From contig MPMV01000003.1 of assembly GCA_002238685.1 (NCBI GenBank), positions 1-64,000 on the forward strand: a stretch of 64,000 bases of DNA, written 5' to 3'. Every line of letters starts with the position of its first letter. The stretch's first letter is position 1. Both the position numbers and the translations under genes were made by a program. Under the pieces are notes generated by a model. The model searched no databases. It worked only from the letters and a program-made list of their open reading frames with translations, and was not told where the DNA came from. The stretch comes from a bacterium EF100-94H03 bin56 (GTDB lineage: Bacteria; Pseudomonadota; Alphaproteobacteria; SP197). Positions 1-64,000 of the stretch are shown here, piece after piece.

Positions 1-105
1 GAAAATCGGTCCGAAATACGGCAAAAATCCACCAGCAGAGTACTCAAGGTGATCATCGCTTGCGCCCCGGGCCGAATATGAGGCTATCGTTCCCCTTGGT
101 GATGG

Positions 106-951
106 ATGCGGGCTAGAGATGCTCTTGCAATGACGCCGCCTAGAATACACTTCGGTAAGACTCACAAGACTATTCCTTGCCGCAAGAGTTACTTGTTCGA
201 GATCAACGAAGAACCGCTTCAGAGCGTCTTTTACAAAGATGGTCGCGCGGCGACGCTGCAAGTAGAAGGATTGCTCGGACCTGGAGCATTTCAGTTCCCC
301 AAGGACGTGGATGTGCTGGTTGAGTTGTTCAGCGTCTTGACCAATGATGGAGATATAATTTTGGATAGTTTTGCCGGGTCTGGATCGACTGGACATGCAG
401 TCTTGAAGATGAACAGCATCGGTCAAGGAAAGCGAAAGTTCATCTTGATCGAAATGGACGACAACACGGCGTCAAAGAAGGCAGCCTTACGCTTGTCACG
501 CGCTATTGCGGGATACAAGGAACTTGTTAAGCCATTTCGTGATATTGAAGGACTCGGCGGAGGCTTCCGCTATTGCCAACTTGGGGTTCCACTCTTCAAT
601 GAACTCGGAGACATCAACAGATCCGTGTCGTTCTCCGACCTTGCGGCCCATGTTTTCTTCTCTGAGACTGGAGTGCCCATCCCGGCGCGGGCAGGAGGGA
701 GCACGCCTTACCTTGGCAAACATGGCGACAAGGCAGTCTATCTCTTCTTCAAAACTGGTCTGGAGGGTATGCCGCGTGAGGCGGCAGGCAATGTCCTGAC
801 CCCGGATGCACTTGTGGCTCTACCAGTTCCGCCTGACGGTCTTGAGGGCGTACGTGTTGTCTATGCCGAAGGGTGTACCATTTCAACCGACCGTCTGAAG
901 GCCGAAAGCATCGTATTCAAGCAAGTCCCATACCAGATTGCAGGAATTTGA
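106..951 (+). CDS. Type III restriction DNA methyltransferase (Mod), C-terminal part with broken 5' end
   Basis: The 281 residues match the second half of a type III Mod subunit, which methylates adenine in an asymmetric site and directs Res. The segment around residue 15 (RIHFGK) and the S-adenosylmethionine loop DSFAGSGSTGHAV (about residues 87-99) are typical of this beta-class methylase, which usually exceeds 500 residues. The N-terminal half, including the catalytic DPPY motif, is not in this frame. The same frame has stops at 79-81 and 100-102. A shifted frame upstream reads a plausible continuation up to about position 97 but has its own stop at 50-52. This suggests frameshift decay or a rearranged start, although the window edge prevents a full check. 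The res gene begins just after the stop. Confidence 0.72.
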   Translation: MRARDALAMTPPRIHFGKTHKTIPCRKSYLFEINEEPLQSVFYKDGRAATLQVEGLLGPGAFQFPKDVDVLVELFSVLTNDGDIILDSFAGSGSTGHAVLKMNSIGQGKRKFILIEMDDNTASKKAALRLSRAIAGYKELVKPFRDIEGLGGGFRYCQLGVPLFNELGDINRSVSFSDLAAHVFFSETGVPIPARAGGSTPYLGKHGDKAVYLFFKTGLEGMPREAAGNVLTPDALVALPVPPDGLEGVRVVYAEGCTISTDRLKAESIVFKQVPYQIAGI

Positions 952-952
952 A

Positions 953-3613
953 GTGACTACGACGAGCTTCGAGTTGAAGGAGTACCAGAGCATTGCTCTT
1001 GATCGGTTGGCGGCATACCTGCGTGACGCCACCTTGATGGGAGCCAGTGTGGCGTTTTACAAGGCCACAAATCTGCCGTTCATGAGCGCCCCTGCCGTGG
1101 CTGAGGGCACGCCCTATGTCTGCCTACGGATACCGACTGGGGGCGGCAAGACACTGATTGCCGCTTACTCCATCGGTGAGGCTGCACGCGATTTCCTGCA
1201 AGTCACGAATCCAATGGTTCTTTGGCTCGTGCCATCGACGGCGATTCTCAATCAGACGGTGGATGCCTTGAAGCAGGAAGGGCACCCCTACCGGGCGGCG
1301 CTCGCCCGAGCCTTCAATCGGAATTTCGCAGTTATGACCAAGGCCGATGCGCTAGAGATGTCCCGCGCGGATGCAACCGGCGGGGCTGTGGTGATTGTCT
1401 CCACCATCCAGTCGTTCCGCCGCGAGGACGATAGCGGCAACGAGAACCCTGAAGGCTTGAAGGTGTATGAGGATGCCGGCGCGCTCATGGATCATTTCGA
1501 GAATCTGTCGGACAAGCAGGCCGGTGCGCTCGACAAAGTGGAAGGTACGATCCGCCCTATCGCTTCGCTGGCAAATCTGTTGCGTCTCCACCGTCCAATG
1601 GTGATCGTGGATGAGGCGCACAACAGCCGCAGCGACCTCTCGTTCCGTACCTTGGCCAGATTCAGCCCATCGCTCATCGTCGAACTGACCGCAACCCCAC
1701 AAACCGACCACGACCCGGCCCGAGGCAAGCATGCTTCGAATATCCTGTACTCCGTCTCCGCTGCTGAATTGAAGGCGGAAGAGATGATCAAGATGCCTAT
1801 TCGGCTGACCACGGACGCGGATTGGACCAAGACAATCGGCTCTGCGCTGGATTGCCAACGCTTGTTGGAGGAGGCCGCAAAGGCAGAGCAGCAGGAGACC
1901 GGCGAGTACATTCGTCCCATCGTCTTGTTTCAAGCACAGAAGGCGTCAAAAAAAGACCCACACCGGCTGACCTGGAACAGGATCGAGAAGCACCTGCTTG
2001 AGGATCAGCGCATTCCCAAAGCGCAAGTCGTCGTTCATACAGGATCTCGCAGAGATCTGGACGCCATCGACGACATCAGCCGGTCAGACTGCGAAGTACG
2101 CTTCGTCATCACCGTATCTAAGTTGAAGGAAGGTTGGGATTGTCCGTTCGCCCATGTGCTGTGCTCGGTGGCCGATCAAGTCTCTCCTGTGGCCGTGGAA
2201 CAAATTCTTGGGCGGATTTTGCGAATGCCTGGAGCCAAGCGGAAAGGACGCGACGCGCTTAACCAGTCATACGCGTACATCGTCTCGCACAGTTTCGACA
2301 CAACCGCTCAGCAACTCCGAGACGGGCTTGTGGAGGGTGCGGGCTTCAAACGCTTGGAAGCGGAGCAAATTGTTACACCGCTGCAGAACGTGTGGTTCGG
2401 CAAAGCCGATGAGGAGGCATCCTACGAGTCTGAGGCTTTACCCCAGGATGTTGGGCCGACGGAGCTCTTGACTGCAGCGATAGAGAACCTACCGCTCGCT
2501 GTGAAGTCCCGCGTTTCGTTCGACCCAATCAAACGGACTCTGTCACACAAGGGGCAGATGACACGGGACAGCCGCAACGTCCTTCATCTCGCCTTTGCTG
2601 CCGTCCCCAACGTCGAAGGCGCCATTGACCGACTTTACGCCAAGTCGAACAACTTTCAGATTGCCGTGACCGAAGAAGACGACAAGCCATCCTTCATCGT
2701 GCCCATGCTTGGATTCCGGAGGCAGGGCGAACTCCAGCTATTTTCACAGGAGCACTTCCTTGATCTGCCGTGGCGTCTGGATGAATGCGACCCCGTTGAT
2801 GTCCTTCAGCGGTTCCAGGTTGCCGACAGAAGCCTGACCGGACGCATTGACGTCACTGAACAAGGTCAAGTCGAGATTGCCTTTGTGAACAAGGTTCAGG
2901 GCGAGCTTTCTGCCGTGATTCAGGAGCCAACCTGGACGTTAGCACGGCTTGTGCACTGGGTTGATACGGGGATTGATCACCCCGACATAACCCAGGCAAG
3001 CGCTGTTGTGTTCATCACGCGCGCGATCGAAGCATTGATTGCCTCTGGGATTTCGCTCGATGTACTTGCCCGGAACAAGTATGACTTGCGCAAGGTCTTC
3101 ACCGGAGTGATCCGCAAATTGAGGACGGAGCGAGAAATCAGCCGATATAGCGCTCTCTTTGCGGAGAACGCGGCGGACTTCGCAGTCAGTGCCGACCTAT
3201 CAATGATCTTCGATGAGCAGACCTACGCCCCCAACCAACCCTACGCGGGGGGCACAAGATTCAACAAACACTACACGCGTCTTGTTGGCGACCTTGCCAA
3301 CTCGGGAGAGGAGTTCGAATGTGCTCTCCACCTCGACCGTCTCGAGAAAGTTCGCTACTGGCTCCGCAACATCGAGCGAAAGAGGTCCTCTTTTTGGCTA
3401 CAACTCCCGCACGGAAAGTTCTACCCTGACTTCGTTGCGATGCTTACTGACGGGCGCATTCTTGTGGTCGAATACAAGGGCAAACATCTCTATGATGGAG
3501 AGGCAGTAAAGCGTCAGATAGGGGACGTTTGGGCGGAAGCGAGCGGCGGAAAGTGTCTGTTCTGTATGCCGACAAATCGAGATTTTAAGATGATCGACAG
3601 AACAATCGAGTGA
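953..3613 (+). CDS. Type III restriction enzyme, Res subunit (helicase-nuclease)
   Basis: This is a Res-type subunit, which translocates on or switches along DNA using ATP and cuts when two complexes meet. Visible parts are the Walker A motif PTGGGKT (about residue 61-67), the DEAH box in VIVDEAHNS (about 219), the TATP motif III, a helicase C domain with EQILGRILRMPG, and a C-terminal PD-(D/E)XK nuclease (YPDF near 825, then VVEYKGK near 840). About 886 residues is a normal length. I chose the GTG at 953 because GCAGGAA lies seven bases upstream. A TTG at 938 is the alternative and would overlap the mod stop. The gene looks intact although its Mod partner seems damaged. Confidence 0.88.
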   Translation: MTTTSFELKEYQSIALDRLAAYLRDATLMGASVAFYKATNLPFMSAPAVAEGTPYVCLRIPTGGGKTLIAAYSIGEAARDFLQVTNPMVLWLVPSTAILNQTVDALKQEGHPYRAALARAFNRNFAVMTKADALEMSRADATGGAVVIVSTIQSFRREDDSGNENPEGLKVYEDAGALMDHFENLSDKQAGALDKVEGTIRPIASLANLLRLHRPMVIVDEAHNSRSDLSFRTLARFSPSLIVELTATPQTDHDPARGKHASNILYSVSAAELKAEEMIKMPIRLTTDADWTKTIGSALDCQRLLEEAAKAEQQETGEYIRPIVLFQAQKASKKDPHRLTWNRIEKHLLEDQRIPKAQVVVHTGSRRDLDAIDDISRSDCEVRFVITVSKLKEGWDCPFAHVLCSVADQVSPVAVEQILGRILRMPGAKRKGRDALNQSYAYIVSHSFDTTAQQLRDGLVEGAGFKRLEAEQIVTPLQNVWFGKADEEASYESEALPQDVGPTELLTAAIENLPLAVKSRVSFDPIKRTLSHKGQMTRDSRNVLHLAFAAVPNVEGAIDRLYAKSNNFQIAVTEEDDKPSFIVPMLGFRRQGELQLFSQEHFLDLPWRLDECDPVDVLQRFQVADRSLTGRIDVTEQGQVEIAFVNKVQGELSAVIQEPTWTLARLVHWVDTGIDHPDITQASAVVFITRAIEALIASGISLDVLARNKYDLRKVFTGVIRKLRTEREISRYSALFAENAADFAVSADLSMIFDEQTYAPNQPYAGGTRFNKHYTRLVGDLANSGEEFECALHLDRLEKVRYWLRNIERKRSSFWLQLPHGKFYPDFVAMLTDGRILVVEYKGKHLYDGEAVKRQIGDVWAEASGGKCLFCMPTNRDFKMIDRTIE

Positions 3614-3782
3614 AAGTGTATATCTGAGTGACGTCACGGAAATATTGAATCCAGCACTCGGCGCATTCGATCAGACACTTCGCACCATTCTGGTCGAAGC
3701 CACAGATTCTCGAAATTCTTGGACCTGCAATTGGATAATATTCAGTCGCCGCCACTCGAAACAGAAGAGACTATAGGAAATC

Positions 3783-4079
3783 ATGGTAGAAATCAAGACA
3801 GATACGAACGGAAGCCTGTACGTTCAGTGGAAGCAAGGAACAAACAAGCAGGGTCATGATTGCGAAAAGCGGGCTTGGGTACAGCACAAAGAAGGCGAGA
3901 ACGATTGGGCAGGCACAAAACGCTACCTCAATGTCGTTCGGTGCAATTCCAACGGACTTTCCGATCTTCAGCACGCGACTTTCAGACAAACAGATTTTGC
4001 TCGCATTCGTTCACTCAGCAAATGCAATCACCGGGTGTACAAGTGGACTGGAGTGAAAGAGGTGGTGAAGACCAGCTGA
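3783..4079 (+). CDS. Small hypothetical protein in the defence island
   Basis: This 98-residue open frame starts with ATG and has a balanced, soluble composition (many Lys, Trp, Asn and Tyr) rather than the Arg/Pro/Ser-rich look of chance frames. I do not recognise a family. No signal peptide or membrane segment is visible. A weak AGGAAA precedes the start. It lies between the restriction gene and the Hachiman-like pair on the same strand, with 169 bases before it, so it may be a cargo gene of unknown role. It could also be a remnant. Confidence 0.45.
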   Translation: MVEIKTDTNGSLYVQWKQGTNKQGHDCEKRAWVQHKEGENDWAGTKRYLNVVRCNSNGLSDLQHATFRQTDFARIRSLSKCNHRVYKWTGVKEVVKTS

Positions 4080-4620
4080 TGACGCGGGCTGGCCTGGGTA
4101 AGGCGACACCGGGTGCGCGGTGAAGAGCGTGTTCGCGATCATCGGCGATGTCCTTGCCGATGGACAGTGAGGTCCGGATTGCGGGATAAGGGCCGTTCAG
4201 CACTAGAAGTGAACTGGTCAGTACCGAAGGCAGGTTCAACACCGGAGAAGCCGCGATGAAATCAGAGTCGACGTAGCCAACGGTCAAGGTGGGGAAGACA
4301 CGGAGGATTGCCATGAATTTGGGTGAGAGGTCATGACTGTGACAAGGCCCGCCGCGACTCAGAGTTCCGTAAACGGCCAGGATATTGAATCTCGCCGATT
4401 GCTCTGCGATGATGGGAACTCTGCAGGCTGTCGAGCTAACACCGGAACAAGCAAAGGCAGCCGGAGGTTGACCGATGGACTCCGATCAGCAAAGTTGCTG
4501 CATCGCGTACGAGGCAAGATAGTTGTGTAATGGATGTCCGCACTAGGATTGCATTTTGTCCCCATCCGGCACCCATGCCAAAACCCTGTGCGAAATGTGC
4601 GGAATCCGTAACTATAGGAT
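4080..4620. other. 541-base stretch without a recognisable gene
   Basis: Only short frames of poor quality are present on both strands. A 99-residue minus-strand frame (4015-4314) begins with a protein-like run (MAILRVFPTLTVGYVD) but degenerates at its C-terminus, and I cannot assign it. The sequence may hold remnants of earlier island cargo. I see no tRNA, insertion-sequence ends or strong hairpin. Confidence 0.4.
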
Positions 4621-4986
4621 ATGACTTGCATGAAATCTCTCCATGACAATGAAGTCAAGAGACACGCTACAATGCATGGACCAATGCAGTATCTTGCGTT
4701 CGACGAATTGGCATGCCGGATACGAGATAATCCAGCGAGTTGGAGTCAATCAGAGAGATCAGGGGGTTGGACTGTTTTCGACTGGCCGCGAATGCCTAAT
4801 GTCTACGAAATGGAGTGGGCGTTCCTGAAATGGTCTCAGTTCTTGAACGATGTCGGGAATTACGAGCTTATGCGGATGCAGGACGCGAGACTTGAGAAGC
4901 TAGAAGGCCGATTGGACGACAATCCAGACGCACTCGAGATAAAGTACTTCAACGCAATAGGCAAACTACTGCGCCGACAAGAATGA
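4621..4986 (+). CDS. Hypothetical protein in the defence island
   Basis: This is a soluble protein of up to 121 residues, acidic and rich in Glu, Asp, Trp and Leu, with a predicted helical C-terminal half (residues 65-118). The composition looks like a real protein, but no family is recognised. Several in-frame ATG codons exist (4621, 4630, 4672, 4687) and none has a convincing ribosome site, so the true start may be downstream of the one given. It lies 69 bases upstream of the HamA-like gene on the same strand and could be co-transcribed with it. Confidence 0.45.
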   Translation: MTCMKSLHDNEVKRHATMHGPMQYLAFDELACRIRDNPASWSQSERSGGWTVFDWPRMPNVYEMEWAFLKWSQFLNDVGNYELMRMQDARLEKLEGRLDDNPDALEIKYFNAIGKLLRRQE

Positions 4987-5055
4987 GAGACGTGGTGCCG
5001 GTACGTCTGACCGCATGGCCGTAAGACCGGAAAGCAATTCACAACGGGGGCGCGG

Positions 5056-5835
5056 TTGGTCCAGTTCAATGAATGGTGCATAACTGCAAATGCAGTCGTC
5101 GGCGTTCACAGCCTTAGTCTCTTGACTGGAGAGAATGACAGATTAGAGACTGGCATTGAGGAAACGGCGACAGTAGTGCCCGGGCACTATGCAGCTGAGG
5201 AACAGGTTTCTCGTGCTTTAGCTCGGCTAGGTAAGCCAGCTGCGGCGGCGCTTATCCAGGGCAAGCTTCCGACGACAAAGGGAATTCGGTCCGGCGATTT
5301 GGGTGAAATCTACGCTACCGAGTGGATTGATGCGCACTGTGTTGGCTATTCTGTGCCAATCAAGCGATTGCGCTGGAAGGATCATCGCAACATGGCAATG
5401 CGCGGTGACGATGTAATCGCGATTAACGTGGATCCAGAGTCTAACCGCCTACGATTTCTGAAAGCAGAAGCCAAGAGCCGCGTTAGGTTGACCGGCCAAA
5501 CGCTTGCAGACGCCCGAATGGGATTGGACAAGGATGGCGGTCGCCCATCGGCACACGCGCTTGCCTTCATTTCGGCCCGGCTCTTCGAACTCGGCGAGTT
5601 GCCGCGTGCTGATGCCATTGACGATGCGTTGCTCAAGCATGGCATTCCAACCCAAAATGTCCGCCATTTGCTGTTTACCTTTTCGGATAATGATCCGAGT
5701 GCGCTATTGACCACAACGTTGGCAGCCTATCAGGGAGGGGTACCGCAATTGAGCGTTGGCCTTCGAGTCGATGGCCATGCGGCATTCATCGGCGCCGTCT
5801 ATGAACGGGTGATCGCGAATGCCAACAACGCCTGA
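5056..5835 (+). CDS. hamA: HamA-like DUF1837 nuclease of a Hachiman-type defence pair
   Basis: HamA (also called AbpA in a related system) is the nuclease-fold effector that works with the helicase HamB against phage. The 259-residue protein has the DUF1837 pattern of a PD-(D/E)XK-like core: GDLGE (residues 80-84), RGDD (116-119) and KAEAK (136-140), which supply the expected acidic residues and lysine. It overlaps the helicase gene by 17 bases, so the two are translationally coupled as in known Hachiman loci. The only available start in frame is TTG at 5056, with GGGG six bases upstream; the frame is closed by TGA at 5008-5010. Assignment to the family is by motif pattern and neighbour rather than by database match. 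Confidence 0.78.
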   Translation: MVQFNEWCITANAVVGVHSLSLLTGENDRLETGIEETATVVPGHYAAEEQVSRALARLGKPAAAALIQGKLPTTKGIRSGDLGEIYATEWIDAHCVGYSVPIKRLRWKDHRNMAMRGDDVIAINVDPESNRLRFLKAEAKSRVRLTGQTLADARMGLDKDGGRPSAHALAFISARLFELGELPRADAIDDALLKHGIPTQNVRHLLFTFSDNDPSALLTTTLAAYQGGVPQLSVGLRVDGHAAFIGAVYERVIANANNA

Positions 5836-8800
5836 AGCAATTGTAGCCGATATCGAGGAGTCAGTGACCGCTGGATTCCGGGGCCGACTCATAGCCCGCG
5901 GTCAAGCGCGTGCCATAATATGGCGGGATGGCGTTCTTCCTCTGGACGCGCCAGCCTTTGCCCCGCAGCTCAGCTACGACCTTAGTTCTTACGGCTACGC
6001 CTTGCTGGAGCTGGGTTTGCGCCTCCGCGAAATGGATGGCGAAGCCGCTCAGGCACGTATCGCGTTCGAACAGGCAGCAACAGCGCTTGAGGCGGTCGTA
6101 GCCAAGGGTAGTCGTGAGGAGGATGACCGGTGTTTCCACTTCGTCATGGCCGCGGCAAGCTATCATCTGGCTCATCTTTCGGCGCGAGCATATTCGCTCC
6201 TTGCCATCGTCGATACTGACGATAACTTTTCACCGGTTGAGCAGGCGCTGGCGCTCCTGATGCGCCGAAACATGAGCTCCCTCCACACAACGGTTCTTGA
6301 ATACAGGGTCTCGGGCGCGGGTAGTGATGAGCGGATTGCCGGGTCCATAGAGGCGCATCTGGGCGAGCTGGAGGGCATTGCCGATCAAGCCCGTGATGCG
6401 GATGGGTTCCTTTTTGACAACTTAGCAATCGCGCTTACGGACGTGTTCTTTGGCGCAATGGCCTTATTCCTATTGGCAGTGGAGCGTGGCGAGAGCCAGC
6501 TTCTTGATCGGGCTATAGGGCGGCTTCAAGAGAGTCTCAGCGTCTGCGGTGACTTGAATATGGTGCCCCACTGGTGGATCCATCGCGTCGCAATTCATCT
6601 CCTAGCCGACCTCTGGTCGAGCACCTTCCACGAGCGGGTGCCGATGGTGCCGACAGGCGGCGAAGCCACGGACTGGCCTCGCCTGAGGAAGTTGTTCATC
6701 GCAACCTTGCTGCGCCGGTCAAGAGCGGAGATCGATCTATGGCCATCGCAGATCGCAGCGGCGGCGCGTGCGATCGACCAATCGGATGACTTGGTCGTAT
6801 CTCTGCCAACCAGTGCCGGGAAAACACGAATCGCCGAGTTGTGTATCCTGCGTTGCCTCGCGGCCGGCAAGCGCGTCGTCTTCGTGACGCCATTGCGGGC
6901 GCTGTCCGCCCAGACCGAGACAACGCTTCAGCGAACTTTCAGTCCGCTCGGAAAGAGCATTTCGGCGCTCTATGGCAGCATCGGGATGAGCGGGCTGGAT
7001 GAGGATGCCATTCGTGAGCGTGACATCGTCGTCGCCACACCGGAGAAGCTCGACTTCGCGCTGAGAAACGATCCGTCCCTGCTCGATGACGTGGCGCTGC
7101 TTGTATTCGATGAAGGCCACATGATTGGGGTTAACGAGCGCGAGATCCGCTACGAGGCGCAGATACAGCGGCTTCTACGGCGTGCAGATGCGGATGAGCG
7201 ACGTGTCGTTTGCCTTTCGGCAATCCTCCCTGACGGAGATCAGATGGAGGATTTTTCTGGGTGGCTTCGGCGTGACCGCCCGGGGGGACCCATAACGAGC
7301 GACTGGAGGCCGACGCGATTGCGGTTCGGCGAAGTGGTTTGGAATTCTCCATTTGCGCGGCTCAACCTTCGTGTCGGCGAGGAGCGTCCTTGGGTGCAGC
7401 GATTCATTACAGGGGCGGTGCCGCCCACGTTCGTACCCCCGAAACGGAGGCGCAACCGCCTCTTTCCGGACGACCAGCGCGAACTATGCCTCGCGACAGC
7501 GTGGCGGCTCGTTGATGAAGGGCAGACGGTTCTGATCTACTGCCCACTGCGAAAAAGCGTGGAGCCGTTTGCTGACGTGATAGTAGACCTGCACGAGCGC
7601 GGCGCACTACGATCGCTTCTGCAGGTTGATGCGACTGTCCTGAACACAGCGGCCGCGCTTGGCGAGGAATGGCTTGGGCCCAACAGTACCATCCTGAAGT
7701 GCCTCAAATTGGGTGTTGCCCTGCATCATGGCGCTTTGCCGACTGCCTATCGCAAGGAAGTTGAGCGACTTCTTCAAGAGGGCGTATTGCGGGTTACAAT
7801 TTCTTCGCCAACCCTTTCTCAAGGGCTCAATCTCTCGGCCACAGCCTTAGTGATGTACTCGTTGCACCGCAACGGCAAGCTCATCAAGACCTCGGAGTTC
7901 AGAAACGTTTCTGGTCGAGCCGGTAGAGCCTACGTCGACCTGGAAGGAATCATACTCTTCCCGATGTTCGACAAGATTTCGAAAAAGCGGAGCGACTGGG
8001 ATGAGCTCATCACGGATGAGCGAGCTCGGAAGATGGAGAGCGGACTTGTCCTGCTGGTGATTGCACTGCTCAAACGAATGCACGCGCACATCGGCGGCGA
8101 TCTCTCGCAGCTTCTGGAATATGTCGTGAACAACGCTGAAGCGTGGACCTTCCCCGAAGTGGCCCCGGAGTCTCCAGAGGACCGCGGGCGCGCGCTCGCG
8201 GAATGGGAACGACACGTGGCCACACTTGATACCGCCATCCTTAGTTTGATTGGTGAAAATGATGTTCCGGCTGATAGGATCGAGGCCGTGCTAGATGACG
8301 CCCTCCAATCGTCCTTGTGGCACCGTCGACTGCTCCGCTACAACGAAGACGTCCAACGGGTTCTATCAGGAGGATTGCTTTCGCGTGGCAAGTTGATTTG
8401 GGGGCAGTCTTCTGCGGTGCAGCGGCGAGGCTATTTTCTTGCCGGCGTTGGATTGACGGCGGGTCAGGCCCTTGATGGAATTGCAGCGGAGGCGAATTCA
8501 CTCCTGGTGGACGCGAATGCTGCGCTCCTTACCGGTGATGCGGAGGCGGCGATCCACGCAATTACCAGTCTTGCCGAGCGCGTCTTCGGATTCTATCCAT
8601 TCACTCCAGATTCTCTGCCCGAAAACTGGCGGAACCTATTGCGCTTCTGGCTTCTCGGCGAACCGCTTGCGGAACTTGCGTCCGGACAAGAATCGGAAAC
8701 GCTCCATTTCATAGAGGGAGGTCTTGTGTATCGGTTGCCTTGGGCTATGGAAGCCTTGCGCGTGCGGGCAGAGGCAAACGGAGATGTTGTCGGCGAAAAT

Positions 8801-9343
8801 GATTTGGCGCTCGAGGAACACGAGCTTGGACTTGCAGTGTCTGCCGTCGAAACTGGCACCATGAACCGCTCGGCCTCGATCTTGATCCAAGCTGGTTTCA
8901 ACTCAAGACTGGCCGCGATCAAGGCCGTGATCGACACTGATGCCACATTCACGACGGGGAGGGAGCTAAGGGCGTGGCTCGATTCGGATGCGGTCACTGC
9001 CTGGAGTGCTCAGCCCGATTGGCCTACTGCTGAGACGAAGGCGATGTGGACAAATTTGGTACAAAGCTTTGTTCTACAAGAAAATCAGACCTGGAGCGAG
9101 CGCCGGTACTGGTCTAGCGTCGCTTGGTCAGGAGTTCCTCCTCAGCCTGGCACTCCTGTTCAGCTCTATCAAAGGAATGGGCAATGGCTCGTACTGGCGG
9201 AGGACGGTCTACCCTTGGGAACACTCCAAGCCGCCGTCAACCCCGATCGCCGGGGACTCCTCTACGCAACAGTGTCGGAAGAGGCACAGAAAATCGATCT
9301 ATTATACTTTGGTCCGGACGACCTGCCGCCAGGACAACAATAA
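5819..9343 (+). CDS. hamB: HamB-like SF2 helicase of a Hachiman-type defence pair
   Basis: This 1174-residue superfamily 2 helicase has Walker A PTSAGKT (about residue 330), a DEGH box (about 430), and motifs V-VI in SPTLSQGLNL and FRNVSGRAGR (about 660-703), as in Ski2/HamB-type helicases. Around 320 residues precede the helicase core and about 450 follow it. The N-terminal part is helical and Ala/Leu-rich with no motif I recognise. In Hachiman systems the helicase holds the HamA nuclease inactive until it meets damaged or phage DNA. The protein looks longer than HamB proteins I know, so it may belong to a distinct subtype. The gene begins inside hamA and ends 211 bases before the integrase stop. 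Confidence 0.78.
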   Translation: MPTTPEAIVADIEESVTAGFRGRLIARGQARAIIWRDGVLPLDAPAFAPQLSYDLSSYGYALLELGLRLREMDGEAAQARIAFEQAATALEAVVAKGSREEDDRCFHFVMAAASYHLAHLSARAYSLLAIVDTDDNFSPVEQALALLMRRNMSSLHTTVLEYRVSGAGSDERIAGSIEAHLGELEGIADQARDADGFLFDNLAIALTDVFFGAMALFLLAVERGESQLLDRAIGRLQESLSVCGDLNMVPHWWIHRVAIHLLADLWSSTFHERVPMVPTGGEATDWPRLRKLFIATLLRRSRAEIDLWPSQIAAAARAIDQSDDLVVSLPTSAGKTRIAELCILRCLAAGKRVVFVTPLRALSAQTETTLQRTFSPLGKSISALYGSIGMSGLDEDAIRERDIVVATPEKLDFALRNDPSLLDDVALLVFDEGHMIGVNEREIRYEAQIQRLLRRADADERRVVCLSAILPDGDQMEDFSGWLRRDRPGGPITSDWRPTRLRFGEVVWNSPFARLNLRVGEERPWVQRFITGAVPPTFVPPKRRRNRLFPDDQRELCLATAWRLVDEGQTVLIYCPLRKSVEPFADVIVDLHERGALRSLLQVDATVLNTAAALGEEWLGPNSTILKCLKLGVALHHGALPTAYRKEVERLLQEGVLRVTISSPTLSQGLNLSATALVMYSLHRNGKLIKTSEFRNVSGRAGRAYVDLEGIILFPMFDKISKKRSDWDELITDERARKMESGLVLLVIALLKRMHAHIGGDLSQLLEYVVNNAEAWTFPEVAPESPEDRGRALAEWERHVATLDTAILSLIGENDVPADRIEAVLDDALQSSLWHRRLLRYNEDVQRVLSGGLLSRGKLIWGQSSAVQRRGYFLAGVGLTAGQALDGIAAEANSLLVDANAALLTGDAEAAIHAITSLAERVFGFYPFTPDSLPENWRNLLRFWLLGEPLAELASGQESETLHFIEGGLVYRLPWAMEALRVRAEANGDVVGENDLALEEHELGLAVSAVETGTMNRSASILIQAGFNSRLAAIKAVIDTDATFTTGRELRAWLDSDAVTAWSAQPDWPTAETKAMWTNLVQSFVLQENQTWSERRYWSSVAWSGVPPQPGTPVQLYQRNGQWLVLAEDGLPLGTLQAAVNPDRRGLLYATVSEEAQKIDLLYFGPDDLPPGQQ

Positions 9344-9554
9344 CTCACTGTAGCAATGTGGATTCAGATGAAAGAAGGGTCAAGTCAACATCAATGCCCA
9401 CCGCGTGTCAGATATAGAGTACAAGTCGGATCTTCAGCGGACAGTAAACGGACTACTGCCACGCAAGATCTTGTCGATGCCGGTTGCAAGCTGGCTGACG
9501 CCAGTGATACGTTGAAGTGCCAAATTACCAATGAGTCGCTACGTTTTCTGTGTA

Positions 9555-10709
9555 TTAAGAATCGGTGCTGTTGCAAATGGCAGTGATTGCATCGCCGACC
9601 CTCTCTGCGGCCACCTCGACTTCGCGGTCGGCGACGTGGGCATAGCGCAGAGTCATTGAAACCTGCCGATGACCAAGGAGCCTCGCGACAGTCGGAAGCG
9701 GAACGCCGTTCAGCACGGCCTGCGAGGCGAAGTTGTGACGCAAATCATGAAGACGTACATCCTCGATACCGGCCCGTCTGCGGAGGGTGAACCAGAGTTT
9801 CATGGACCTTGATACTGGCAAGGTCGGATCGGAGGGCGAGGGAAAGACATGTTCGCTGCCGGTTCGGCGCTGGCGTTCGATGATCCGTCGGGCCTCGCTG
9901 TTCAGGTAGACTTTCCGTGCTCCTGTCTTGGCGTCCCCTAGATCGAGAGTGTCGGTGCCGATCTCACACCATTTAAGCCTCCGTATCTCGCCCAAACGGC
10001 ATCCCGTCCAGAAGAGCAGGCGGATGATGTCTGCCTGCGCTGCTCGCTCCGGGCGTTCGGCTACCAGACGGTCCAATTCGGCAGGCAGGCGAATGGCCTC
10101 GTCCCGGGACAGGAAACGGTTGAACCTGCGTTGCGGGTTTCGGCGTATTCCGCTTGCCGGATTGGTCTCGAGATGGCCGTGAACCTTCGCTCGATTGAGA
10201 ATCTGGCGCAACGTGTCGAGGGCTGCGTTGGCGCCACCCGGTGCCACCCCGCTATAGCGGTCAAACCATGCAGTGACTTCCTTTCGCCCGATCCGGTCAA
10301 GTCGCATGTTACCGAATGTCGGTAACAGTTGATTTGTGAGTGCGCTATCGATGGGCCGCCGGCTAGATGGTTTGAAGCGATCGAAACACTCAGGTCGCCA
10401 GACGTTGGCGACAAAGTCGCAGAAGAGCGGTACGGGAGCCAAGGTCTTGTCCGCAATGAGGTCCATGTCGCCGGATTGAATGCCGAGACATCGGGATCGG
10501 GCCTTTTCGACCGTCATGTGTGTCACGGGACCGAGGGTCCGGCGCTTCGAAGCGCCATTGCGGTTGTCCATAACAACAAACGACCGGTGACCGGAAGGCC
10601 GGACCCTGACACCAAGGCCCGTGATTCGCGTGTCCCAGACCGTGTATTCGCTCGATGCCGCATTGAGCCGGACAACGGCACGATCACTCAGACGCATCTT
10701 TCGTGTCAT
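9555..10709 (-). CDS. Tyrosine recombinase/integrase, second of a tandem pair
   Basis: The 384-residue protein is a phage-type integrase with a full catalytic set. It has the first Arg in WTGCRLGE, a Lys in DAKTG, HDLRH, LLGH, and the nucleophile Tyr in TLRYAH near the C-terminus. The N-terminal arm-binding region (GLGVRVRPSG) resembles that of P4-type integrases. Its ATG overlaps the stop of the upstream integrase by four bases (ATGA), so both are made from one message. It points away from the core chromosome into the island. With its partner it probably drives excision and integration of the defence cargo. Confidence 0.88.
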   Translation of the reverse strand: MTRKMRLSDRAVVRLNAASSEYTVWDTRITGLGVRVRPSGHRSFVVMDNRNGASKRRTLGPVTHMTVEKARSRCLGIQSGDMDLIADKTLAPVPLFCDFVANVWRPECFDRFKPSSRRPIDSALTNQLLPTFGNMRLDRIGRKEVTAWFDRYSGVAPGGANAALDTLRQILNRAKVHGHLETNPASGIRRNPQRRFNRFLSRDEAIRLPAELDRLVAERPERAAQADIIRLLFWTGCRLGEIRRLKWCEIGTDTLDLGDAKTGARKVYLNSEARRIIERQRRTGSEHVFPSPSDPTLPVSRSMKLWFTLRRRAGIEDVRLHDLRHNFASQAVLNGVPLPTVARLLGHRQVSMTLRYAHVADREVEVAAERVGDAITAICNSTDS

Positions 10710-11842
10710 GGATCAGCCCTCCCGCCCAAGACCGAAACCAGCGCCTCCGCTGCCTCGCGGACCGAAGCATCGGCAAGATGTGTGTACTTCAGCGTGGTAG
10801 CTGGATTGGTGTGGCCAAGGAGTCTGCCGATGGTGAGAATCGTCTCGCCATGAGCGAGCGCCACCGAGGCGTAGGTATGTCTCAGGTCGTGACAGCGAAC
10901 ATCCGAGAGACCCGCTTCTGCGCGTATGACGCGCCAGAAATAGTTGAATGTGTCCGTCGACAAGCAGCATTTCCCTCGAGGGGACGGGAACATCCAGCGA
11001 TCCGTTCGGGGCAACCCGTCAAGTATCCGGCGGGCGGGCGATGACAGCCACACCGTCCGCGGCCCCGTCTTGCTGTCGCGCAAGTAGAGCTTGCCCTCGC
11101 GGTAGTCCGACCACTGGAGGTTGAGGATCTCCGATTTGCGACACCCCGTCAGGAGAAGCAGACGCACGATCGCGGTCAACAGAGGCTGCTGCGCAACCTT
11201 CTTGTCTAGAACACAACTCAACCGCCGGATCTCTTCGTCGTTGAGGAACCTCTCGCGATTGCGCCGGCGATAGCGCTTGATGCCCGTGCAGGGATTGGAT
11301 CCCTCGGGGCGGTAGCCATAGACCTCGGCCTGACGAAGGATTACGGAAAGAACCGGTGCCGAGCGATCCGCAGCAACTGGTGTTGCGTGGAGCGAGGCAA
11401 ACCATCGCTGCACGTCACGGCGCGTGATGTCTCCAATGGCACGACCCTTGAACCATGGCAGGATCTGCTTCCGGTAGTAGCCGAGATTGACTTCCAGTGT
11501 CCGTGGCTTCCAGTGCCGCTTGTAGCGCCGGAAGACCTCTTCCGCGACTTCCTCAATAAGGATGGATGCGGGGGCGGCAGGGCAAGCCTCGTCAGACCGG
11601 GACCGTGATGCCAGAAGCGATGCCGCCTGTTCCCGGGCGCACTCCAGGGTCATGGCGCGAGTATCACCTATCGATTGCCAGACCCTCTTGCCGTCCACCT
11701 GACTGTGTAGGAAGAAAGACTTGCGGCCAGACTGCAGAACACGGACGCCGAAGCCCCGGACAACGGAATCTCGAACGTCCAGGGCCTTCTTTCGTGGCTT
11801 GAGTGAATCGACCCGGCGTTGCGTAAGGCGTGTCTTGGGCAC
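10706..11842 (-). CDS. Tyrosine recombinase/integrase, first of a tandem pair
   Basis: This 378-residue integrase is similar in layout to its neighbour but clearly different in sequence. It has the catalytic residues in LTGCRKSE, DSKTG, HDLRHTYAS, LLGH and TLKYTH, and an N-terminal arm-binding segment GFGVRVLQSG. It is the gene nearest the core chromosome (148 bases from the mmcB stop) and is read towards the island. Both partners appear intact, so the pair may act as a heteromeric or sequential recombinase. No excisionase gene was recognised. Confidence 0.88.
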   Translation of the reverse strand: MPKTRLTQRRVDSLKPRKKALDVRDSVVRGFGVRVLQSGRKSFFLHSQVDGKRVWQSIGDTRAMTLECAREQAASLLASRSRSDEACPAAPASILIEEVAEEVFRRYKRHWKPRTLEVNLGYYRKQILPWFKGRAIGDITRRDVQRWFASLHATPVAADRSAPVLSVILRQAEVYGYRPEGSNPCTGIKRYRRRNRERFLNDEEIRRLSCVLDKKVAQQPLLTAIVRLLLLTGCRKSEILNLQWSDYREGKLYLRDSKTGPRTVWLSSPARRILDGLPRTDRWMFPSPRGKCCLSTDTFNYFWRVIRAEAGLSDVRCHDLRHTYASVALAHGETILTIGRLLGHTNPATTLKYTHLADASVREAAEALVSVLGGRADP

Positions 11843-11990
11843 GGCATTCTCCCCGATTCCTGTTGCACCGGGGGAAGTGGAAACGACGTGAATCCGCTTC
11901 CCCGGCGAAAGTCCTTGAGAGAGAACGCGTATTAATTCAGTATGTTAGTGGTACGTTCAGCACCGAAGGTGCGCGGATGGTGTGATGCCT

Positions 11991-12422
11991 TTACACCCCG
12001 GGATCGGTCAGCTGGCGCAGCCGTCGTGCCGCCTGGATGGCGAAGGCGAGGGTCTGGGCCTTGCGGCGCGCCGCATTGACCGGTGATTCGGACGCCGGAC
12101 GCCAGATCGCCGCACCGTAGCGGTCGGCGATGATGAGACCGTGCTCCTCCGGCAGGATATGGGCCGGAAAGTCCTCCGGCACGCCGAAGTAGTAGAAATC
12201 GCAGAAATCGAGGTAATCGGGCCACTTGGCATCGGACTGGAAGTCCGCAACGGAGGTCTTGACCTCGACGATGGTGAAACGCCCCTTGCCATCGAGCGCC
12301 AGGACATCGGCTCTCCTGCCGTTCCTGACGGTGAATTCCGTCACGCTCGCCTGATTCATGGTAGCGAACATGCGGCCTATGCCACGGGCAAGGTCCAGGG
12401 CGCGTTGCCGGTTGCCGGTCAC
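11991..12422 (-). CDS. mmcB: MmcB-family DNA repair protein
   Basis: MmcB is an alphaproteobacterial protein with a PD-(D/E)XK-like fold, induced by DNA damage in Caulobacter and linked to mitomycin resistance. The 143-residue protein shows the conserved core RRADVLALDG followed by IVEVKTSVADFQSD (about residues 50-65), WPDYLDFCDFYYF, and a C-terminal helical tail. It starts with GTG overlapping the TGA of cobT, so the two are coupled. It is the first core gene to the right of the defence island. Confidence 0.85.
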   Translation of the reverse strand: MTGNRQRALDLARGIGRMFATMNQASVTEFTVRNGRRADVLALDGKGRFTIVEVKTSVADFQSDAKWPDYLDFCDFYYFGVPEDFPAHILPEEHGLIIADRYGAAIWRPASESPVNAARRKAQTLAFAIQAARRLRQLTDPGV

Positions 12423-13435
12423 GGATCTTCCCGTCTGCCGCTCACACCCGCCTCGTCGAAGGTGGCCATGCCGTCATGGAGCGTGACGGCCGCCCTAAGA
12501 ATGAGGGCTGCGCAGGCAGCACCGGATCCCTCGCCGAGTCGCATGCCGATATCGAGCAGCGGCCTCTTTCCCAAGTGATCGAGAAACCGCCTGGCTGCGG
12601 GTTCGGCACTGACATGCCCGGCCATGCAGTGATCGAGGGCGCGAGCGTCGAGACAGTGGAGCACACTGGCCGCCGCACAGTTGACGAAGCCGTCGAGAAT
12701 TACGGGTGTCCTGTTCAGCCGGCACGCGAGAATGGCGCCCGCCATCGCGGCTATCTCGCGCCCGCCCAGTGAAGCGAGTGTCTCGAGGGGGTCTCCCGAC
12801 TGTCGGCGATGACGTTCCAGCGCCCGGTCGATCACGGCGGCCTTGTGCTCCACACCCTCCCGGTCGAGACCGGTTCCAGGGCCCGCCCAGTCGGCGCCGT
12901 CACCACCGAAAAGGGCGGCGCCGAGGGCAGCCGCCACGGTCGTGTTGCCGATCCCCATGTCACCGATCACCGCGATATCCGCCCTTTGCACCGTCTCGAA
13001 ACCCTTCCTGAAGGCTTCGCAGGTCTCAGCTGCAGACATCGCCGGTTCCCGCGAAATGTCTCCGGTGGGCCGCTCGAGTGACAGAGGCACCACCTCGAGG
13101 CGGGCGTCGAGCAGCCTGGCCAGCTGGTTGATGCCGGCACCCCCCGCGGTGAAATTCGCGACCATCTGCTCCGTGACATCAGCGGGAAAGGCCGACACAC
13201 CCTCGGCCGTCACCCCGTGATTGCCGGCAAACACCATGCAGGACACATCGCTGGCCAGCGGCGGATGACGCCCCTGCCAGGACGCCATCCAGACCGCCAT
13301 CTCCTCCAGCCTGCCGAGTGACCCGGGCGGCTTTGTCAGTCTGTCGTTCCGCGCAGCCGTCCCGGCGGCGGCGCCCGCGTCGGGGGACGGGAGATCCCGC
13401 ATCAGGTTCCTGATGTCGGCAAGGGCGGAGATCAT
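12419..13435 (-). CDS. cobT: Nicotinate-nucleotide-dimethylbenzimidazole phosphoribosyltransferase
   Basis: CobT transfers phosphoribose from nicotinate mononucleotide to dimethylbenzimidazole, giving alpha-ribazole phosphate for the lower ligand of cobalamin. The 338-residue protein has normal length, with the N-terminal KPPGSLGRLE motif, FAGNHGV (about 70-76), GDMGIGNTT (about 157-165) and a C-terminal GEGSGAA loop that carries the catalytic glutamate. It is divergent from cobS, whose product uses the dephosphorylated compound. Confidence 0.95.
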   Translation of the reverse strand: MISALADIRNLMRDLPSPDAGAAAGTAARNDRLTKPPGSLGRLEEMAVWMASWQGRHPPLASDVSCMVFAGNHGVTAEGVSAFPADVTEQMVANFTAGGAGINQLARLLDARLEVVPLSLERPTGDISREPAMSAAETCEAFRKGFETVQRADIAVIGDMGIGNTTVAAALGAALFGGDGADWAGPGTGLDREGVEHKAAVIDRALERHRRQSGDPLETLASLGGREIAAMAGAILACRLNRTPVILDGFVNCAAASVLHCLDARALDHCMAGHVSAEPAARRFLDHLGKRPLLDIGMRLGEGSGAACAALILRAAVTLHDGMATFDEAGVSGRREDP

Positions 13436-13513
13436 GGCGGATCCGGAGACCGTCGGCAGTTCACGTCCTTCTTACCCTTGACCTCACCTGCCAACAATCG
13501 GATAAGCACCAGC

Positions 13514-14275
13514 ATGCCGGACCATCAGGAAAGACCCGGGCTTGCCGCCAGTCTGGCGGCGGCCACACAGTTCCTGACCCTGATTCCGCTTGGTAACGGA
13601 CATGATCACCCGCTCGCGCGGTGCGTGGTGATGTTTCCCGTGGTCGGGGCGGCCATCGGGCTTGTCGGCGGGGTTTTCTACATCGTCGCCGGATGGCTCG
13701 GTCTTGGCCCTGTCCTGGCGGCGATCGTCTGCGTTGTCGCCATGCTGGTTCTCACCCGCGGTCTCCACGAAGACGGCCTGGCGGATCTTGCGGACGGTCT
13801 TGGCGCACACGCGGACCGCGCGGGACGGCTCGCCGTCATGCGCGACAGCCGTATCGGCGCATTCGGCGCCATGGCGCTCGTCATCGTCATCGGCGCCCGC
13901 GTTGCAACCGTGGCGGATCTTCCGAACGACATGGCCGTCCTCGCCGCACTGGTCGTTGCCGCCGCCCTTTCCCGGGCCTCCATGGTGGTGGCGATGGCGG
14001 TGATGCCGGCTGCCAGGGAGGACGGAATGGCGGAGGCGGCGGGAGAACCGGCATTCGATCAGGTGCTGATCGCCCTCGGCATCGGCGCCGTCCTGGCTCT
14101 GGCCCTCCTCTTTCCCTGGGCGTGGATCGCGGCGCTGGCCGGCGGCGGCATCGCCGCATGCCTGGTGGGCTGGCTGGCAATGACGGTCCTGGGAGGCAAG
14201 ACAGGAGACGTTCTGGGCGCCATGCAGCAGGTTTCGGAAATCGGCGTCCTGGCCGGCGCCGTGGCCGTGACATGA
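13514..14275 (+). CDS. cobS: Adenosylcobinamide-GDP ribazoletransferase
   Basis: CobS joins alpha-ribazole to adenosylcobinamide-GDP to complete adenosylcobalamin, at the inner membrane. The sequence has the family segment TRGLHEDGLADLADG followed by MRDSRIGAFG, and several hydrophobic helices, consistent with about 253 residues. I chose the ATG at 13514. A TTG at 13478 in the same frame would add 12 residues of low-quality sequence. The stop overlaps the start of the next gene (ATGA). Confidence 0.93.
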   Translation: MPDHQERPGLAASLAAATQFLTLIPLGNGHDHPLARCVVMFPVVGAAIGLVGGVFYIVAGWLGLGPVLAAIVCVVAMLVLTRGLHEDGLADLADGLGAHADRAGRLAVMRDSRIGAFGAMALVIVIGARVATVADLPNDMAVLAALVVAAALSRASMVVAMAVMPAAREDGMAEAAGEPAFDQVLIALGIGAVLALALLFPWAWIAALAGGGIAACLVGWLAMTVLGGKTGDVLGAMQQVSEIGVLAGAVAVT

Positions 14276-14892
14276 CCCCGACACGCTGGTGGTGGGTGCG
14301 TCATGCGCCGGTCACCGAGACCGGCGGGCGAATCTATGGCGCCACCGATCCCAACGCGGATACCGGCGACCTCGAGAGTTTTCTTGCTCTTGCAACCCTG
14401 CTCCCGCAGGAGGCGCGCTGGGTGACGAGCCACCTCCGGCGCACCCGGCAGACGGCCCGGAGCATCGCCGCCGCCGGCAGGAGAACAATCAGCCCCGAAG
14501 TCGAAACCGGTCTTGGCGAGCAGGATTTTGGTGACTGGCACGGGAAGAGTTATGACGAACTTGTCGCATCTGCGCCTGCCCATCGCTTCTGGCTTGCCCC
14601 GGCCACCACGACGCCACCCAATGGCGAGAGCTTTGCCGATCTCTGTGATCGCGTCACCCCGGTGATCCAGCGGCTGACAAGAGAGTGGGTCGGTGAGGAC
14701 ATCATTGCGGTCGCCCACGGCGGCACCATTCGCGCAGCCCTGGGGCTGGCCCTGGGACTCGATCCCGAAACATCACTGAAGTTCGCAACCGAGAATCTCT
14801 CCGTGACCCGCATCGATCACTACACGACAACTCCCGGGCACGAGGCGACCTGGCGCGTCGTCCACATGAATCTCGTGCCCGGACTGGCGTGA
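14272..14892 (+). CDS. cobC: CobC-like histidine phosphatase (alpha-ribazole phosphatase)
   Basis: This is a phosphoglycerate-mutase-fold phosphatase of 206 residues. The catalytic histidine sits in VRHAP (about residues 9-13) with the second histidine in AVAHGGTIRA, and SHLRRTRQTA and GEQDFGDWHGK are conserved. CobC removes phosphate from alpha-ribazole phosphate, the step between CobT and CobS. That function is inferred mainly from its ATGA overlap with cobS and the divergent cobT, since the fold also covers other phosphatases. It converges with the helicase gene eight bases downstream. Confidence 0.85.
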   Translation: MTPTRWWWVRHAPVTETGGRIYGATDPNADTGDLESFLALATLLPQEARWVTSHLRRTRQTARSIAAAGRRTISPEVETGLGEQDFGDWHGKSYDELVASAPAHRFWLAPATTTPPNGESFADLCDRVTPVIQRLTREWVGEDIIAVAHGGTIRAALGLALGLDPETSLKFATENLSVTRIDHYTTTPGHEATWRVVHMNLVPGLA

Positions 14893-14900
14893 CGCGGTCT

Positions 14901-17900
14901 TCAACCGGCGACCACCTTGCCGGCCTGGTAGAGCCAGCCCGGCATCATGCGCTCGAGTTCCCAGACGATCTTCATCGGCCGCGATGACTCGTGGCGCCGG
15001 CAACTGGCGTAACCGAGACAGTGGTAGGGCCGTGTCTCGTTGCGGTCATCACGCTTGCGTTCACGCACGAACAGCAGAACCTTCCCCGCCCCGGTGATGT
15101 ACCGCCTGCCGGTGGCGGAATCGGGAGACGTCGTGTTCTGGGTCTCCCAGTGGAAGAGCTGCGGCGAGATCGGGTAATCGGCATAGCGGACCGAAGGCGC
15201 ATAATCCCTTTCCGATTTCTCCAGGGTGATGAAGAGCAGGTCCGTGCCTGTCGTCTTCTCCCAGAGCACACCTTCGCGCGGCCGCTTGAGAACACCCCTG
15301 GCGTCGGTCAGGCCAAGAGCCGCCGTGATCTCCACAAGCGAGTAGGTGGCGTGACTGGCCAGCGGGTTCGCTTCACCGTCTTCGAGCGGTTGGGCAAGGG
15401 TGCGCGCGCGGTCGCCGAGAATGTCGAGGAGATCGATCAGTTCGTCACGCATGTCGGACCAGGCGCGGATGGTCGAAAGGACCTCATCGGCATCGCCGAG
15501 CGGCCTGTCGCCGGCCAGCAGACCGAAGAACATCCATGCAAGGCGGCGCTGTCGAAGGGGAAGACGTCCCACCTCCACGCCGTTTGTCAGGAGGGAGCGC
15601 CAGGTTTCGAGCCGTTCACGATCATCCACGTGAAGCATGCGGCCCACCGCCTTCAGGATCGGTCCCTCTGCGGGCCTGGATGCGAAACCCGCCCGCTGGC
15701 GAAGGTCGGTGAAACAGTGGCCGGAGGACGGTCTGCGGTAGATATCGTGAAGTTCGGCGCCCGAAGCCCTGACGAAGGCGCCAAGCCGGGTCGCGGGGCC
15801 AAGGGTGCGCAGGTCCTCGACGAGATGATTGCGCGCACTACGCAGGGCATGGTTCAGGTTGTCGAGCACGGTCTGTCTGGTGATGCGGTCCAGCCTGAGC
15901 GCGCACCCGGGCGGCAGATAGGGGAAACTCTCCTCGACGGCCTTCCTGACCTGCTGCCTGGTACCGCCGATGAGGGCCCGGTAGCGCATGTCGAAGCGGT
16001 ACTCGCGGCGGGCCTGGCCGACAAAATCGAGAACGGTCAGAACCTGCTTGCCCTCGGCCCAGCGCAAGCCTCTGCCAAGCTGCTGCAGAAAGACCGTGGC
16101 ACTCTCGGTCGGACGCAGCATGACAATGGTATCCACCTCGGGGAGATCGACGCCCTCGTTGAAGAGATCGACGGTGAAGATGATGTGGAGGTCGCCCGTG
16201 CGCAGGCTCGAGAGCGCCCTGTCACGTTCGGGATAGGGTGTCGCCGCATCGAGGGCCACGGCGCTTAGTCCCGCACGAGAAAACTCATCCGCCATGAAGT
16301 GCGCGTGGCGGACGCCGGCGCAAAACCCCAGGGCGCGCATCCGCTCCGGTGAGGGAACATGGTCGCCAACGGCCTGAATGATCCGGCGTGCTCGCGCGTG
16401 ATCACCGGTAAAGAGCTTGTCGAGATCGCCTGCCACATAGCGTCCCTGCTGGAACCGCACGCCCGAGAGATCCGTACCATCGTTGATCCCGAAATAGTGG
16501 AAGGGACACAGGAGTCCCTGATCGAGGGCGTCCCAGAGCCGTGATTCGGAGGCGATGCGGCCATCGAACCAGTCGAGCACCGACTGGCCGTCGGTTCGCT
16601 CCGGGGTGGCCGTGAGGCCGAGGAGAAACCGTGGCCGCAGACGCTTGAGCAGGCGCTCGTAGCTGCTGGCTGCAGCGTGATGAAACTCATCGATGATGAC
16701 GACATCGAACCCTGACGGATCGATGTCTCCGATACGGTTCTGCAGGGACTGCACGGAGGCAAAGACGTGCCGTCCCTCCTCGGGACGTTCACCGGCAACC
16801 AATCGCTCGCCAAACGCGGGCTCGCGCAGAACAATCTGGAAGACCTGCTGACTCTGGGCAAGAATCTCCTTGCGGTGGGCAATGAACAGAAGGGAATGAA
16901 CCTGGTGATCCCGGCGCAGCCGGCGGAAATCGAAGGCAGCGATCCATGTCTTTCCCGTTCCCGTGGCGGCAACCACGAGGTTGCGGTGGTGACCCCGCGC
17001 CCTTTCGGCTTCAAGGGCCTGGAGGACCGCTTCCTGGTGCGGTTTGGCAACGGCATCGATGTAGAGCGTGACACCCGGCGCACTTCTGCCCTGGTTCTTG
17101 AGTGCACCATCAAGACGCTCGCCGTCGTACTCCGGGTGGTAGGCCTCGAACTCGGGCTCTTCCCAGTACTGCTCGAAGGTCGCCTGGAACTGTCCGATCA
17201 CCTCCGGGTTCCGGGCCGCACTGACCCGCACGTTCCACTCAAGGCCGTCCACCTGGGCCGTGTGCGTGAGGTTCGAGGATCCGATGTATGCGGTGTGATG
17301 ACCGCTCTCCCTGCGGAAGAGCCACGCCTTGGCATGGAGGCGGGTGCGGGCGACATCAAAGGAAACCTTCACCTTGGCCCCGAGACGGTGGAGTGCATCG
17401 AGAGCCCGGCGTTCCGTCGACCCCGTGTAGACCGTGGTGATGACGCGCACCGGAACGCCGGCCGCGATCCTCTCCCCGAGTTCCCGGTGGAACAGCCGCA
17501 ATCCCGAGTAGCGGACAAAGGCGCAGAGGAGGTCGATGCCGTTGGCACTCGGTATCTCGCGGACGATCTCGCTGGAGATCTGCACATCGCGCCGGCCATT
17601 GACGAGAAGACCTGTGTCACGCAGTGATCGTATCGGCCGTTCCGTTTTCGGCGGCCGATCTTCAAGTCCCTGATTCCTGACCACGGCAAGCAGCAACTCT
17701 GCCGTCCCGGCGACGTGTTCGTCGTCCGGCACCCCGTAGTCGCCAAGCATGCCGAGCACGCGGTTTGCCAGTTCGATCTGGCGGTCTGCGGACATCCCGC
17801 CGAAGGCACGGCGCAACAGGTCCGCGACATGGCGGGCCAACAGATCTGCATGCCGGGTCTTGTCAGTCCTGCCGGTCTCGACCGACCAGTTGTCCTCGAG

Positions 17901-17990
17901 CAGGATCTCGATGTCCCGCTTCAGGGACGAGGTCACGAGATCCTCGTAGAGCCCGGGACGCAGGTTTCGCTTCATCACGCTTGTCTTCAC
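14901..17990 (-). CDS. PLD-like / SF2 helicase / DUF3427 protein
   Basis: The 1029-residue protein has three parts. The first is a phospholipase D-like domain with HAK (219-221) and GSSNLT (237-242). The second is a superfamily 2 helicase with ATGTGKT (342-348), DEFHH (434-438), TATP (460-463) and QLGRGLR in motif VI. The third is a C-terminal DUF3427 region. In the PLD motif the position expected for the acidic residue of HxK-x4-D is Arg, so nuclease activity is uncertain. Proteins of this architecture are thought to act on DNA in repair or phage defence, but the function of this one is unknown. It stands alone, divergent from the ABC importer genes and outside the integrase-bounded island. 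Confidence 0.82.
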   Translation of the reverse strand: MKTSVMKRNLRPGLYEDLVTSSLKRDIEILLEDNWSVETGRTDKTRHADLLARHVADLLRRAFGGMSADRQIELANRVLGMLGDYGVPDDEHVAGTAELLLAVVRNQGLEDRPPKTERPIRSLRDTGLLVNGRRDVQISSEIVREIPSANGIDLLCAFVRYSGLRLFHRELGERIAAGVPVRVITTVYTGSTERRALDALHRLGAKVKVSFDVARTRLHAKAWLFRRESGHHTAYIGSSNLTHTAQVDGLEWNVRVSAARNPEVIGQFQATFEQYWEEPEFEAYHPEYDGERLDGALKNQGRSAPGVTLYIDAVAKPHQEAVLQALEAERARGHHRNLVVAATGTGKTWIAAFDFRRLRRDHQVHSLLFIAHRKEILAQSQQVFQIVLREPAFGERLVAGERPEEGRHVFASVQSLQNRIGDIDPSGFDVVIIDEFHHAAASSYERLLKRLRPRFLLGLTATPERTDGQSVLDWFDGRIASESRLWDALDQGLLCPFHYFGINDGTDLSGVRFQQGRYVAGDLDKLFTGDHARARRIIQAVGDHVPSPERMRALGFCAGVRHAHFMADEFSRAGLSAVALDAATPYPERDRALSSLRTGDLHIIFTVDLFNEGVDLPEVDTIVMLRPTESATVFLQQLGRGLRWAEGKQVLTVLDFVGQARREYRFDMRYRALIGGTRQQVRKAVEESFPYLPPGCALRLDRITRQTVLDNLNHALRSARNHLVEDLRTLGPATRLGAFVRASGAELHDIYRRPSSGHCFTDLRQRAGFASRPAEGPILKAVGRMLHVDDRERLETWRSLLTNGVEVGRLPLRQRRLAWMFFGLLAGDRPLGDADEVLSTIRAWSDMRDELIDLLDILGDRARTLAQPLEDGEANPLASHATYSLVEITAALGLTDARGVLKRPREGVLWEKTTGTDLLFITLEKSERDYAPSVRYADYPISPQLFHWETQNTTSPDSATGRRYITGAGKVLLFVRERKRDDRNETRPYHCLGYASCRRHESSRPMKIVWELERMMPGWLYQAGKVVAG

Positions 17991-18125
17991 TACCTTGCGT
18001 CCGGTCTATCACACGCCCTGGAACGCCTGCCAGGTCCCGGTCGAAAGAGCGTTGCGTTGACGACCGGAGAATGCTGTGACAGCGTCCTGCACCAAGAACA
18101 CCATCCGCAGGGAGACAGGAGAACA

Positions 18126-19178
18126 ATGCGCACATCAGGAATGATTGCCTCTGCATTGCTGGCTGCTGCGGTGGCAGCCCAACCGCTCGCCGCCGCCGAA
18201 GTCAGGGTGCTGAACTGGCAGGGGTACGGTACCGACGAAACCTGGGGGGTCGAGGCCTTCGAGGCATCGACGGGCCACACGGTGGTGCACGACTATTTCA
18301 ATTCCGAACAGGAAATGCTGACCAAGCTGCGCACCAGTCCCGGTGCCTACGACGTCGTGCTGATCAATTCCGCCTTCACCATCCAGGCCGCCGAGGAAGG
18401 TCTCATCCAGCCCATCGACAGCGCGGCCATCACCAACTTTGGCGACCTTTCGCCGGGTCTCAGGGATGCCGCGGAGTTCAGGCTCGACGGAGACCTCTAC
18501 GGTGTCGCCTGGACCTGGGGCTTGACCTCGATCGCCTATGACACCGAAGAAGTCGACCCCGGCAACACCATCAACATCCTGTGGGACCCCGCCCACGCCG
18601 GCAACGTGGCCGTGCGGGACGATTCCGTCGAGAACGTCTACCTGGCTGCGCTCGCCACCGGTCAGAACATGAACGCGCCGGATGATCTCGATGCGATCCG
18701 CCAGAAACTGCGCGATCTCAAGCCACAGATCCGTACGTTCTGGTCATCGGAAGACGAGTGGAACAAGGAGTTCGTTGCCGACGCCTTCGATGTCGCCGTC
18801 TACTGGTCGGGTTCGGCATCGCGCAGCGCCAAGGCTTTCGGGCTGCCGGTCGGCTACCTCATTCCCGAGGAAGGCGCAATCGCGTGGCTCGACGGTCTGT
18901 CCCTCGCCGCCGGCTCTGCCAATCCGGAGGGAGCACTCCAGTTCATCGACTACATGGTCAGTCCGGACCATTTCGTGCGCTGGGATACCGAGGTCGGAGC
19001 GCCTGCTTCGGCCAATGGCGTGGCCATGAACCAGCTGCCCGAGGATGCCTTCAACCGGCAGGTGCTCGGTGATCCCGCCGCCACGGCCAATCTCCAGTTC
19101 ATGGCCCCGCTGTCCGACGAGACGCGGGAGACCTTCCTGGAGATCTGGGAGGAAACGAAGGCCTGGTACGCCGAATAG
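18126..19178 (+). CDS. PotD/PotF-like periplasmic solute-binding protein
   Basis: This is an ABC importer binding protein for polyamine-like or related cationic compounds. It has a signal peptide of about 24 residues ending in LAAA before EVRVLNWQGYG, the hallmark beginning of the spermidine/putrescine-binding family. DVVLINSAF and WTWGLTSIAYD also fit. The mature protein is about 326 residues. The ATG at 18126 is preceded by ACAGGAG. The protein is exported to the periplasm and delivers substrate to the two permeases that follow. Substrate cannot be fixed from sequence; polyamine, betaine and similar compounds are possible. Confidence 0.88.
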   Translation: MRTSGMIASALLAAAVAAQPLAAAEVRVLNWQGYGTDETWGVEAFEASTGHTVVHDYFNSEQEMLTKLRTSPGAYDVVLINSAFTIQAAEEGLIQPIDSAAITNFGDLSPGLRDAAEFRLDGDLYGVAWTWGLTSIAYDTEEVDPGNTINILWDPAHAGNVAVRDDSVENVYLAALATGQNMNAPDDLDAIRQKLRDLKPQIRTFWSSEDEWNKEFVADAFDVAVYWSGSASRSAKAFGLPVGYLIPEEGAIAWLDGLSLAAGSANPEGALQFIDYMVSPDHFVRWDTEVGAPASANGVAMNQLPEDAFNRQVLGDPAATANLQFMAPLSDETRETFLEIWEETKAWYAE

Positions 19179-19197
19179 CTGACATTCGGATCTCGCC

Positions 19198-19227
19198 GGA
19201 CCGTCCGGTTCCCGCACCGGACGGTCC
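19198..19227 (+). terminator. Intra-operon hairpin after the binding-protein gene
   Basis: A perfect 12-base-pair inverted repeat (GGACCGTCCGGT, loop TCCCGC, ACCGGACGGTCC) lies 19 bases after the binding-protein stop and 24 bases before the first permease. No T-run follows, so it is more likely an mRNA 3'-end stabiliser or partial attenuator than a complete terminator. Such hairpins let binding protein be made in excess over permeases. Confidence 0.6.
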
Positions 19228-19251
19228 GGCTTCCTGTTGGCTCCGCTGACC

Positions 19252-20115
19252 ATGCGTATCGAATCCCGGCGGCGCTGGGCAATCGCATGGTTGACGGGGC
19301 CTGCCTATCTCTGGCTGGCGGTGACGATCTTCCTGCCGCTGTCGGCGATGCTCTACTTCAGTTTTCAGAAAAAGGGCCCCTTCGGCAGGCACGCCAGCGA
19401 ATTCTCGCTGAAACACTACGAGGCCTTCTTCACCAAGGGCTATCTCCAGGATCTCATGTGGCGGTCCCTGGAAATGGGCTTTCACGTCACCCTGTTGTGC
19501 ATCCTCATCGGCTTTCCCGCCGCCTACTGGCTGGCCCGGCGCATCCGCGGGCGCTGGCGCGAGGCCCTGTTCCTGCTGATTGTCCTGCCGTTCTGGTCAA
19601 ACGCGCTTGTCCGCATCTTTTCCTGGACGATCGTGCTTCGGCCTGACGGTGTCCTTGACCGCGCCGTGCACCTCGTGATCCCCGGACTGCCAACCATTGA
19701 TCTCACCGACTCCTATGCCGCAATCATCATCGGACTCGTTCATTCCTACCTCCCCTACATGATTCTCACGTGCTTCCTCTCGCTGCAGGCGATCGACGAA
19801 TCGCTTCTCGAGGCGGCACGCAGCCTTGGTGCGCGATCATGGACGATCCTGGCGAGAATCATCCTGCCGCTTGCCGTGCCCGGTCTTGCTGCGGGATCCA
19901 TCCTGATCTTCGTTCCGGTGATCGGCTCCTTCTTCGAACCACGTCTGCTGGGCGGACCCAAGGGGACGGTGATCGGGACGGTGATCGAGGAACAGTTCAC
20001 CGTCGTCTCAAACTGGCCGCTGGGTGGGGCCCTCTCGTTCATCCTGCTGGCCATCGTCCTTCTCATTCTCGCAGCGGCGTCGCCGGTTCTGAAGAAACAC
20101 ATGAGCACGACATGA
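19252..20115 (+). CDS. PotB-like ABC transporter permease
   Basis: This inner-membrane permease of 287 residues has about six hydrophobic helices and the conserved EAA loop (ESLLEAARSLGARSWTILARIILPLAVPG, roughly residues 183-211) that contacts the ATPase. It starts at ATG 19252 and ends overlapping the second permease (ATGA). It forms one half of the membrane channel of the importer. Confidence 0.9.
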   Translation: MRIESRRRWAIAWLTGPAYLWLAVTIFLPLSAMLYFSFQKKGPFGRHASEFSLKHYEAFFTKGYLQDLMWRSLEMGFHVTLLCILIGFPAAYWLARRIRGRWREALFLLIVLPFWSNALVRIFSWTIVLRPDGVLDRAVHLVIPGLPTIDLTDSYAAIIIGLVHSYLPYMILTCFLSLQAIDESLLEAARSLGARSWTILARIILPLAVPGLAAGSILIFVPVIGSFFEPRLLGGPKGTVIGTVIEEQFTVVSNWPLGGALSFILLAIVLLILAAASPVLKKHMSTT

Positions 20116-20912
20116 ACCAGGCGCGCTGGATGGTGCTGGCGAGCGAGGGAGCGGGTCGACTCTGGCTCTTTCTGGTCCTGCTCTTTCTCTACCTTCCCAT
20201 ACTGGTGCTGGCGGTCATGGGGTTGAACGATTCGGTGCACTACACCCTGCCGTTCACGTTCACGACGCGCTGGTACGAAGATCTGGCAGGCAACGAGCGT
20301 CTTCTTCAAGCCAGCGTCAACAGCGTTGCGGTGGCGCTGGCCAACACGCTCATCGCCACCACTCTGGGCACCATGGCGGCCCTCGCCTTCGCCCGATACC
20401 GGTTTCGCGGACGCACGGCACTGCAGCTGTTGCTGTTTCCCCCCATCACCATTCCCTGGCTCATCATCGGTACCTCGATGCTGGTGCTGTTCTTCTGGAC
20501 GGGCATCGGCCGGGGACTTCACGCCATGTTGTTGGGACACGTGGCTCTCTCGCTGCCCTATGTCATCATTGTTGTCGGCGCCCGCCTGGCGAGCATCGGA
20601 CCGGAACTCGGGGAGGCTGCAGCCAGTCTTGGCGCCACGCCGTTCCAGTCCCTTGTGCGTGTGCAGCTTCCCGTCATGGCGCCCGGCATCGTCGCTGCAG
20701 CCCTCTTTGCGTTTGCCGTGTCGTTCGACCAGTTCGTCATCTCCTATTTTCTGGCGCCACCGGGCGTCTCTGTGCTTCCTGTCGAGATCTTTTCCGCCAT
20801 CCGCAAGGGATTCACCCCCGAGGTGAACGCCATCTCCACCATCATGATCGTGGTCTCGATGACGGCTCTCCTGTTGTTTGCCCGCCTCTCGAAGTTCGGT
20901 GGCGAGCGATGA
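20112..20912 (+). CDS. PotC-like ABC transporter permease
   Basis: The second permease of the importer has 266 residues. An EAA loop is present at LGEAAASLGATPFQSLVRV and the protein has about six membrane helices. Both ends overlap neighbours by four bases (ATGA), a tightly coupled arrangement with the other permease and the ATPase. Confidence 0.9.
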   Translation: MNQARWMVLASEGAGRLWLFLVLLFLYLPILVLAVMGLNDSVHYTLPFTFTTRWYEDLAGNERLLQASVNSVAVALANTLIATTLGTMAALAFARYRFRGRTALQLLLFPPITIPWLIIGTSMLVLFFWTGIGRGLHAMLLGHVALSLPYVIIVVGARLASIGPELGEAAASLGATPFQSLVRVQLPVMAPGIVAAALFAFAVSFDQFVISYFLAPPGVSVLPVEIFSAIRKGFTPEVNAISTIMIVVSMTALLLFARLSKFGGER

Positions 20913-21955
20913 GCGCCGTTGACGTGCGCAACGTGTCGAAACGCTACGGTGCCACGACAGCCCTGGACCGGGTCTCGCTTGCCTTTCCGAACGGATCCTT
21001 CTTTGCCCTTCTCGGCCCCTCGGGGAGCGGCAAGACAACCCTGCTGCGGGCCCTTGCCGGATTCGTTGAACCCGATGAAGGCATGATCCTCATCGACGAT
21101 CAGGATGTGGCACGAATTCCCTCGTTCCGCCGCAACATCGGCATGGTCTTCCAGAACTATGCGCTGTTTCCGCACATGTCGGTGTTCGACAATGTCGCGT
21201 TCGGATTGACCGTGCGTCGCATGCCGCGTGCCGATGTGCGACAACGGGTCGGAGAGATCCTCGAGCTGGTGCGCCTGGACGGGCTCGATCAGCGCAAGCC
21301 ACGCCAGCTTTCAGGCGGACAGCAACAACGCGTCGCCCTGGCGCGCGCTCTTGTCACCGAACCCCGGGTGCTGCTTCTCGATGAACCTCTGGGCGCGCTC
21401 GACAAGAAACTCAGACAGGACATGCAGGGCGAACTGAAACGTATCCAGCGCACGGTGGGAATCACGACAATCTTCGTCACCCACGATCAGGAAGAAGCCC
21501 TGACACTGTCCGACCGCATTGCCATCATAGACGAGGGCCGGCTCATCCAGGTGGGCGAACCAGGTGATGTCTACGATCGGCCACACACCAGGTTCGCGGC
21601 AAGTTTCCTGGGAGATGCCAACTTTCTTTCGGGACCGGTTCGGGACTCCGGAATCATGGTCGATCGCGTGGGACACATCGCAACGACATCCCCGCTGCCG
21701 GCTGGCGACGCGACCATTGCCGTCAGACCCGAGAGGATCCGTCTCGTGGCTTGCGACGCGGCCACGCAGGACAACCGCATCGAGGGCCGCGTCGCCGAGC
21801 GTGTCTTTTCCGGCGCCAGCCTCACCTACACCGTCCATACCGACGCCGGACCCTTGCGTGTCCTGCGGCAGAATGCCGATGGTGACGTCATCGACATCGG
21901 TGAACGGGTCGCTCTGGTCTGGTTGGCCGACCATTCGGTCGTGGTCGAGAACTGA
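20909..21955 (+). CDS. PotA-like ABC transporter ATP-binding protein
   Basis: The 348-residue ATPase energises the importer. It has Walker A GPSGSGKTT (about residues 37-45), the signature LSGGQQQRVALARAL, Walker B LLLDEPLGALD, and the switch histidine in THDQEEAL. A C-terminal TOBE-like domain (from about residue 240) is typical of PotA/MalK-class ATPases. Its TGA overlaps the first base of the following hydrolase gene, so the whole group is one operon. Confidence 0.92.
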   Translation: MSAVDVRNVSKRYGATTALDRVSLAFPNGSFFALLGPSGSGKTTLLRALAGFVEPDEGMILIDDQDVARIPSFRRNIGMVFQNYALFPHMSVFDNVAFGLTVRRMPRADVRQRVGEILELVRLDGLDQRKPRQLSGGQQQRVALARALVTEPRVLLLDEPLGALDKKLRQDMQGELKRIQRTVGITTIFVTHDQEEALTLSDRIAIIDEGRLIQVGEPGDVYDRPHTRFAASFLGDANFLSGPVRDSGIMVDRVGHIATTSPLPAGDATIAVRPERIRLVACDAATQDNRIEGRVAERVFSGASLTYTVHTDAGPLRVLRQNADGDVIDIGERVALVWLADHSVVVEN

Positions 21956-22554
21956 TGCAGGACGTCCGTCCGATTGGCCAGGACGCGGTCCATGTCGTCG
22001 TCGACATGCAGGATCTCTTCGCGGCTCGGACCGTGTGGCATACGCCGTCCATACCCGCCATCACCCCCGGCATCCTGCGTCTTGTGGCCCACCGCAGCGA
22101 CCGCGCCATATTCACGCGCTTCATGACGCCCCGCACGGCGGATGAGACCAGCGGCGCCTGGCGGACCTACTATCGGCGTTGGACGCGTGTCACCACGTCG
22201 CGCATGGACCCCGCCCTGCTTGACGTCATGAACGACTTCCGGTCCTTCATTCCGCCGGCCCATGTCGTCGACAAGACCACCTATTCGGCCTTCGAAAGCG
22301 ACGCCTTCGTCAACCTTCTCGATGCCATGGCCTGCCGCACACTCATTGTCACCGGTGTCGAGACGGACGTCTGCGTCCTTGCAACCGTGATGACGGGCGT
22401 GGACCGCGGATATCGCGTGATCATCGCCGAAGACGCCGTCACAAGTTCCGATGAAGACGCCCACAGGGCGATGCTTGATCTCGTCTACCGGAGATTCGAG
22501 GACCAGATAGAAATCGGCAGCACCGCGGAGATCATCGCCTCCTGGCAATCTTGA
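21955..22554 (+). CDS. Isochorismatase-family cysteine hydrolase
   Basis: The 199-residue protein has the Asp-Lys-Cys triad of this family: Asp in VVDMQDLF, Lys in VDKTTYSAF and Cys in GVETDVCVLAT. Members hydrolyse amides or related bonds, for example nicotinamide, N-carbamoylsarcosine or ureidoacrylate. Direct coupling to the importer suggests it acts on the imported compound or its product, but the substrate is not known. The start overlaps the ATPase stop by one base. Confidence 0.85.
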   Translation: MQDVRPIGQDAVHVVVDMQDLFAARTVWHTPSIPAITPGILRLVAHRSDRAIFTRFMTPRTADETSGAWRTYYRRWTRVTTSRMDPALLDVMNDFRSFIPPAHVVDKTTYSAFESDAFVNLLDAMACRTLIVTGVETDVCVLATVMTGVDRGYRVIIAEDAVTSSDEDAHRAMLDLVYRRFEDQIEIGSTAEIIASWQS

Positions 22555-22594
22555 CAGGAGAGCACGGGTATCGTTCCCGAAGAGGTCACGTGCT

Positions 22595-23785
22595 ATGATT
22601 CCTTGGGTGCTGACACGGGAGTCGGATGTCATGGCCGAAGTTCTTCAGGTTGAATTTGCCCGTCCACTCGACGCAGATCCTCGCCGTTCCTACACATTGC
22701 CATCGCGCTACTACACTGATCCCGAGATCTTCGAGCTGGAAAGGGAAAGGATCTTCTACCGTTCGTGGATGTACCTGTGCCATGTCAGCGAGGTGGCCCG
22801 CCCTGGCGACTACCTTGCCGGCAGCATTCTCGATCAGGACGTCTTTGTGGTGCGCGACCGTTCGGATCAATTGCGCGGCTACTACAATGTCTGCCAGCAC
22901 CGGGCTCACCGCCTTGTGGAGGGCTCGGGCACATTCCGGGCGGCCATCACCTGCCCCTACCACGCCTGGGCCTATGGTCTCGATGGCCAGCTCCGCACAG
23001 CCCGCAACAGTGATGGTGTGGAGGGGTTCGACAAGTCGCAGTTTTCCCTCAGGCCCGTCCGCGTCGAGGTCATGTGCAACCTTGTCTTCGTCAATCTCGA
23101 TAACGAAGCGGCGTCCCTTGCCAGTCAGGCACCCAACCTCAAAGCTGACATCTGCCGGGAACTTCCCTACTGGAAGGATCTCACCCTCACCGAATCGTAT
23201 GACTTTGGCGGCCGGGCCATGGATGCCGGCTGGAAGGTGGTCATCGACAACTATCTCGAATGCTATCACTGCGAAGTGGCGCACCCTCAGTTCTGCGACA
23301 TCATCTCCATGCCCGCTTACGAGAACACCATCGATGGCATCACGGCGCGTCAGAAGGGCTGGGACGTCTGCCACGACAACAGCGCCTATCACCTCGCCAG
23401 GGACGCCCGCATGCCCCATTCGCTCTTCTGGTACGTATGGCCGACAACGACCATCAATGTCATGCCGGGAGACGGGGACCTCCTGATCACCAGCGCGGTG
23501 CCGGTCAACCACCTCGCCACGCGCTTCACCAACTACCGGTTCTCCCCCGACGGCACGCCTGACAGGAAGGACCGGCGCAACTACCTGGAGAACGTGCTCG
23601 GAACCGAAGACATGCTGCTGTGTGAATCGGTTCAGCGGGGCCTGTTCTCGCGCGGTTACGATCAGGGCCGGTTCATCGTCGACAGCGAGGACAGTGGTGT
23701 GGGCGAACATGTCGTCCACCACTTCCACAGGATGGTGCGCGACGCCCTGGACGATCAGGGAAGCGAGCCGAACCGCTCCCTGTAG
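22595..23785 (+). CDS. Rieske oxygenase alpha subunit, betaine-type
   Basis: This Rieske non-haem iron oxygenase has the 2Fe-2S ligands in CQHRAH (C100, H102) and CPYHAW (C120, H123), and a mononuclear iron site in DNYLECYHCEVAH (about residues 211-223). The overall pattern resembles GbcA-type oxygenases that demethylate glycine betaine and related quaternary amines. No reductase gene lies next to it. The start could instead be the ATG at 22631. It follows the hydrolase by 40 bases and probably belongs to the same operon. Its 3' end overlaps the convergent ppsR gene by 31 bases. Confidence 0.85.
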   Translation: MIPWVLTRESDVMAEVLQVEFARPLDADPRRSYTLPSRYYTDPEIFELERERIFYRSWMYLCHVSEVARPGDYLAGSILDQDVFVVRDRSDQLRGYYNVCQHRAHRLVEGSGTFRAAITCPYHAWAYGLDGQLRTARNSDGVEGFDKSQFSLRPVRVEVMCNLVFVNLDNEAASLASQAPNLKADICRELPYWKDLTLTESYDFGGRAMDAGWKVVIDNYLECYHCEVAHPQFCDIISMPAYENTIDGITARQKGWDVCHDNSAYHLARDARMPHSLFWYVWPTTTINVMPGDGDLLITSAVPVNHLATRFTNYRFSPDGTPDRKDRRNYLENVLGTEDMLLCESVQRGLFSRGYDQGRFIVDSEDSGVGEHVVHHFHRMVRDALDDQGSEPNRSL

Positions 23786-24573
23786 AACTGCAGAATGGCA
23801 GCGGCGGTCTCCTCGATGGAGCGCCGTGTCACATCAATCACCGGCCAGCCCCTGTCCTCGTAGAGCCTGCGGGCTTCCGCCATCTCGCGCCGCACCGCAT
23901 CCGGTTCGACGTAATCGCTTTCCTCCTCCTGGTGAAGGAGCTTCATGCGGTTGCGCCGGACCTGGACCAGACGCTCCATGTTCTGACTGAGCGCAACGAT
24001 GAGCGGTCTGGTGGCCTCGAGAAGCTCCACCGGCGGCGCCATGCCCGGAACGATGGGCACGTTGGCTGCCTTGACGCCCCGGTTGGCGAGGTAGAAGCAG
24101 GTCGGCGTCTTGGAGGTGCGTGACACACCGACAACGATGACATCGGCATCGTCGAGATCATGTGGTGACTGGCCATCATCGTGGCGGACAACGAACTGGA
24201 TGGCTTCAACCCGGTCAAAATAGTCGGCATTGAGAGCATGCTGCCCTCCGGGCTGTCCCTTGACCGGCTGGTCGAGAACACCCGACAGCGCCGCAAGAAC
24301 AGGATCGAGAAGCGGTACCGAGACGATCCCGAGATTCTGACATCCCCTGACCAGCTGGTCGCGGCGTTCCGGATTGACCAGCGTGAAGATGACGATTCCA
24401 GGACTGGATTCGAGAGTCTTCAGTATCCTGTCAATCTGCCGCGACGTCCGGACCAGCGTCCACACATGCTCGACCACATCGACGTTCTCGAACTGGGCAA
24501 CCGCGGCACGACCCACCGCAAGGACCGTCTCGCCTGTCGCGTCGGAGATGAGATGCACATGAAACCTGGTCAT
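23755..24573 (-). CDS. ppsR: Pyruvate,phosphate dikinase/PEP synthase regulatory protein (DUF299)
   Basis: DUF299 proteins are bifunctional kinase/phosphorylases that switch pyruvate phosphate dikinase or PEP synthase on and off using ADP. The 272-residue protein begins with FHVHLISDATGET and has the P-loop-like GVSRTSKTP (about residues 146-154), as in the family. It is the gene classically found on the far side of the alphaproteobacterial origin from hemE, which is the arrangement seen here. Confidence 0.93.
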   Translation of the reverse strand: MTRFHVHLISDATGETVLAVGRAAVAQFENVDVVEHVWTLVRTSRQIDRILKTLESSPGIVIFTLVNPERRDQLVRGCQNLGIVSVPLLDPVLAALSGVLDQPVKGQPGGQHALNADYFDRVEAIQFVVRHDDGQSPHDLDDADVIVVGVSRTSKTPTCFYLANRGVKAANVPIVPGMAPPVELLEATRPLIVALSQNMERLVQVRRNRMKLLHQEEESDYVEPDAVRREMAEARRLYEDRGWPVIDVTRRSIEETAAAILQFYRERFGSLP

Positions 24574-24963
24574 GGATATGGGGAAGAACGGCTGATCACC
24601 CTGTGAACGATCAGCTCCCGAGATGGCCGGCGCAGACTATCACACTCCTGGCCGGCATGTGTTCGACCGTTCTTGCCCGGGGACAAACGGAACCGGGAGC
24701 ATGGTGGATATCGTGCACACAAGCTGGCGATCCACAACCAACCGGGCGCCACTCCACATCGCTTGCCGCAGGCACAGCGGCGGTACTCCGCGAGTCGCTC
24801 CCAATCCTGCACAGGCACCCCGACAGATGCCCTTCCTCAAAGGCCGGACTGTTGACAGACACCATGACAACCTTGCGTCCACATGATGCACACGACCTAT
24901 CATTACCACTTACTTTTATGAATGATTCTTTGATGTGGTATTGCGGTGCCAATTCGTCGGATC
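24574..24963. other. Candidate chromosomal replication origin between ppsR and hemE
   Basis: In Caulobacter and Rickettsia the origin lies between a DUF299 gene and hemE. The same gap here is 390 bases with no gene. It contains CGATCCACA at 24728-24736, one mismatch from the Caulobacter DnaA box TGATCCACA. Weaker CCACA-containing matches lie near 24750-24758 and 24875-24883. An AT-rich stretch (about 24898-24945) adjoins hemE and could be the unwinding element. GANTC sites occur at 24792 and 24924. No TTAA-based CtrA sites were found. It must also hold the divergent promoters of ppsR and hemE. Confidence 0.55.
24728..24736 (+). promoter_or_regulatory. DnaA-box-like site
   Basis: CGATCCACA differs at one position from the Caulobacter-type DnaA box TGATCCACA. 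It is inside the candidate origin. A single site of this length could occur by chance, so its weight rests on its location. Confidence 0.4.
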
Positions 24964-26016
24964 ATGCCGGTCATGTTCGTTCGCGCTGCCGAAAAGCCCC
25001 TGGTTGCCGTCCTTCAGGGATCTGCATACAACCCGCCTCCAGTCTGGTTTCTGCGCCAGGCCGGACGCTATCTTCCGGAGTACAGGAAACTGCGCCGGGA
25101 AAGTCCCGATTTCCTTTCCCTGTGCAACACCCCGGAACTTGCCGCGCGGATCACGCTGCAGCCGGTCGACCGCTTTGGCGTTGATGCGGCCATCGTCTTC
25201 TCGGACATCCTCATCGTTCCCCATGGCATGGGTCGGACGGTTCGCTTTCTTGAAGGCGAGGGTCCCTTCCTGACGCCCCTTCGTTGCGAGGCGGACATCG
25301 ATGCCCTCGATGCAGACGGTGCCGTCGAGAGAAACCGCTCTCTCATGGAAACCCTGCGCCTGGTGCGGCGGGAACTCGACGACAGGACGGCTCTCATCGG
25401 ATTTGCCGGTGGTCCGATCACGATCGCTGCCTACATGATCGATGGATCAGGCGGCGAGTTTCACGCGACGAAGCGGCTGATGAAGGACGATCCGGGTCTG
25501 GTCGACCGTCTCGTTGCTCGACTCGCCGATGCTGTCACCGGACTCCTGCTGGCCCAGATCGAGGCCGGCGCCGATGCCGTCCAGGTCTTCGACAGCTGGG
25601 CCGGCCTTCTTGAAGAGAGCGCCAGCTTTGACCGTTGGTGCATCGGCCCGACACGGCGCATTGTCGGCAGTGTGAGAGAGGTTCATCCGCGGATTCCCGT
25701 GATCGGCTTTCCGCGCGGAGCGGGTGAACGCTACGCGCAGTATGCCCGCAAGACCGGTGTTCATGCCCTGCAGGTCGATCAGGACGTGCCTCTTGGAGCG
25801 ATGCGGGACCTGCAGTCGATCTGCCCGGTTCAGGGCAATCTCGATCCCGGGATCCTGCTGGCCGGGGGCGACATGATGAGGCGCCGGGCACGATCCATCG
25901 TGATGGGCCTTGAAGGCAGCAGTCACATCTTCAATCTCGGGCACGGCATCATCAAGGACACGCCGCCGTCACATGTGGCGGACCTGGTGGATACCGTACG
26001 TTCCTGCGGGAAGTGA
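24964..26016 (+). CDS. hemE: Uroporphyrinogen decarboxylase
   Basis: HemE removes four carboxyl groups from uroporphyrinogen III to give coproporphyrinogen III in haem synthesis. The family signature PPVWFLRQAGRYLPEYR is near the N-terminus, and FAGGPITIAAYMIDG and GFPRGAG are also present. The length of about 350 residues is normal. The start is taken as the ATG at 24964; ATG 24973 and GTG 24946 are alternatives, and none has a strong ribosome site. It heads a haem gene run directly beside the candidate origin. Confidence 0.93.
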   Translation: MPVMFVRAAEKPLVAVLQGSAYNPPPVWFLRQAGRYLPEYRKLRRESPDFLSLCNTPELAARITLQPVDRFGVDAAIVFSDILIVPHGMGRTVRFLEGEGPFLTPLRCEADIDALDADGAVERNRSLMETLRLVRRELDDRTALIGFAGGPITIAAYMIDGSGGEFHATKRLMKDDPGLVDRLVARLADAVTGLLLAQIEAGADAVQVFDSWAGLLEESASFDRWCIGPTRRIVGSVREVHPRIPVIGFPRGAGERYAQYARKTGVHALQVDQDVPLGAMRDLQSICPVQGNLDPGILLAGGDMMRRRARSIVMGLEGSSHIFNLGHGIIKDTPPSHVADLVDTVRSCGK

Positions 26017-26020
26017 GGTC

Positions 26021-27052
26021 ATGGACAGGACAGCGGTCGTGCTCTTCAACCTGGGCGGTCCCGATTCTCCGGCGGCTGTGCAGCCCTTTCTCAACAATCT
26101 CTTCAATGATCCGGCGATCATCTCCATTCCCTGGCCGTTGCGTCCCGTTCTTGCTTCGGTGATATCGCATCGCCGCCAGGGCGAGGCGAAGAAGATCTAT
26201 GAAAAAATCGGTGGATGTTCGCCGCTCCTCGAGAACACGCGCCAGCAGGCCCGGGCACTCGAGGCGGCTCTGGACAATGATGCGATCAGGGTTTTCATCG
26301 CGATGCGCTACTGGCACCCGATGAGCGAGGATACGGCACTCGAGGTGGCCGGGTTCAAGCCGCAAAGGATCGTGCTGCTTCCCCTCTATCCCCAGTTCTC
26401 GACGACGACGACGGCATCATCGATGAAGGAATGGATCCGGTCCTGGAGGCGTCATGGCCATGACGTGACAACCAGGATCGTGTGTTGCTGGCCACGATCT
26501 TCAGGGTTTGTCGGAAGTTATGCGGCGGCTGTCAGGGATACCCTCGACGACACCGCGGGACAGCCGTCGAGGGTTCTCTTTTCCGCTCACGGATTGCCGG
26601 AGACGATCATTCGACGCGGCGATCCCTACCAGTGGCAGGTCGAACAGACGGCCGAGGCAATCGTCGATGACATCGGCCGCAGCAACCTGGACTGGACGGT
26701 GTGCTATCAGTCGCGCGTCGGGCCGCTCGACTGGATCGGTCCGTCAACGGACGGCGAAATCGACAGGGCCGGCAGCACCGGGACCGGGATCATCGTTGTT
26801 CCCGTCGCCTTTGTCAGCGAGCACAGCGAGACCCTTGTCGAACTCGATATCGAGTATCGCCAGCGGGCCCGGGACGCGGGATGTCCGTTCTACCGGCGCA
26901 TTCCGGCCGTTTCGTGCGACGACACGTTCATCGACGGTCTGGCGGCACTCGTCCTGTCCGCTCTGGACGATGACCGGCCGCAACTGGCGTCCGGACATGG
27001 TGGCAGAATCTGTCCCGGGACGTTCTCGAGGTGCCCCTTGAGGGCGGTGTGA
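26021..27052 (+). CDS. hemH: Ferrochelatase
   Basis: Ferrochelatase inserts iron into protoporphyrin IX, the last haem step. The 343-residue protein starts FNLGGPDSP, has YPQFSTTTTAS and the catalytic-histidine segment LFSAHGLPETII, and FVSEHSETLVELD. The C-terminus has RICPGTFSRCPL, a cysteine-containing tail seen in related proteins. It starts four bases after the hemE stop. Confidence 0.95.
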   Translation: MDRTAVVLFNLGGPDSPAAVQPFLNNLFNDPAIISIPWPLRPVLASVISHRRQGEAKKIYEKIGGCSPLLENTRQQARALEAALDNDAIRVFIAMRYWHPMSEDTALEVAGFKPQRIVLLPLYPQFSTTTTASSMKEWIRSWRRHGHDVTTRIVCCWPRSSGFVGSYAAAVRDTLDDTAGQPSRVLFSAHGLPETIIRRGDPYQWQVEQTAEAIVDDIGRSNLDWTVCYQSRVGPLDWIGPSTDGEIDRAGSTGTGIIVVPVAFVSEHSETLVELDIEYRQRARDAGCPFYRRIPAVSCDDTFIDGLAALVLSALDDDRPQLASGHGGRICPGTFSRCPLRAV

Positions 27053-27053
27053 C

Positions 27054-27503
27054 GTGGACGGGTTCCTCGGCGCCTGGCATGACGTCATCAAGGCGGGCCA
27101 CATCCTTGCGGTGATCGCGTGGATGGCCGGAATGCTCTATCTACCCAGGCTCTTCGTCTACCATGTCGACTGCGAGTCCGGGTCACGTCAATCCGAGACC
27201 TTCAAGGTCATGGAACGCCGTCTCCTCAAGGGAATCATCAATCCGGCGATGATTGCCGCCTTCGCCTTCGGCATCCTCCTGATGCTTGATGCGGGCGGGG
27301 CGCTCTGGAGCGAGGGCTGGTGGCTCGTGAAGACTGTGGCATTCCTCGTCATGTCCGCCGTTCACGGGTGGTTCGTGGCACTGTGGCGGGCCTTTGCCGA
27401 GGACCGCAACCGTCACACCAGCCGTTTCTTTCGGCTGATCAACGAGGCGCCGACCGTGCTGCTGGTCATCATTGTCGTCATGGTCGTCGTCAGGCCGTTC
27501 TAG
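27054..27503 (+). CDS. hemJ: Protoporphyrinogen IX oxidase HemJ
   Basis: HemJ oxidises protoporphyrinogen IX to protoporphyrin IX in the inner membrane. The 149-residue protein has four hydrophobic segments and the conserved motif WMAGMLYLPRLFVYH (about residues 23-37), whose His and Arg are typical. It begins with GTG one base after the hemH stop. Together hemE, hemH and hemJ cover three haem steps in one operon. Confidence 0.92.
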   Translation: MDGFLGAWHDVIKAGHILAVIAWMAGMLYLPRLFVYHVDCESGSRQSETFKVMERRLLKGIINPAMIAAFAFGILLMLDAGGALWSEGWWLVKTVAFLVMSAVHGWFVALWRAFAEDRNRHTSRFFRLINEAPTVLLVIIVVMVVVRPF

Positions 27504-27521
27504 CCGGCACTTGAATCGTAT

Positions 27522-27551
27522 TTGACAGGCCCGGATAACCTGCTCTAGGTT
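27522..27551 (+). promoter_or_regulatory. Possible promoter of rho
   Basis: TTGACA at 27522-27527 is followed, 18 bases later, by TAGGTT at 27546-27551. The -35 is perfect but the -10 matches poorly. It is in the 157-base gap between hemJ and rho, leaving a leader of about 100 bases, a common place for rho autoregulation. Confidence 0.35.
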
Positions 27552-27660
27552 CCTCTCAATTCCTAGCCGTTTACCGGTCCTGTCGAATCACCCGCTTTCC
27601 CGGGACGCAGTTCGACACTTTCCCAGACGTTCCCTCCCATCGCTATTCAGCAGGTTCATC

Positions 27661-28977
27661 ATGACCTTGACGGGCAATGAAGATGTGCAGACCGAGTTTG
27701 CAGCCATGAGTCATGGGGCACTCAATCTGCAGGAGTTGAAAAATCGCAAACCCGAGGAGCTTCTTGCCTATGGCGAGGAACTCGGTATCGAGGGAGCGAG
27801 CGTCCTCAGAAAACAGGATCTCATGTTCGCCATTCTCAAGGAGATGGCGGAACAGGATGTGCCGATCAGCGGCCAGGGAGTGCTCGAGGTGCTGTCGGAC
27901 GGATTCGGTTTCCTGCGCAGCCCCGAAGCCAACTACCTTCCCGGTCCCGATGACATCTACGTCAGTCCCGGACAGATCAGACGGTTTTCACTCAAGACCG
28001 GCGACACGGTGGAAGGAACGATCCGGAGCCCCCGGGAGAACGAACGCTACTTCGCACTCGTCAAGCTCAGCCACATCAACTTCCAGGAACCCGAGACAAC
28101 ACGCCACAGGGTGCCTTTCGACAATCTCACACCGCTCTATCCCGAGGAAAAACTGAGCCTTGAGGTTCAGAATCCTACCAGGAAGGACCTGTCGACCCGG
28201 GTGATCGAGCTGATTTCCCCGCTCGGCAAGGGGCAGCGGGCCCTTCTGACGTCACCACCACGCGCCGGCAAGACCGTTCTCATGCAGAACATCGCTCATG
28301 CGATCGAAAGCAACCATCCGGAGGTCTACCTTCTCGTCCTGCTCATCGACGAGCGTCCTGAAGAGGTGACCGACATGCAGCGCCAGGTCAGGGGCGAGGT
28401 CATTGCCTCGACCTTCGATGAACCGGCCAGCCGGCATGTTGCCGTCTCCGAGATGGTGATCGAGAAGGCCAAGCGTCTCGTCGAACAGAAGCGCGACGTC
28501 GTGATCCTGCTGGATTCGATTACCCGCCTGGCACGGGCCTTCAACACGGTCGTGCCGTCCTCGGGCAAGGTGCTCACCGGTGGTGTCGACGCCAATGCCC
28601 TGCAGCGTCCGAAGCGGTTCTTCGGAGCGGCGCGCAACATCGAGGGTGGCGGCAGCCTGACCATCATTGCCACGGCGCTCATCGAGACCGGCAGCAGAAT
28701 GGATGAGGTCATCTTCGAGGAGTTCAAGGGTACCGGTAACTCCGAAATTGTCATGGATCGCAAGATTGCCGACAAGCGCATCTTCCCGGCCATCGATATC
28801 GGCAAGTCAGGCACCCGCAAGGAGGAACTCCTGGTTGGCCGGGCCGAGCTGGCCAAGATGTGGGTCCTGCGTCGCATACTCATGCCCATGGGTTCCGTGG
28901 ACGCCATGGAGTTCCTCATCGACAAGCTCAAGAGTACGAAGAACAACAACAATTTCTTCGACTCCATGAACACCTGA
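27661..28977 (+). CDS. rho: Transcription termination factor Rho
   Basis: Rho is the hexameric RNA-dependent ATPase that ends transcription. The 438-residue protein has the N-terminal [20 protein letters not shown] helix region, the RNA-binding cold-shock domain (GFGFLRSP), Walker A in [12 protein letters not shown] (about residues 198-209), [13 protein letters not shown], and SGTRKEELL in the C-terminal domain. The start may be ATG 27661 or 27706. Rho after hemE-hemH is a typical order near alphaproteobacterial origins. Confidence 0.96.
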
Positions 28978-29001
28978 TCCGTGTCTCTCCGAGACCCCTG
29001 A

Positions 29002-30558
29002 ATGACCATCAGGCGGGCGCTTCTCTCCGTCACCGACAAGACCGGTCTGGTCGATCTCGCCCGATTACTCGATTCCCGGGGTGTCGAACTCATATCGACC
29101 GGCGGCACCGCCGCGGCTCTCGCCGCCCAGGGCCTGCCCGTGACCCCCGTCAGCCAGGTCACGGGGTTTCCCGAGATCCTGGATGGCCGGGTCAAGACGC
29201 TCCATCCGGCCATCCACGGCGGAATCCTGGGTCGTCGGGATGCCGCGAATCACGCTCGCGAGATGTCCGAACATGGCATCAGGGGCATCGATCTCGTGGT
29301 GGTCAATCTCTATGCCTTCGAGGACGTGGTTGCCAAGGGCGCCGACTGGGACGGGACGATCGAGGCCATCGACATCGGCGGAGTGGCGCTTGTCCGGGCG
29401 GCGGCCAAGAACCACGCCTTCGTGACCGTGATGACCGATCCTGAAGACTACCCCGCCCTCGTTGATGAGATGGAACAGCGGGAAGACGCCACCTCCGCAG
29501 CCTTTCGCCTGCGGATGGCCGGCATCGCCTACCAGATGACGGCTGCCTACGATGCCGCCGTGGCAACACGGTTTCTGGGAGAATCGAACGAGACCTTTCC
29601 TCGCCGACTCACCATCTCGGGCAGGCTCGGCCGCCACTTGCGCTACGGAGAAAATCCTCATCAGGCCGCCGCCCTCTACCATGTCGGGAGCGGACAGCCG
29701 GGCGTGACGGCGGTACGCCAGGAAGGCGGCAAGGATCTTTCTTACAACAACCTCGCCGACGCCGCCGCCGCCCTGGAGGCCGTCACCGAGTTCGATCCTG
29801 GCCATGACGGACCCGCTGTCGTCATCGTCAAGCACACCAATCCCTGCGGAGCGGCACTCGGGGACTCTCTGGTCGATGCCTACCGCAAGGCGCTAGCCTG
29901 TGATCGGCTGAGCGCATTCGGCGGTGTGGTTGCGACCAACCAGCCCCTTGATCGCGAGACGGCGCAAGCCATCACCGGCATCTTCACGGAAGTGGTCGTT
30001 GCACCCGACGCCAGCCGTGCGGCGCGCGACATCCTGGGAAAGAGGAAGTCTCCGAGACTGCTTCTTGCCGGTGGTCCGCCATCGCAAGCGGGCTCCCTGA
30101 CGATCCGGTCTGCAGGTTCATCGCTCCTGGCACAGGTCCCCGACCGGCACCGCCTGACAACCGGTGACATGAAGGTCGTGACCAGGCGCCGGCCGGACGC
30201 CAGTGAACTTGATGACATGCTGTTTGCCTTCCGAGTCGTCAAGCACGTGCGCTCCAACGCCATCGTCTATGCCCGGAACGGACAGACGCTGGGGATCGGG
30301 GCGGGACAGATGAGTCGTGTCGACAGCGCCATGATCGCCCGCCAGAAGGCCGGCCGATCCGGACTCCCGATCGCCGGATCGGTGGTCGCTTCGGATGCTT
30401 TCTTTCCCTTTGCCGATGGCCTTCTCGAGGCCGCCGAAGGCGGGGCGACGGCCGTCATTCAGCCAGGCGGCAGTGTGCGGGACGAGGAGGTGATCGCCGC
30501 TGCGGATGCGCATGACATGGCCATGGTGATGACGGGCGTGCGTCACTTCCGCCACTGA
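29002..30558 (+). CDS. purH: Bifunctional AICAR transformylase/IMP cyclohydrolase
   Basis: PurH performs the last two steps of IMP synthesis. The N-terminal cyclohydrolase half shows [22 protein letters not shown] and [13 protein letters not shown]. The transformylase half has KHTNPCGAA and ends with [10 protein letters not shown]. The 518-residue length is normal. It follows rho by 24 bases and its stop is directly adjacent to that of the convergent GST gene. Confidence 0.96.
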
Positions 30559-31263
30559 TCACGTCTGCCAGCGACGGGCGGTTGCTGCGGTCTGGTTGAA
30601 GAGAATGTCGCGCTCCTCCTTCGACGGCGCGGCGGAACGCCGGAACTCCTTGCCGAGATCAACGGCCCGCTGCACCGCCGGGCGCTCCTTGACCCGCTGC
30701 CGCCAGTCCCGAACGTTGGGGACATCATCGAGGCTTGCCGTGAGCGGCCTTGCGATCAGAACCCATGGCCAGCAGATCATGTCGGCGATCGAATAGGATT
30801 CTCCGACCAGCCATGTGCGCCCGGCAAGGCGGCGTTCCAGAACACCCAGACAGCGGTCGTATTCACGTGCGTAGCGTTCGCGGGCATAGGGCTGGTCATC
30901 GGGCGCGTAGTTGACGAAGTGGGAAAGCTGACCTGCCATGGGTCCCTGGTTGCCCACCTGCCAGAACAGCCATTCAAGGGTTTCCTTCTCGCCGACGGAA
31001 TCGCTGGCGATAAAGCGCCCGTACTTGCGGGCGAGATGGAGCATGATGGCGCCCGATTCAAAGACAGGCAGCGGCGCTCCCGGATGATCGTGATCAACGA
31101 TGGCGGGAATGCGGTTGTTCGGGCTTGCCTCGAGGAAGTCGGGCGCGAACTGTTCGCCCCTTGAAATGTCGACAGGGATCAGCGTGTAGGTCGCCCCGAG
31201 CTCCTCGAGGAGGATGGCGACCTTCCAGCCATTGGGTGTGGGCCAATAATAGAAGTCGATCAT
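30559..31263 (-). CDS. Glutathione S-transferase, YfcG/YghU-like
   Basis: The 234-residue protein has an N-terminal thioredoxin-fold GST domain (YYWPTPNGWKVAILLEE, with SPNNRIPAIVD as the cis-proline region) and a helical C-terminal domain with SIADMICWPW. TPNGWK near the start is the pattern of disulfide-bond-type GSTs such as YfcG and YghU. Substrate is unknown. It is three bases downstream of the CoA-transferase gene and probably in the same operon. Confidence 0.88.
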   Translation of the reverse strand: MIDFYYWPTPNGWKVAILLEELGATYTLIPVDISRGEQFAPDFLEASPNNRIPAIVDHDHPGAPLPVFESGAIMLHLARKYGRFIASDSVGEKETLEWLFWQVGNQGPMAGQLSHFVNYAPDDQPYARERYAREYDRCLGVLERRLAGRTWLVGESYSIADMICWPWVLIARPLTASLDDVPNVRDWRQRVKERPAVQRAVDLGKEFRRSAAPSKEERDILFNQTAATARRWQT

Positions 31264-31266
31264 CGT

Positions 31267-32457
31267 TCAGTTCCCGAACACCCCGGCGCGGCGCAGCGTG
31301 GCAATGGTTCCGGAGTCGTAGCCGGCCTCCTTGAGGATCTCGTCCGTGTTCTCGCCGAGCTGCGCACCGGACTCGCGCAACTCGAAATCGGTCTTCGAGA
31401 ACCGCGCGGCGGGACGGGCCTGGCGTATCCTGCCGACGAGGGGATGATCGTGTTCGGTCACGATGCCGTTGGCGACGATCTGGGGGTGACGGATCATGTC
31501 GTTGCGGGTGAGCACGGGGGCACAGGGGACATCCTCGGCCTCGAGCCGTTCCAGCCATTCGGCGCTGGTGGCGGTCTTCAGGACCTCCTGGGTCAGCTCG
31601 AGCCTTGCGTCGATGTGACGCTGGCGTCCTGCCGGCGTGCGAAAGCGCTCGTCGTCAAGCCACTCGGGCCTCTTCAGGGCGCGCGTGAGCGCTTCCCATT
31701 CCTTGTCCTGCTGGACTGCCACCGATATGTAGCCGTCGCGCGTCTCGTAGATGAGATCGATGAAACTCTGGGCATGCTGCTGGCGGATCTGGTGATCGAC
31801 CATGGTCTGGGTTTCCATGTCCGATCCCCACAGGAAGGCGATGACCGAATCAAGCATGGAGACGTGGATCGCCTGGCCCTCTCCGGTTCTCTCCCGGTTG
31901 AAGAGTGCCGCCGTGATCGCCTGGGCGGCGACGATACCGGTGAGCTTGTCCGGGATGATGGTCCGCACCAGGCGCGGCCGCGCCTCGTCTGATCCGGCCT
32001 GCACGGTTGTCAGCCCGGAAAGGGCCTGCACAAGGGGATCATAGACCGGCTTTGCCGCATAGGGGCCGGTGGTGCCAAATCCCGAGATCGATACGTGAAT
32101 GATGGCAGGCGCATGTTTCCTCACGTCGTCCTCGCCAACCCCGATGCGCTCCGCAACTCCGGGCCGGAAGTTCTGGACCAGGACATCGCTGCCCGCGACA
32201 AGGCGCATCAGTACTTCGAGGCCCTGAGAGTGCTTGAGATCGATGGCGATCGATCGCTTGTTTCGGTTGTTGTTGAGATAGGACGATGCGAGACCGTGTT
32301 CGTTGGCCGACACGCCGCGCGTCGTATCTCCACCGCGGACGGGGTTCTCGACCTTGAGGACATCGGCGCCCTGATCGGCGAGCAGCATGGTGGCGGAAGG
32401 TCCCGACACCATGCCGGTCAGATCAATGATGCGCACCCCGTGCAATGCACCTGACAT
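31267..32457 (-). CDS. Class III CoA-transferase (CaiB/BaiF family)
   Basis: These enzymes move CoA between carboxylic acids. The protein starts LHGVRIIDLTGMVSGP, then LLADQGADVLKVENP, SYLNNNRNKRSI and QNFRPGVAERIG, all family hallmarks. The expected catalytic Asp appears in VSMLDSVIAF. I place the start at ATG 32457, giving 396 residues; ATG 32490 would add 11 residues. The acid substrate is not deducible. Confidence 0.88.
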   Translation of the reverse strand: MSGALHGVRIIDLTGMVSGPSATMLLADQGADVLKVENPVRGGDTTRGVSANEHGLASSYLNNNRNKRSIAIDLKHSQGLEVLMRLVAGSDVLVQNFRPGVAERIGVGEDDVRKHAPAIIHVSISGFGTTGPYAAKPVYDPLVQALSGLTTVQAGSDEARPRLVRTIIPDKLTGIVAAQAITAALFNRERTGEGQAIHVSMLDSVIAFLWGSDMETQTMVDHQIRQQHAQSFIDLIYETRDGYISVAVQQDKEWEALTRALKRPEWLDDERFRTPAGRQRHIDARLELTQEVLKTATSAEWLERLEAEDVPCAPVLTRNDMIRHPQIVANGIVTEHDHPLVGRIRQARPAARFSKTDFELRESGAQLGENTDEILKEAGYDSGTIATLRRAGVFGN

Positions 32458-32600
32458 GGTTCCCAGAGCCTCTGTCTGACAAGGGGACATGCCATGGAGT
32501 GCGTCAACAGGACAAGCCCGGGATCAGGTCTCTATCAACTTGCAATTGTTCCCGAGGAACACGACGCTGGCGACGGACAGCGCGATGAGGATGATGTCCC

Positions 32601-33674
32601 ATGAGCAACACTGGTTATCCGGACTGGGAGACCTTCATGGCGACGAGTTTCGCCGGAAGGAGGGAGTTCCCGCTTGTCGCGCCGGAGACGCCCTCGTTCA
32701 TGTCGCGTCCCGTCGCGACGACGCCGGAGGATCTTGAAGGTGCGGACGTCGTCATCATCGGTGCGCCATATGTCGCTGCCGAGGATGGCCAGTATGCCGG
32801 TGTCGCCATGGAGGAGTGGATCGAGGCACCCAAGCGGGTCCGACAGCAGTCGGCGCGCTACCCGGGCGGCTACATCCAGGATTTCGACCTGGAGCTCTTC
32901 GATCACATCACCATGGTCGACTACGGTGATGCGCCCATTCCCCCGGAGGTCATGAACGACCAGACGCCGGAACGCATCCTTGCCGCGCAGGAGGCCGTGG
33001 AGGCGAAATGCCGGGACGCCCTGCGTGCCGGCGCGGTTCCGGTGGTGATCGGGCAGAACAGCCCCTGCGGCAGCTTTGCCATCGCCAAGGCCTGCGCCGA
33101 ACACACGCGGGGAGCGGTGGGGTGTGTCAGTCTCGACACACACTGGGATGCCCAGCCCCTCGACTACCTGACCGGCGATCCGCGAATTGCAGGAGCAGCT
33201 TCGTGGAAACACAAGATGTACGAGTTTCTCGACAACATGCATCCACGCAATCTTGTCGAGATCGGCGAACGCGGCATGCTGGAGACAAGCGACACCGTTC
33301 GCCGCTATCTTGATGACGGCGCCCGCTTCATCTCCTCGTGGGAACTGCGCACAAGCCTGGGGATCGAGGGATGTGTCCGGGAGCTTGACCGCGCCTGGGA
33401 CGGGACCCGGGGCGTGTACGCCCACTTTGACATGGATGTCATGGGCGGCGCCGGCCCGGCGCCCGGAGACATCCTCGGCGAACTGGTGGAACCCATCGCC
33501 ATGACCGACTACGAGATCATACGCATTTCCCACGAAATCGGCCGGCGCGGTGTGACAGGTTTCAGCTTCATCTGCATTCCGCCAGGCTCGGCCGCCGTCT
33601 ACCGGGTCATCGTCTACGTCATTGTCTACCTGGCTGCGGGTCTTGCCCTGCGCAAGCTGGGACGAGGTGCGTGA
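32601..33674 (+). CDS. Arginase/agmatinase-fold protein with altered metal site
   Basis: The fold is that of ureohydrolases, which split guanidino compounds using two manganese ions. D179, H181 and D183 of SLDTHWDA and D277 and D279 of HFDMDV are kept. The usual GGDH is GQNS (151-154), so one histidine ligand is missing. The DP after FDxDxx is also absent. The C-terminus ends in a hydrophobic segment (about residues 333-350). The protein may be a divergent enzyme on an unusual substrate or may have lost activity. It lies one base upstream of a nucleobase-type permease gene, suggesting a shared pathway for a nitrogen-rich compound. Confidence 0.75.
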   Translation: MSNTGYPDWETFMATSFAGRREFPLVAPETPSFMSRPVATTPEDLEGADVVIIGAPYVAAEDGQYAGVAMEEWIEAPKRVRQQSARYPGGYIQDFDLELFDHITMVDYGDAPIPPEVMNDQTPERILAAQEAVEAKCRDALRAGAVPVVIGQNSPCGSFAIAKACAEHTRGAVGCVSLDTHWDAQPLDYLTGDPRIAGAASWKHKMYEFLDNMHPRNLVEIGERGMLETSDTVRRYLDDGARFISSWELRTSLGIEGCVRELDRAWDGTRGVYAHFDMDVMGGAGPAPGDILGELVEPIAMTDYEIIRISHEIGRRGVTGFSFICIPPGSAAVYRVIVYVIVYLAAGLALRKLGRGA

Positions 33675-33675
33675 C

Positions 33676-35436
33676 ATGAGCGAAGCACGTAGCACCCAGG
33701 TTCGTTTCGAACCCGACGACAGGCCGCCGCTCTACCTGACGATCGGCCTTGGAACCCAGTTCGCGATCCTCGCGGTCACCGGCATCGTCCTGACGCCGGC
33801 AATCGTGGTTAGGGCTGGCGGGGGCAGCGAAGCCTTTCTTGTCTGGGCCGCCTTTGCCGCCCTCGTCGTGAGTGGCCTGACAACCATTCTCCAGGCCCGC
33901 AGGATCGGGCCTTTCGGCGCCGGCTACATTCTCATCATGGGAACCTCCGGCGCCTTCATTGCCGTGTGTGTCACCGCTCTTGCTGAAGGTGGACCGGGCA
34001 TGCTGGCGACACTCGTCTTCCTGTCATCCCTGGTCCAGTTCTCGCTGGCCAGACGTCTGTCGATCCTGCGCCGGATCCTGACACCGGCGGTGACAGGCAC
34101 GGTCATCATGATGATTCCGGTGACCGTCATGCCCATCGTGTTCGACATGCTGGCGGCCGTTCCTGACGATGTGGAGCCGATGGCCTCCCCGCTGGTGGCA
34201 GGCTTGACGCTCGCCATCATCCTTGGCATTGCCTTTGGCGCACGGTCCACCCTGCGCTTGTGGGCGCCCATCATCGGAATTTTCGTTGGTTGCAGCGTCG
34301 CCTCATGGTTTGGTCTCTACGACACGGCACGGATTGCCGCAGCGGGCTGGATCGGCATACCGGACGGAGGCTGGCCGGGGTTCAATCTTGATTTCGGACC
34401 GACGTTCTGGATTCTGCTGCCGGCCTTCATCTTTGTGACCTATGTCGGTGCCATCGAGACCGTGGGTGATTCCGTCGCCATCCAGTCGGTTTCGTGGAAG
34501 CACCGGCGCGCCATCGACTACAAGGTGGTTCAGGGTGCCGTTTCGGCCGACGGGGTGGGCAACTTCCTTTCAGGACTCGCCGGGACGGTTCCCAACACGA
34601 CCTACTCAACGAGCATCGCGGTCGTCGAATTGACCGGCATTGCGGCGCGCAGGGTCGGGGTCTGTGTCGGCCTGGTCTTCCTGATCGCTGCCTTTGTGCC
34701 CAAGTTTGCAGCCCTCGTGCTGGCGATTCCGGCGCCGGTGGCGGCCGCCTACCTGATCGTTCTTCTCGGCCTTCTCTTTGTCGCCGGCATGCGCCTCGTG
34801 ATCGGCGACGGCATGGATTATCGCAAGAGTCTGATGGTCGGCACTGCTTTCTGGATCGGTGCCGGTTTTCAGCACGGTGTCATCTTTCCGGACCTTCTGG
34901 GACCCTGGATGGGCAGTCTTGTCGGCAATGGCATGACGGCCGGGGGTGTCACGGCTGTTGTGCTGACGGTCTGTCTCAACCTGATGTCGCCGAAAAGCGC
35001 GGTCCTGAAGACGAGACCGGGTGCCGGCACGGCCCGGGAGATATCCGATTTCCTCGGGAAGGTCGGCTCGAAGTACGGCTGGAACGAGACACAGACCGAC
35101 CGTCTCATCCTGGTTGGCGACGAGATGGCTGCGACCCTGCTGGCTGCCGACGACGACGGCCAGGAAAGGCGGCTTGTGGTCAAGGCTCGCAGCGAGGGCT
35201 CGTCCATCGAGCTCGAGTTCATCACGTCAGGAAGCGATGGCAACGTCGAGGACGAGATCATGTTGCTGGGCGAACAGCCTGACAGGACCATGGTCGAAAA
35301 AGAACTGTCCCTGCGGTTGCTGCGGCACTACGCCTCGTCGGTCCACCACCAGAGCTTCACCAACGCCGACATCCTGACCGCGCGTGTTGAGCGTCCGGAA
35401 CAGGGGACAGCCGAGTCACGGCCTTCCATCGAGTGA
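33676..35436 (+). CDS. NCS2-family nucleobase permease with C-terminal GHKL-like domain
   Basis: The first 440 or so residues form a uracil/xanthine-type (NCS2) permease with many membrane helices, including a YVGAIETVGDS segment and VPNTTYSTS, where the family carries substrate-binding residues. About 130 residues follow (roughly 452-570) that are soluble and resemble a RsbW-like GHKL fold: VGDEMAATLL fits a weak N-box, and ELSLRLLRHYASSVHHQ a terminal helix. Glycine-rich ATP-binding boxes are not clear, so nucleotide binding is doubtful. It lies in an apparent operon with the arginase-fold gene and a Rieske oxygenase. Confidence 0.78.
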   Translation: MSEARSTQVRFEPDDRPPLYLTIGLGTQFAILAVTGIVLTPAIVVRAGGGSEAFLVWAAFAALVVSGLTTILQARRIGPFGAGYILIMGTSGAFIAVCVTALAEGGPGMLATLVFLSSLVQFSLARRLSILRRILTPAVTGTVIMMIPVTVMPIVFDMLAAVPDDVEPMASPLVAGLTLAIILGIAFGARSTLRLWAPIIGIFVGCSVASWFGLYDTARIAAAGWIGIPDGGWPGFNLDFGPTFWILLPAFIFVTYVGAIETVGDSVAIQSVSWKHRRAIDYKVVQGAVSADGVGNFLSGLAGTVPNTTYSTSIAVVELTGIAARRVGVCVGLVFLIAAFVPKFAALVLAIPAPVAAAYLIVLLGLLFVAGMRLVIGDGMDYRKSLMVGTAFWIGAGFQHGVIFPDLLGPWMGSLVGNGMTAGGVTAVVLTVCLNLMSPKSAVLKTRPGAGTAREISDFLGKVGSKYGWNETQTDRLILVGDEMAATLLAADDDGQERRLVVKARSEGSSIELEFITSGSDGNVEDEIMLLGEQPDRTMVEKELSLRLLRHYASSVHHQSFTNADILTARVERPEQGTAESRPSIE

Positions 35437-35486
35437 AGGCAATCCGTATCGGCACCTCTATCGGAGGCAGCAAGGGAGATTCAGGA

Positions 35487-36671
35487 ATGACCGTTCCCCT
35501 GAAACCGAACGAGGCACGGCAGTTGTTGCCGAAGCAGTGCTACTACTCCAGCACCTGGTTCGAACGGGAACACCAGGAATTGTTCAGCCGGTCCTGGACC
35601 TTTGCCTGCACGGTTCAGGACGTGCCGCATACCGGAGACTACAAGGCAGTTCAGATCAACCGTTATCCCATGATGATCGTGCGCGCGAAGGATGGTTCCC
35701 TGCGCGCCCATCACAACACGTGCCGACACCGGGGAACGCAGATCTTCGAGGAGGGGAAGGGCAACTGCCGCCACGGCATCGTCTGTCCCTATCATGCCTG
35801 GACCTACAACATCGATGACGGCAGCCTGCGCGGGCTGCCGAAGAAGGACCTCTGCTTTGCCGGCATGAACCTGGCGGACTGGCCGCTGCACGCCGGCAGT
35901 GTCGGCACCATCGGTGATCTCGTGTTCGTCAATCCGATGGCTCGACCCGACGAGGACTTCGATACCTGGATCGGCTCCATGCCGAAGACCCACATGTGGC
36001 CGCACTCACTGGAAGGACTGTCCGAGAAACGCCCGGTACGCTACGACATCCACTGCAACTGGAAGGTGTTTTGCGAGAACGCGATGGACGGCTATCACCT
36101 GAGCTATCTCCACGACAAGACTCTGATGGGTCCCGACGTGGAGGATCAGGACTGGGATGCGGTTCACCGTCACTGGGTCTCCATCGCCTTTGGAGAAAAT
36201 CCGTCCCGGGAGGATTCGCACCATGCCACCATACCCGGAACCTCGATGTCGGGGCGGCGCCCCGTCGTGTGGCAGTTCTTTCCCAATTCCGGGGTCCTGG
36301 CCACGTCCATTTTCTTTTCGGCCTACGTGATCGTTCCGGTAGACCCGGAGCGTTGCTACCTTGAACTGCGCACCTGGATGGCGCCCCGGGAGAAGGGCGG
36401 CGAGCCTAAGAAGGAGGGGCGCAGAAGCGGAACCAGCGGTCATGGCCACATCATGAAGGATGGCCGGCGCTACATTTCCATCGACGAACTGGGCTGCCAC
36501 GCCATGGAGGCCCTCGACTTTCAGATCGAGGACATGTGGGTCGTCGAGCAACAGCAGAAAGCCCTGCGTTCACCGATGATGAAGACCGGCGAACTGGCCG
36601 ACCACGGCGAAACCTCCCTGACCTTCTTCCAGGCCAACATTCTCGACCTGGTGCCACTCGACCCGCCCTGA
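35487..36671 (+). CDS. Rieske aromatic-ring/betaine-type oxygenase alpha subunit
   Basis: The Rieske centre is in CRHRGTQIF and CPYHAWTYNID, and the mononuclear iron site in CENAMDGYHLSYLH (about residues 195-208). The family includes ring-hydroxylating and N-demethylating oxygenases; the substrate is not clear. I prefer the ATG at 35487, preceded by GGGAG and a second AGGA, over an upstream GTG at 35433 that would add 18 weak residues. It follows the permease gene closely. No ferredoxin or reductase gene is adjacent. Confidence 0.85.
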   Translation: MTVPLKPNEARQLLPKQCYYSSTWFEREHQELFSRSWTFACTVQDVPHTGDYKAVQINRYPMMIVRAKDGSLRAHHNTCRHRGTQIFEEGKGNCRHGIVCPYHAWTYNIDDGSLRGLPKKDLCFAGMNLADWPLHAGSVGTIGDLVFVNPMARPDEDFDTWIGSMPKTHMWPHSLEGLSEKRPVRYDIHCNWKVFCENAMDGYHLSYLHDKTLMGPDVEDQDWDAVHRHWVSIAFGENPSREDSHHATIPGTSMSGRRPVVWQFFPNSGVLATSIFFSAYVIVPVDPERCYLELRTWMAPREKGGEPKKEGRRSGTSGHGHIMKDGRRYISIDELGCHAMEALDFQIEDMWVVEQQQKALRSPMMKTGELADHGETSLTFFQANILDLVPLDPP

Positions 36672-36675
36672 AGCG

Positions 36676-37458
36676 TCACGCGTCGCCAGCCTTTCGACGC
36701 AGTGGCCGGGCAAGCAGACGGGGCCCTCCTTCCCGCAGCACCCATCTGGATGCGGGCCGTCCGCGCCTGCTCTGCCCCGCCGCCTCCAGTGTCTCAGGAT
36801 GGTCATCAGACGGCTCCGAAAGGAAAGATGGCGCAGCAGCCTTCACCGGGTCCATCCGTTCGGCGGCCGCTGCGGGCGTAAATGCGCCGCTGTCGCGCAC
36901 GAATCTCTGGAAGTTTCCCGGATCGAGAGGGGTGTTCCAGATCGTTTCATAGACCTTGCGCAACCGCGCCACCGTGAAGGCCGGCGGACAGAATTGTGCG
37001 GCGATGGTCGTCGTTTCGAGTCCGGAGCGGACCTCTTTCACCGCATCGTCGACAATCCGGTTGTGGTCGAAGGCGAGGCGAAGACCACCGCTTTCGATTC
37101 TCGCCACGGGCACGAGATGAGCGGCTGCCGCGTCACCGCCGCCCCGGGGACGGGGCAGATCGGCGGTGATGGCCCAGAAGGCGACGGTCACAGTCCGCAT
37201 GCGCGGATCTCTCGCCGGATCGCCGTAGGCGGCGAGTTGTTCAAGGTGCCAGGCGCCGTCGGCCAGACCGGTTTCTTCCTCGAGTTCCCGGGCGGCGGCC
37301 ATGTCGAGATCTTCATCCGGTAGCACGAAGCCGCCCGGCAGGGCGAGATCCCCGCGATAGGGGTCACCGCCACGCTCGATCAGCAGAATCTTGAAGGTCT
37401 CATCCTGGATGGTGAAGAGCGCGATATCGACGGTGACGGCAAATGGCGGATAATCCAC
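36676..37458 (-). CDS. Nudix-domain transcriptional regulator (NrtR-like)
   Basis: NrtR-type proteins combine a Nudix domain that senses or hydrolyses ADP-ribose with a winged-helix DNA-binding domain and control NAD-related genes. Here a perfect Nudix box GX5EX7REUXEEXGU spans residues 43-65, so catalysis is possible. The winged-helix part (about 160-220) contains FTVARLRKVYETIWNTPLD, the usual wording of this family. A 35-residue Arg-rich tail follows. The gene is divergent from an ARPP-1 gene, with two identical-pattern palindromes between them, pointing to autoregulation and control of its neighbour. Confidence 0.85.
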   Translation of the reverse strand: MDYPPFAVTVDIALFTIQDETFKILLIERGGDPYRGDLALPGGFVLPDEDLDMAAARELEEETGLADGAWHLEQLAAYGDPARDPRMRTVTVAFWAITADLPRPRGGGDAAAAHLVPVARIESGGLRLAFDHNRIVDDAVKEVRSGLETTTIAAQFCPPAFTVARLRKVYETIWNTPLDPGNFQRFVRDSGAFTPAAAAERMDPVKAAAPSFLSEPSDDHPETLEAAGQSRRGRPASRWVLREGGPRLLARPLRRKAGDA

Positions 37459-37503
37459 GATATTTCCTCACTGGCTCATCCACAAAAGCATCGTGACAAG
37501 AAT

Positions 37504-37520
37504 ATTGTTGCAATGACAAT
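37504..37520. promoter_or_regulatory. Operator copy 1 (ATTGT-N7-ACAAT)
   Basis: The 17-base palindrome ATTGT TGCAATG ACAAT lies between the divergent Nudix regulator and ARPP-1 genes. It overlaps the proposed -35 element of the ARPP-1 promoter. A second copy of the same arms and spacing begins 32 bases further on, about three helical turns. Confidence 0.7.
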
Positions 37521-37537
37521 AATGACTCGCATATAAT
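37508..37537 (+). promoter_or_regulatory. Promoter of the ARPP-1 gene
   Basis: TTGCAA (37508-37513) and a perfect TATAAT (37532-37537) are separated by 18 bases, 33 bases upstream of the ARPP-1 start. Both elements are overlapped by the two palindromes, so a bound regulator would block RNA polymerase. Confidence 0.6.
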
Positions 37538-37552
37538 TGTCAGTGTCACAAT
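37536..37552. promoter_or_regulatory. Operator copy 2 (ATTGT-N7-ACAAT)
   Basis: The palindrome ATTGT CAGTGTC ACAAT repeats the arms of copy 1 with a different centre. It overlaps the end of the TATAAT element and lies 18 bases before the ARPP-1 ATG. Confidence 0.7.
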
Positions 37553-37570
37553 AAACCAAGGGAGGCCAGC

Positions 37571-38491
37571 ATGACCATACCCGGCCTTGAAAACGCAGCC
37601 GTAGGATCTCCGATCACGCGGCTGGGTGTCTCGTTCTTCCCCGTCTATCTGCAGGACAATCCCCTGCCATCCATCGACACTGGCGATTCATCAGGACTGA
37701 TCGTCAGCGAGTTCGATGTCGCGACAGTCGAGGCACTGCAGGTCACCAATCCAACCGGCAAGCCGATCCTGATTGTCGAGGGAGAACACTTCACGGGTGG
37801 CAAGCAGAATCGCACCATCAACGCCACCGTTCTCGTTCCGGCCGGGTCCAGGCTTGATATTCCCGTATCGTGTCTGGAGCAGGGCCGATGGGGTCGCCAC
37901 CGGACATGGCGCCGCGCGGAAGCATTCGCGCCCGAGACGATCCGGAAGAGGAAACGGGCAAGCGTCAACAGGTCCTTCAGCGTCAACCGGAACCGGATGA
38001 GCGATCAGCACGCCATCTGGGACGACATCTCGGCCATGCTGCGTCGCGAAGATGTCGCTTCGCCAACGAGTGCCGCCGAAGAACTGGAAGAGTCCTACAA
38101 GCGACATCACTCCCGCAGGAAAGTTGTCGAAGCCCTCGTCGAACGTGGTCCGCTTCCGGGACAGTGCGGCATTGTCGTGGCTCACGGCCGGGATGTCACA
38201 GCCATGGATCTCTTCGGTGCGCCGCTCCTTCTTGTGAAGCACTGGGGAGCGCTGGTGCGGTCACACTTCATCGAATCGGGACCGTCCACTGGCCGTCCGT
38301 CCGCCACCCTCGCCCTGAAGCGAATCAGGCGACTGGGAACATCACCGGCAGAGACCGCGCCTGGTGTCGGGCTCGGTTCCGAACACCGGATCACCGGGCA
38401 CCGTCTGACGGGCCAGGCACTCGTCCTCGACGACATGCTGATCCATGCCTCGTTCTCGCACGACACCGGTCGCAGCACCCTCCATGGCTGA
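37571..38491 (+). CDS. ARPP-1 domain protein (DUF6569)
   Basis: The protein has the hallmarks of ARPP-1: GEHFTGGKQNR (residues 71-81) and IPVSCLEQGRW (97-107), within 306 residues. ARPP-1 has been linked by genome-context studies to ADP-ribose and NAD metabolism or conflict systems, but no activity is established to my knowledge. A well-placed AGGGAGG precedes the ATG by about eight bases. The divergent Nudix regulator and shared operators support an ADP-ribose- or NAD-responsive unit. No signal peptide or membrane segment is seen. Confidence 0.82.
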   Translation: MTIPGLENAAVGSPITRLGVSFFPVYLQDNPLPSIDTGDSSGLIVSEFDVATVEALQVTNPTGKPILIVEGEHFTGGKQNRTINATVLVPAGSRLDIPVSCLEQGRWGRHRTWRRAEAFAPETIRKRKRASVNRSFSVNRNRMSDQHAIWDDISAMLRREDVASPTSAAEELEESYKRHHSRRKVVEALVERGPLPGQCGIVVAHGRDVTAMDLFGAPLLLVKHWGALVRSHFIESGPSTGRPSATLALKRIRRLGTSPAETAPGVGLGSEHRITGHRLTGQALVLDDMLIHASFSHDTGRSTLHG

Positions 38492-38946
38492 TGATCGCGC
38501 GGTGATCCTGATTTTCCCGGATGACGTTGCGTATCCGTCAGGCGGTGAATCCGACATGGTGTGAGGTTGTCGCCCCCAGGCTGTCGTGCATCCGAGGGCA
38601 GAGGGACGGTGCGTTGAGAGAATGGCGATGATGCCCAGGGCGTGCATGTCGAGGGATTTCGGTCATGATCGTTCGGGCAGAGGCATTCGCGGAGGTCCGG
38701 ATGGAACTCGAGTTCTGAACCGCCTGCGCGGCAGGATGTTTCGCCATGACAAGACGGACACCAGTGGCGCCATTGCCAGTGTTTTGCCTGGCCCCCCGCT
38801 TTGGCCTCGATGGCACTCCCGAACGCTGGGGCCATGTGAATTGTGAACTGTCTTCGGTGTACGGTATGTTGCTGGATGGACGAGAGCGCAGGGTGCTCTT
38901 TCTGCCCGATTCTCCGGGCGGCCGCGGAGATTGAAGGAAGCCCGCC
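38492..38946. other. 455-base gap before the sterol methyltransferase gene
   Basis: No convincing gene is present. A weak promoter-like pair occurs near the end, TTGTGA at 38841-38846 and TATGTT at 38865-38870 with an 18-base spacer, which could drive the methyltransferase. The short frames in this gap have the Arg/Pro/Ser-rich look of chance reading of GC-rich DNA. Confidence 0.4.
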
Positions 38947-39981
38947 ATGAATATCCGCAGGCTGTCCAGTGGGCTGAAGGCCTCGTACCGCGGGTCGAAT
39001 GTCGCCCGCCGTGTACAGCATTTCGAGAGCTGGGACGCGAGAGCGTCTTCGCAGAGCGCCGCCACGGATTACGATCATGTCGACACCGTGAAGGAATACT
39101 ATGACCTCTGCGGCGAGTTTATGGTGTTCGGATGGGGCGAATCCCTGCACTTCTCGCCGCTGTCGGCGCTGGAGAGCCCGGAGGAATCCGCAATACGGCA
39201 CCAGCGGCTGATGATCTCCAGGCTGGAGTTGTGTCGAGGCATGACGGTGATCGATGTTGGTTGCGGCATCGGGGGCCCGATGCGCCGAGTCGCCCGTGAG
39301 GCGGGCGTCAGGGTGGTCGGGATAAACAGCAATGAGATTCAGCTCGACAGGGCGAAGTCGCTGAACGCGAAGGCCGGGCTCGACCATTTGGTCAGTTGCG
39401 TCGCCTGCAGCTTCATGGACATGAGCGCCGTCGAGGACAATCGCTTCGACAGGGGCTATGCCATCGAATCGACATGCCATGCGCCTGACAAGGCGGGTGC
39501 GTTCGCCGAGATATACCGTGTACTGAAACCCGGCGCCTTGTTCTGGGGCCAGGAAATGTGCATGACGGACAAGTTCGATCCGGATGACAGCCGGCACCGG
39601 GCCATCAAGCGGGATCTGATGCACAAGATTGCGCTCAAGGATATCGAGACGACGGACGGGGTGAACCGGGACCTCGAAACGGCGGGGTTTCAGGTCATCG
39701 AGGGCGTGGACCGTGCCGTCGAGGACGACGGCGGGGCCGTGCCGTGGTACCGGCCCCTGGAGACCCGGCAAGGAACGCCAGGCAGTGCCATGCGCCGTAC
39801 ACCGCTGGGCCGCAAGGCGTTCATCGGGGCTGCCAGGCTGGCCGAAGCGCTGGGAGTGTTCCCGAAAGGCTCCGCAAGGGTCGTCGCTCTGATGGACCGG
39901 ACCGCCAATGCGTATGTGGCAGGCGGCGCTGCCGGCATCTTCACGCCTCTATACTGTTTCCTGGCGCGCAAGCCGCTATAG
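38947..39981 (+). CDS. Sterol C-24 methyltransferase-like protein (ERG6/SMT family)
   Basis: The 344-residue protein has the full set of SMT hallmarks in order. They are the sterol-binding region YYDLCGEFMVFGWGESLHF (51-69), the S-adenosylmethionine motif VGCGIGGPMR (104-113), AIESTCHAPD (172-181), MTDKFDPDD (about 206-214), and a C-terminal Sterol_MT_C-like end with AGGAAGIFTPLY and LARKPL. In eukaryotes such enzymes add a methyl group at C-24 of the sterol side chain. A GAAGGA ribosome site precedes the ATG. It converges with a P450 gene 36 bases away. Bacterial SMTs are rare and the true substrate (own or host sterol, or another isoprenoid) is unknown. Confidence 0.85.
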   Translation: MNIRRLSSGLKASYRGSNVARRVQHFESWDARASSQSAATDYDHVDTVKEYYDLCGEFMVFGWGESLHFSPLSALESPEESAIRHQRLMISRLELCRGMTVIDVGCGIGGPMRRVAREAGVRVVGINSNEIQLDRAKSLNAKAGLDHLVSCVACSFMDMSAVEDNRFDRGYAIESTCHAPDKAGAFAEIYRVLKPGALFWGQEMCMTDKFDPDDSRHRAIKRDLMHKIALKDIETTDGVNRDLETAGFQVIEGVDRAVEDDGGAVPWYRPLETRQGTPGSAMRRTPLGRKAFIGAARLAEALGVFPKGSARVVALMDRTANAYVAGGAAGIFTPLYCFLARKPL

Positions 39982-40017
39982 GCACCGCCGTTTCGGCTGA
40001 CCTGGCGTGCACGCGCG

Positions 40018-42045
40018 TCAGGCGTGAATCTCGCGCCTCTTCATGGCCACGCGGAACTTCAGGTTCCTGCTCGGCTTTAGCGACGGAAGCGGATTGTACC
40101 GGAACTTGTAGTTCTTCGGGTGTATCTCGAGGGTGAAGTAATGCGCGACCATGATCAGGTTGACGACCAGCTGCAGGTTCATCCACCGCGCGCCGAGACA
40201 TCTGTGCGTACCGAGCCCGTAGGGTGCGTATCCGGGGCCGCGGTGTTCGCTGCGCGCAGGCAGGTATCGGTCGATGTCAAACGAGAACGGGGCCGGGAAG
40301 GTCTCCTCCATGAAATGGGGGGCCGATTGGGCTATGTAAAGCCGTGTCCCCACCGGCAGTTCGTAGCCCTCGACCACACAGCTGTTCATTACGTTTCGCA
40401 GTGCCATCGGGACGATCGGATACATCCTGAGGCATTCCATGACAAAACGCCGGGTGATGTCGGTCTCGGACGTATTGAATCTCTCGCTGTCCGGATCGCC
40501 GCCTTCGAACAGAGCGTCGGCTTCGCTCTGGATCTTGCGATGAAGGTCGGGCTGCGACGCCATGGCGTAAACCGCGAAGCTGAAAGCATCGCCCATGTAC
40601 ACGCTCGCGACCAGCGCTGCCGACAGTGCAAAACGCAGATTCGATTCCGGCACCAGTTGTGGATCGCTCGCATGGAGGCTCAACAGGTCGTCCGCAAGGT
40701 CCCTCGGGCAACCGGCCCGCTGGGCCGGTGTATGGACGCCTTCGACCCGCTCCAGCAATACGTCGATGGTTTTCGCCAGGCGTTTCATGCGCGGGGTGCT
40801 CAGCATGAATTCGGGCAGCGTTCTCGTGATATGTACGTTGAGCGCCCGTTCCTTGAAAGCGACCAGGTCGTCGAAGATATCCTGTGACTCGATGCCGATA
40901 AAAAGCGGCGATATTTGCGCATTTATCATTCGTCGGCACATGTACGTTGCGGGCAGAACGTCGCCGACTTTCCAGTCTGCCATGAAATTGCGAGCGTATT
41001 CGAAAACCTGGTCCACCTGCCCTGCCAGCCTTTCTCGCGAGTAGGCCGGAGACAAGGCCCTGCGGAGACGGAAATGATCGGTCCCGTCCAGGGAAGGCAA
41101 GACGCCGGACGCGCCGTAGATCTTCTCGAAATCGGCAAAATAGTCCCGGGCTCTGAGGTACATCCTCCCACGCCGGTGCACCCATTGGTTCGCCTTCGCA
41201 CCGGAAAGGAAAATCATGGGTTCCTTGAACGGCAGACGGATCTGGAAAACCGGTCCGTATCTCTCGGTAAGTTCGGCAAACAGCGCGGGAATGTTGCCGG
41301 AGCGAAAATGCGGGCTAAACAACAAGCGGCGCAGGGAGACGCCCGGGATTTTCTTGTTTAGCGTGGAGCGCCAAAGCAGGGGGTTGGCAATATTGTGCTT
41401 GACCGCGTCGGCCAGGGAGCGGCCGATCAAGTCCATCCTGCAAATGTTGTCGATGCGCTCTTCGGCGTCTTCATCCAGTTCGAATATGAAACGAAAAACG
41501 TCGCATGTGTTGATGAGGCAGATGATGATTACGTCTCTTGGAGCGGGAATCGAGTCGGTAAAGATCAGCTCGCCGATACGCGCCTTTATGAATTGACCCT
41601 TGGTACCTTGTCGAGAAGCGCTAGTGGAATCGGTATGATACTTGGTGGAAACCAGCGTATAGAATTCGCCGTTGTGGCGTTCCAGAATCTCCAGATCGAC
41701 CAAGCGGTCGAGAGTCAGGTCGATGGCCGACTCAGCGTGGAGAACAAGCCGTTCGATCCAGAATTGGGCATTCCGTTGAACGGGTTCGTCCGCGATTTGC
41801 TTCAGTACGGGATCCAGCGCGGGATCGCCCGTCTCCGTCGGGTCCACGAGGTACAGCGACTCCATGTCCGTGTCGATGCGCGAAAGAAGAGAAAGTTCCG
41901 CCAGCACCGCACCGACGATAGCGCAGTTCAGGTTCCAGCCAGGCACCTGGTGAAAGTACCCGTTCTGCTCGTTGAGGAGCACCAGGATGAGCTCATCGAG
42001 CAAATTCAGCGGCTGGGTCCGCACATTCCCGGCAGTATCGGCCAT
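40018..42045 (-). CDS. GPP34 (GOLPH3-like) domain - cytochrome P450 fusion
   Basis: The 675-residue protein has a GPP34/GOLPH3-type domain first (about residues 10-220: LNLLDELILVLLNEQNGYF, then an all-helical run ending near CRMDLIGRSLADAV) and a cytochrome P450 second (about 240-675). The P450 has ECLR (the ExxR motif, E537) and the haem loop YGLGTHRCLG with Cys616. The I-helix reads YMGDAFSF where most P450s have AGxDTT, so the usual acid-threonine pair is lacking. GOLPH3 proteins bind phosphoinositide membranes in eukaryotes, so this domain may tether the P450 to membrane lipid. The ATG at 42045 follows AGGAGG by nine bases. It lies between an SMT and a sterol-type Rieske gene. Confidence 0.85.
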   Translation of the reverse strand: MADTAGNVRTQPLNLLDELILVLLNEQNGYFHQVPGWNLNCAIVGAVLAELSLLSRIDTDMESLYLVDPTETGDPALDPVLKQIADEPVQRNAQFWIERLVLHAESAIDLTLDRLVDLEILERHNGEFYTLVSTKYHTDSTSASRQGTKGQFIKARIGELIFTDSIPAPRDVIIICLINTCDVFRFIFELDEDAEERIDNICRMDLIGRSLADAVKHNIANPLLWRSTLNKKIPGVSLRRLLFSPHFRSGNIPALFAELTERYGPVFQIRLPFKEPMIFLSGAKANQWVHRRGRMYLRARDYFADFEKIYGASGVLPSLDGTDHFRLRRALSPAYSRERLAGQVDQVFEYARNFMADWKVGDVLPATYMCRRMINAQISPLFIGIESQDIFDDLVAFKERALNVHITRTLPEFMLSTPRMKRLAKTIDVLLERVEGVHTPAQRAGCPRDLADDLLSLHASDPQLVPESNLRFALSAALVASVYMGDAFSFAVYAMASQPDLHRKIQSEADALFEGGDPDSERFNTSETDITRRFVMECLRMYPIVPMALRNVMNSCVVEGYELPVGTRLYIAQSAPHFMEETFPAPFSFDIDRYLPARSEHRGPGYAPYGLGTHRCLGARWMNLQLVVNLIMVAHYFTLEIHPKNYKFRYNPLPSLKPSRNLKFRVAMKRREIHA

Positions 42046-42873
42046 CAGCCACGGCCTCCTTGCACCCGAGTTCGCGTCGCGGCGTGTGCAGTCTGCTTCG
42101 GAATGAAGAGTACGGGAGGCGGAAAAGCGGTGGCTGAGTTGAGCATGTCCAGAGCAGTCGTACTCCAAGGATGCGGGGAATCCAGGGACTTGAACCGCCA
42201 GTGTCATTCACCTTCGAGCGTAACTATGGGGTCGGGGTGCGCGGCAGTCAAGTCTGCAGCACGAGCCCACGCTGGTTTCACTTGACGCTGGAAGGTTCCT
42301 GTGAAGAACAATTGTCCTTTTGTTTGCGTATTTTACCATCGACGTGTGTACCTTTTGTACGACCGTTTGACGGGTGTGCTCTCCAGTGCAGTCGGGAGGA
42401 GCTGTTGAATGGCGGTCTGCGTGTCCGACGGGCATTGCGGGCCGGTTGCCACGGTGGCAACCGTCTGATGGAGGCGAGCCGAGGGTCCATGCCGCCCGCG
42501 AGACGCAGCAGGAAGTCCCCGTACCCTGCCGCAACCGTTGGGCCCGCCTACGAATTGGACGGCAGCGGGTGCCTGATAGGGAACCCGAGTTGAAGTGGTG
42601 GGCTCCGACGGTCTCCTGGAGGTCGCGTCTCGACTTGTTGTCACGCAATGGCGGTGCTATCTGGGGTCGTGTGAACAGCAGCGGGCCAGGACATTGGCCG
42701 CACGCCGGGTTCACCGTCAGGGCAGTACGCGCTTGACTTCGTTTGGCACGGTGGGGATGGGATGCCAATGCATCGGGGACGCGGGCGATCGCGTGTTTTC
42801 GGTCTGACGGTCCCTTGTGACACCTGGGTTACCCAAGCCAGGAACATGTCCGGACTTGAAGTGCGATTGCAGC
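42046..42873. other. 828-base divergent gap between the P450 and Rieske genes
   Basis: This gap separates two divergently read genes and must hold their promoters. An AT-richer trough lies at about 42300-42375. I see no convincing reading frame, tRNA, insertion sequence or array. A 186-residue minus-strand frame (42208-42768) is Arg/Ser/Thr-rich and not protein-like. A small RNA or leftover gene cannot be excluded. Confidence 0.4.
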
Positions 42874-43899
42874 ATGGATGACGGGGAGGCGGCACTCTTC
42901 CCGTTTCCCGAAGGGTGGTACTTCGTCGCCAGTCGACGCTCCCTGGCCAAAGGGGAACTGCTTGAAAGGCAGTGGCTTGGGCAGTACATCGTCGCATGGA
43001 GCGACGATGACGGAAGCGTCTGCGTGGCCGAGTCCGTATGCCCGCACATGGGTTCCGCTCTGGGCCCGACCGTCGGTGGCCGCGTGCGTGATGGTTGTCT
43101 CGTCTGTCCCTTTCACGGCTTTACCTACGATATCGTCGGCAATTGTGTCGCGACCCCTCACGCGCCGCCGCCGAAGTCACTGGCGCTCAACGTCTATGTC
43201 ACGCGGGTCATTCAAGGCCTCGTCTTTGCCTGGTGGAGTGCTGCCGGCCGCCCGCCGCAATGGCATCTGCCGGAAGAGCCGCCGGTCGGAAACGACTGGT
43301 GCGATCTGGAAATCCGGACCGTTCGGTTTCGCGGTCATGTGCAGGAGATCGCGGAGAACTCCGTGGACCTGGCGCACCTGCGGCATGTGCACGGCTACGG
43401 CAACGTTCAACCTGTAGGATCCCCGACGGTTGACGGTTCGCATCTCCTCGCCCGCTTCGAATTCGTTCGCCGTGCCACCTGGTGTGGCGTTGCCAGCACC
43501 TATCGCGTGTCGGCCGCCGCTCACGTCCACGGGCTGGGATATTCGTTCGTCAACATCCAGGAGCATTCCATCGGCATGGAGCTTCGCCTGTGGGTGCTGG
43601 CCACACCCGTCGACGGCACGCTGGTGGATCTGTTGCTGGCCAGTCAGATCCGGGAAATACGAAAGCCCAAGCGTCTGATCGTGGGACTCGGCTTCCTGCC
43701 GCCGAGATTCCGCACCAGGGTCATGAACAGGCTGGTGGCCTCCACGCAAATGCGGGATGTCCAACAGGATGTCGTGATCTGGCAACGACGGCAGTACCGG
43801 CCGCATCCGCGCTTGTCTCGTTCGGACGGGGACATCGGCCGATACCGGCGCTATTGCAGGCAGTTCTATCCGGACGTCCGCGTCAGCAAGCACGGCTAG
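42874..43899 (+). CDS. Sterol-type Rieske oxygenase (KshA/DAF-36/SdmA-like)
   Basis: The Rieske site is in CPHMGSALGP and CPFHGFTYDI, and the mononuclear iron site in ENSVDLAHLRHVHG, whose Asp-x2-His-x4-His order is that of the 3-ketosteroid hydroxylase/cholesterol 7-desaturase/bacterial C-4 demethylase group rather than of ring hydroxylases. The likely start is ATG 42874, giving 341 residues; a GTG at 42817 would add a cysteine-rich 19-residue stretch. With the SMT and P450 genes nearby it suggests sterol modification. Its electron-transfer partner is not in the window. Confidence 0.82.
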   Translation: MDDGEAALFPFPEGWYFVASRRSLAKGELLERQWLGQYIVAWSDDDGSVCVAESVCPHMGSALGPTVGGRVRDGCLVCPFHGFTYDIVGNCVATPHAPPPKSLALNVYVTRVIQGLVFAWWSAAGRPPQWHLPEEPPVGNDWCDLEIRTVRFRGHVQEIAENSVDLAHLRHVHGYGNVQPVGSPTVDGSHLLARFEFVRRATWCGVASTYRVSAAAHVHGLGYSFVNIQEHSIGMELRLWVLATPVDGTLVDLLLASQIREIRKPKRLIVGLGFLPPRFRTRVMNRLVASTQMRDVQQDVVIWQRRQYRPHPRLSRSDGDIGRYRRYCRQFYPDVRVSKHG

Positions 43900-44036
43900 C
43901 GGCACTCGCGGTTATCGCAACGCCGATGTTCCTTGCGCATCAGCCATGGAAGCCAGGGCGAACGATCTCCCGACCGCCGTCCTTGCTTGACCCTGTCTGA
44001 CCGGTTTGTCCACGCGCCGATCCTGAACCGGGTACG

Positions 44037-44537
44037 CTAGCGTTGCCAGGTACACTCCGCCCAGGTGACGTAAAGCGTTTCCGTCAGGTAATCGACTTCG
44101 TAGGGACATGATCCCGTGATGTTCTCAAACCTGCCGGCCCCGCCCACCAGTGTCAGCTGTCCCGTACCCCCTTCCTGGGCGGCACCGTCCACACGTCGTT
44201 TCGCAGTCGAGAACAGCATGTCGCCCGAGGGACTCGACGAGGTGCAGGCCGCCTCGAGTTCGGTGCCGTCGGCCGAAACCACTCCAGACGCGATGCACCT
44301 CGTCTGCATGGACTTGCCCTCGACGAAGGGTTCGCCACTGCTCTTTACAATGGTACTCGTGCCCTGCGAGACACCGCTGAAGATCGCTCCGTCCATATGG
44401 GTGATTGTGGCGTACTGGCTGGTCAGGCTCGACGCGAAGGCGAAACTGCCGGTTTCCTCAGCGGCCGGGCTTTGGCCAACCTGCAGAAGTCCGACAGCGG
44501 CGATCAGCCCCAATGCACTTCTTCTGGCGACATTCAT
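44037..44537 (-). CDS. Secreted beta-rich hypothetical protein
   Basis: The 166-residue protein has an N-terminal signal peptide (ARRSALGLIAAVGLLQVG, cut probably after PAA near residue 26) and a mature part rich in Gly, Ser and Thr. GGTGQLTLVGGAGRFENITGS near residues 121-141 resembles the repeat-turn pattern of lipocalin/allene-oxide-cyclase-like beta barrels. Cysteines at about 80, 97, 144 and 163 could pair in the periplasm. Start ATG 44537 follows GACGAGGAC. Function is unknown. It converges with the Rieske gene. Confidence 0.65.
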   Translation of the reverse strand: MNVARRSALGLIAAVGLLQVGQSPAAEETGSFAFASSLTSQYATITHMDGAIFSGVSQGTSTIVKSSGEPFVEGKSMQTRCIASGVVSADGTELEAACTSSSPSGDMLFSTAKRRVDGAAQEGGTGQLTLVGGAGRFENITGSCPYEVDYLTETLYVTWAECTWQR

Positions 44538-44813
44538 GACGTTCGTCCTCGTCTCTTCAAGGTGGCGTGGCAACATGCCGACGCTACCGTGCCAAGAAAG
44601 AGCGGGCTGAACAACACAAACCCCGCGATTTCCACCAGACCTTCGCGGCACAATTCCGGATCACCCGCACCCGTGCGCGTCACTCCCACCGGTCAACGCC
44701 AATCAGAGCCCTTCGAGACCGGCCACAATCGGCCCGGTGCGAATCAGCTTGTGGGCATCGCCAGGGTTGTGATCCTGGCGCCCGCCGATCATGCTCCACA
44801 GGATCCACAAGGC

Positions 44814-45689
44814 ATGTCCGGGAAGGGAGGCGCGAGCTTGCCACCTTACAGGAAACCCGCGCAATGGACGGATCCGCGCAACAAGCCCTTTCCCAGACAG
44901 GTCGTCTTCACCTGTCCGCCCCGGGACTTCTGCGGCGGGCCGACGGACTTCGTGCGCATGGCGCCCGACACGGTTGGAGTCCATGGCCGCATACTGCACA
45001 TTCCCGACTACAAACACCGTCTCGACCAGCGCTTGGAGAACTTCGCGCTGCTCGAGGAGGTGGTGGAGTGTGCGGCGGACGCCGGCGCCGACGTCTGCGC
45101 CCAGGTCGGCTCGAACTGGGTCCATGCCTCGAACCTGGGGGTCGAGGGCATCCGCCGCTATATCGAGCGGCTGAGCGAGACCTACGCAACCGCATTCCAC
45201 ATGTCGGGCTACGCCATGGTCGAAGCACTGCGAGCCGCCAACGTCGAGAAGGTGGCGCTCAACGCCGTCTACCACTGGCCCGACTGGTGGCGGGGCACCG
45301 TGGGCTTTCTGCGCGAGGCAGGATTCGATGTCGTATGGGCCGGCAACTTCGTCGACCAGGGCTGGTTCGCCAGCCAGGAGGAACTCAACGCCCAGGTGTT
45401 CTGCTTCGACGAGGACCTGGCGAAAAAATCAATGGCGTATGTTGCCGACAAGGCGCCTCACGTCGATGCCTACCTCGCCAACGGCACGGCCCACTTCCGA
45501 CGCGCGTGTGACGGTGCGACCCGGAGATTCGTCGGGTTGGCACCCGAACTCGAGGCCATGCTCGGAAAACCCGTGATCACGCACGACATCGCACTCCATT
45601 GGCGCATCTTCAAGACACTCGGTATGGCTCCGGCGACGAGACAGGGCATCCTGCTCGCGTCCCTGCAGCAATCAACGCCGGGCCCGTGA
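44814..45689 (+). CDS. Asp/Glu racemase / arylmalonate decarboxylase-family protein
   Basis: The protein (about 290 residues) resembles maleate isomerase and arylmalonate decarboxylase relatives of the Asp/Glu racemase fold: SNWVHASNLGVEGIRRYIERLSE, NGTAHFRRACDG, ELEAMLGKPVITHDIALHWR. The last segment is the usual conserved end of that family. Two starts are possible: ATG 44814, or TTG 44838 with GGGAGG seven bases upstream. The expected cysteine pair of the racemases is not clearly placed, so activity is uncertain. Substrate is unknown. Confidence 0.65.
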   Translation: MSGKGGASLPPYRKPAQWTDPRNKPFPRQVVFTCPPRDFCGGPTDFVRMAPDTVGVHGRILHIPDYKHRLDQRLENFALLEEVVECAADAGADVCAQVGSNWVHASNLGVEGIRRYIERLSETYATAFHMSGYAMVEALRAANVEKVALNAVYHWPDWWRGTVGFLREAGFDVVWAGNFVDQGWFASQEELNAQVFCFDEDLAKKSMAYVADKAPHVDAYLANGTAHFRRACDGATRRFVGLAPELEAMLGKPVITHDIALHWRIFKTLGMAPATRQGILLASLQQSTPGP

Positions 45690-45715
45690 TCGCCCGCGTG
45701 CCGTGCCGGGCAGCG

Positions 45716-47707
45716 TCACAGCGACATGGCGAGGGTGCGGGCCTCGAAGATGGCCATGGAGGCGGTCCGTGCGGCGACGGCATCGCCAAGGTTGTGAATC
45801 TGAAGATCGTCGTCGACAAGTTCGCGGCGCAGGCTGTCTTCCACCGTGTTCGTGGTGGCCAGGACAAGGCTGTCGAAGTCGCGTTCCTCGGTATCTCCGG
45901 TGTAGAGGTTCATGAGCGTGGTGGTGTTGCCTTTCCATGCGCTGAGGGCATGACCGCAGATGACCTCGACACCGAGTTTCCAGAACCGTTCCCGGGTGGT
46001 ATCGCCGGTCCGTGAGAAATCGAGCTGCTCGGCGGCTTTCTCGGCCGCCGTCACCACGGTCACCATGTGGCGCGCCAGGGCGAGGTGCAGGGCCGTTCCG
46101 GAGGCGGGCCACCAGCCGTTGATGTCGTCGAGGAGGAGAACATTGGTGCCTGGAACCTCCTTGCCCTCAAGGATATCGTGGACCGTCATGACGTTGTCCT
46201 GTTCAACCCCTTCCAGGCGTTCGACATGCGGAAAGGCGCGCTGGAAACCTGTTCGCGTGGGTAGCGATCCCGTTGCAAGAATCACGTCGTCCGCCCCGAA
46301 GGCACGGATGTCGTCGGCCGACATGTCGGTGTTGAGAACGACGCGCACCTGGAGTTTCTCCAGCTGGTGGCTGCACCAGGTCAGGAACTCACCGACCTCT
46401 CCCCTTTCAGGTTGACCCGCCGCAAGGCGGAACTGGCCGCCGAGTTCGGCATTCCTGTCGACAAGCGTGACGCGGTGACCGCGCATCGCCGCCACTCTCG
46501 CCGTTTCGAGACCGGCCGGGCCACCCCCGACGACGAGGATGTGGCGGGGACCAGACACTTGTGTTGCGCTGTCACCATCCCAAACCGTTTCCCGGCCCAC
46601 TGACGGGTTGACGAGACAGGAAATCCAGTAGTCGCGCAGACGCCGGCCGATGCACAGCTGGTTGCACGAGATGCACGGCCGGATGTCTTCCGCCCGCCCG
46701 CTGGCGGCCTTGTTGGCAAGGTGGGGGTCGGCAATCTGTCCGCGGACAATCGAGACCAGGTCGCACTTGCCGGCGGCGAGCGCCTCCTCGGCACGCTGCG
46801 GCGTCTTCACCCGTGCCTCGGCGGTAACCAGGGCGTGCGTCACCGCACTCCTGATCTCTGCGGCCTCGTCCGGGCCAAGGGGTGTGGCGAAATGAAAGCT
46901 CGGGACGATCTTCGAGAACTCGTTGAGGTAGCTTCCTGCCCCGCAGGACAGGTAGTCGCACAGACCACGCTCATCGAGCCATGCGAAGATCTCCTGCTTG
47001 TCGGCCATGGTCAAACCGCCCGGATAGGGTTCGCCACCCGAAACGGTCATGCCGACGATGAAGTCCTCTCCGCAGGTCCGTCGAATGCCCTCGACGATGC
47101 GTGTGACGAAACGCAGGCGGTTTTCCAGGCTTCCGCCCCAGCGGTCGTCGCGGTGGTTGGTGAGAGGCGACCAGAACTGATCGATCAGGCAGGAATAGCC
47201 TGCGAAGAGATCGACACCATCGAAACCGCAGGCCCGATCGCGTTCCGCCTGCCGGATGAAGGCGTCGACGAGTTCCTCGATTTCCTGATCCGTCATCACG
47301 TGGCTGCCCCAGGGGTCGTGGTGACTCACCTGGCCGGAGGGAGACCAGTAGGCGGTCCAGGAATTGTCCTGATCACCGTGGGCACCGACATGGTAGATCT
47401 GGTGGCACATGACGGTGCCGTGTTCGTGGCAGGCATCGGTCACCTTGCGGAAATGCGGAATGACCACGTCCTCGGCGAGAAAGTTGCCCCGGGTGAGGAT
47501 TGCCGTGGGGTGCGGTGGTGAAGGCTCGACGACGATCATCGCCGCCCCGCCCCGGGCGCGTTCCCGGTAGTAACCGAAGTGGCGATCGAGCGGCAGACCG
47601 CCTTCGGACATGTTGGCGGTGTGCGCGCCGAAGACGATGCGGTTCTTCAGCTCGTGCCCGCGCAGCTTCACCGGACGGAAAACATGGGGAAACGGTGTAT
47701 CTGTCAT
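45716..47707 (-). CDS. Old-yellow-enzyme-type Fe-S flavoprotein oxidoreductase
   Basis: The 663-residue protein is built like dienoyl-CoA reductase, trimethylamine dehydrogenase and N-demethylases. It has an FMN barrel, a 4Fe-4S cluster in CISCNQLCIGRRLRDYWISC (the spacing C-x2-C-x3-C-x11-C), and a C-terminal FAD/NAD domain with VVGGGPAGLETAR. Such enzymes often act in methylamine or betaine demethylation, which would fit the Rieske oxygenases nearby, but dienoyl substrates are equally possible. It is preceded by AGAGG and starts with ATG. Confidence 0.85.
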   Translation of the reverse strand: MTDTPFPHVFRPVKLRGHELKNRIVFGAHTANMSEGGLPLDRHFGYYRERARGGAAMIVVEPSPPHPTAILTRGNFLAEDVVIPHFRKVTDACHEHGTVMCHQIYHVGAHGDQDNSWTAYWSPSGQVSHHDPWGSHVMTDQEIEELVDAFIRQAERDRACGFDGVDLFAGYSCLIDQFWSPLTNHRDDRWGGSLENRLRFVTRIVEGIRRTCGEDFIVGMTVSGGEPYPGGLTMADKQEIFAWLDERGLCDYLSCGAGSYLNEFSKIVPSFHFATPLGPDEAAEIRSAVTHALVTAEARVKTPQRAEEALAAGKCDLVSIVRGQIADPHLANKAASGRAEDIRPCISCNQLCIGRRLRDYWISCLVNPSVGRETVWDGDSATQVSGPRHILVVGGGPAGLETARVAAMRGHRVTLVDRNAELGGQFRLAAGQPERGEVGEFLTWCSHQLEKLQVRVVLNTDMSADDIRAFGADDVILATGSLPTRTGFQRAFPHVERLEGVEQDNVMTVHDILEGKEVPGTNVLLLDDINGWWPASGTALHLALARHMVTVVTAAEKAAEQLDFSRTGDTTRERFWKLGVEVICGHALSAWKGNTTTLMNLYTGDTEERDFDSLVLATTNTVEDSLRRELVDDDLQIHNLGDAVAARTASMAIFEARTLAMSL

Positions 47708-47735
47708 GAAAAACCTCTGATTACAATATGTTGTG

Positions 47736-49775
47736 TCATGGCTGATGAAGCAGTTGTGCGAGGCTCTCGACGTCCGTCACCGGCAGCGAGCAGGTCTGGC
47801 CACGGCAGACATAAGCCGTTGCCCGGCCATCGACCGCGCCCTTGCCGGCGGCCGGGTGGGTCGCTGGCAGGGACTCTCCGGGCGTGATGACACGCAGCAC
47901 CACATGCGTGTGCGCGGACGTCCACACCGTGGCAATGAGCGAGTCCGTCGCCGCCTCTCCCCTTGTTCCGATGATGGTGATGTCGAGCGCCCTCAAGAGG
48001 AGGTCGAGATTGAGAATCATGACCGCATGGCCGGCAGGATTTCTTGCCACGTCCCGGGCGAAGGCGGCCACAACCTCTTCGGCCCTTTCCCGGTACTCCG
48101 TCTCTCCCGTCAGGTGCCACAGTCGGGCAAGGACGCCGACCATGGTGCCGTTGCCCGATGGCGTGGCGTTGTCGATTGCCGTCTTGGTCCGCACGATGAG
48201 CGCGTCCGCATCGTCGGCCGTGAAAAAATATCCACCGCCACCGCTGTCCCGGTAGAACCGGTCTGCCACGCGGACCCATGCGCGGGCCCGTTCAAGGAAG
48301 GCTCCTTCGCCTGTCACGTCATGGAGGGAGAGCGCGGCGTCGGCCATGTGGCTGTAATCGTCGATCATCGCGACAGCGAGGGTGGTGCCTGCCCTCGCGC
48401 TGTGTCCGAGACGGTCCCCTGACGCCATGGCGCCCGAGACATGATCGAAGGCGCGCCGCGCCATGGAGATCCATTCCGCACGCCCGAAGGCAGCGCCGGC
48501 GCGGGCCAGGGCCCGGATCATGAGACCGTTCCAGTCCGCCAGCACCTTGTCGTCGAGACCTGGCCGGGGACGCGCCGCGCGCTGGTCGAGCAAGCGCCGG
48601 CGCAGTGGGGCGAGGCGGATTTCTCCTGCCGCATCGGGTTCCCTGACAAGGCTGTTCAGGATTGTCTTTCCCTCCCAGTTGCCGTGTGGCCTGACGTCGT
48701 GGAACTCCTTGAAAAACGATGAGTCCTCACCCAGAATCGTGTCGATTTCCGATTCTGTCCAGACATAGAAGGCGCCTTCCTCCCCGTGTCCCTCGGCATT
48801 CAGGGAGTCGGCATCGAGGCTGGAACAGAAGGCGCCCTCGCCGGTGATCATCTCGGACTGCAGCCAGGCGACGGTTTCGTCCACCCGGCGGCGGTAGAGG
48901 TCCTTTCCGGTGACGAGCCACAACCGCGTGTAGAAGTCGATCAGCAGGGCATTGTCGTAGAGCATCTTCTCGAAGTGCGGAACAAGCCAGTAGCGGTCAA
49001 CGGAGTAGCGTGCCCAGCCACCACCGAGATGATCATAGATGCCGCCACGGGCCATGGCATCGGCCGACACCTCGACAGCCCGCATGAACGCGCCCTCTCC
49101 CTCCCGGCGCCAGGCGCGGAGCAACAGGTCGAGATCGGCGACATGGGGAAACTTCGGTGCTTCACCAAGACCGCCGAACCGCATGTCGACGATTTCGAGC
49201 AGACGCCGGGCCGTGGTGTCCACGATGTCGTGAGGGATGTCGCCTTCTCCCTGTCCGGTCGAGAGATTCGCCAGCGCTTCGGCGAGAGCCGCACGATTGT
49301 GTTCAACCCTTTCGGGCTGATTGCGGTAGGTCGTCTCCACCACGTTCAGCACTTCGGTGAACCCCGGTCGACCGAACTTGGGCGCCGACGGGAAGTAGGT
49401 GCCGCCCCAGAAGGGTTCCCCGTCAGATGTCAGGAACATGGTGAGTGGCCATCCCCCCTGCTGGCCGAGCAGCTGCAGGGCCGACTGGTAGATGGCGTCG
49501 ATGTCCGGCCGTTCCTCCCGGTCGACCTTGATGTTGACGAAGAGATCATTCATCACGCCGGCAATCTCTTCGTTCTCGAAGCTCTCATGGGCCATGACGT
49601 GACACCAGTGGCAGGCGGCGTAGCCTACCGAAAGCAGAATCGGCCTGTTCTGCTCCCTGGCATACTGCAGGACATCCCGGCGCCAGGGCTGCCAGTGGAC
49701 GGGGTTGTCCCGGTGCTGATGGAGATAGGGGCTGGTTTCCCCGTCGAGATTGTTGCGCCGGAAATCCAGGACCAT
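47736..49775 (-). CDS. Thioredoxin-fold DUF255 protein (YyaL/SSP411-like)
   Basis: The 679-residue protein has an N-terminal thioredoxin-like domain with CHWCHVM (about residues 55-61), flanked by SPYLHQHRDNPVHW and GGWPLTMFLTSDGEPFWGGTYFP, and a long helical barrel with sugar-epimerase-like repeats. This architecture is widespread and of unproven function. It ends 28 bases before the flavoprotein gene. Confidence 0.88.
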   Translation of the reverse strand: MVLDFRRNNLDGETSPYLHQHRDNPVHWQPWRRDVLQYAREQNRPILLSVGYAACHWCHVMAHESFENEEIAGVMNDLFVNIKVDREERPDIDAIYQSALQLLGQQGGWPLTMFLTSDGEPFWGGTYFPSAPKFGRPGFTEVLNVVETTYRNQPERVEHNRAALAEALANLSTGQGEGDIPHDIVDTTARRLLEIVDMRFGGLGEAPKFPHVADLDLLLRAWRREGEGAFMRAVEVSADAMARGGIYDHLGGGWARYSVDRYWLVPHFEKMLYDNALLIDFYTRLWLVTGKDLYRRRVDETVAWLQSEMITGEGAFCSSLDADSLNAEGHGEEGAFYVWTESEIDTILGEDSSFFKEFHDVRPHGNWEGKTILNSLVREPDAAGEIRLAPLRRRLLDQRAARPRPGLDDKVLADWNGLMIRALARAGAAFGRAEWISMARRAFDHVSGAMASGDRLGHSARAGTTLAVAMIDDYSHMADAALSLHDVTGEGAFLERARAWVRVADRFYRDSGGGGYFFTADDADALIVRTKTAIDNATPSGNGTMVGVLARLWHLTGETEYRERAEEVVAAFARDVARNPAGHAVMILNLDLLLRALDITIIGTRGEAATDSLIATVWTSAHTHVVLRVITPGESLPATHPAAGKGAVDGRATAYVCRGQTCSLPVTDVESLAQLLHQP

Positions 49776-49842
49776 GTTGCGTTTACCGGTTCGGGAACCC
49801 TACCCTGACCGTTGCAATCGACATTCTCAACCGGTATCCGCC

Positions 49843-50082
49843 ATGAAAGTGACAATCAAGATCGACTGTACGCCAGAAGAAGCCCGCTCCTTTCTGGGAA
49901 TGCCGGACATCCGTCCCCTGCAGGACGAGGTCATGGCCGGCCTGAAGGAGCGCATGAACGAAGCCCTGTCCCGGTTCGACCCCGAAGCCATGCTGAAGGA
50001 ATGGACCGGGGCATCGGGCGACGGCATGAACCAGATGATGGAGATGTGGCGTCACATGCTGAACCCGGCAAAGCGCGACTGA
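49843..50082 (+). CDS. DUF6489 small protein
   Basis: This 79-residue protein starts KVTIKIDCTPEEARSFLGMPD and continues with an amphipathic helix ending RHMLNPAKR, a pattern common beside mnmE in alphaproteobacteria. Function is unknown. The gene ends seven bases before a parS site and 22 before mnmE. Confidence 0.8.
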   Translation: MKVTIKIDCTPEEARSFLGMPDIRPLQDEVMAGLKERMNEALSRFDPEAMLKEWTGASGDGMNQMMEMWRHMLNPAKRD

Positions 50083-50088
50083 CACCCT

Positions 50089-50104
50089 TGTTTCACGTGA
50101 AACA
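50089..50104. promoter_or_regulatory. parS: parS centromere site 1
   Basis: The exact 16-base palindrome TGTTTCACGTGAAACA lies just before the mnmE start. It is the known binding site of chromosomal ParB, encoded 4.6 kb further on. Confidence 0.95.
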
Positions 50105-51412
50105 GTGACCATCTTCGCCCTGGCCACGGCACCCGGCCGGGCAGCCATCGCCGTGATCCGGGTCTCGGGCCCGGCTGCCGGAGAAACGGTGAGATACCTC
50201 ACCGGAAGGGATCTGCCTGCCGCCCGGCAGGCCGTCCTGCGCCGCCTTCAGGACAGGCGATCGGGAGAATCGATCGATCAGTCCCTGATACTGTGGTTTC
50301 CGGCGCCTGACACGGTCACGGGAGAGGATGTGGCCGAATTCCACGTCCACGGCGGACGTGCGGTGGTTCACGGCGTTCTCGATGCCCTTGCAGCCGTACC
50401 CGGTGTGCGACCCGCCGAACCGGGGGAATTCACCAGGCGGGCCGTGCTGAATGGCAAGATGGACCTCGTGGAGGCGGAAGCGGTGGCGGATCTCGTCGCC
50501 GCGGACACGTCACGCCAGCGCCATCAGGCCCTCGGTCAGCTCCAGGGATTCCATTCGGCTGTCTATGACGGGTGGCGTCAGCGCCTTGTCGATGCCATGG
50601 CGCGCCTCGAGGCCGTGATCGACTTTCCCGACGAGGAACTTCCGGCGGGGCTCCTCGATGACAACGCGGCGGCGGTGACGGCCCTCGAAGATGAGGTCCG
50701 TGCCCACCTTGATGACGCGCGCCGCGGCGAACGGCTGCGCGAGGGACTCAGTGTCGTCATTCTCGGAGCGCCCAATGTCGGCAAGTCGAGCCTTCTCAAC
50801 GCGCTTGCCGGAAATGATGCCGCCATCGTCTCTGCGGAGGCGGGGACGACACGGGATACCGTCGAGGTGACCATGGACATCGCCGGGTTTGCCGTGTCCC
50901 TTGTTGACACCGCAGGGTTGCGGGAGGTTCCGCAAGGCGTCGAGGGAGAGGGGATCCGGCGGGCGTTGAAGAGAGCAAGGACGGCTGATCTGACGCTGCT
51001 GGTTGCCGATTCCAGCCGTTGGGACGAAACCTGGCCCCGCATCGAGCCCCATTGCGACGGGAATGCGCTTGTCGTGGCCGGAAAGGCCGATCTCGCTCTT
51101 CCTCCGCCGGGTGTCCCGGGCCTCTCCACCAAGACCGGAGAGGGGATTGATCGCCTCATCGATGCCATGGCGCAGCGGTTCCGGCTGGCCTGGCAGGGAG
51201 CGGGTCTCTCTCCGTCGCGAGCCCGGCACAGGGCCGCACTTCTCCAGGTCGCCGACGCCCTGGCGCGCTACCGGGATCTGGAAGCAGGCGACGTTACGCT
51301 GGCAGCCGAGGACCTGCGTCTGGCGGCCACGGCGCTCGGACGGCTTACCGGCAGGGTGGACGTGGAGGACCTTCTCGACGTGATCTTCTCGGAGTTCTGC
51401 ATCGGAAAGTGA
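50105..51412 (+). CDS. mnmE: tRNA modification GTPase MnmE
   Basis: MnmE with MnmG installs the 5-carboxymethylaminomethyl group at wobble uridine 34. The 435-residue protein has the N-terminal folate-binding part (TIFALATAPGRAAIAVIRVSG), the G1 motif GAPNVGKSS (about 220-228), TTRDTVEV and DTAGLR, and ends CIGK, the expected C-terminus with the catalytic cysteine. It starts with GTG immediately after parS site 1. Confidence 0.96.
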   Translation: MTIFALATAPGRAAIAVIRVSGPAAGETVRYLTGRDLPAARQAVLRRLQDRRSGESIDQSLILWFPAPDTVTGEDVAEFHVHGGRAVVHGVLDALAAVPGVRPAEPGEFTRRAVLNGKMDLVEAEAVADLVAADTSRQRHQALGQLQGFHSAVYDGWRQRLVDAMARLEAVIDFPDEELPAGLLDDNAAAVTALEDEVRAHLDDARRGERLREGLSVVILGAPNVGKSSLLNALAGNDAAIVSAEAGTTRDTVEVTMDIAGFAVSLVDTAGLREVPQGVEGEGIRRALKRARTADLTLLVADSSRWDETWPRIEPHCDGNALVVAGKADLALPPPGVPGLSTKTGEGIDRLIDAMAQRFRLAWQGAGLSPSRARHRAALLQVADALARYRDLEAGDVTLAAEDLRLAATALGRLTGRVDVEDLLDVIFSEFCIGK

Positions 51413-51413
51413 G

Positions 51414-51429
51414 TGTTTCACGTGAAACA
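51414..51429. promoter_or_regulatory. parS: parS centromere site 2
   Basis: A second exact TGTTTCACGTGAAACA begins one base after the last base of mnmE and lies before the chosen mnmG start. It is 1.3 kb from site 1. Confidence 0.95.
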
Positions 51430-51469
51430 ACGCTTTGACCCACCGGAGTGCCACCACTACATTCCAGGC

Positions 51470-53332
51470 ATGACGCACGCGTTCACTCACGATGTCATCG
51501 TCATTGGCGGCGGGCATGCCGGCACCGAGGCGGCAGCGGTGGCGGCGCGGTGTGGCGCCGAAACGCTTCTTGTGACCCTGCGCCGTGCGACCATTGGCGC
51601 CATGTCGTGCAATCCTGCCATCGGCGGCCTCGGCAAGGGGCACCTGGTGCGCGAGATTGACGCCCTGGACGGAATCATGGGGCGGGCCATTGATCGCTCG
51701 GGCATCCAGTTCCGTCTTCTCAACGCCAGCAAGGGGCCGGCCGTTCGGGGCCCCAGGGCCCAGGCCGACCGGTCACTCTATGCCCGGGCAGTCGTAGAGT
51801 TTCTGGAAGAACAACAAGGACTTGACATTCTGGAAGGCGAAGCCTCCGACCTTGTCTTGAACCATGCCGGAGAGATTGCCGGTATCAGGCTCGCCGACGG
51901 CAGGGTCTGTCACGCTCGTGCTGTGATTCTCACCACCGGAACCTTCCTGCGCGGTATGATTCACATCGGTGAGGAGCGCTGGCCGGCGGGACGGATTGAT
52001 GATGACGCCACCGTGGCACTCGCCGCGACCCTCGAGAGGCACCGTTTCTCCCTTGGAAGGCTTAAGACGGGAACGCCGCCGCGGATTGACGCAAGGACCA
52101 TCGACCATGCTGCCGTAGAGATCCAGCCCGGAGATGATCCTCCGCAACCGTTCTCCTGGCTGACCGGCGCCATCACCGTGCCGCAGGTTCCCTGTCATGT
52201 GACGGCGACCACGAAGGCCACGCACGACATCATTCGCGCGAACCTTGACCGGGCGCCTGTCTATTCCGGCCGCATCGACGGTACCGGCCCCCGGTACTGC
52301 CCGTCCATCGAGGACAAGGTGGTGCGGTTTGGCGACCGGGAGAGCCACCGGATCTTTCTGGAGCCCGAGGGGCTCCGGACTGCGACGGTCTACCCGAACG
52401 GCATCTCCACGTCGTTGCCGCGCGACGTTCAGGAGGCCTTCATCGCCACGATTCCGGGACTGACCAGGGCGCGCATCCTGCGTCACGGCTATGCCATCGA
52501 GTATGATTACGTCGATCCGCGCCAGCTTGACCACACGCTGCAGGCACGGCGGATTCCGGGTCTGTTCCTGGCGGGCCAGATCAACGGCACCACGGGATAC
52601 GAGGAGGCCGCGGGCCAGGGGCTGGTCGCCGGACTCAATGCGGCGCGCTGCGCTGGAGGCCTCCCCGGTGTGCAGTTTGACCGGGCGGAAGCCTATCTGG
52701 GCGTCATGATCGATGATCTCGTCACGAGGGGGACGGCTGAACCCTACCGCATGTTCACGAGTCGGGCGGAGTACCGTCTCGTCCTGAGGGCCGACAATGC
52801 CGACCTGCGCCTTACCGCGAAGGGCCGCGAGGCCGGATGTGTCGGGGAGAGGCGATGGCGCGTCTTCTCGCAACGCCGCCACGAGGTCGCAACGGCCATG
52901 GCACGGGCCTTGGAGCTGCAGGTCAGTCCGGACGAAGCGCGCGCTGCAGGGTTCGACGTCAATCGGGATGGCCGTCGGCGAAACCTGTTCGACCTCGCGG
53001 CGTCGGCCGCCGGGGACGATCAACGGCTGTTGGCCCTGTGGCCGGAGATTGCGTTCTGGCCGGCTCATGTCTTGGACCAGGTGAGAATTGCCGGTCGCTA
53101 CCGGGGTTACCTGGGCCGCATGGAGGCTGACATTGCTGCCTTCCGCCGTGACGAGGCCCTCGACCTTCCGCCAGGTCTCGACTACGCCTGCATCGGCGGA
53201 CTGTCTGCGGAAATGCGCGAGACGATGTCAGCCACCCGTCCGGCCACACTTGGACAGGCGGCAAGGCTTCCCGGAGTGACACCTGCCGCCCTGCAGGCAC
53301 TGCTCCGCCATGTCAGGCGGAATGCGGCATGA
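51470..53332 (+). CDS. mnmG: tRNA uridine-5-carboxymethylaminomethyl(34) synthesis enzyme MnmG
   Basis: The FAD-dependent partner of MnmE has [12 protein letters not shown] at the N-terminus, [38 protein letters not shown] and, further on, [20 protein letters not shown]. The chosen ATG at 51470 gives about 620 residues, the normal length. A GTG at 51413 would add 19 residues read through the parS palindrome and is unlikely. The stop overlaps rsmG by four bases. Confidence 0.96.
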
Positions 53333-53943
53333 CCCGCAACGAGGTGTGCCGTCTGCTTGGCGTGGCGCCGGAAACATCCGAGCGACTCGCCGCCTATGTA
53401 GCCGTTCTCGGGGAATGGCAACCGCGCCTCAAGCTCATCGGCCCTGGCACCGTTGACGAGATATGGTCGCGGCATGTTCTCGATTGCGGACAGATCGCCC
53501 GCCATGTTCCCCCGACGTGCCGGCGGCTTGTCGATCTGGGGTCCGGCGCCGGTCTGCCCGGCCTGATTCTTGCCATCATGGGGGTTGCCGGCGTCGAGAT
53601 GGTGGAGCGGGACGAGAGCAAGGTGGCGTTTCTCCATGCCGCGGCCAACGTCTGTGATGTCGATGTCGGCATTCACGGCATGAGCATCGAGGATCTTCCT
53701 CGCGGACCGGCCGACGTCGTGACGGCCCGTGCCCTGGCTCCCCTCGATGTTCTCCTGCCCATCGCGGCCCCCTTTCTGGGCGAGGGTTCCGTTGCCATTT
53801 TCCCCAAGGGCATGTCCGTGGATGAAGAGCTGAAGTCCGCCGCCCGTCACTGGCACATGTGGTTTTCGCGCCACCCCAGCCTCTCGGATACGCGATCCAG
53901 CGTTCTGGTCATCAACAGGATACATCATGACTCGCGACCGTGA
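53329..53943 (+). CDS. rsmG: 16S rRNA m7G527 methyltransferase RsmG
   Basis: RsmG methylates G527 of 16S rRNA. The 204-residue protein shows the typical segment [12 protein letters not shown], the S-adenosylmethionine motif [12 protein letters not shown] (about 68-79) and [11 protein letters not shown]. The ATG overlaps the mnmG stop, and its own end overlaps parA by 17 bases. Confidence 0.95.
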
Positions 53944-54730
53944 CGGCATGGCACGGCCCCTGGTGGTGGCCGTGACCAACCAGAAGGGCGGGGTGGGCAA
54001 GACGACCACCGTCATCAACCTTGCCACCGCCTTTGCTGCCACGGGACACAAGGTTCTCGTCGTCGATGCGGACGCCCAGGGAAATGCCAGCACGGGTCTG
54101 GGTTTCGAGCAGTCGGCCAGGACCGCAACGACATACGACCTGCTGAACGGGGAGAGGGTGACACCGGCACGCACCATGATCCCGGGACTCACCATCATTC
54201 CGGCGACCGCCGATCTTTCCGGTGCAGAGGTCGAACTGGTCGATGTTCCCGACCGCCAGAGTGTTCTCGCAACGGCGCTTTCGAGGGTTGCTGCCGGAAA
54301 CGACTTCGTGCTGATCGACTGTCCGCCGTCGCTCAGCCTGATGACGCTCAACGCCCTGGTGGCTGCCGACGAGGTCCTCGTGCCCATGCAGTGCGAGTTC
54401 TTTGCCCTGGAGGGTCTCTCGCTCCTGCTCGACACCATCGAGAGGGTTTCCGGTACCCACAATCCGGCACTCCATATTGGCGGGATCGTGCTCACGATGT
54501 TCGATCGGCGGAACCGCTTGTCCCGTGAGGTGGAACGGGATGTGCGCCGCGTCATGGGAGATGTCGTCTATCGCACGCTCATTCCGCGCAATGTCAGGGT
54601 AAGTGAGGCGCCGTCACACGGTAAGCCTGTGATTTTATACGATGTTGAGTGTACAGGAACGCGGGCCTATGTGCGCCTCGCGAGTGAATTCCTGCGCCGC
54701 CACGCCACGCAATCGAAGAGTGCCGCATGA
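53927..54730 (+). CDS. parA: Chromosome-partitioning ATPase ParA
   Basis: ParA/Soj drives segregation of the ParB-parS complex. The deviant Walker A NQKGGVGKTT (about residues 17-26), VDADAQGNAS and DCPPSLSLMTLNAL are present in 267 residues. An upstream N-terminal extension ([11 protein letters not shown]) may include the true start at the second Met. The gene overlaps parB by four bases. Confidence 0.96.
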   Translation: MTRDRDGMARPLVVAVTNQKGGVGKTTTVINLATAFAATGHKVLVVDADAQGNASTGLGFEQSARTATTYDLLNGERVTPARTMIPGLTIIPATADLSGAEVELVDVPDRQSVLATALSRVAAGNDFVLIDCPPSLSLMTLNALVAADEVLVPMQCEFFALEGLSLLLDTIERVSGTHNPALHIGGIVLTMFDRRNRLSREVERDVRRVMGDVVYRTLIPRNVRVSEAPSHGKPVILYDVECTGTRAYVRLASEFLRRHATQSKSAA

Positions 54731-55608
54731 CGAGATCACGAAGCCTTGGACGCGGTCTCGACGCGCTCATCGGAACGCCGGCAAGGACGGTCGGCGCTTC
54801 CGGCATGCGCACCGTTTCCATCTCGGAGCTCAAGCCGGGCCGCTTTCAGCCCCGCACCCGTTTCGATGATCAGGACATCGACGGCCTTGCCCGGTCTCTC
54901 GAGGACAGCGGCATGATGCAGCCCATCATCGTCAGGCCCGCTGCAGACGGCATGATGGAGATCGTAGCCGGCGAGAGACGCTGGCGGGCAGCGCAGCGGG
55001 CGCAGCTCCACGATGTTCCGGTTGTCGTCAAGGACATGAGCGACCGCGAGGCCCTGGAACACGGACTGGTTGAAAACCTGCAACGCGAGGACCTCGGCCC
55101 CGTCGAGGAGGCGGCGGGCTACCGCCGTCTCACCGAAGAATTCGCCCTGACCCAGGAAGACATAGCGGCCCTTGTCGGCAAGAGCAGGGTCCATGTCGCC
55201 AACACGCTGCGCCTCCTCCAGCTTCCCGATCTCGTGCGCAAGCTGATCAACGAGGGACAACTCAGCGCAGGCCATGGTCGAGCCTTGCTGGGGGCCCGAC
55301 AACCGGAGGCACTTGCCGCACGCGTCGTCAGGGAAGGACTGTCGGTGCGCGAGACCGAGGCGCTGGTGCGCAATCACCGCCAACACAGGCGCGGCAGCAG
55401 ATCGACGAAGTCCGTCGATCCCGACATCCGGGCACTCGAGAGGCGGCTTGGCGAGGCAACCGGCCTGAAGGTCGCGATCAGCCCGAAAGGCGAAAAAGGA
55501 AGGCTGACACTGACCTACCGGACACTCGCACAACTCGACGACATCATTGCCCGCCTCGAACGAGGCGTCATGCGTTCAAACAATCAACAACCAGAGGAGG
55601 CATCATGA
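54727..55608 (+). CDS. parB: Chromosome-partitioning protein ParB
   Basis: ParB binds parS and spreads as a CTP-dependent clamp. The 293-residue protein has GLGRGLDALIG at its N-terminus (the ParA-contact peptide), the CTP-binding GERRWRAAQ (about 79-87) and ENLQREDLGPVEEA, a helix-turn-helix around LTQEDIAALVGKSRVHVANTLRLL, and a C-terminal dimer domain. Its sites lie in the preceding mnmE-mnmG genes. Confidence 0.96.
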   Translation: MTRSRSLGRGLDALIGTPARTVGASGMRTVSISELKPGRFQPRTRFDDQDIDGLARSLEDSGMMQPIIVRPAADGMMEIVAGERRWRAAQRAQLHDVPVVVKDMSDREALEHGLVENLQREDLGPVEEAAGYRRLTEEFALTQEDIAALVGKSRVHVANTLRLLQLPDLVRKLINEGQLSAGHGRALLGARQPEALAARVVREGLSVRETEALVRNHRQHRRGSRSTKSVDPDIRALERRLGEATGLKVAISPKGEKGRLTLTYRTLAQLDDIIARLERGVMRSNNQQPEEAS

Positions 55609-56765
55609 CATCCAGGAACTTGTCACGTCTTGCGGGAACGATCCTGCTGGCGTTCCTTGTCGCAGGCATTCCCGGCGTCGCGCCGCAGCAGGTACGGGCG
55701 GCCGAACAGGTGGATATCGCGATCATATCGTTCTCGCCCTATGCACCCTGGTACATCGTCCAGGAAAAGGGCCTTGCCCGCGATATCGATCTCAACATAC
55801 GGATCATCGAGGACATCACCGCAAAGAATGCGGCGCTGACGACTGGAACAATCCAGTGCATGCTCAACACCCTCGATTCGGTGGTCGTGGCCCGCGCCTC
55901 GGGAGTTCCCGTCAAGGTCATCGCAATACCGGCGATGTCATACGGACTCGATGAAATGATTGTCGATGAGTCCGTTGAATCCGTCGACGATTTTCCCGGA
56001 AAGAGCTACGGCGCCGATTTCGCCTTCCTCAATCACATGTGGATGCTGCTCACGCTGAAGAAGGCGGGCATCGCGTTCGATGCGCTCGATCACAAGATCA
56101 TGCTGCCGCAGGACAGCGCCGCCGCGTTCACGAGCGGTCAGCTGGACATCGATGTCAACTACAAGCCGTTTTCGTCCCAGTCGGCCGATCGCGCCGGTTC
56201 CCGTATTCTCAAGACCAGCCTGACGGACCGGACCTGGGAACGCGGCCTCATCTCCGAATCCATTGCCTGCAATGAGGACTGGCTGTCGGACAATCCCGAT
56301 GTTGCCACGGAACTCCTGAGGGCCTGGTTTGAAGCGGTGGACTGGTGGAAGGCCAATCCCGACGAGGGGAACGATCTGGTTGCCCAGGGTCTTGACTGGC
56401 CCGTTGGCGATGTACGCGAAACGCAGTACGGCGCGATCATGCTGAATCTTGACCAGAATCTCGGCGCATTCGGTGTCGGTGACGGCAAGCCTGTCTGCCA
56501 GAGTCTGCCCGAGGGGGCACCTGAGCCGCCCGCGGAGCCAAGTGGCTGGGGCAGCATGTTGTTCGGCGGCGAGCCTGACTGCGCGGCCGGCTACCTTGCG
56601 GCCACCTGGGATCTTTTTGGCGAGGTCTACAAGGAGGCCGGTGTCATCGATTCGTTCGCCTCTTCGGAAGAAGGCGTCGACCTGTCGATTCTCGAGGCGC
56701 TTGACAACGCCGGCGCCTCGCAGACCTGGTCTTCAAATGCATGGATCGGAAGGGTGGGTCTGTAA
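55605..56765 (+). CDS. Orphan periplasmic substrate-binding protein (NMT1/SsuA-like)
   Basis: The 386-residue protein has a signal peptide (about 33 residues, ending QVRAA) and the fold of nitrate/taurine/thiamine-precursor binding proteins: SFSPYAPWYIVQEKGLARDIDLNIR and the stretch around DEMIVDESVESVDDFPGK. Its ATG overlaps the parB stop (ATGA), so it is coupled to the partition operon, an unusual location. No permease or ATPase follows; the gene ends before a convergent tyrA. Ligand unknown. Confidence 0.82.
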   Translation: MTSRNLSRLAGTILLAFLVAGIPGVAPQQVRAAEQVDIAIISFSPYAPWYIVQEKGLARDIDLNIRIIEDITAKNAALTTGTIQCMLNTLDSVVVARASGVPVKVIAIPAMSYGLDEMIVDESVESVDDFPGKSYGADFAFLNHMWMLLTLKKAGIAFDALDHKIMLPQDSAAAFTSGQLDIDVNYKPFSSQSADRAGSRILKTSLTDRTWERGLISESIACNEDWLSDNPDVATELLRAWFEAVDWWKANPDEGNDLVAQGLDWPVGDVRETQYGAIMLNLDQNLGAFGVGDGKPVCQSLPEGAPEPPAEPSGWGSMLFGGEPDCAAGYLAATWDLFGEVYKEAGVIDSFASSEEGVDLSILEALDNAGASQTWSSNAWIGRVGL

Positions 56766-56781
56766 CATTCCCTCACCACCA

Positions 56782-56809
56782 CCCCTTGCAGGAGCGGTCC
56801 TGCAAGGGG
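56782..56809. terminator. Hairpin between the parAB operon and tyrA
   Basis: A perfect inverted repeat (CCCCTTGCAGGA, loop GCGG, TCCTGCAAGGGG) fills most of the 50-base gap between two convergent genes. It can act on both strands. A T-run is not obvious, so it may depend on Rho or act as a stabiliser. Confidence 0.6.
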
Positions 56810-56815
56810 TGACGG

Positions 56816-57703
56816 TCAGGCCTGGCCTGCGTCAATGATGCCGCGGCGGATATCCCGGCTTCTGCGGAACAGATCCTCGAGCTCCTCACCTTCGCCCCAG
56901 CGAATGGCGCGCTGGAGCCTGGAGAGGTCCTCGCTGAAACGCTGGAGCATTTCGAGGACGGCTTCGCGGTTATTGAGGTAGACATCACGCCACATCACGG
57001 GATCCTGGGCAGCGATCCTTGTGAAGTCCCTGAATCCACTCGCCGAATACTTGATGACCTCCTGCCTGGTGTGGTTTTCCATGTCGGCGACGGTCCCGAC
57101 GATGTTGAAGGCGATCAGTGTCGGCAGATGGGAGGTCAGCGCCATCACCCAGTCGTGGTGATCGGCATCGATAATATCGATCATGGAACCGGCACGGCGC
57201 CACAGTTCAGAGACCTTTTCGATGGCTTCGGGAGCTGTGCCGCAAGGAGGCGTCAGCACGCACCAGCGGCCCTCGAACAGGGTGTCGAAGCCGCTTTCCG
57301 GACCCGACTCCTCCGTTCCGGCAAGAGGATGGCCGGGAACAAAGTGAACGCCGTCCGGAATGGCGGGCGCCACGTCGCGGATGACAGCCTGCTTCACGGA
57401 TCCCACATCGGTCACGATCTGACCGGGTTTCAGGACAGGTGCGATGGCTCGGGCGATCATGCCGTTGGTCCCGATCGGCGTGGAGATGACCACGAGGTCG
57501 GCGCCGCGGGCGGCCTCGGCATGGTCCTTCGTCACCCTGTCAGCCAGACCCAGTGTCGTGACCGTCTCCAGGGTTGAATCACGCCGCGCACAGGCGACGA
57601 TCCGGCGGGCAAGGCCCTTGCGGCGAATGACCCGTGCAAGCGATGAGCCGATCAGGCCAATGCCGATCAGACAGACCGTATCGAACAGAGGCTCCCGGGT
57701 CAT
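56816..57703 (-). CDS. tyrA: Prephenate/arogenate dehydrogenase
   Basis: The enzyme makes the tyrosine precursor from prephenate or arogenate with NAD(P). The 295-residue protein has LIGIGLIGSSLA near the N-terminus, VISTPIGTNG, VPGHPLAGTEESGPE and a helical C-terminal half. It overlaps hisC by four bases. Confidence 0.92.
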   Translation of the reverse strand: MTREPLFDTVCLIGIGLIGSSLARVIRRKGLARRIVACARRDSTLETVTTLGLADRVTKDHAEAARGADLVVISTPIGTNGMIARAIAPVLKPGQIVTDVGSVKQAVIRDVAPAIPDGVHFVPGHPLAGTEESGPESGFDTLFEGRWCVLTPPCGTAPEAIEKVSELWRRAGSMIDIIDADHHDWVMALTSHLPTLIAFNIVGTVADMENHTRQEVIKYSASGFRDFTRIAAQDPVMWRDVYLNNREAVLEMLQRFSEDLSRLQRAIRWGEGEELEDLFRRSRDIRRGIIDAGQA

Positions 57704-58797
57704 GTCCTGCCCACGAAGCGGGTGAGGCTGTCGATGAGCGCCTCCATCTCGTCGTCGAGACCGATGTTGATCCGCAGGCCGTCAGGGATTCCGTAGGCGC
57801 CGAGGTCGCGGACAAGAATGGCCTGCGATGCCAGAAACCGCTCCGCAGCCGTGGCCTGGGAAGGACCGCCCGGGAAGCGCGCAAGGACAAAGTTGACGAC
57901 GCTCTCGGGAACATCGAGTCCGATCGCTCTCAGGCGTCGGGTGAGCTGGGGCAGCCAGCGTCCATTGTGCTCGATGGCACGCTGCAGGTGGTCCGGATCG
58001 TCAAGTGCCGCGGTTGCCGCAGCCTGGCCGACGGCATTGACGTTGAAGGGGCCACGAACCCTGTGAAGCGCATCGACGACAGCCGGCGGACCGTACATCC
58101 AGCCGACCCTGAGGCCGGCCAGGGAGTAGACCTTGGAGAACGTCCGCGTCATGACCGTGTTGGCGCTGTCATGCACGAATTCAGCTCCGGCAGTGTAGTC
58201 CTCGCGGGTGACGAATTCGGCGTAGGCGGAATCGATCACGAGAAGCACGTGATTCGGCAGGCCGGCCCTCAGCCTGGCAACGTCGCCGGCCGGGATGACA
58301 CTGCCGGTCGGATTGTTGGGATTGGCAAGGAAGACCAGCTTCGTCCTGTCGGTGACCGCCGCCAGCATGGCCTCGACATCCACCCGGAAGGCTCGTTCCG
58401 GAGCACTGACAGGTGTGGCACCGGCCGCCAGGGCCGCGATCGGATAGATGGCAAAGCCATACTGACTGTAAAGGACCTCGTCGCCCGGACCGGCGTAGAT
58501 GCGCGGCAACAGCTGGAGAATCTCGTCTGATCCGTTGCTGCATATGATTCGGTCCGGGTCCAGATCCCAGCATCGGGCAATGGCCTGACGAAGATCATGA
58601 GAACTGCCGTCGGGATAGCGGACCACCCCGGCCGCTGCCGTCCGTGCCGCCTCGATGGCGCGCGGACTCGGCCCGAGAGCCGACTCGTTCGAAGACAGCT
58701 TGATCACGCGGCGGCCCCGGGAGTCGGTGAGGGAACTTCTTCCCGGCACGTAGGCCTTGATATCGAGAATGCCGGCACGAGGTGCGGGTGCGGTCAT
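57700..58797 (-). CDS. hisC: Histidinol-phosphate aminotransferase family protein
   Basis: This pyridoxal-phosphate enzyme of 365 residues has KLSSNESALGPSP near the start, PNNPTGSV, the lysine motif TFSKVYSLAGLRVGW (about 216-230) and RLPV-type C-terminal features. In this order with tyrA and chorismate mutase it may also act on aromatic substrates, as seen for related aminotransferases in alphaproteobacteria. Direct proof is not possible from sequence. Confidence 0.9.
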   Translation of the reverse strand: MTAPAPRAGILDIKAYVPGRSSLTDSRGRRVIKLSSNESALGPSPRAIEAARTAAAGVVRYPDGSSHDLRQAIARCWDLDPDRIICSNGSDEILQLLPRIYAGPGDEVLYSQYGFAIYPIAALAAGATPVSAPERAFRVDVEAMLAAVTDRTKLVFLANPNNPTGSVIPAGDVARLRAGLPNHVLLVIDSAYAEFVTREDYTAGAEFVHDSANTVMTRTFSKVYSLAGLRVGWMYGPPAVVDALHRVRGPFNVNAVGQAAATAALDDPDHLQRAIEHNGRWLPQLTRRLRAIGLDVPESVVNFVLARFPGGPSQATAAERFLASQAILVRDLGAYGIPDGLRINIGLDDEMEALIDSLTRFVGRT

Positions 58798-58810
58798 GAT
58801 TTTGCCGGAG

Positions 58811-59557
58811 TCACTGCTGGAACGGTGCGGGATAGGACCCCAGCACCATGCCCGTCAAGGAATCCATGGTGATGCGGCGCTCTTCATCGCCCTGATGCCA
58901 GCCGTCGAGCGTGGTGATGCGGGATTGCGAAACACCATTGCCGGAATCGTCGAAGACGGCAATCACGGTCCGGTCGTCGCCTGAGGGCTCAGGTGCGGTC
59001 GCGGACAGCACGAACGCCTCGCAGCGTGACCCGGATCCGGGTGCCGGAGGGACAAACGGAAGCAGGGCCACGATGTGGAGTGCGGCACGTCCCTGGCAGG
59101 CGAGCATTTGCAGGGCGTCACGGTCCCCGGTCGGGATCACGGCCAGCCGGTCACGGCCTTCCTCCACGCGGCGCATCGCAGTGATGGCATCGTCGGTTTC
59201 AGGCATCAGGGTGCTCGAGCCATAGAAATCGCGAGCGGTGTCACGCAGGCCGGACTCCGATCCACCCACCACGACCGAGAAAGTTCCCTGGAGCGGCAAG
59301 AGGGCGCAGACCATTTCACGCCACATGCGCACCAGCGCTGCTGGCGGAAAGATGCCGCGATTGCGGGCGAGGAGACGGCGCAGGATGATCGCTTCGCGGC
59401 CCGGCCTGAGGAAGCGATGAAGCGTTCCGGCTTCCGTCTTGGCCGCGGTGATCTCGTCGACGAGTTCGACGCGGCGCAAGATGAGATCGAGAATGCTGTC
59501 ATCGACAGCGTCAATCTCCCGGCGCAGGCGGGCGAGTGTGTGGTCGGGCGATGTCAG
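58811..59557 (-). CDS. Chorismate mutase (AroQ-type) with long C-terminal extension
   Basis: The N-terminal 80 residues are an AroQ chorismate mutase: LARLRREIDAVDDSILDLI, VELVDEITAAK and LRPGREAIILRRLLARN. About 165 further residues form a second domain without a recognised motif, a common layout in this group. No ATG, GTG or TTG stands where a start is expected. The CTG at 59555-59557, just before SPDHTLARLRRE, sits exactly there, so I propose a rare CTG start (or a sequence error). A TTG further in (59479) would delete part of the catalytic helix. Confidence 0.75.
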   Translation of the reverse strand: MTSPDHTLARLRREIDAVDDSILDLILRRVELVDEITAAKTEAGTLHRFLRPGREAIILRRLLARNRGIFPPAALVRMWREMVCALLPLQGTFSVVVGGSESGLRDTARDFYGSSTLMPETDDAITAMRRVEEGRDRLAVIPTGDRDALQMLACQGRAALHIVALLPFVPPAPGSGSRCEAFVLSATAPEPSGDDRTVIAVFDDSGNGVSQSRITTLDGWHQGDEERRITMDSLTGMVLGSYPAPFQQ

Positions 59558-59634
59558 CGTGATGCCCCGGGTGATGCGTTGGATCCGGGATGCTGTTTAG
59601 GTGACATCGTCACCAAAGGCAAAACCGGACGGAA

Positions 59635-59853
59635 TCAGTGGGGCCTGCCCGTGGTAACGCCGCGACGGGTTCGAGACCCGCTGAAACGACCGAAGTGACG
59701 CCGCCAGGCTGTCGGGGTGGTTCCCGCCACACGCCGAAAATGTTGACGCAGTGTTTCAGCCGCGACAAGACCCGAGCGCATCGCGACCTGGTCGACGGCC
59801 AGAACGATCGTCCGGCCGAAGGCTTGACAGGCCGGGGTCCGGTCTCCATACAA
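59635..59853 (-). pseudogene. Remnant of an AraC-family regulator
   Basis: The minus strand reads the second helix-turn-helix of an AraC/GlxA-type regulator: [20 protein letters not shown] followed by [15 protein letters not shown], a nearly textbook family end. The rest of the protein is missing: metX starts 69 bases beyond its other end, leaving no room for the sensor domain. It is a fossil of a regulator gene beside metX. Confidence 0.7.
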
Positions 59854-59921
59854 CCCTCCACGCTCCGCTGACTATAATCCCAGGTTCATGGCACCTGGCC
59901 ACACGGCGGAATGAGTTCGGC

Positions 59922-61085
59922 ATGACAGAGGCTCCCAAGGCCGTTCACGAAATTCAGGATGACCTTCCCGGACCACGCGCCGAACTGGCCGGAGGCGTGC
60001 CAGTCAGGCTGGAATCCGGTGAGAGGCTGGGGCCCGTGCGTGTTGCCTACCAGACATGGGGAACCCTGAACGACGCCCGGAGCAATACCGTATTGATCTG
60101 CCACGCCTTGACGGGCGATCAGTATGCCTTCGGCACCCATCCCGTCACCGAAAAGAACGGATGGTGGGAATCGATGGTGGGGCCCGGCAAGCCGATCGAC
60201 ACGGACCGTTTCTTTGTCGTCTGTCCGAACTGCCTGGGCGGTTGCATGGGAACGACAGGACCGGCGGCCGTCAATCCCGCAACGGGTGAACTCTACGGCA
60301 CGTCGTTTCCGATCATCACCATGGGCGACATGGTCAATGTGCAGGCAATGCTTCTCGATCACCTCGGCATCGAGAAGGTCATGTGCGTGATTGGCGGTTC
60401 GATGGGTGCCATGCAGGTTCTCGACTGGGCGGCCCGCTATCCCGACCGGGTTGTCAGTGCCGTGCCGATCGCCGGTGCCGCACGTCATTCAGCGCAGAAC
60501 ATCGCCTTCCACGAAGTCGGCCGTCAGGCCATCATGGCCGATCCCAACTGGTGCGGCGGTTTCTACTATCGCGAAGGAAAGCGCCCGGAGAAGGGTCTCT
60601 CCGTTGCGAGGATGGCGGCCCACATCACCTATCTTTCGGAGCCGGCGTTGTGGCGCAAGTTCGGCAGGGAACTGCAGAACCGCTACATGAAGTCCTATGA
60701 GGGGTTCGGCGCCGACTTCCAGGTCGAGAGCTATCTGCGCCACCAGGGCGCCAGTTTTGTCGAGCGCTTCGATGCCAATGCCTATCTCTACATCACCCGC
60801 GCCATGGACTATTTCGATCTCGAGGCCGACCACGGCGGAGACCTCGCGAAGGCCTGGCAGGGGACAAAGACGCGTTTCCTGCTGACGAGCTTCACCAGCG
60901 ACTGGCTGTTTCCGACCTCCGAGAGCAAGGAGGTGGTGCATGCCCTCATCCGCGCCGGAGTCAACGTGAGTTTCGTGGAGATCGAGAGCGACAAGGGCCA
61001 CGATGCCTTCCTGCTCGACGAGCCGGACCTGTTCGAGACCACGGCTGGCTTTCTCGACAGTGTCGCGCGCGACCTCGGCTTCTAG
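59922..61085 (+). CDS. metX: Homoserine O-acetyltransferase
   Basis: MetX acetylates (or in some members succinylates) homoserine in methionine synthesis. The 387-residue protein has [32 protein letters not shown]-type segment [14 protein letters not shown], the nucleophile serine in [22 protein letters not shown] and the C-terminal [10 protein letters not shown] chose ATG 59922 as the only start leaving a full N-terminus without extra weak residues. metW follows on the same strand. Confidence 0.93.
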
Positions 61086-61195
61086 TCTCCTGACCGGAAA
61101 GATTGGCGGACCATGATCATGGACCTTGCTGTAGGGGAAAGCGGTAGCAACGGAACTGTGGCGATGCCGCCGGTGCACACTCTTTCCGGCGGACC

Positions 61196-61981
61196 GTGCC
61201 GACCGACGACATCGAACGCTTCCGCTTGCTCGCCCCCGATACCGCAGCACACCGGATGCCCGCCCGAGGAATGTCGCAAGCGGGCCATCGGGCCATGAGC
61301 CTCCTCTCCGGCGCGAGGGACCGCTTCATCCTCGGAGAGAACCGCTTCGGCCTGAGGCCCGATCTCGGTCTGGTGGCCAGCATGGTCGAGCCGGGGTCGC
61401 GCATTCTCGATGTCGGATGCGGCGACGGCGCCCTGCTTGACTATCTCGTCAGGGAGAACGGCTGCGACGGTCGCGGCATGGAGATCTCCCAGGCCGGAGT
61501 CAATGCCTGCGTGGCGCGCGGACTGCCCGCCGTCCAGGGGGATGCGGACCGCCACCTTGTCGATTATCCCGATGACAGTTTCGACTACGTCATCCTGAGC
61601 CACACGCTGCAGGCCGTGCACCGGCCGGGAGAAGTCCTGCACCAGATGATGCGCATCGCCGATGTTGCCATCGTTTCCATACTCAATTTCGGGCACTGGA
61701 GGGCGAGGCTTTCTATGGTCACCCGCGGACGCATGCCCCACACCCGCTTCCTCCCGGAGCCCTGGTTCATGACCAGCACCATTCGCCCGTGCACGGTGCG
61801 TGACTTCATGGACCTCGTGCGGCTCGAGGGTCTGTTGACGGGAGACTGCTACGGCATCGCGAACGAGCGGGAGGTCACGGTGATCCGCAGCGGTTTCGAG
61901 GGACAGTCGAACCTCTTTGCCGAACAGGCGGTTTTCGAAGTGCTGCCGGCGAAGCGGCGGAAACCGGGTCGCCGATCCTGA
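61196..61981 (+). CDS. metW: Methionine biosynthesis protein MetW
   Basis: MetW is a small methyltransferase-fold protein that partners MetX. The motif LDVGCGDGALLDYL, GMEISQAGVNACVARGLPAVQGDAD and the DDSFDYVILSHTLQAV stretch match it well. The start is uncertain; the first 33 residues are weak, and ATG 61271 or 61295 may be correct. The C-terminal 45 residues extend beyond the usual length. Confidence 0.85.
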   Translation: MPTDDIERFRLLAPDTAAHRMPARGMSQAGHRAMSLLSGARDRFILGENRFGLRPDLGLVASMVEPGSRILDVGCGDGALLDYLVRENGCDGRGMEISQAGVNACVARGLPAVQGDADRHLVDYPDDSFDYVILSHTLQAVHRPGEVLHQMMRIADVAIVSILNFGHWRARLSMVTRGRMPHTRFLPEPWFMTSTIRPCTVRDFMDLVRLEGLLTGDCYGIANEREVTVIRSGFEGQSNLFAEQAVFEVLPAKRRKPGRRS

Positions 61982-61993
61982 CCGGGCGCCTTG

Positions 61994-62791
61994 TCAGGGC
62001 GTGATCGACAGGGAACCGTATCCGTGACCCGAGCGGGCAGGCTGGATCCGATCCGGTCCCGCGACAAGCCGTTGGAGACGGAACCGCCTCGCGACCGGGA
62101 TGGCGCCATGGACCTCCTTGACGGCCTCCACGAGGAGGACGCCGGGCCAGGGCAGTCCCCACTTTCTTCCGACGCGTTCCCATGCCGGTGCCGACCAGAG
62201 CGAGAGACCCCTGTGACTGGGAGGAACGTAGATGGCGCGCTCGGCTGCCCGCGGCGTGAACATGGATTCCTTCAGGAGACGGTTGATCTGGCGCTCGCTG
62301 AAGGGAGAGCCATGGCCGAACGGCGTGTGGTCGGCCCTGGCCCACATACCGCCGCGATAGGCAACGACGACGACGAGGCGCCCCGACGGTGTCAGGATGC
62401 GCCAGAGTTCGCGCATTGCGGCGGTGCGCGCCTCGCAGTGTTCCAGGGCATGGACCAGAAGCACGCGATCCACGGACTGGTCGGGAAGGGGAAGTGCATC
62501 CTCTGCGATGAGGCAGGTTCTGCTCCGCCCCTCGCCAGGCCAGCGGATCGCGCCCTGCGTGGCCGGCGCCAGTGCGAGAATCCGTTCAGCCTCGTTGCGG
62601 AATACGGCGAGGAAGGGCGAGGCGTATCCCAGGCCCGCGACCCGCAGGTCGCTGACGTCGGGCCACAGGGCGCGAATGCGGGCCAGCACCAGCCGACGGG
62701 TAATCTCTCCGAGGCGGCTGGAATAGAAGGAATCGAGTTCGGAAGCGTCCTGGTACATGCCCTCACCGGGTGCAACCCGCCGGCCGAGCAT
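61994..62791 (-). CDS. Class I SAM-dependent methyltransferase
   Basis: The protein has VAGLGYASPFLAVF in place of the usual glycine motif, ALPLPDQSVDRVLLVHALEH, ELWRILTPSGRLVVVV and GMWARADHTPFGHG. This resembles a family found beside glyoxalase II genes in alphaproteobacteria. The start is placed at ATG 62791; ATG 62758 or 62890 are possible. Substrate unknown. It converges with metW. Confidence 0.78.
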   Translation of the reverse strand: MLGRRVAPGEGMYQDASELDSFYSSRLGEITRRLVLARIRALWPDVSDLRVAGLGYASPFLAVFRNEAERILALAPATQGAIRWPGEGRSRTCLIAEDALPLPDQSVDRVLLVHALEHCEARTAAMRELWRILTPSGRLVVVVAYRGGMWARADHTPFGHGSPFSERQINRLLKESMFTPRAAERAIYVPPSHRGLSLWSAPAWERVGRKWGLPWPGVLLVEAVKEVHGAIPVARRFRLQRLVAGPDRIQPARSGHGYGSLSITP

Positions 62792-62901
62792 AACCCAATT
62801 CGATGCCAGGAACCGTTGCCGGCCCCGCAAGCGACGGTGGCGCTCGAAGGGCCGTCCACCTATTCTCGATGGACGGTCGAAACCCGCCACTCGGAGGATC
62901 C

Positions 62902-63504
62902 ATGAAGCTCTATTTCAGCGCGACGTCGCCATTCGTGAGGAAGGTGATGGTGGCCGCCCACGAACGGGAGGTGGCCCACCGCATCGAACTGACAGGCCCA
63001 CAGGCGGCGGCCCCCGGCAGCCTTCGTTCGGACAACCCTCTGGAGAAGGTCCCCACGCTGGTTCTGGACGACGGCCGCAGACTCTTCGACAGCTTCGTCA
63101 TCGTCGAATGGCTCAACTCCTGCGGCAGTGGACCGAACCTGATACCGGCCGATGCCAGGGAACGATCGGAAGTCCTGCGCAGGCATGCGCTCGCCGACGG
63201 AATCATGGAGGCGGCCGTCTCGAGCGTCATGGAACGCCGCCGCCCCGAGGAAAGGCAGTGGGACGGCTTCCTCGCTCACCAGCGTGGCAAGATCGAACGG
63301 GCCATCGCGAGCCTCGACCGCGAGGCGGGCGCCTTTGGCGGAACCGTCGATCTTTCAACGATCGCCGTCGGCTCGGCGCTCGGCTATGTGACGTTCCGCC
63401 TTGCCGACCTCGACTGGAAGACCGGTCACGGGGCTCTCGTGCGATGGTTCGCGGCGTTTTCTCAGAGACCGTCCATGACCTCGACCGAGCCCCGCGATCC
63501 GTGA
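62902..63504 (+). CDS. Glutathione S-transferase
   Basis: The 200-residue protein begins KLYFSATSPFVRKVMVAAHE, with the GST N-terminal fold, NPLEKVPTLVLDDG and a SFVIVEWL segment. GGAGG lies five bases before the ATG. A four-base overlap (GTGA) joins it to the next gene. Confidence 0.88.
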   Translation: MKLYFSATSPFVRKVMVAAHEREVAHRIELTGPQAAAPGSLRSDNPLEKVPTLVLDDGRRLFDSFVIVEWLNSCGSGPNLIPADARERSEVLRRHALADGIMEAAVSSVMERRRPEERQWDGFLAHQRGKIERAIASLDREAGAFGGTVDLSTIAVGSALGYVTFRLADLDWKTGHGALVRWFAAFSQRPSMTSTEPRDP

Positions 63505-64000
63505 CCTACGATTCAATCCGCCAGGCGCTCGAGCCGCACGGGCTGATCGCTAGAGGTGGATTCACACCGGACGCCGGCGACGGCCTCGGCAGCGACGCCG
63601 CGTGTGTCGTGATGGTCGGCAACGCCGGTCCGGCCATGTGGCGGAGCTTCGCGGCAGCCCCGCAAACCGGCACGGAACCGATGAATCTCTGGACCCGCCA
63701 GGTCCTCGGCGCTATCGCCCGCACGTTCGGATGCGCAGTCGTCTTCCCCTTCGATGGTCCACCGTGGTTGCCTTTCCAGCGCTGGGCGATGCGCGCCGAA
63801 GCCGTGTCCGTTTCTCCCGTCGGCATCCTGATCCACCCGGAATACGGTCTCTGGCACGCCTATCGTGGCGCGTTCGTCTTCCGCGAACCGATCGCGGGTC
63901 TTCCGCCGCGGGAAGGCACCACAAGCCCCTGCGAGACCTGCGAAGAACGGCCCTGTCTTTCGACCTGCCCGGTTCATGCCTTCGATGCCGGTTCGTACGA
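63501..64000 (+). CDS. Fe-S protein, truncated by the window end
   Basis: An open frame runs from GTG 63501 to the last base, 166 codons so far. The visible end has CETCEERPCLSTCPV, a 4Fe-4S-like cluster ligand set (C-x2-C, C, CP). The segment MNLWTRQVLGAIARTFG and PEYGLWHAYRGAFVF precede it. It looks like a QueG-like or ferredoxin-type alphaproteobacterial protein of unproven function. The GTG overlaps the GST stop. Confidence 0.7.
   Translation, partial: MTYDSIRQALEPHGLIARGGFTPDAGDGLGSDAACVVMVGNAGPAMWRSFAAAPQTGTEPMNLWTRQVLGAIARTFGCAVVFPFDGPPWLPFQRWAMRAEAVSVSPVGILIHPEYGLWHAYRGAFVFREPIAGLPPREGTTSPCETCEERPCLSTCPVHAFDAGSY

Follow-up and report, generated by a model that had tools for sequence, protein, structure and literature searches.

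A GOLPH3-like domain fused to a cytochrome P450 beside bacterial sterol genes: a candidate sterol-tailoring enzyme, chiefly of sponge symbionts

Introduction

What does a bacterial cytochrome P450 do with a GOLPH3-like (GPP34) domain at its N terminus, and on what substrate might such a protein act? The question is raised by one gene in the 64,000-nucleotide stretch of DNA analysed here, which we call the window. A sequence-only reading of this gene had described a GPP34 fold continuous with a P450, an architecture not familiar to it from characterised enzymes. The unfamiliarity holds: the open-access papers searched contained no description of a GPP34-P450 protein. That reading was silent on the minus strand of the gene, on the loss of the acid-Thr pair from its I helix, and on its sterol gene neighbourhood.

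Results

One open frame encodes a GPP34 domain and a P450

The frame is free of stops throughout and encodes 675 residues. An upstream in-frame ATG offers an alternative start at 42207 (729 aa), and the start at 42045 is favoured because a strong Shine-Dalgarno sequence lies just upstream. The features of the gene are as follows.

40018-42045, minus strand: GPP34-P450 fusion gene, 675 aa (open frame, Pfam, homologous loci, fold models)
42055-42061, minus strand: Shine-Dalgarno sequence AAGGAGG (direct reading of the sequence)
41395-42003, minus strand: GPP34 (GOLPH3-like) domain, residues 15-217 (Pfam PF05719, E 4.8e-28; GOLPH3 fold)
41308-41394, minus strand: linker and P450 N terminus, residues 218-246 (residues 220-229 at pLDDT <50, low model confidence)
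40105-41307, minus strand: cytochrome P450 domain, residues 247-647 (Pfam PF00067, E 1.7e-34; P450 fold)
40588-40605, minus strand: I helix, S481-V-Y483-M-G485-D486 (column counts and comparison with the canonical paralogue L051)
40426-40437, minus strand: ExxR motif, E537-R540 (invariant in 58 homologues)
40192-40230, minus strand: haem loop YAPYGLGTHRCLG, residues 606-618, with Cys616 as ligand (invariant in 58 homologues)

Both Pfam families score far above their curated cut-offs (99 bits against 29.1 for GPP34). The AlphaFold2 model of the full fusion, built on the 58 homologues, reached a pLDDT of 80.9 and a pTM of 0.70, with a low-confidence linker and a domain-to-domain geometry that is not usable. 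Modelled alone, the GPP34 part (pLDDT 81.1, pTM 0.80) superposed on GOLPH3 (9qpq) with Z 19.8 and an rmsd of 2.5 over 196 residues, and on Vps74 with Z 16-17, whereas unrelated folds reached Z 5.2 at best; the GOLPH3-like bundle on which the sequence-only reading depended is therefore found by fold prediction. The P450 part matched P450 structures (CYP46A1, CYP184A1, CYP51, CYP90B1 and others, tied) at Z of about 33-35, with a Foldseek E of 1.7e-15, and sterol P450s were no better as structural matches than fatty-acid or terpene P450s.

The fusion is conserved in at least 11 phyla

A scan of genome contigs returned 232 relatives. The best 80 of these, analysed further, were all near full-length fusions at 63-76% identity, placed in other assemblies and covered by tblastn from query residue 1-29 through 664-675, and both Pfam families (GPP34 and p450) matched in all 58 aligned members. 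The domain order thus recurs in other genomes, a check that had been proposed for it. That a sequencing or assembly error had joined two genes, one of the two outcomes named beforehand as refuting the fusion, is ruled out by the 191-kb contig and by the 80 fusion loci elsewhere. The GPP34-P450 fusion is genuine. Pairwise dN/dS values of 0.05-0.28, alike in the GPP34 and P450 halves (seven pairs), show that purifying selection acts on both.

The fusion is present in at least 11 phyla, and those in the tree (NCBI names) are Pseudomonadota, Chloroflexota, Gemmatimonadota, Nitrospirota, Latescibacterota, Binatota, Verrucomicrobiota, Bdellovibrionota, Myxococcota, Actinomycetota and Acidobacteriota. 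Several of them do not form single clades, which suggests that the fusion moved horizontally between phyla, on a tree in which the taxon names and bins of metagenome-assembled genomes (MAGs) can err and the joining points of long-branch outgroups are unreliable. Within the window's genus and family the distribution is patchy, some genomes carrying the fusion and others lacking it, and the window's class has it in 4 of 289 genomes. A close homologue of the P450 half without the GPP34 domain was not seen, the other P450s of the class being at most 29% identical, and no plasmid record covered 80% of the query (best 28% identical).

As to hosts, the bins named 'jk18' come from symbionts of Ircinia sponges (PMC9531527), and APA, COS, IRC and RHO bin names match, to judge by the names, the sponge species of PMC8163846. 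The carriers that could be identified are sponge symbionts, and many or most of all fusion carriers probably live in marine sponges. A sponge origin is, we presume, likely for the remaining fusion-bearing bins as well.

Two side observations concern copies and single domains. In one relative (G291:C35:241182-243175, L038/L040) the fusion is frameshifted into two overlapping frames, and contig C9 of that genome has a further partial copy. The window genome also has two stand-alone GPP34 genes (G000:C42:34578-35171 and C76:41613-42227), which share about 36% identity with the domain of the fusion.

Sterol-related genes recur beside the fusion

In the window the fusion is flanked by two genes on the opposite strand.

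38947-39981, plus strand: sterol C-methyltransferase (SMT) homologue, Sterol_MT_C (Pfam PF08498, E 1.4e-15; motifs DVGCGIGGP and IESTCHAP)
42817-43899, plus strand: KshA-type Rieske oxygenase (Pfam KshA_C, E 4.8e-23; best PDB match KshA; Rieske CxH..CxxH and Fe site)

The methyltransferase homologue is convergent with the fusion and occurs at 51 of 92 other loci; the Rieske oxygenase, divergent from it and probably starting at the ATG at 42874, occurs at 61 of 92. Over 93 fusion loci, window included, the recurring families were the Rieske oxygenase (62), the SMT (52), an FAD protein (51) and RND transporters (25 + 23), in an order shuffled from locus to locus; related MAGs and a few duplicated contigs make these counts too high. 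A co-occurrence test over the 289 genomes of the class, independent of the sampling of loci, found Sterol_MT_C in 4 of 4 fusion genomes against 8 of 289 overall (p 2.5e-7), and the FAD protein in 3 of 4 against 4 of 289 (p 4e-6).

The FAD protein has an 'amine oxidase' fold and is 72-93% identical across phyla (L141:4522-5928); the window genome holds an intact copy, 77% identical, on another contig (G000:C3:51506-52900, L177). Its nearest solved structures, LkcE and polyenoic fatty acid isomerase, suggest a putative double-bond isomerase or oxidase acting on some lipid. The transporters, of the MMPL/RND type with a sterol-sensing domain (L141:8190-10700, L120:4496-6865), adjoin the fusion at roughly every second locus and weakly resemble HpnN and BstA; they are possible sterol exporters or importers. 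Two further genes of the window stand apart from this set: a second Rieske ring-hydroxylating oxygenase, GbcA-like (35433-36671, plus strand), which is not conserved near other fusions, and a 430-aa frame (44397-45689, plus strand) with no Pfam match and a weak likeness to EutA (E 0.0095).

In several genomes the fusion lies beside genes of sterol synthesis itself. SdmA, ERG24, a conventional CYP51 and a squalene epoxidase-oxidosqualene cyclase (OSC) adjoin it in Nitrospirota (L078/L181, L115/L183) and in L079, L118 and L133, with part of such a cluster also near it in L092, and the Chloroflexota loci have one or two ERG4/ERG24-like reductases close by. Mostly, the fusion gene set occurs without a cyclase cluster. 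In the window genome (98% complete) we found no squalene or oxidosqualene cyclase (no PF13249 match) and no ERG4/ERG24; the window organism would therefore have to modify imported rather than self-made sterol. A cyclase was likewise absent from 17 of the 34 fusion genomes tested, and several others had a hopene-type cyclase only; for all of these we assume a supply of sterol.

The cyclase of the clusters is itself a fusion: squalene epoxidase (PF08491) joined to oxidosqualene cyclase (PF13249 and PF13243), about 1150 aa, as in L183:7784-11236 (plus strand) and in L162-L167 and L169-L173. Together with ERG24 and CYP51 it sums to the 5.9 kb cluster length given in PMC9531527. The seemingly long cluster of 5910 bp had prompted the idea that the GPP34-P450 was the CYP51 described for the steroid clusters of Ircinia symbionts. 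This candidate was rejected, the clusters holding a separate, conventional CYP51, and their length is explained by the squalene epoxidase-OSC fusion.

We count the sterol gene neighbourhood as the best clue to function, and from it we infer that a sterol is the moderately likely substrate of the fusion. In the strongest competing account, which we hold to be unlikely, the P450, the methyltransferase and the Rieske oxygenase would all act on an isoprenoid or lipid other than a sterol, such as a hopanoid, a fatty acid or another terpenoid. SMT-like enzymes are able to methylate other substrates, and the homologue beside the fusion could act on another isoprenoid; fatty-acid P450s are among the structural neighbours, LkcE and polyenoic fatty acid isomerase are the solved structures most like the FAD protein, and a hopene-type cyclase is present in many of the fusion genomes. 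However, this account has to contend with the physical linkage of the fusion to sterol-synthesis clusters, and with its association with a transporter bearing a sterol-sensing domain, a KshA-type Rieske oxygenase and Sterol_MT_C.

The GPP34 half is acidic and lacks the PI4P-contact arginines

The fusion shares with GOLPH3 and Vps74 the Pfam family and the fold of its N-terminal half, and differs from them in the attached P450, in the loss of the PI4P-contact arginines and in a strongly acidic GPP34 domain. In GOLPH3 we take the contact residues to be R90, R171 and R174. In a profile alignment they face V44, E105 and I108 of the fusion, and across the 58 homologues V/I (also A, T, M or G), E/D and I/V prevail at the three positions, none of which is ever basic. 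Net charge in the GPP34 half lies between -26 and -9, with a median of -18, against a median of +7 for the P450 half.

The sequence-only reading had the GPP34 half dock the P450 on the membrane through phosphoinositides, in place of the usual transmembrane anchor. The GOLPH3 fold, the probable lipid nature of the substrates and the retention in 57 of 58 homologues of W37, which pairwise alignment pairs with GOLPH3 W81, would be in keeping with binding to phospholipid head groups of a phosphoinositide-like kind. Yet arginine positions that are never basic, in so acidic a domain, make phosphoinositide binding unlikely, and PI4P is rare in bacteria, most of which lack it. We regard docking on phospholipid head groups as distinctly improbable. 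Nor is there a usual anchor to replace, since bacterial P450s are usually soluble and have no transmembrane anchor. The folds, the frame and the motifs described earlier are supported; the phosphoinositide docking is not. GOLPH3 binds enzyme tails too, and it is possible that a putative docking of the GPP34 half uses a hydrophobic or other surface, towards the membrane or a protein partner.

The P450 half has a non-canonical I helix and is distinct from CYP51

Among PDB sequences, the P450 half is closest to the CYP51-ferredoxin of Methylococcus capsulatus (E 5.8e-20), likewise a bacterial P450 fusion in a sterol context. The fusion is nevertheless distinct from the CYP51 with which it coexists in the same clusters: they share 28% identity with only 94 aa aligned, and the CYP51 signature (A/G)GxHTS, AGQHTS in the neighbouring CYP51, is missing from the fusion, which has SVYMGD there. 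The sterol side-chain hydroxylases CYP46A1 and CYP90B1 are among the top structural matches of the P450 half (Z 33-35), although they are only 15-17% identical, tied with unrelated P450s, eukaryotic and devoid of GPP34. The P450 half would probably tailor the sterol side chain or a ring once C-24 has been alkylated.

Might the set instead initiate the breakdown of host sterol, by side-chain hydroxylation and KshA-like ring opening? The best solved match of the Rieske protein is KshA, the 3-ketosteroid 9alpha-hydroxylase, which would fit, but the methyltransferase and the ERG4/24-like reductases in the set indicate the building rather than the breaking of sterol, and we consider a catabolic role very unlikely.

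The catalytic core described by the sequence-only reading is intact: E537 and R540 of ExxR, Cys616 of the haem loop and H614 are invariant across the 58 homologues. In the I helix S481, Y483, G485 and D486 are equally invariant (S-x-Y-x-G-D), and the canonical acid-Thr pair is absent from all 58, [VAM]482-Y483 standing at the D-T position. Such a loss has precedents among P450s whose chemistry is substrate-assisted or non-hydroxylating. With the pair absent and an invariant Tyr in its place, we propose that oxygen activation may follow another proton route (e.g., substrate-assisted), or that the enzyme may carry out a desaturation, an isomerisation or a peroxide-type reaction instead of a plain hydroxylation. 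That the loss of the pair in 58 of 58 members marks a sterol-binding or carrier haem protein without oxygenase activity is the least probable account, given the invariant ExxR, haem Cys and His614, the purifying selection, and the fact that other P450s function without the Thr.

The D-T pair is kept in the unfused relatives L033 and L034 and in the paralogue L051. One genome of the window's genus and family, G304, carries several fusion copies, and one of them, L051 (G304:C324:239-2203), represents a diverged second GPP34-P450 lineage at 32% identity with the canonical I helix GLDTTAST; L053 and L056 are partial sequences that may belong to the same lineage. The fusion event may be older than the loss of the acid-Thr pair.

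Discussion

We favour, as the probable explanation, that the fusion is a sterol- (or steroid-) tailoring P450, distinct from CYP51, in a horizontally shared sterol-modification set of bacterial symbionts that live mainly in marine sponges. This set would comprise a C-24-type sterol methyltransferase, a KshA-type Rieske oxygenase, an FAD oxidase/isomerase-fold protein and the GPP34-P450, often with an RND transporter carrying a sterol-sensing domain. In sterol-making symbionts the fusion would act downstream of the OSC/CYP51/ERG24/SdmAB cluster, and in cyclase-less symbionts, the window organism included, on host or dietary sterol. The GPP34 half would most likely be a putative docking or scaffold module that keeps the enzyme near membrane-dissolved sterol or near partner enzymes and the transporter.

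Steroid gene clusters of Ircinia symbionts and their transfer across phyla are described by Kelly et al. 2022 (PMC9531527), and active bacterial SMTs and bacterial SMT clusters by Brown et al. 2023 (PMC10070321). As described there, these clusters share with the fusion loci the type of host and an ERG24-CYP51-LSS arrangement flanked by an SMT, and it is beside such clusters that the fusion lies in L115/L183, L079, L118 and L133. Searched by keyword, the main texts of both papers yielded no GPP34-P450 fusion, and they give the cluster P450 as CYP51. As far as could be seen, both domains are known, but their joint architecture, the motif in the I helix and the gene association are new.

Sponges have unusual sterols, and the fossil remains of these sterols serve to date the earliest animals; bacterial symbionts have become candidate makers or modifiers of them (PMC10070321, PMC9531527). 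The fusion adds to the sterol gene neighbourhood of these symbionts an uncharacterised and widely shared enzyme. It also brings a group of P450s whose I-helix motif is new, and offers bacterial GPP34 domains a first lead to their function. More tentatively, and as a possibility we would not yet call probable, it may represent a new P450 subfamily of non-canonical chemistry, docked by its GOLPH3 fold in a sterol-tailoring complex and spread horizontally among sponge-symbiont phyla, which would remodel host or symbiont sterols and so contribute to the unusual sterols of sponges.
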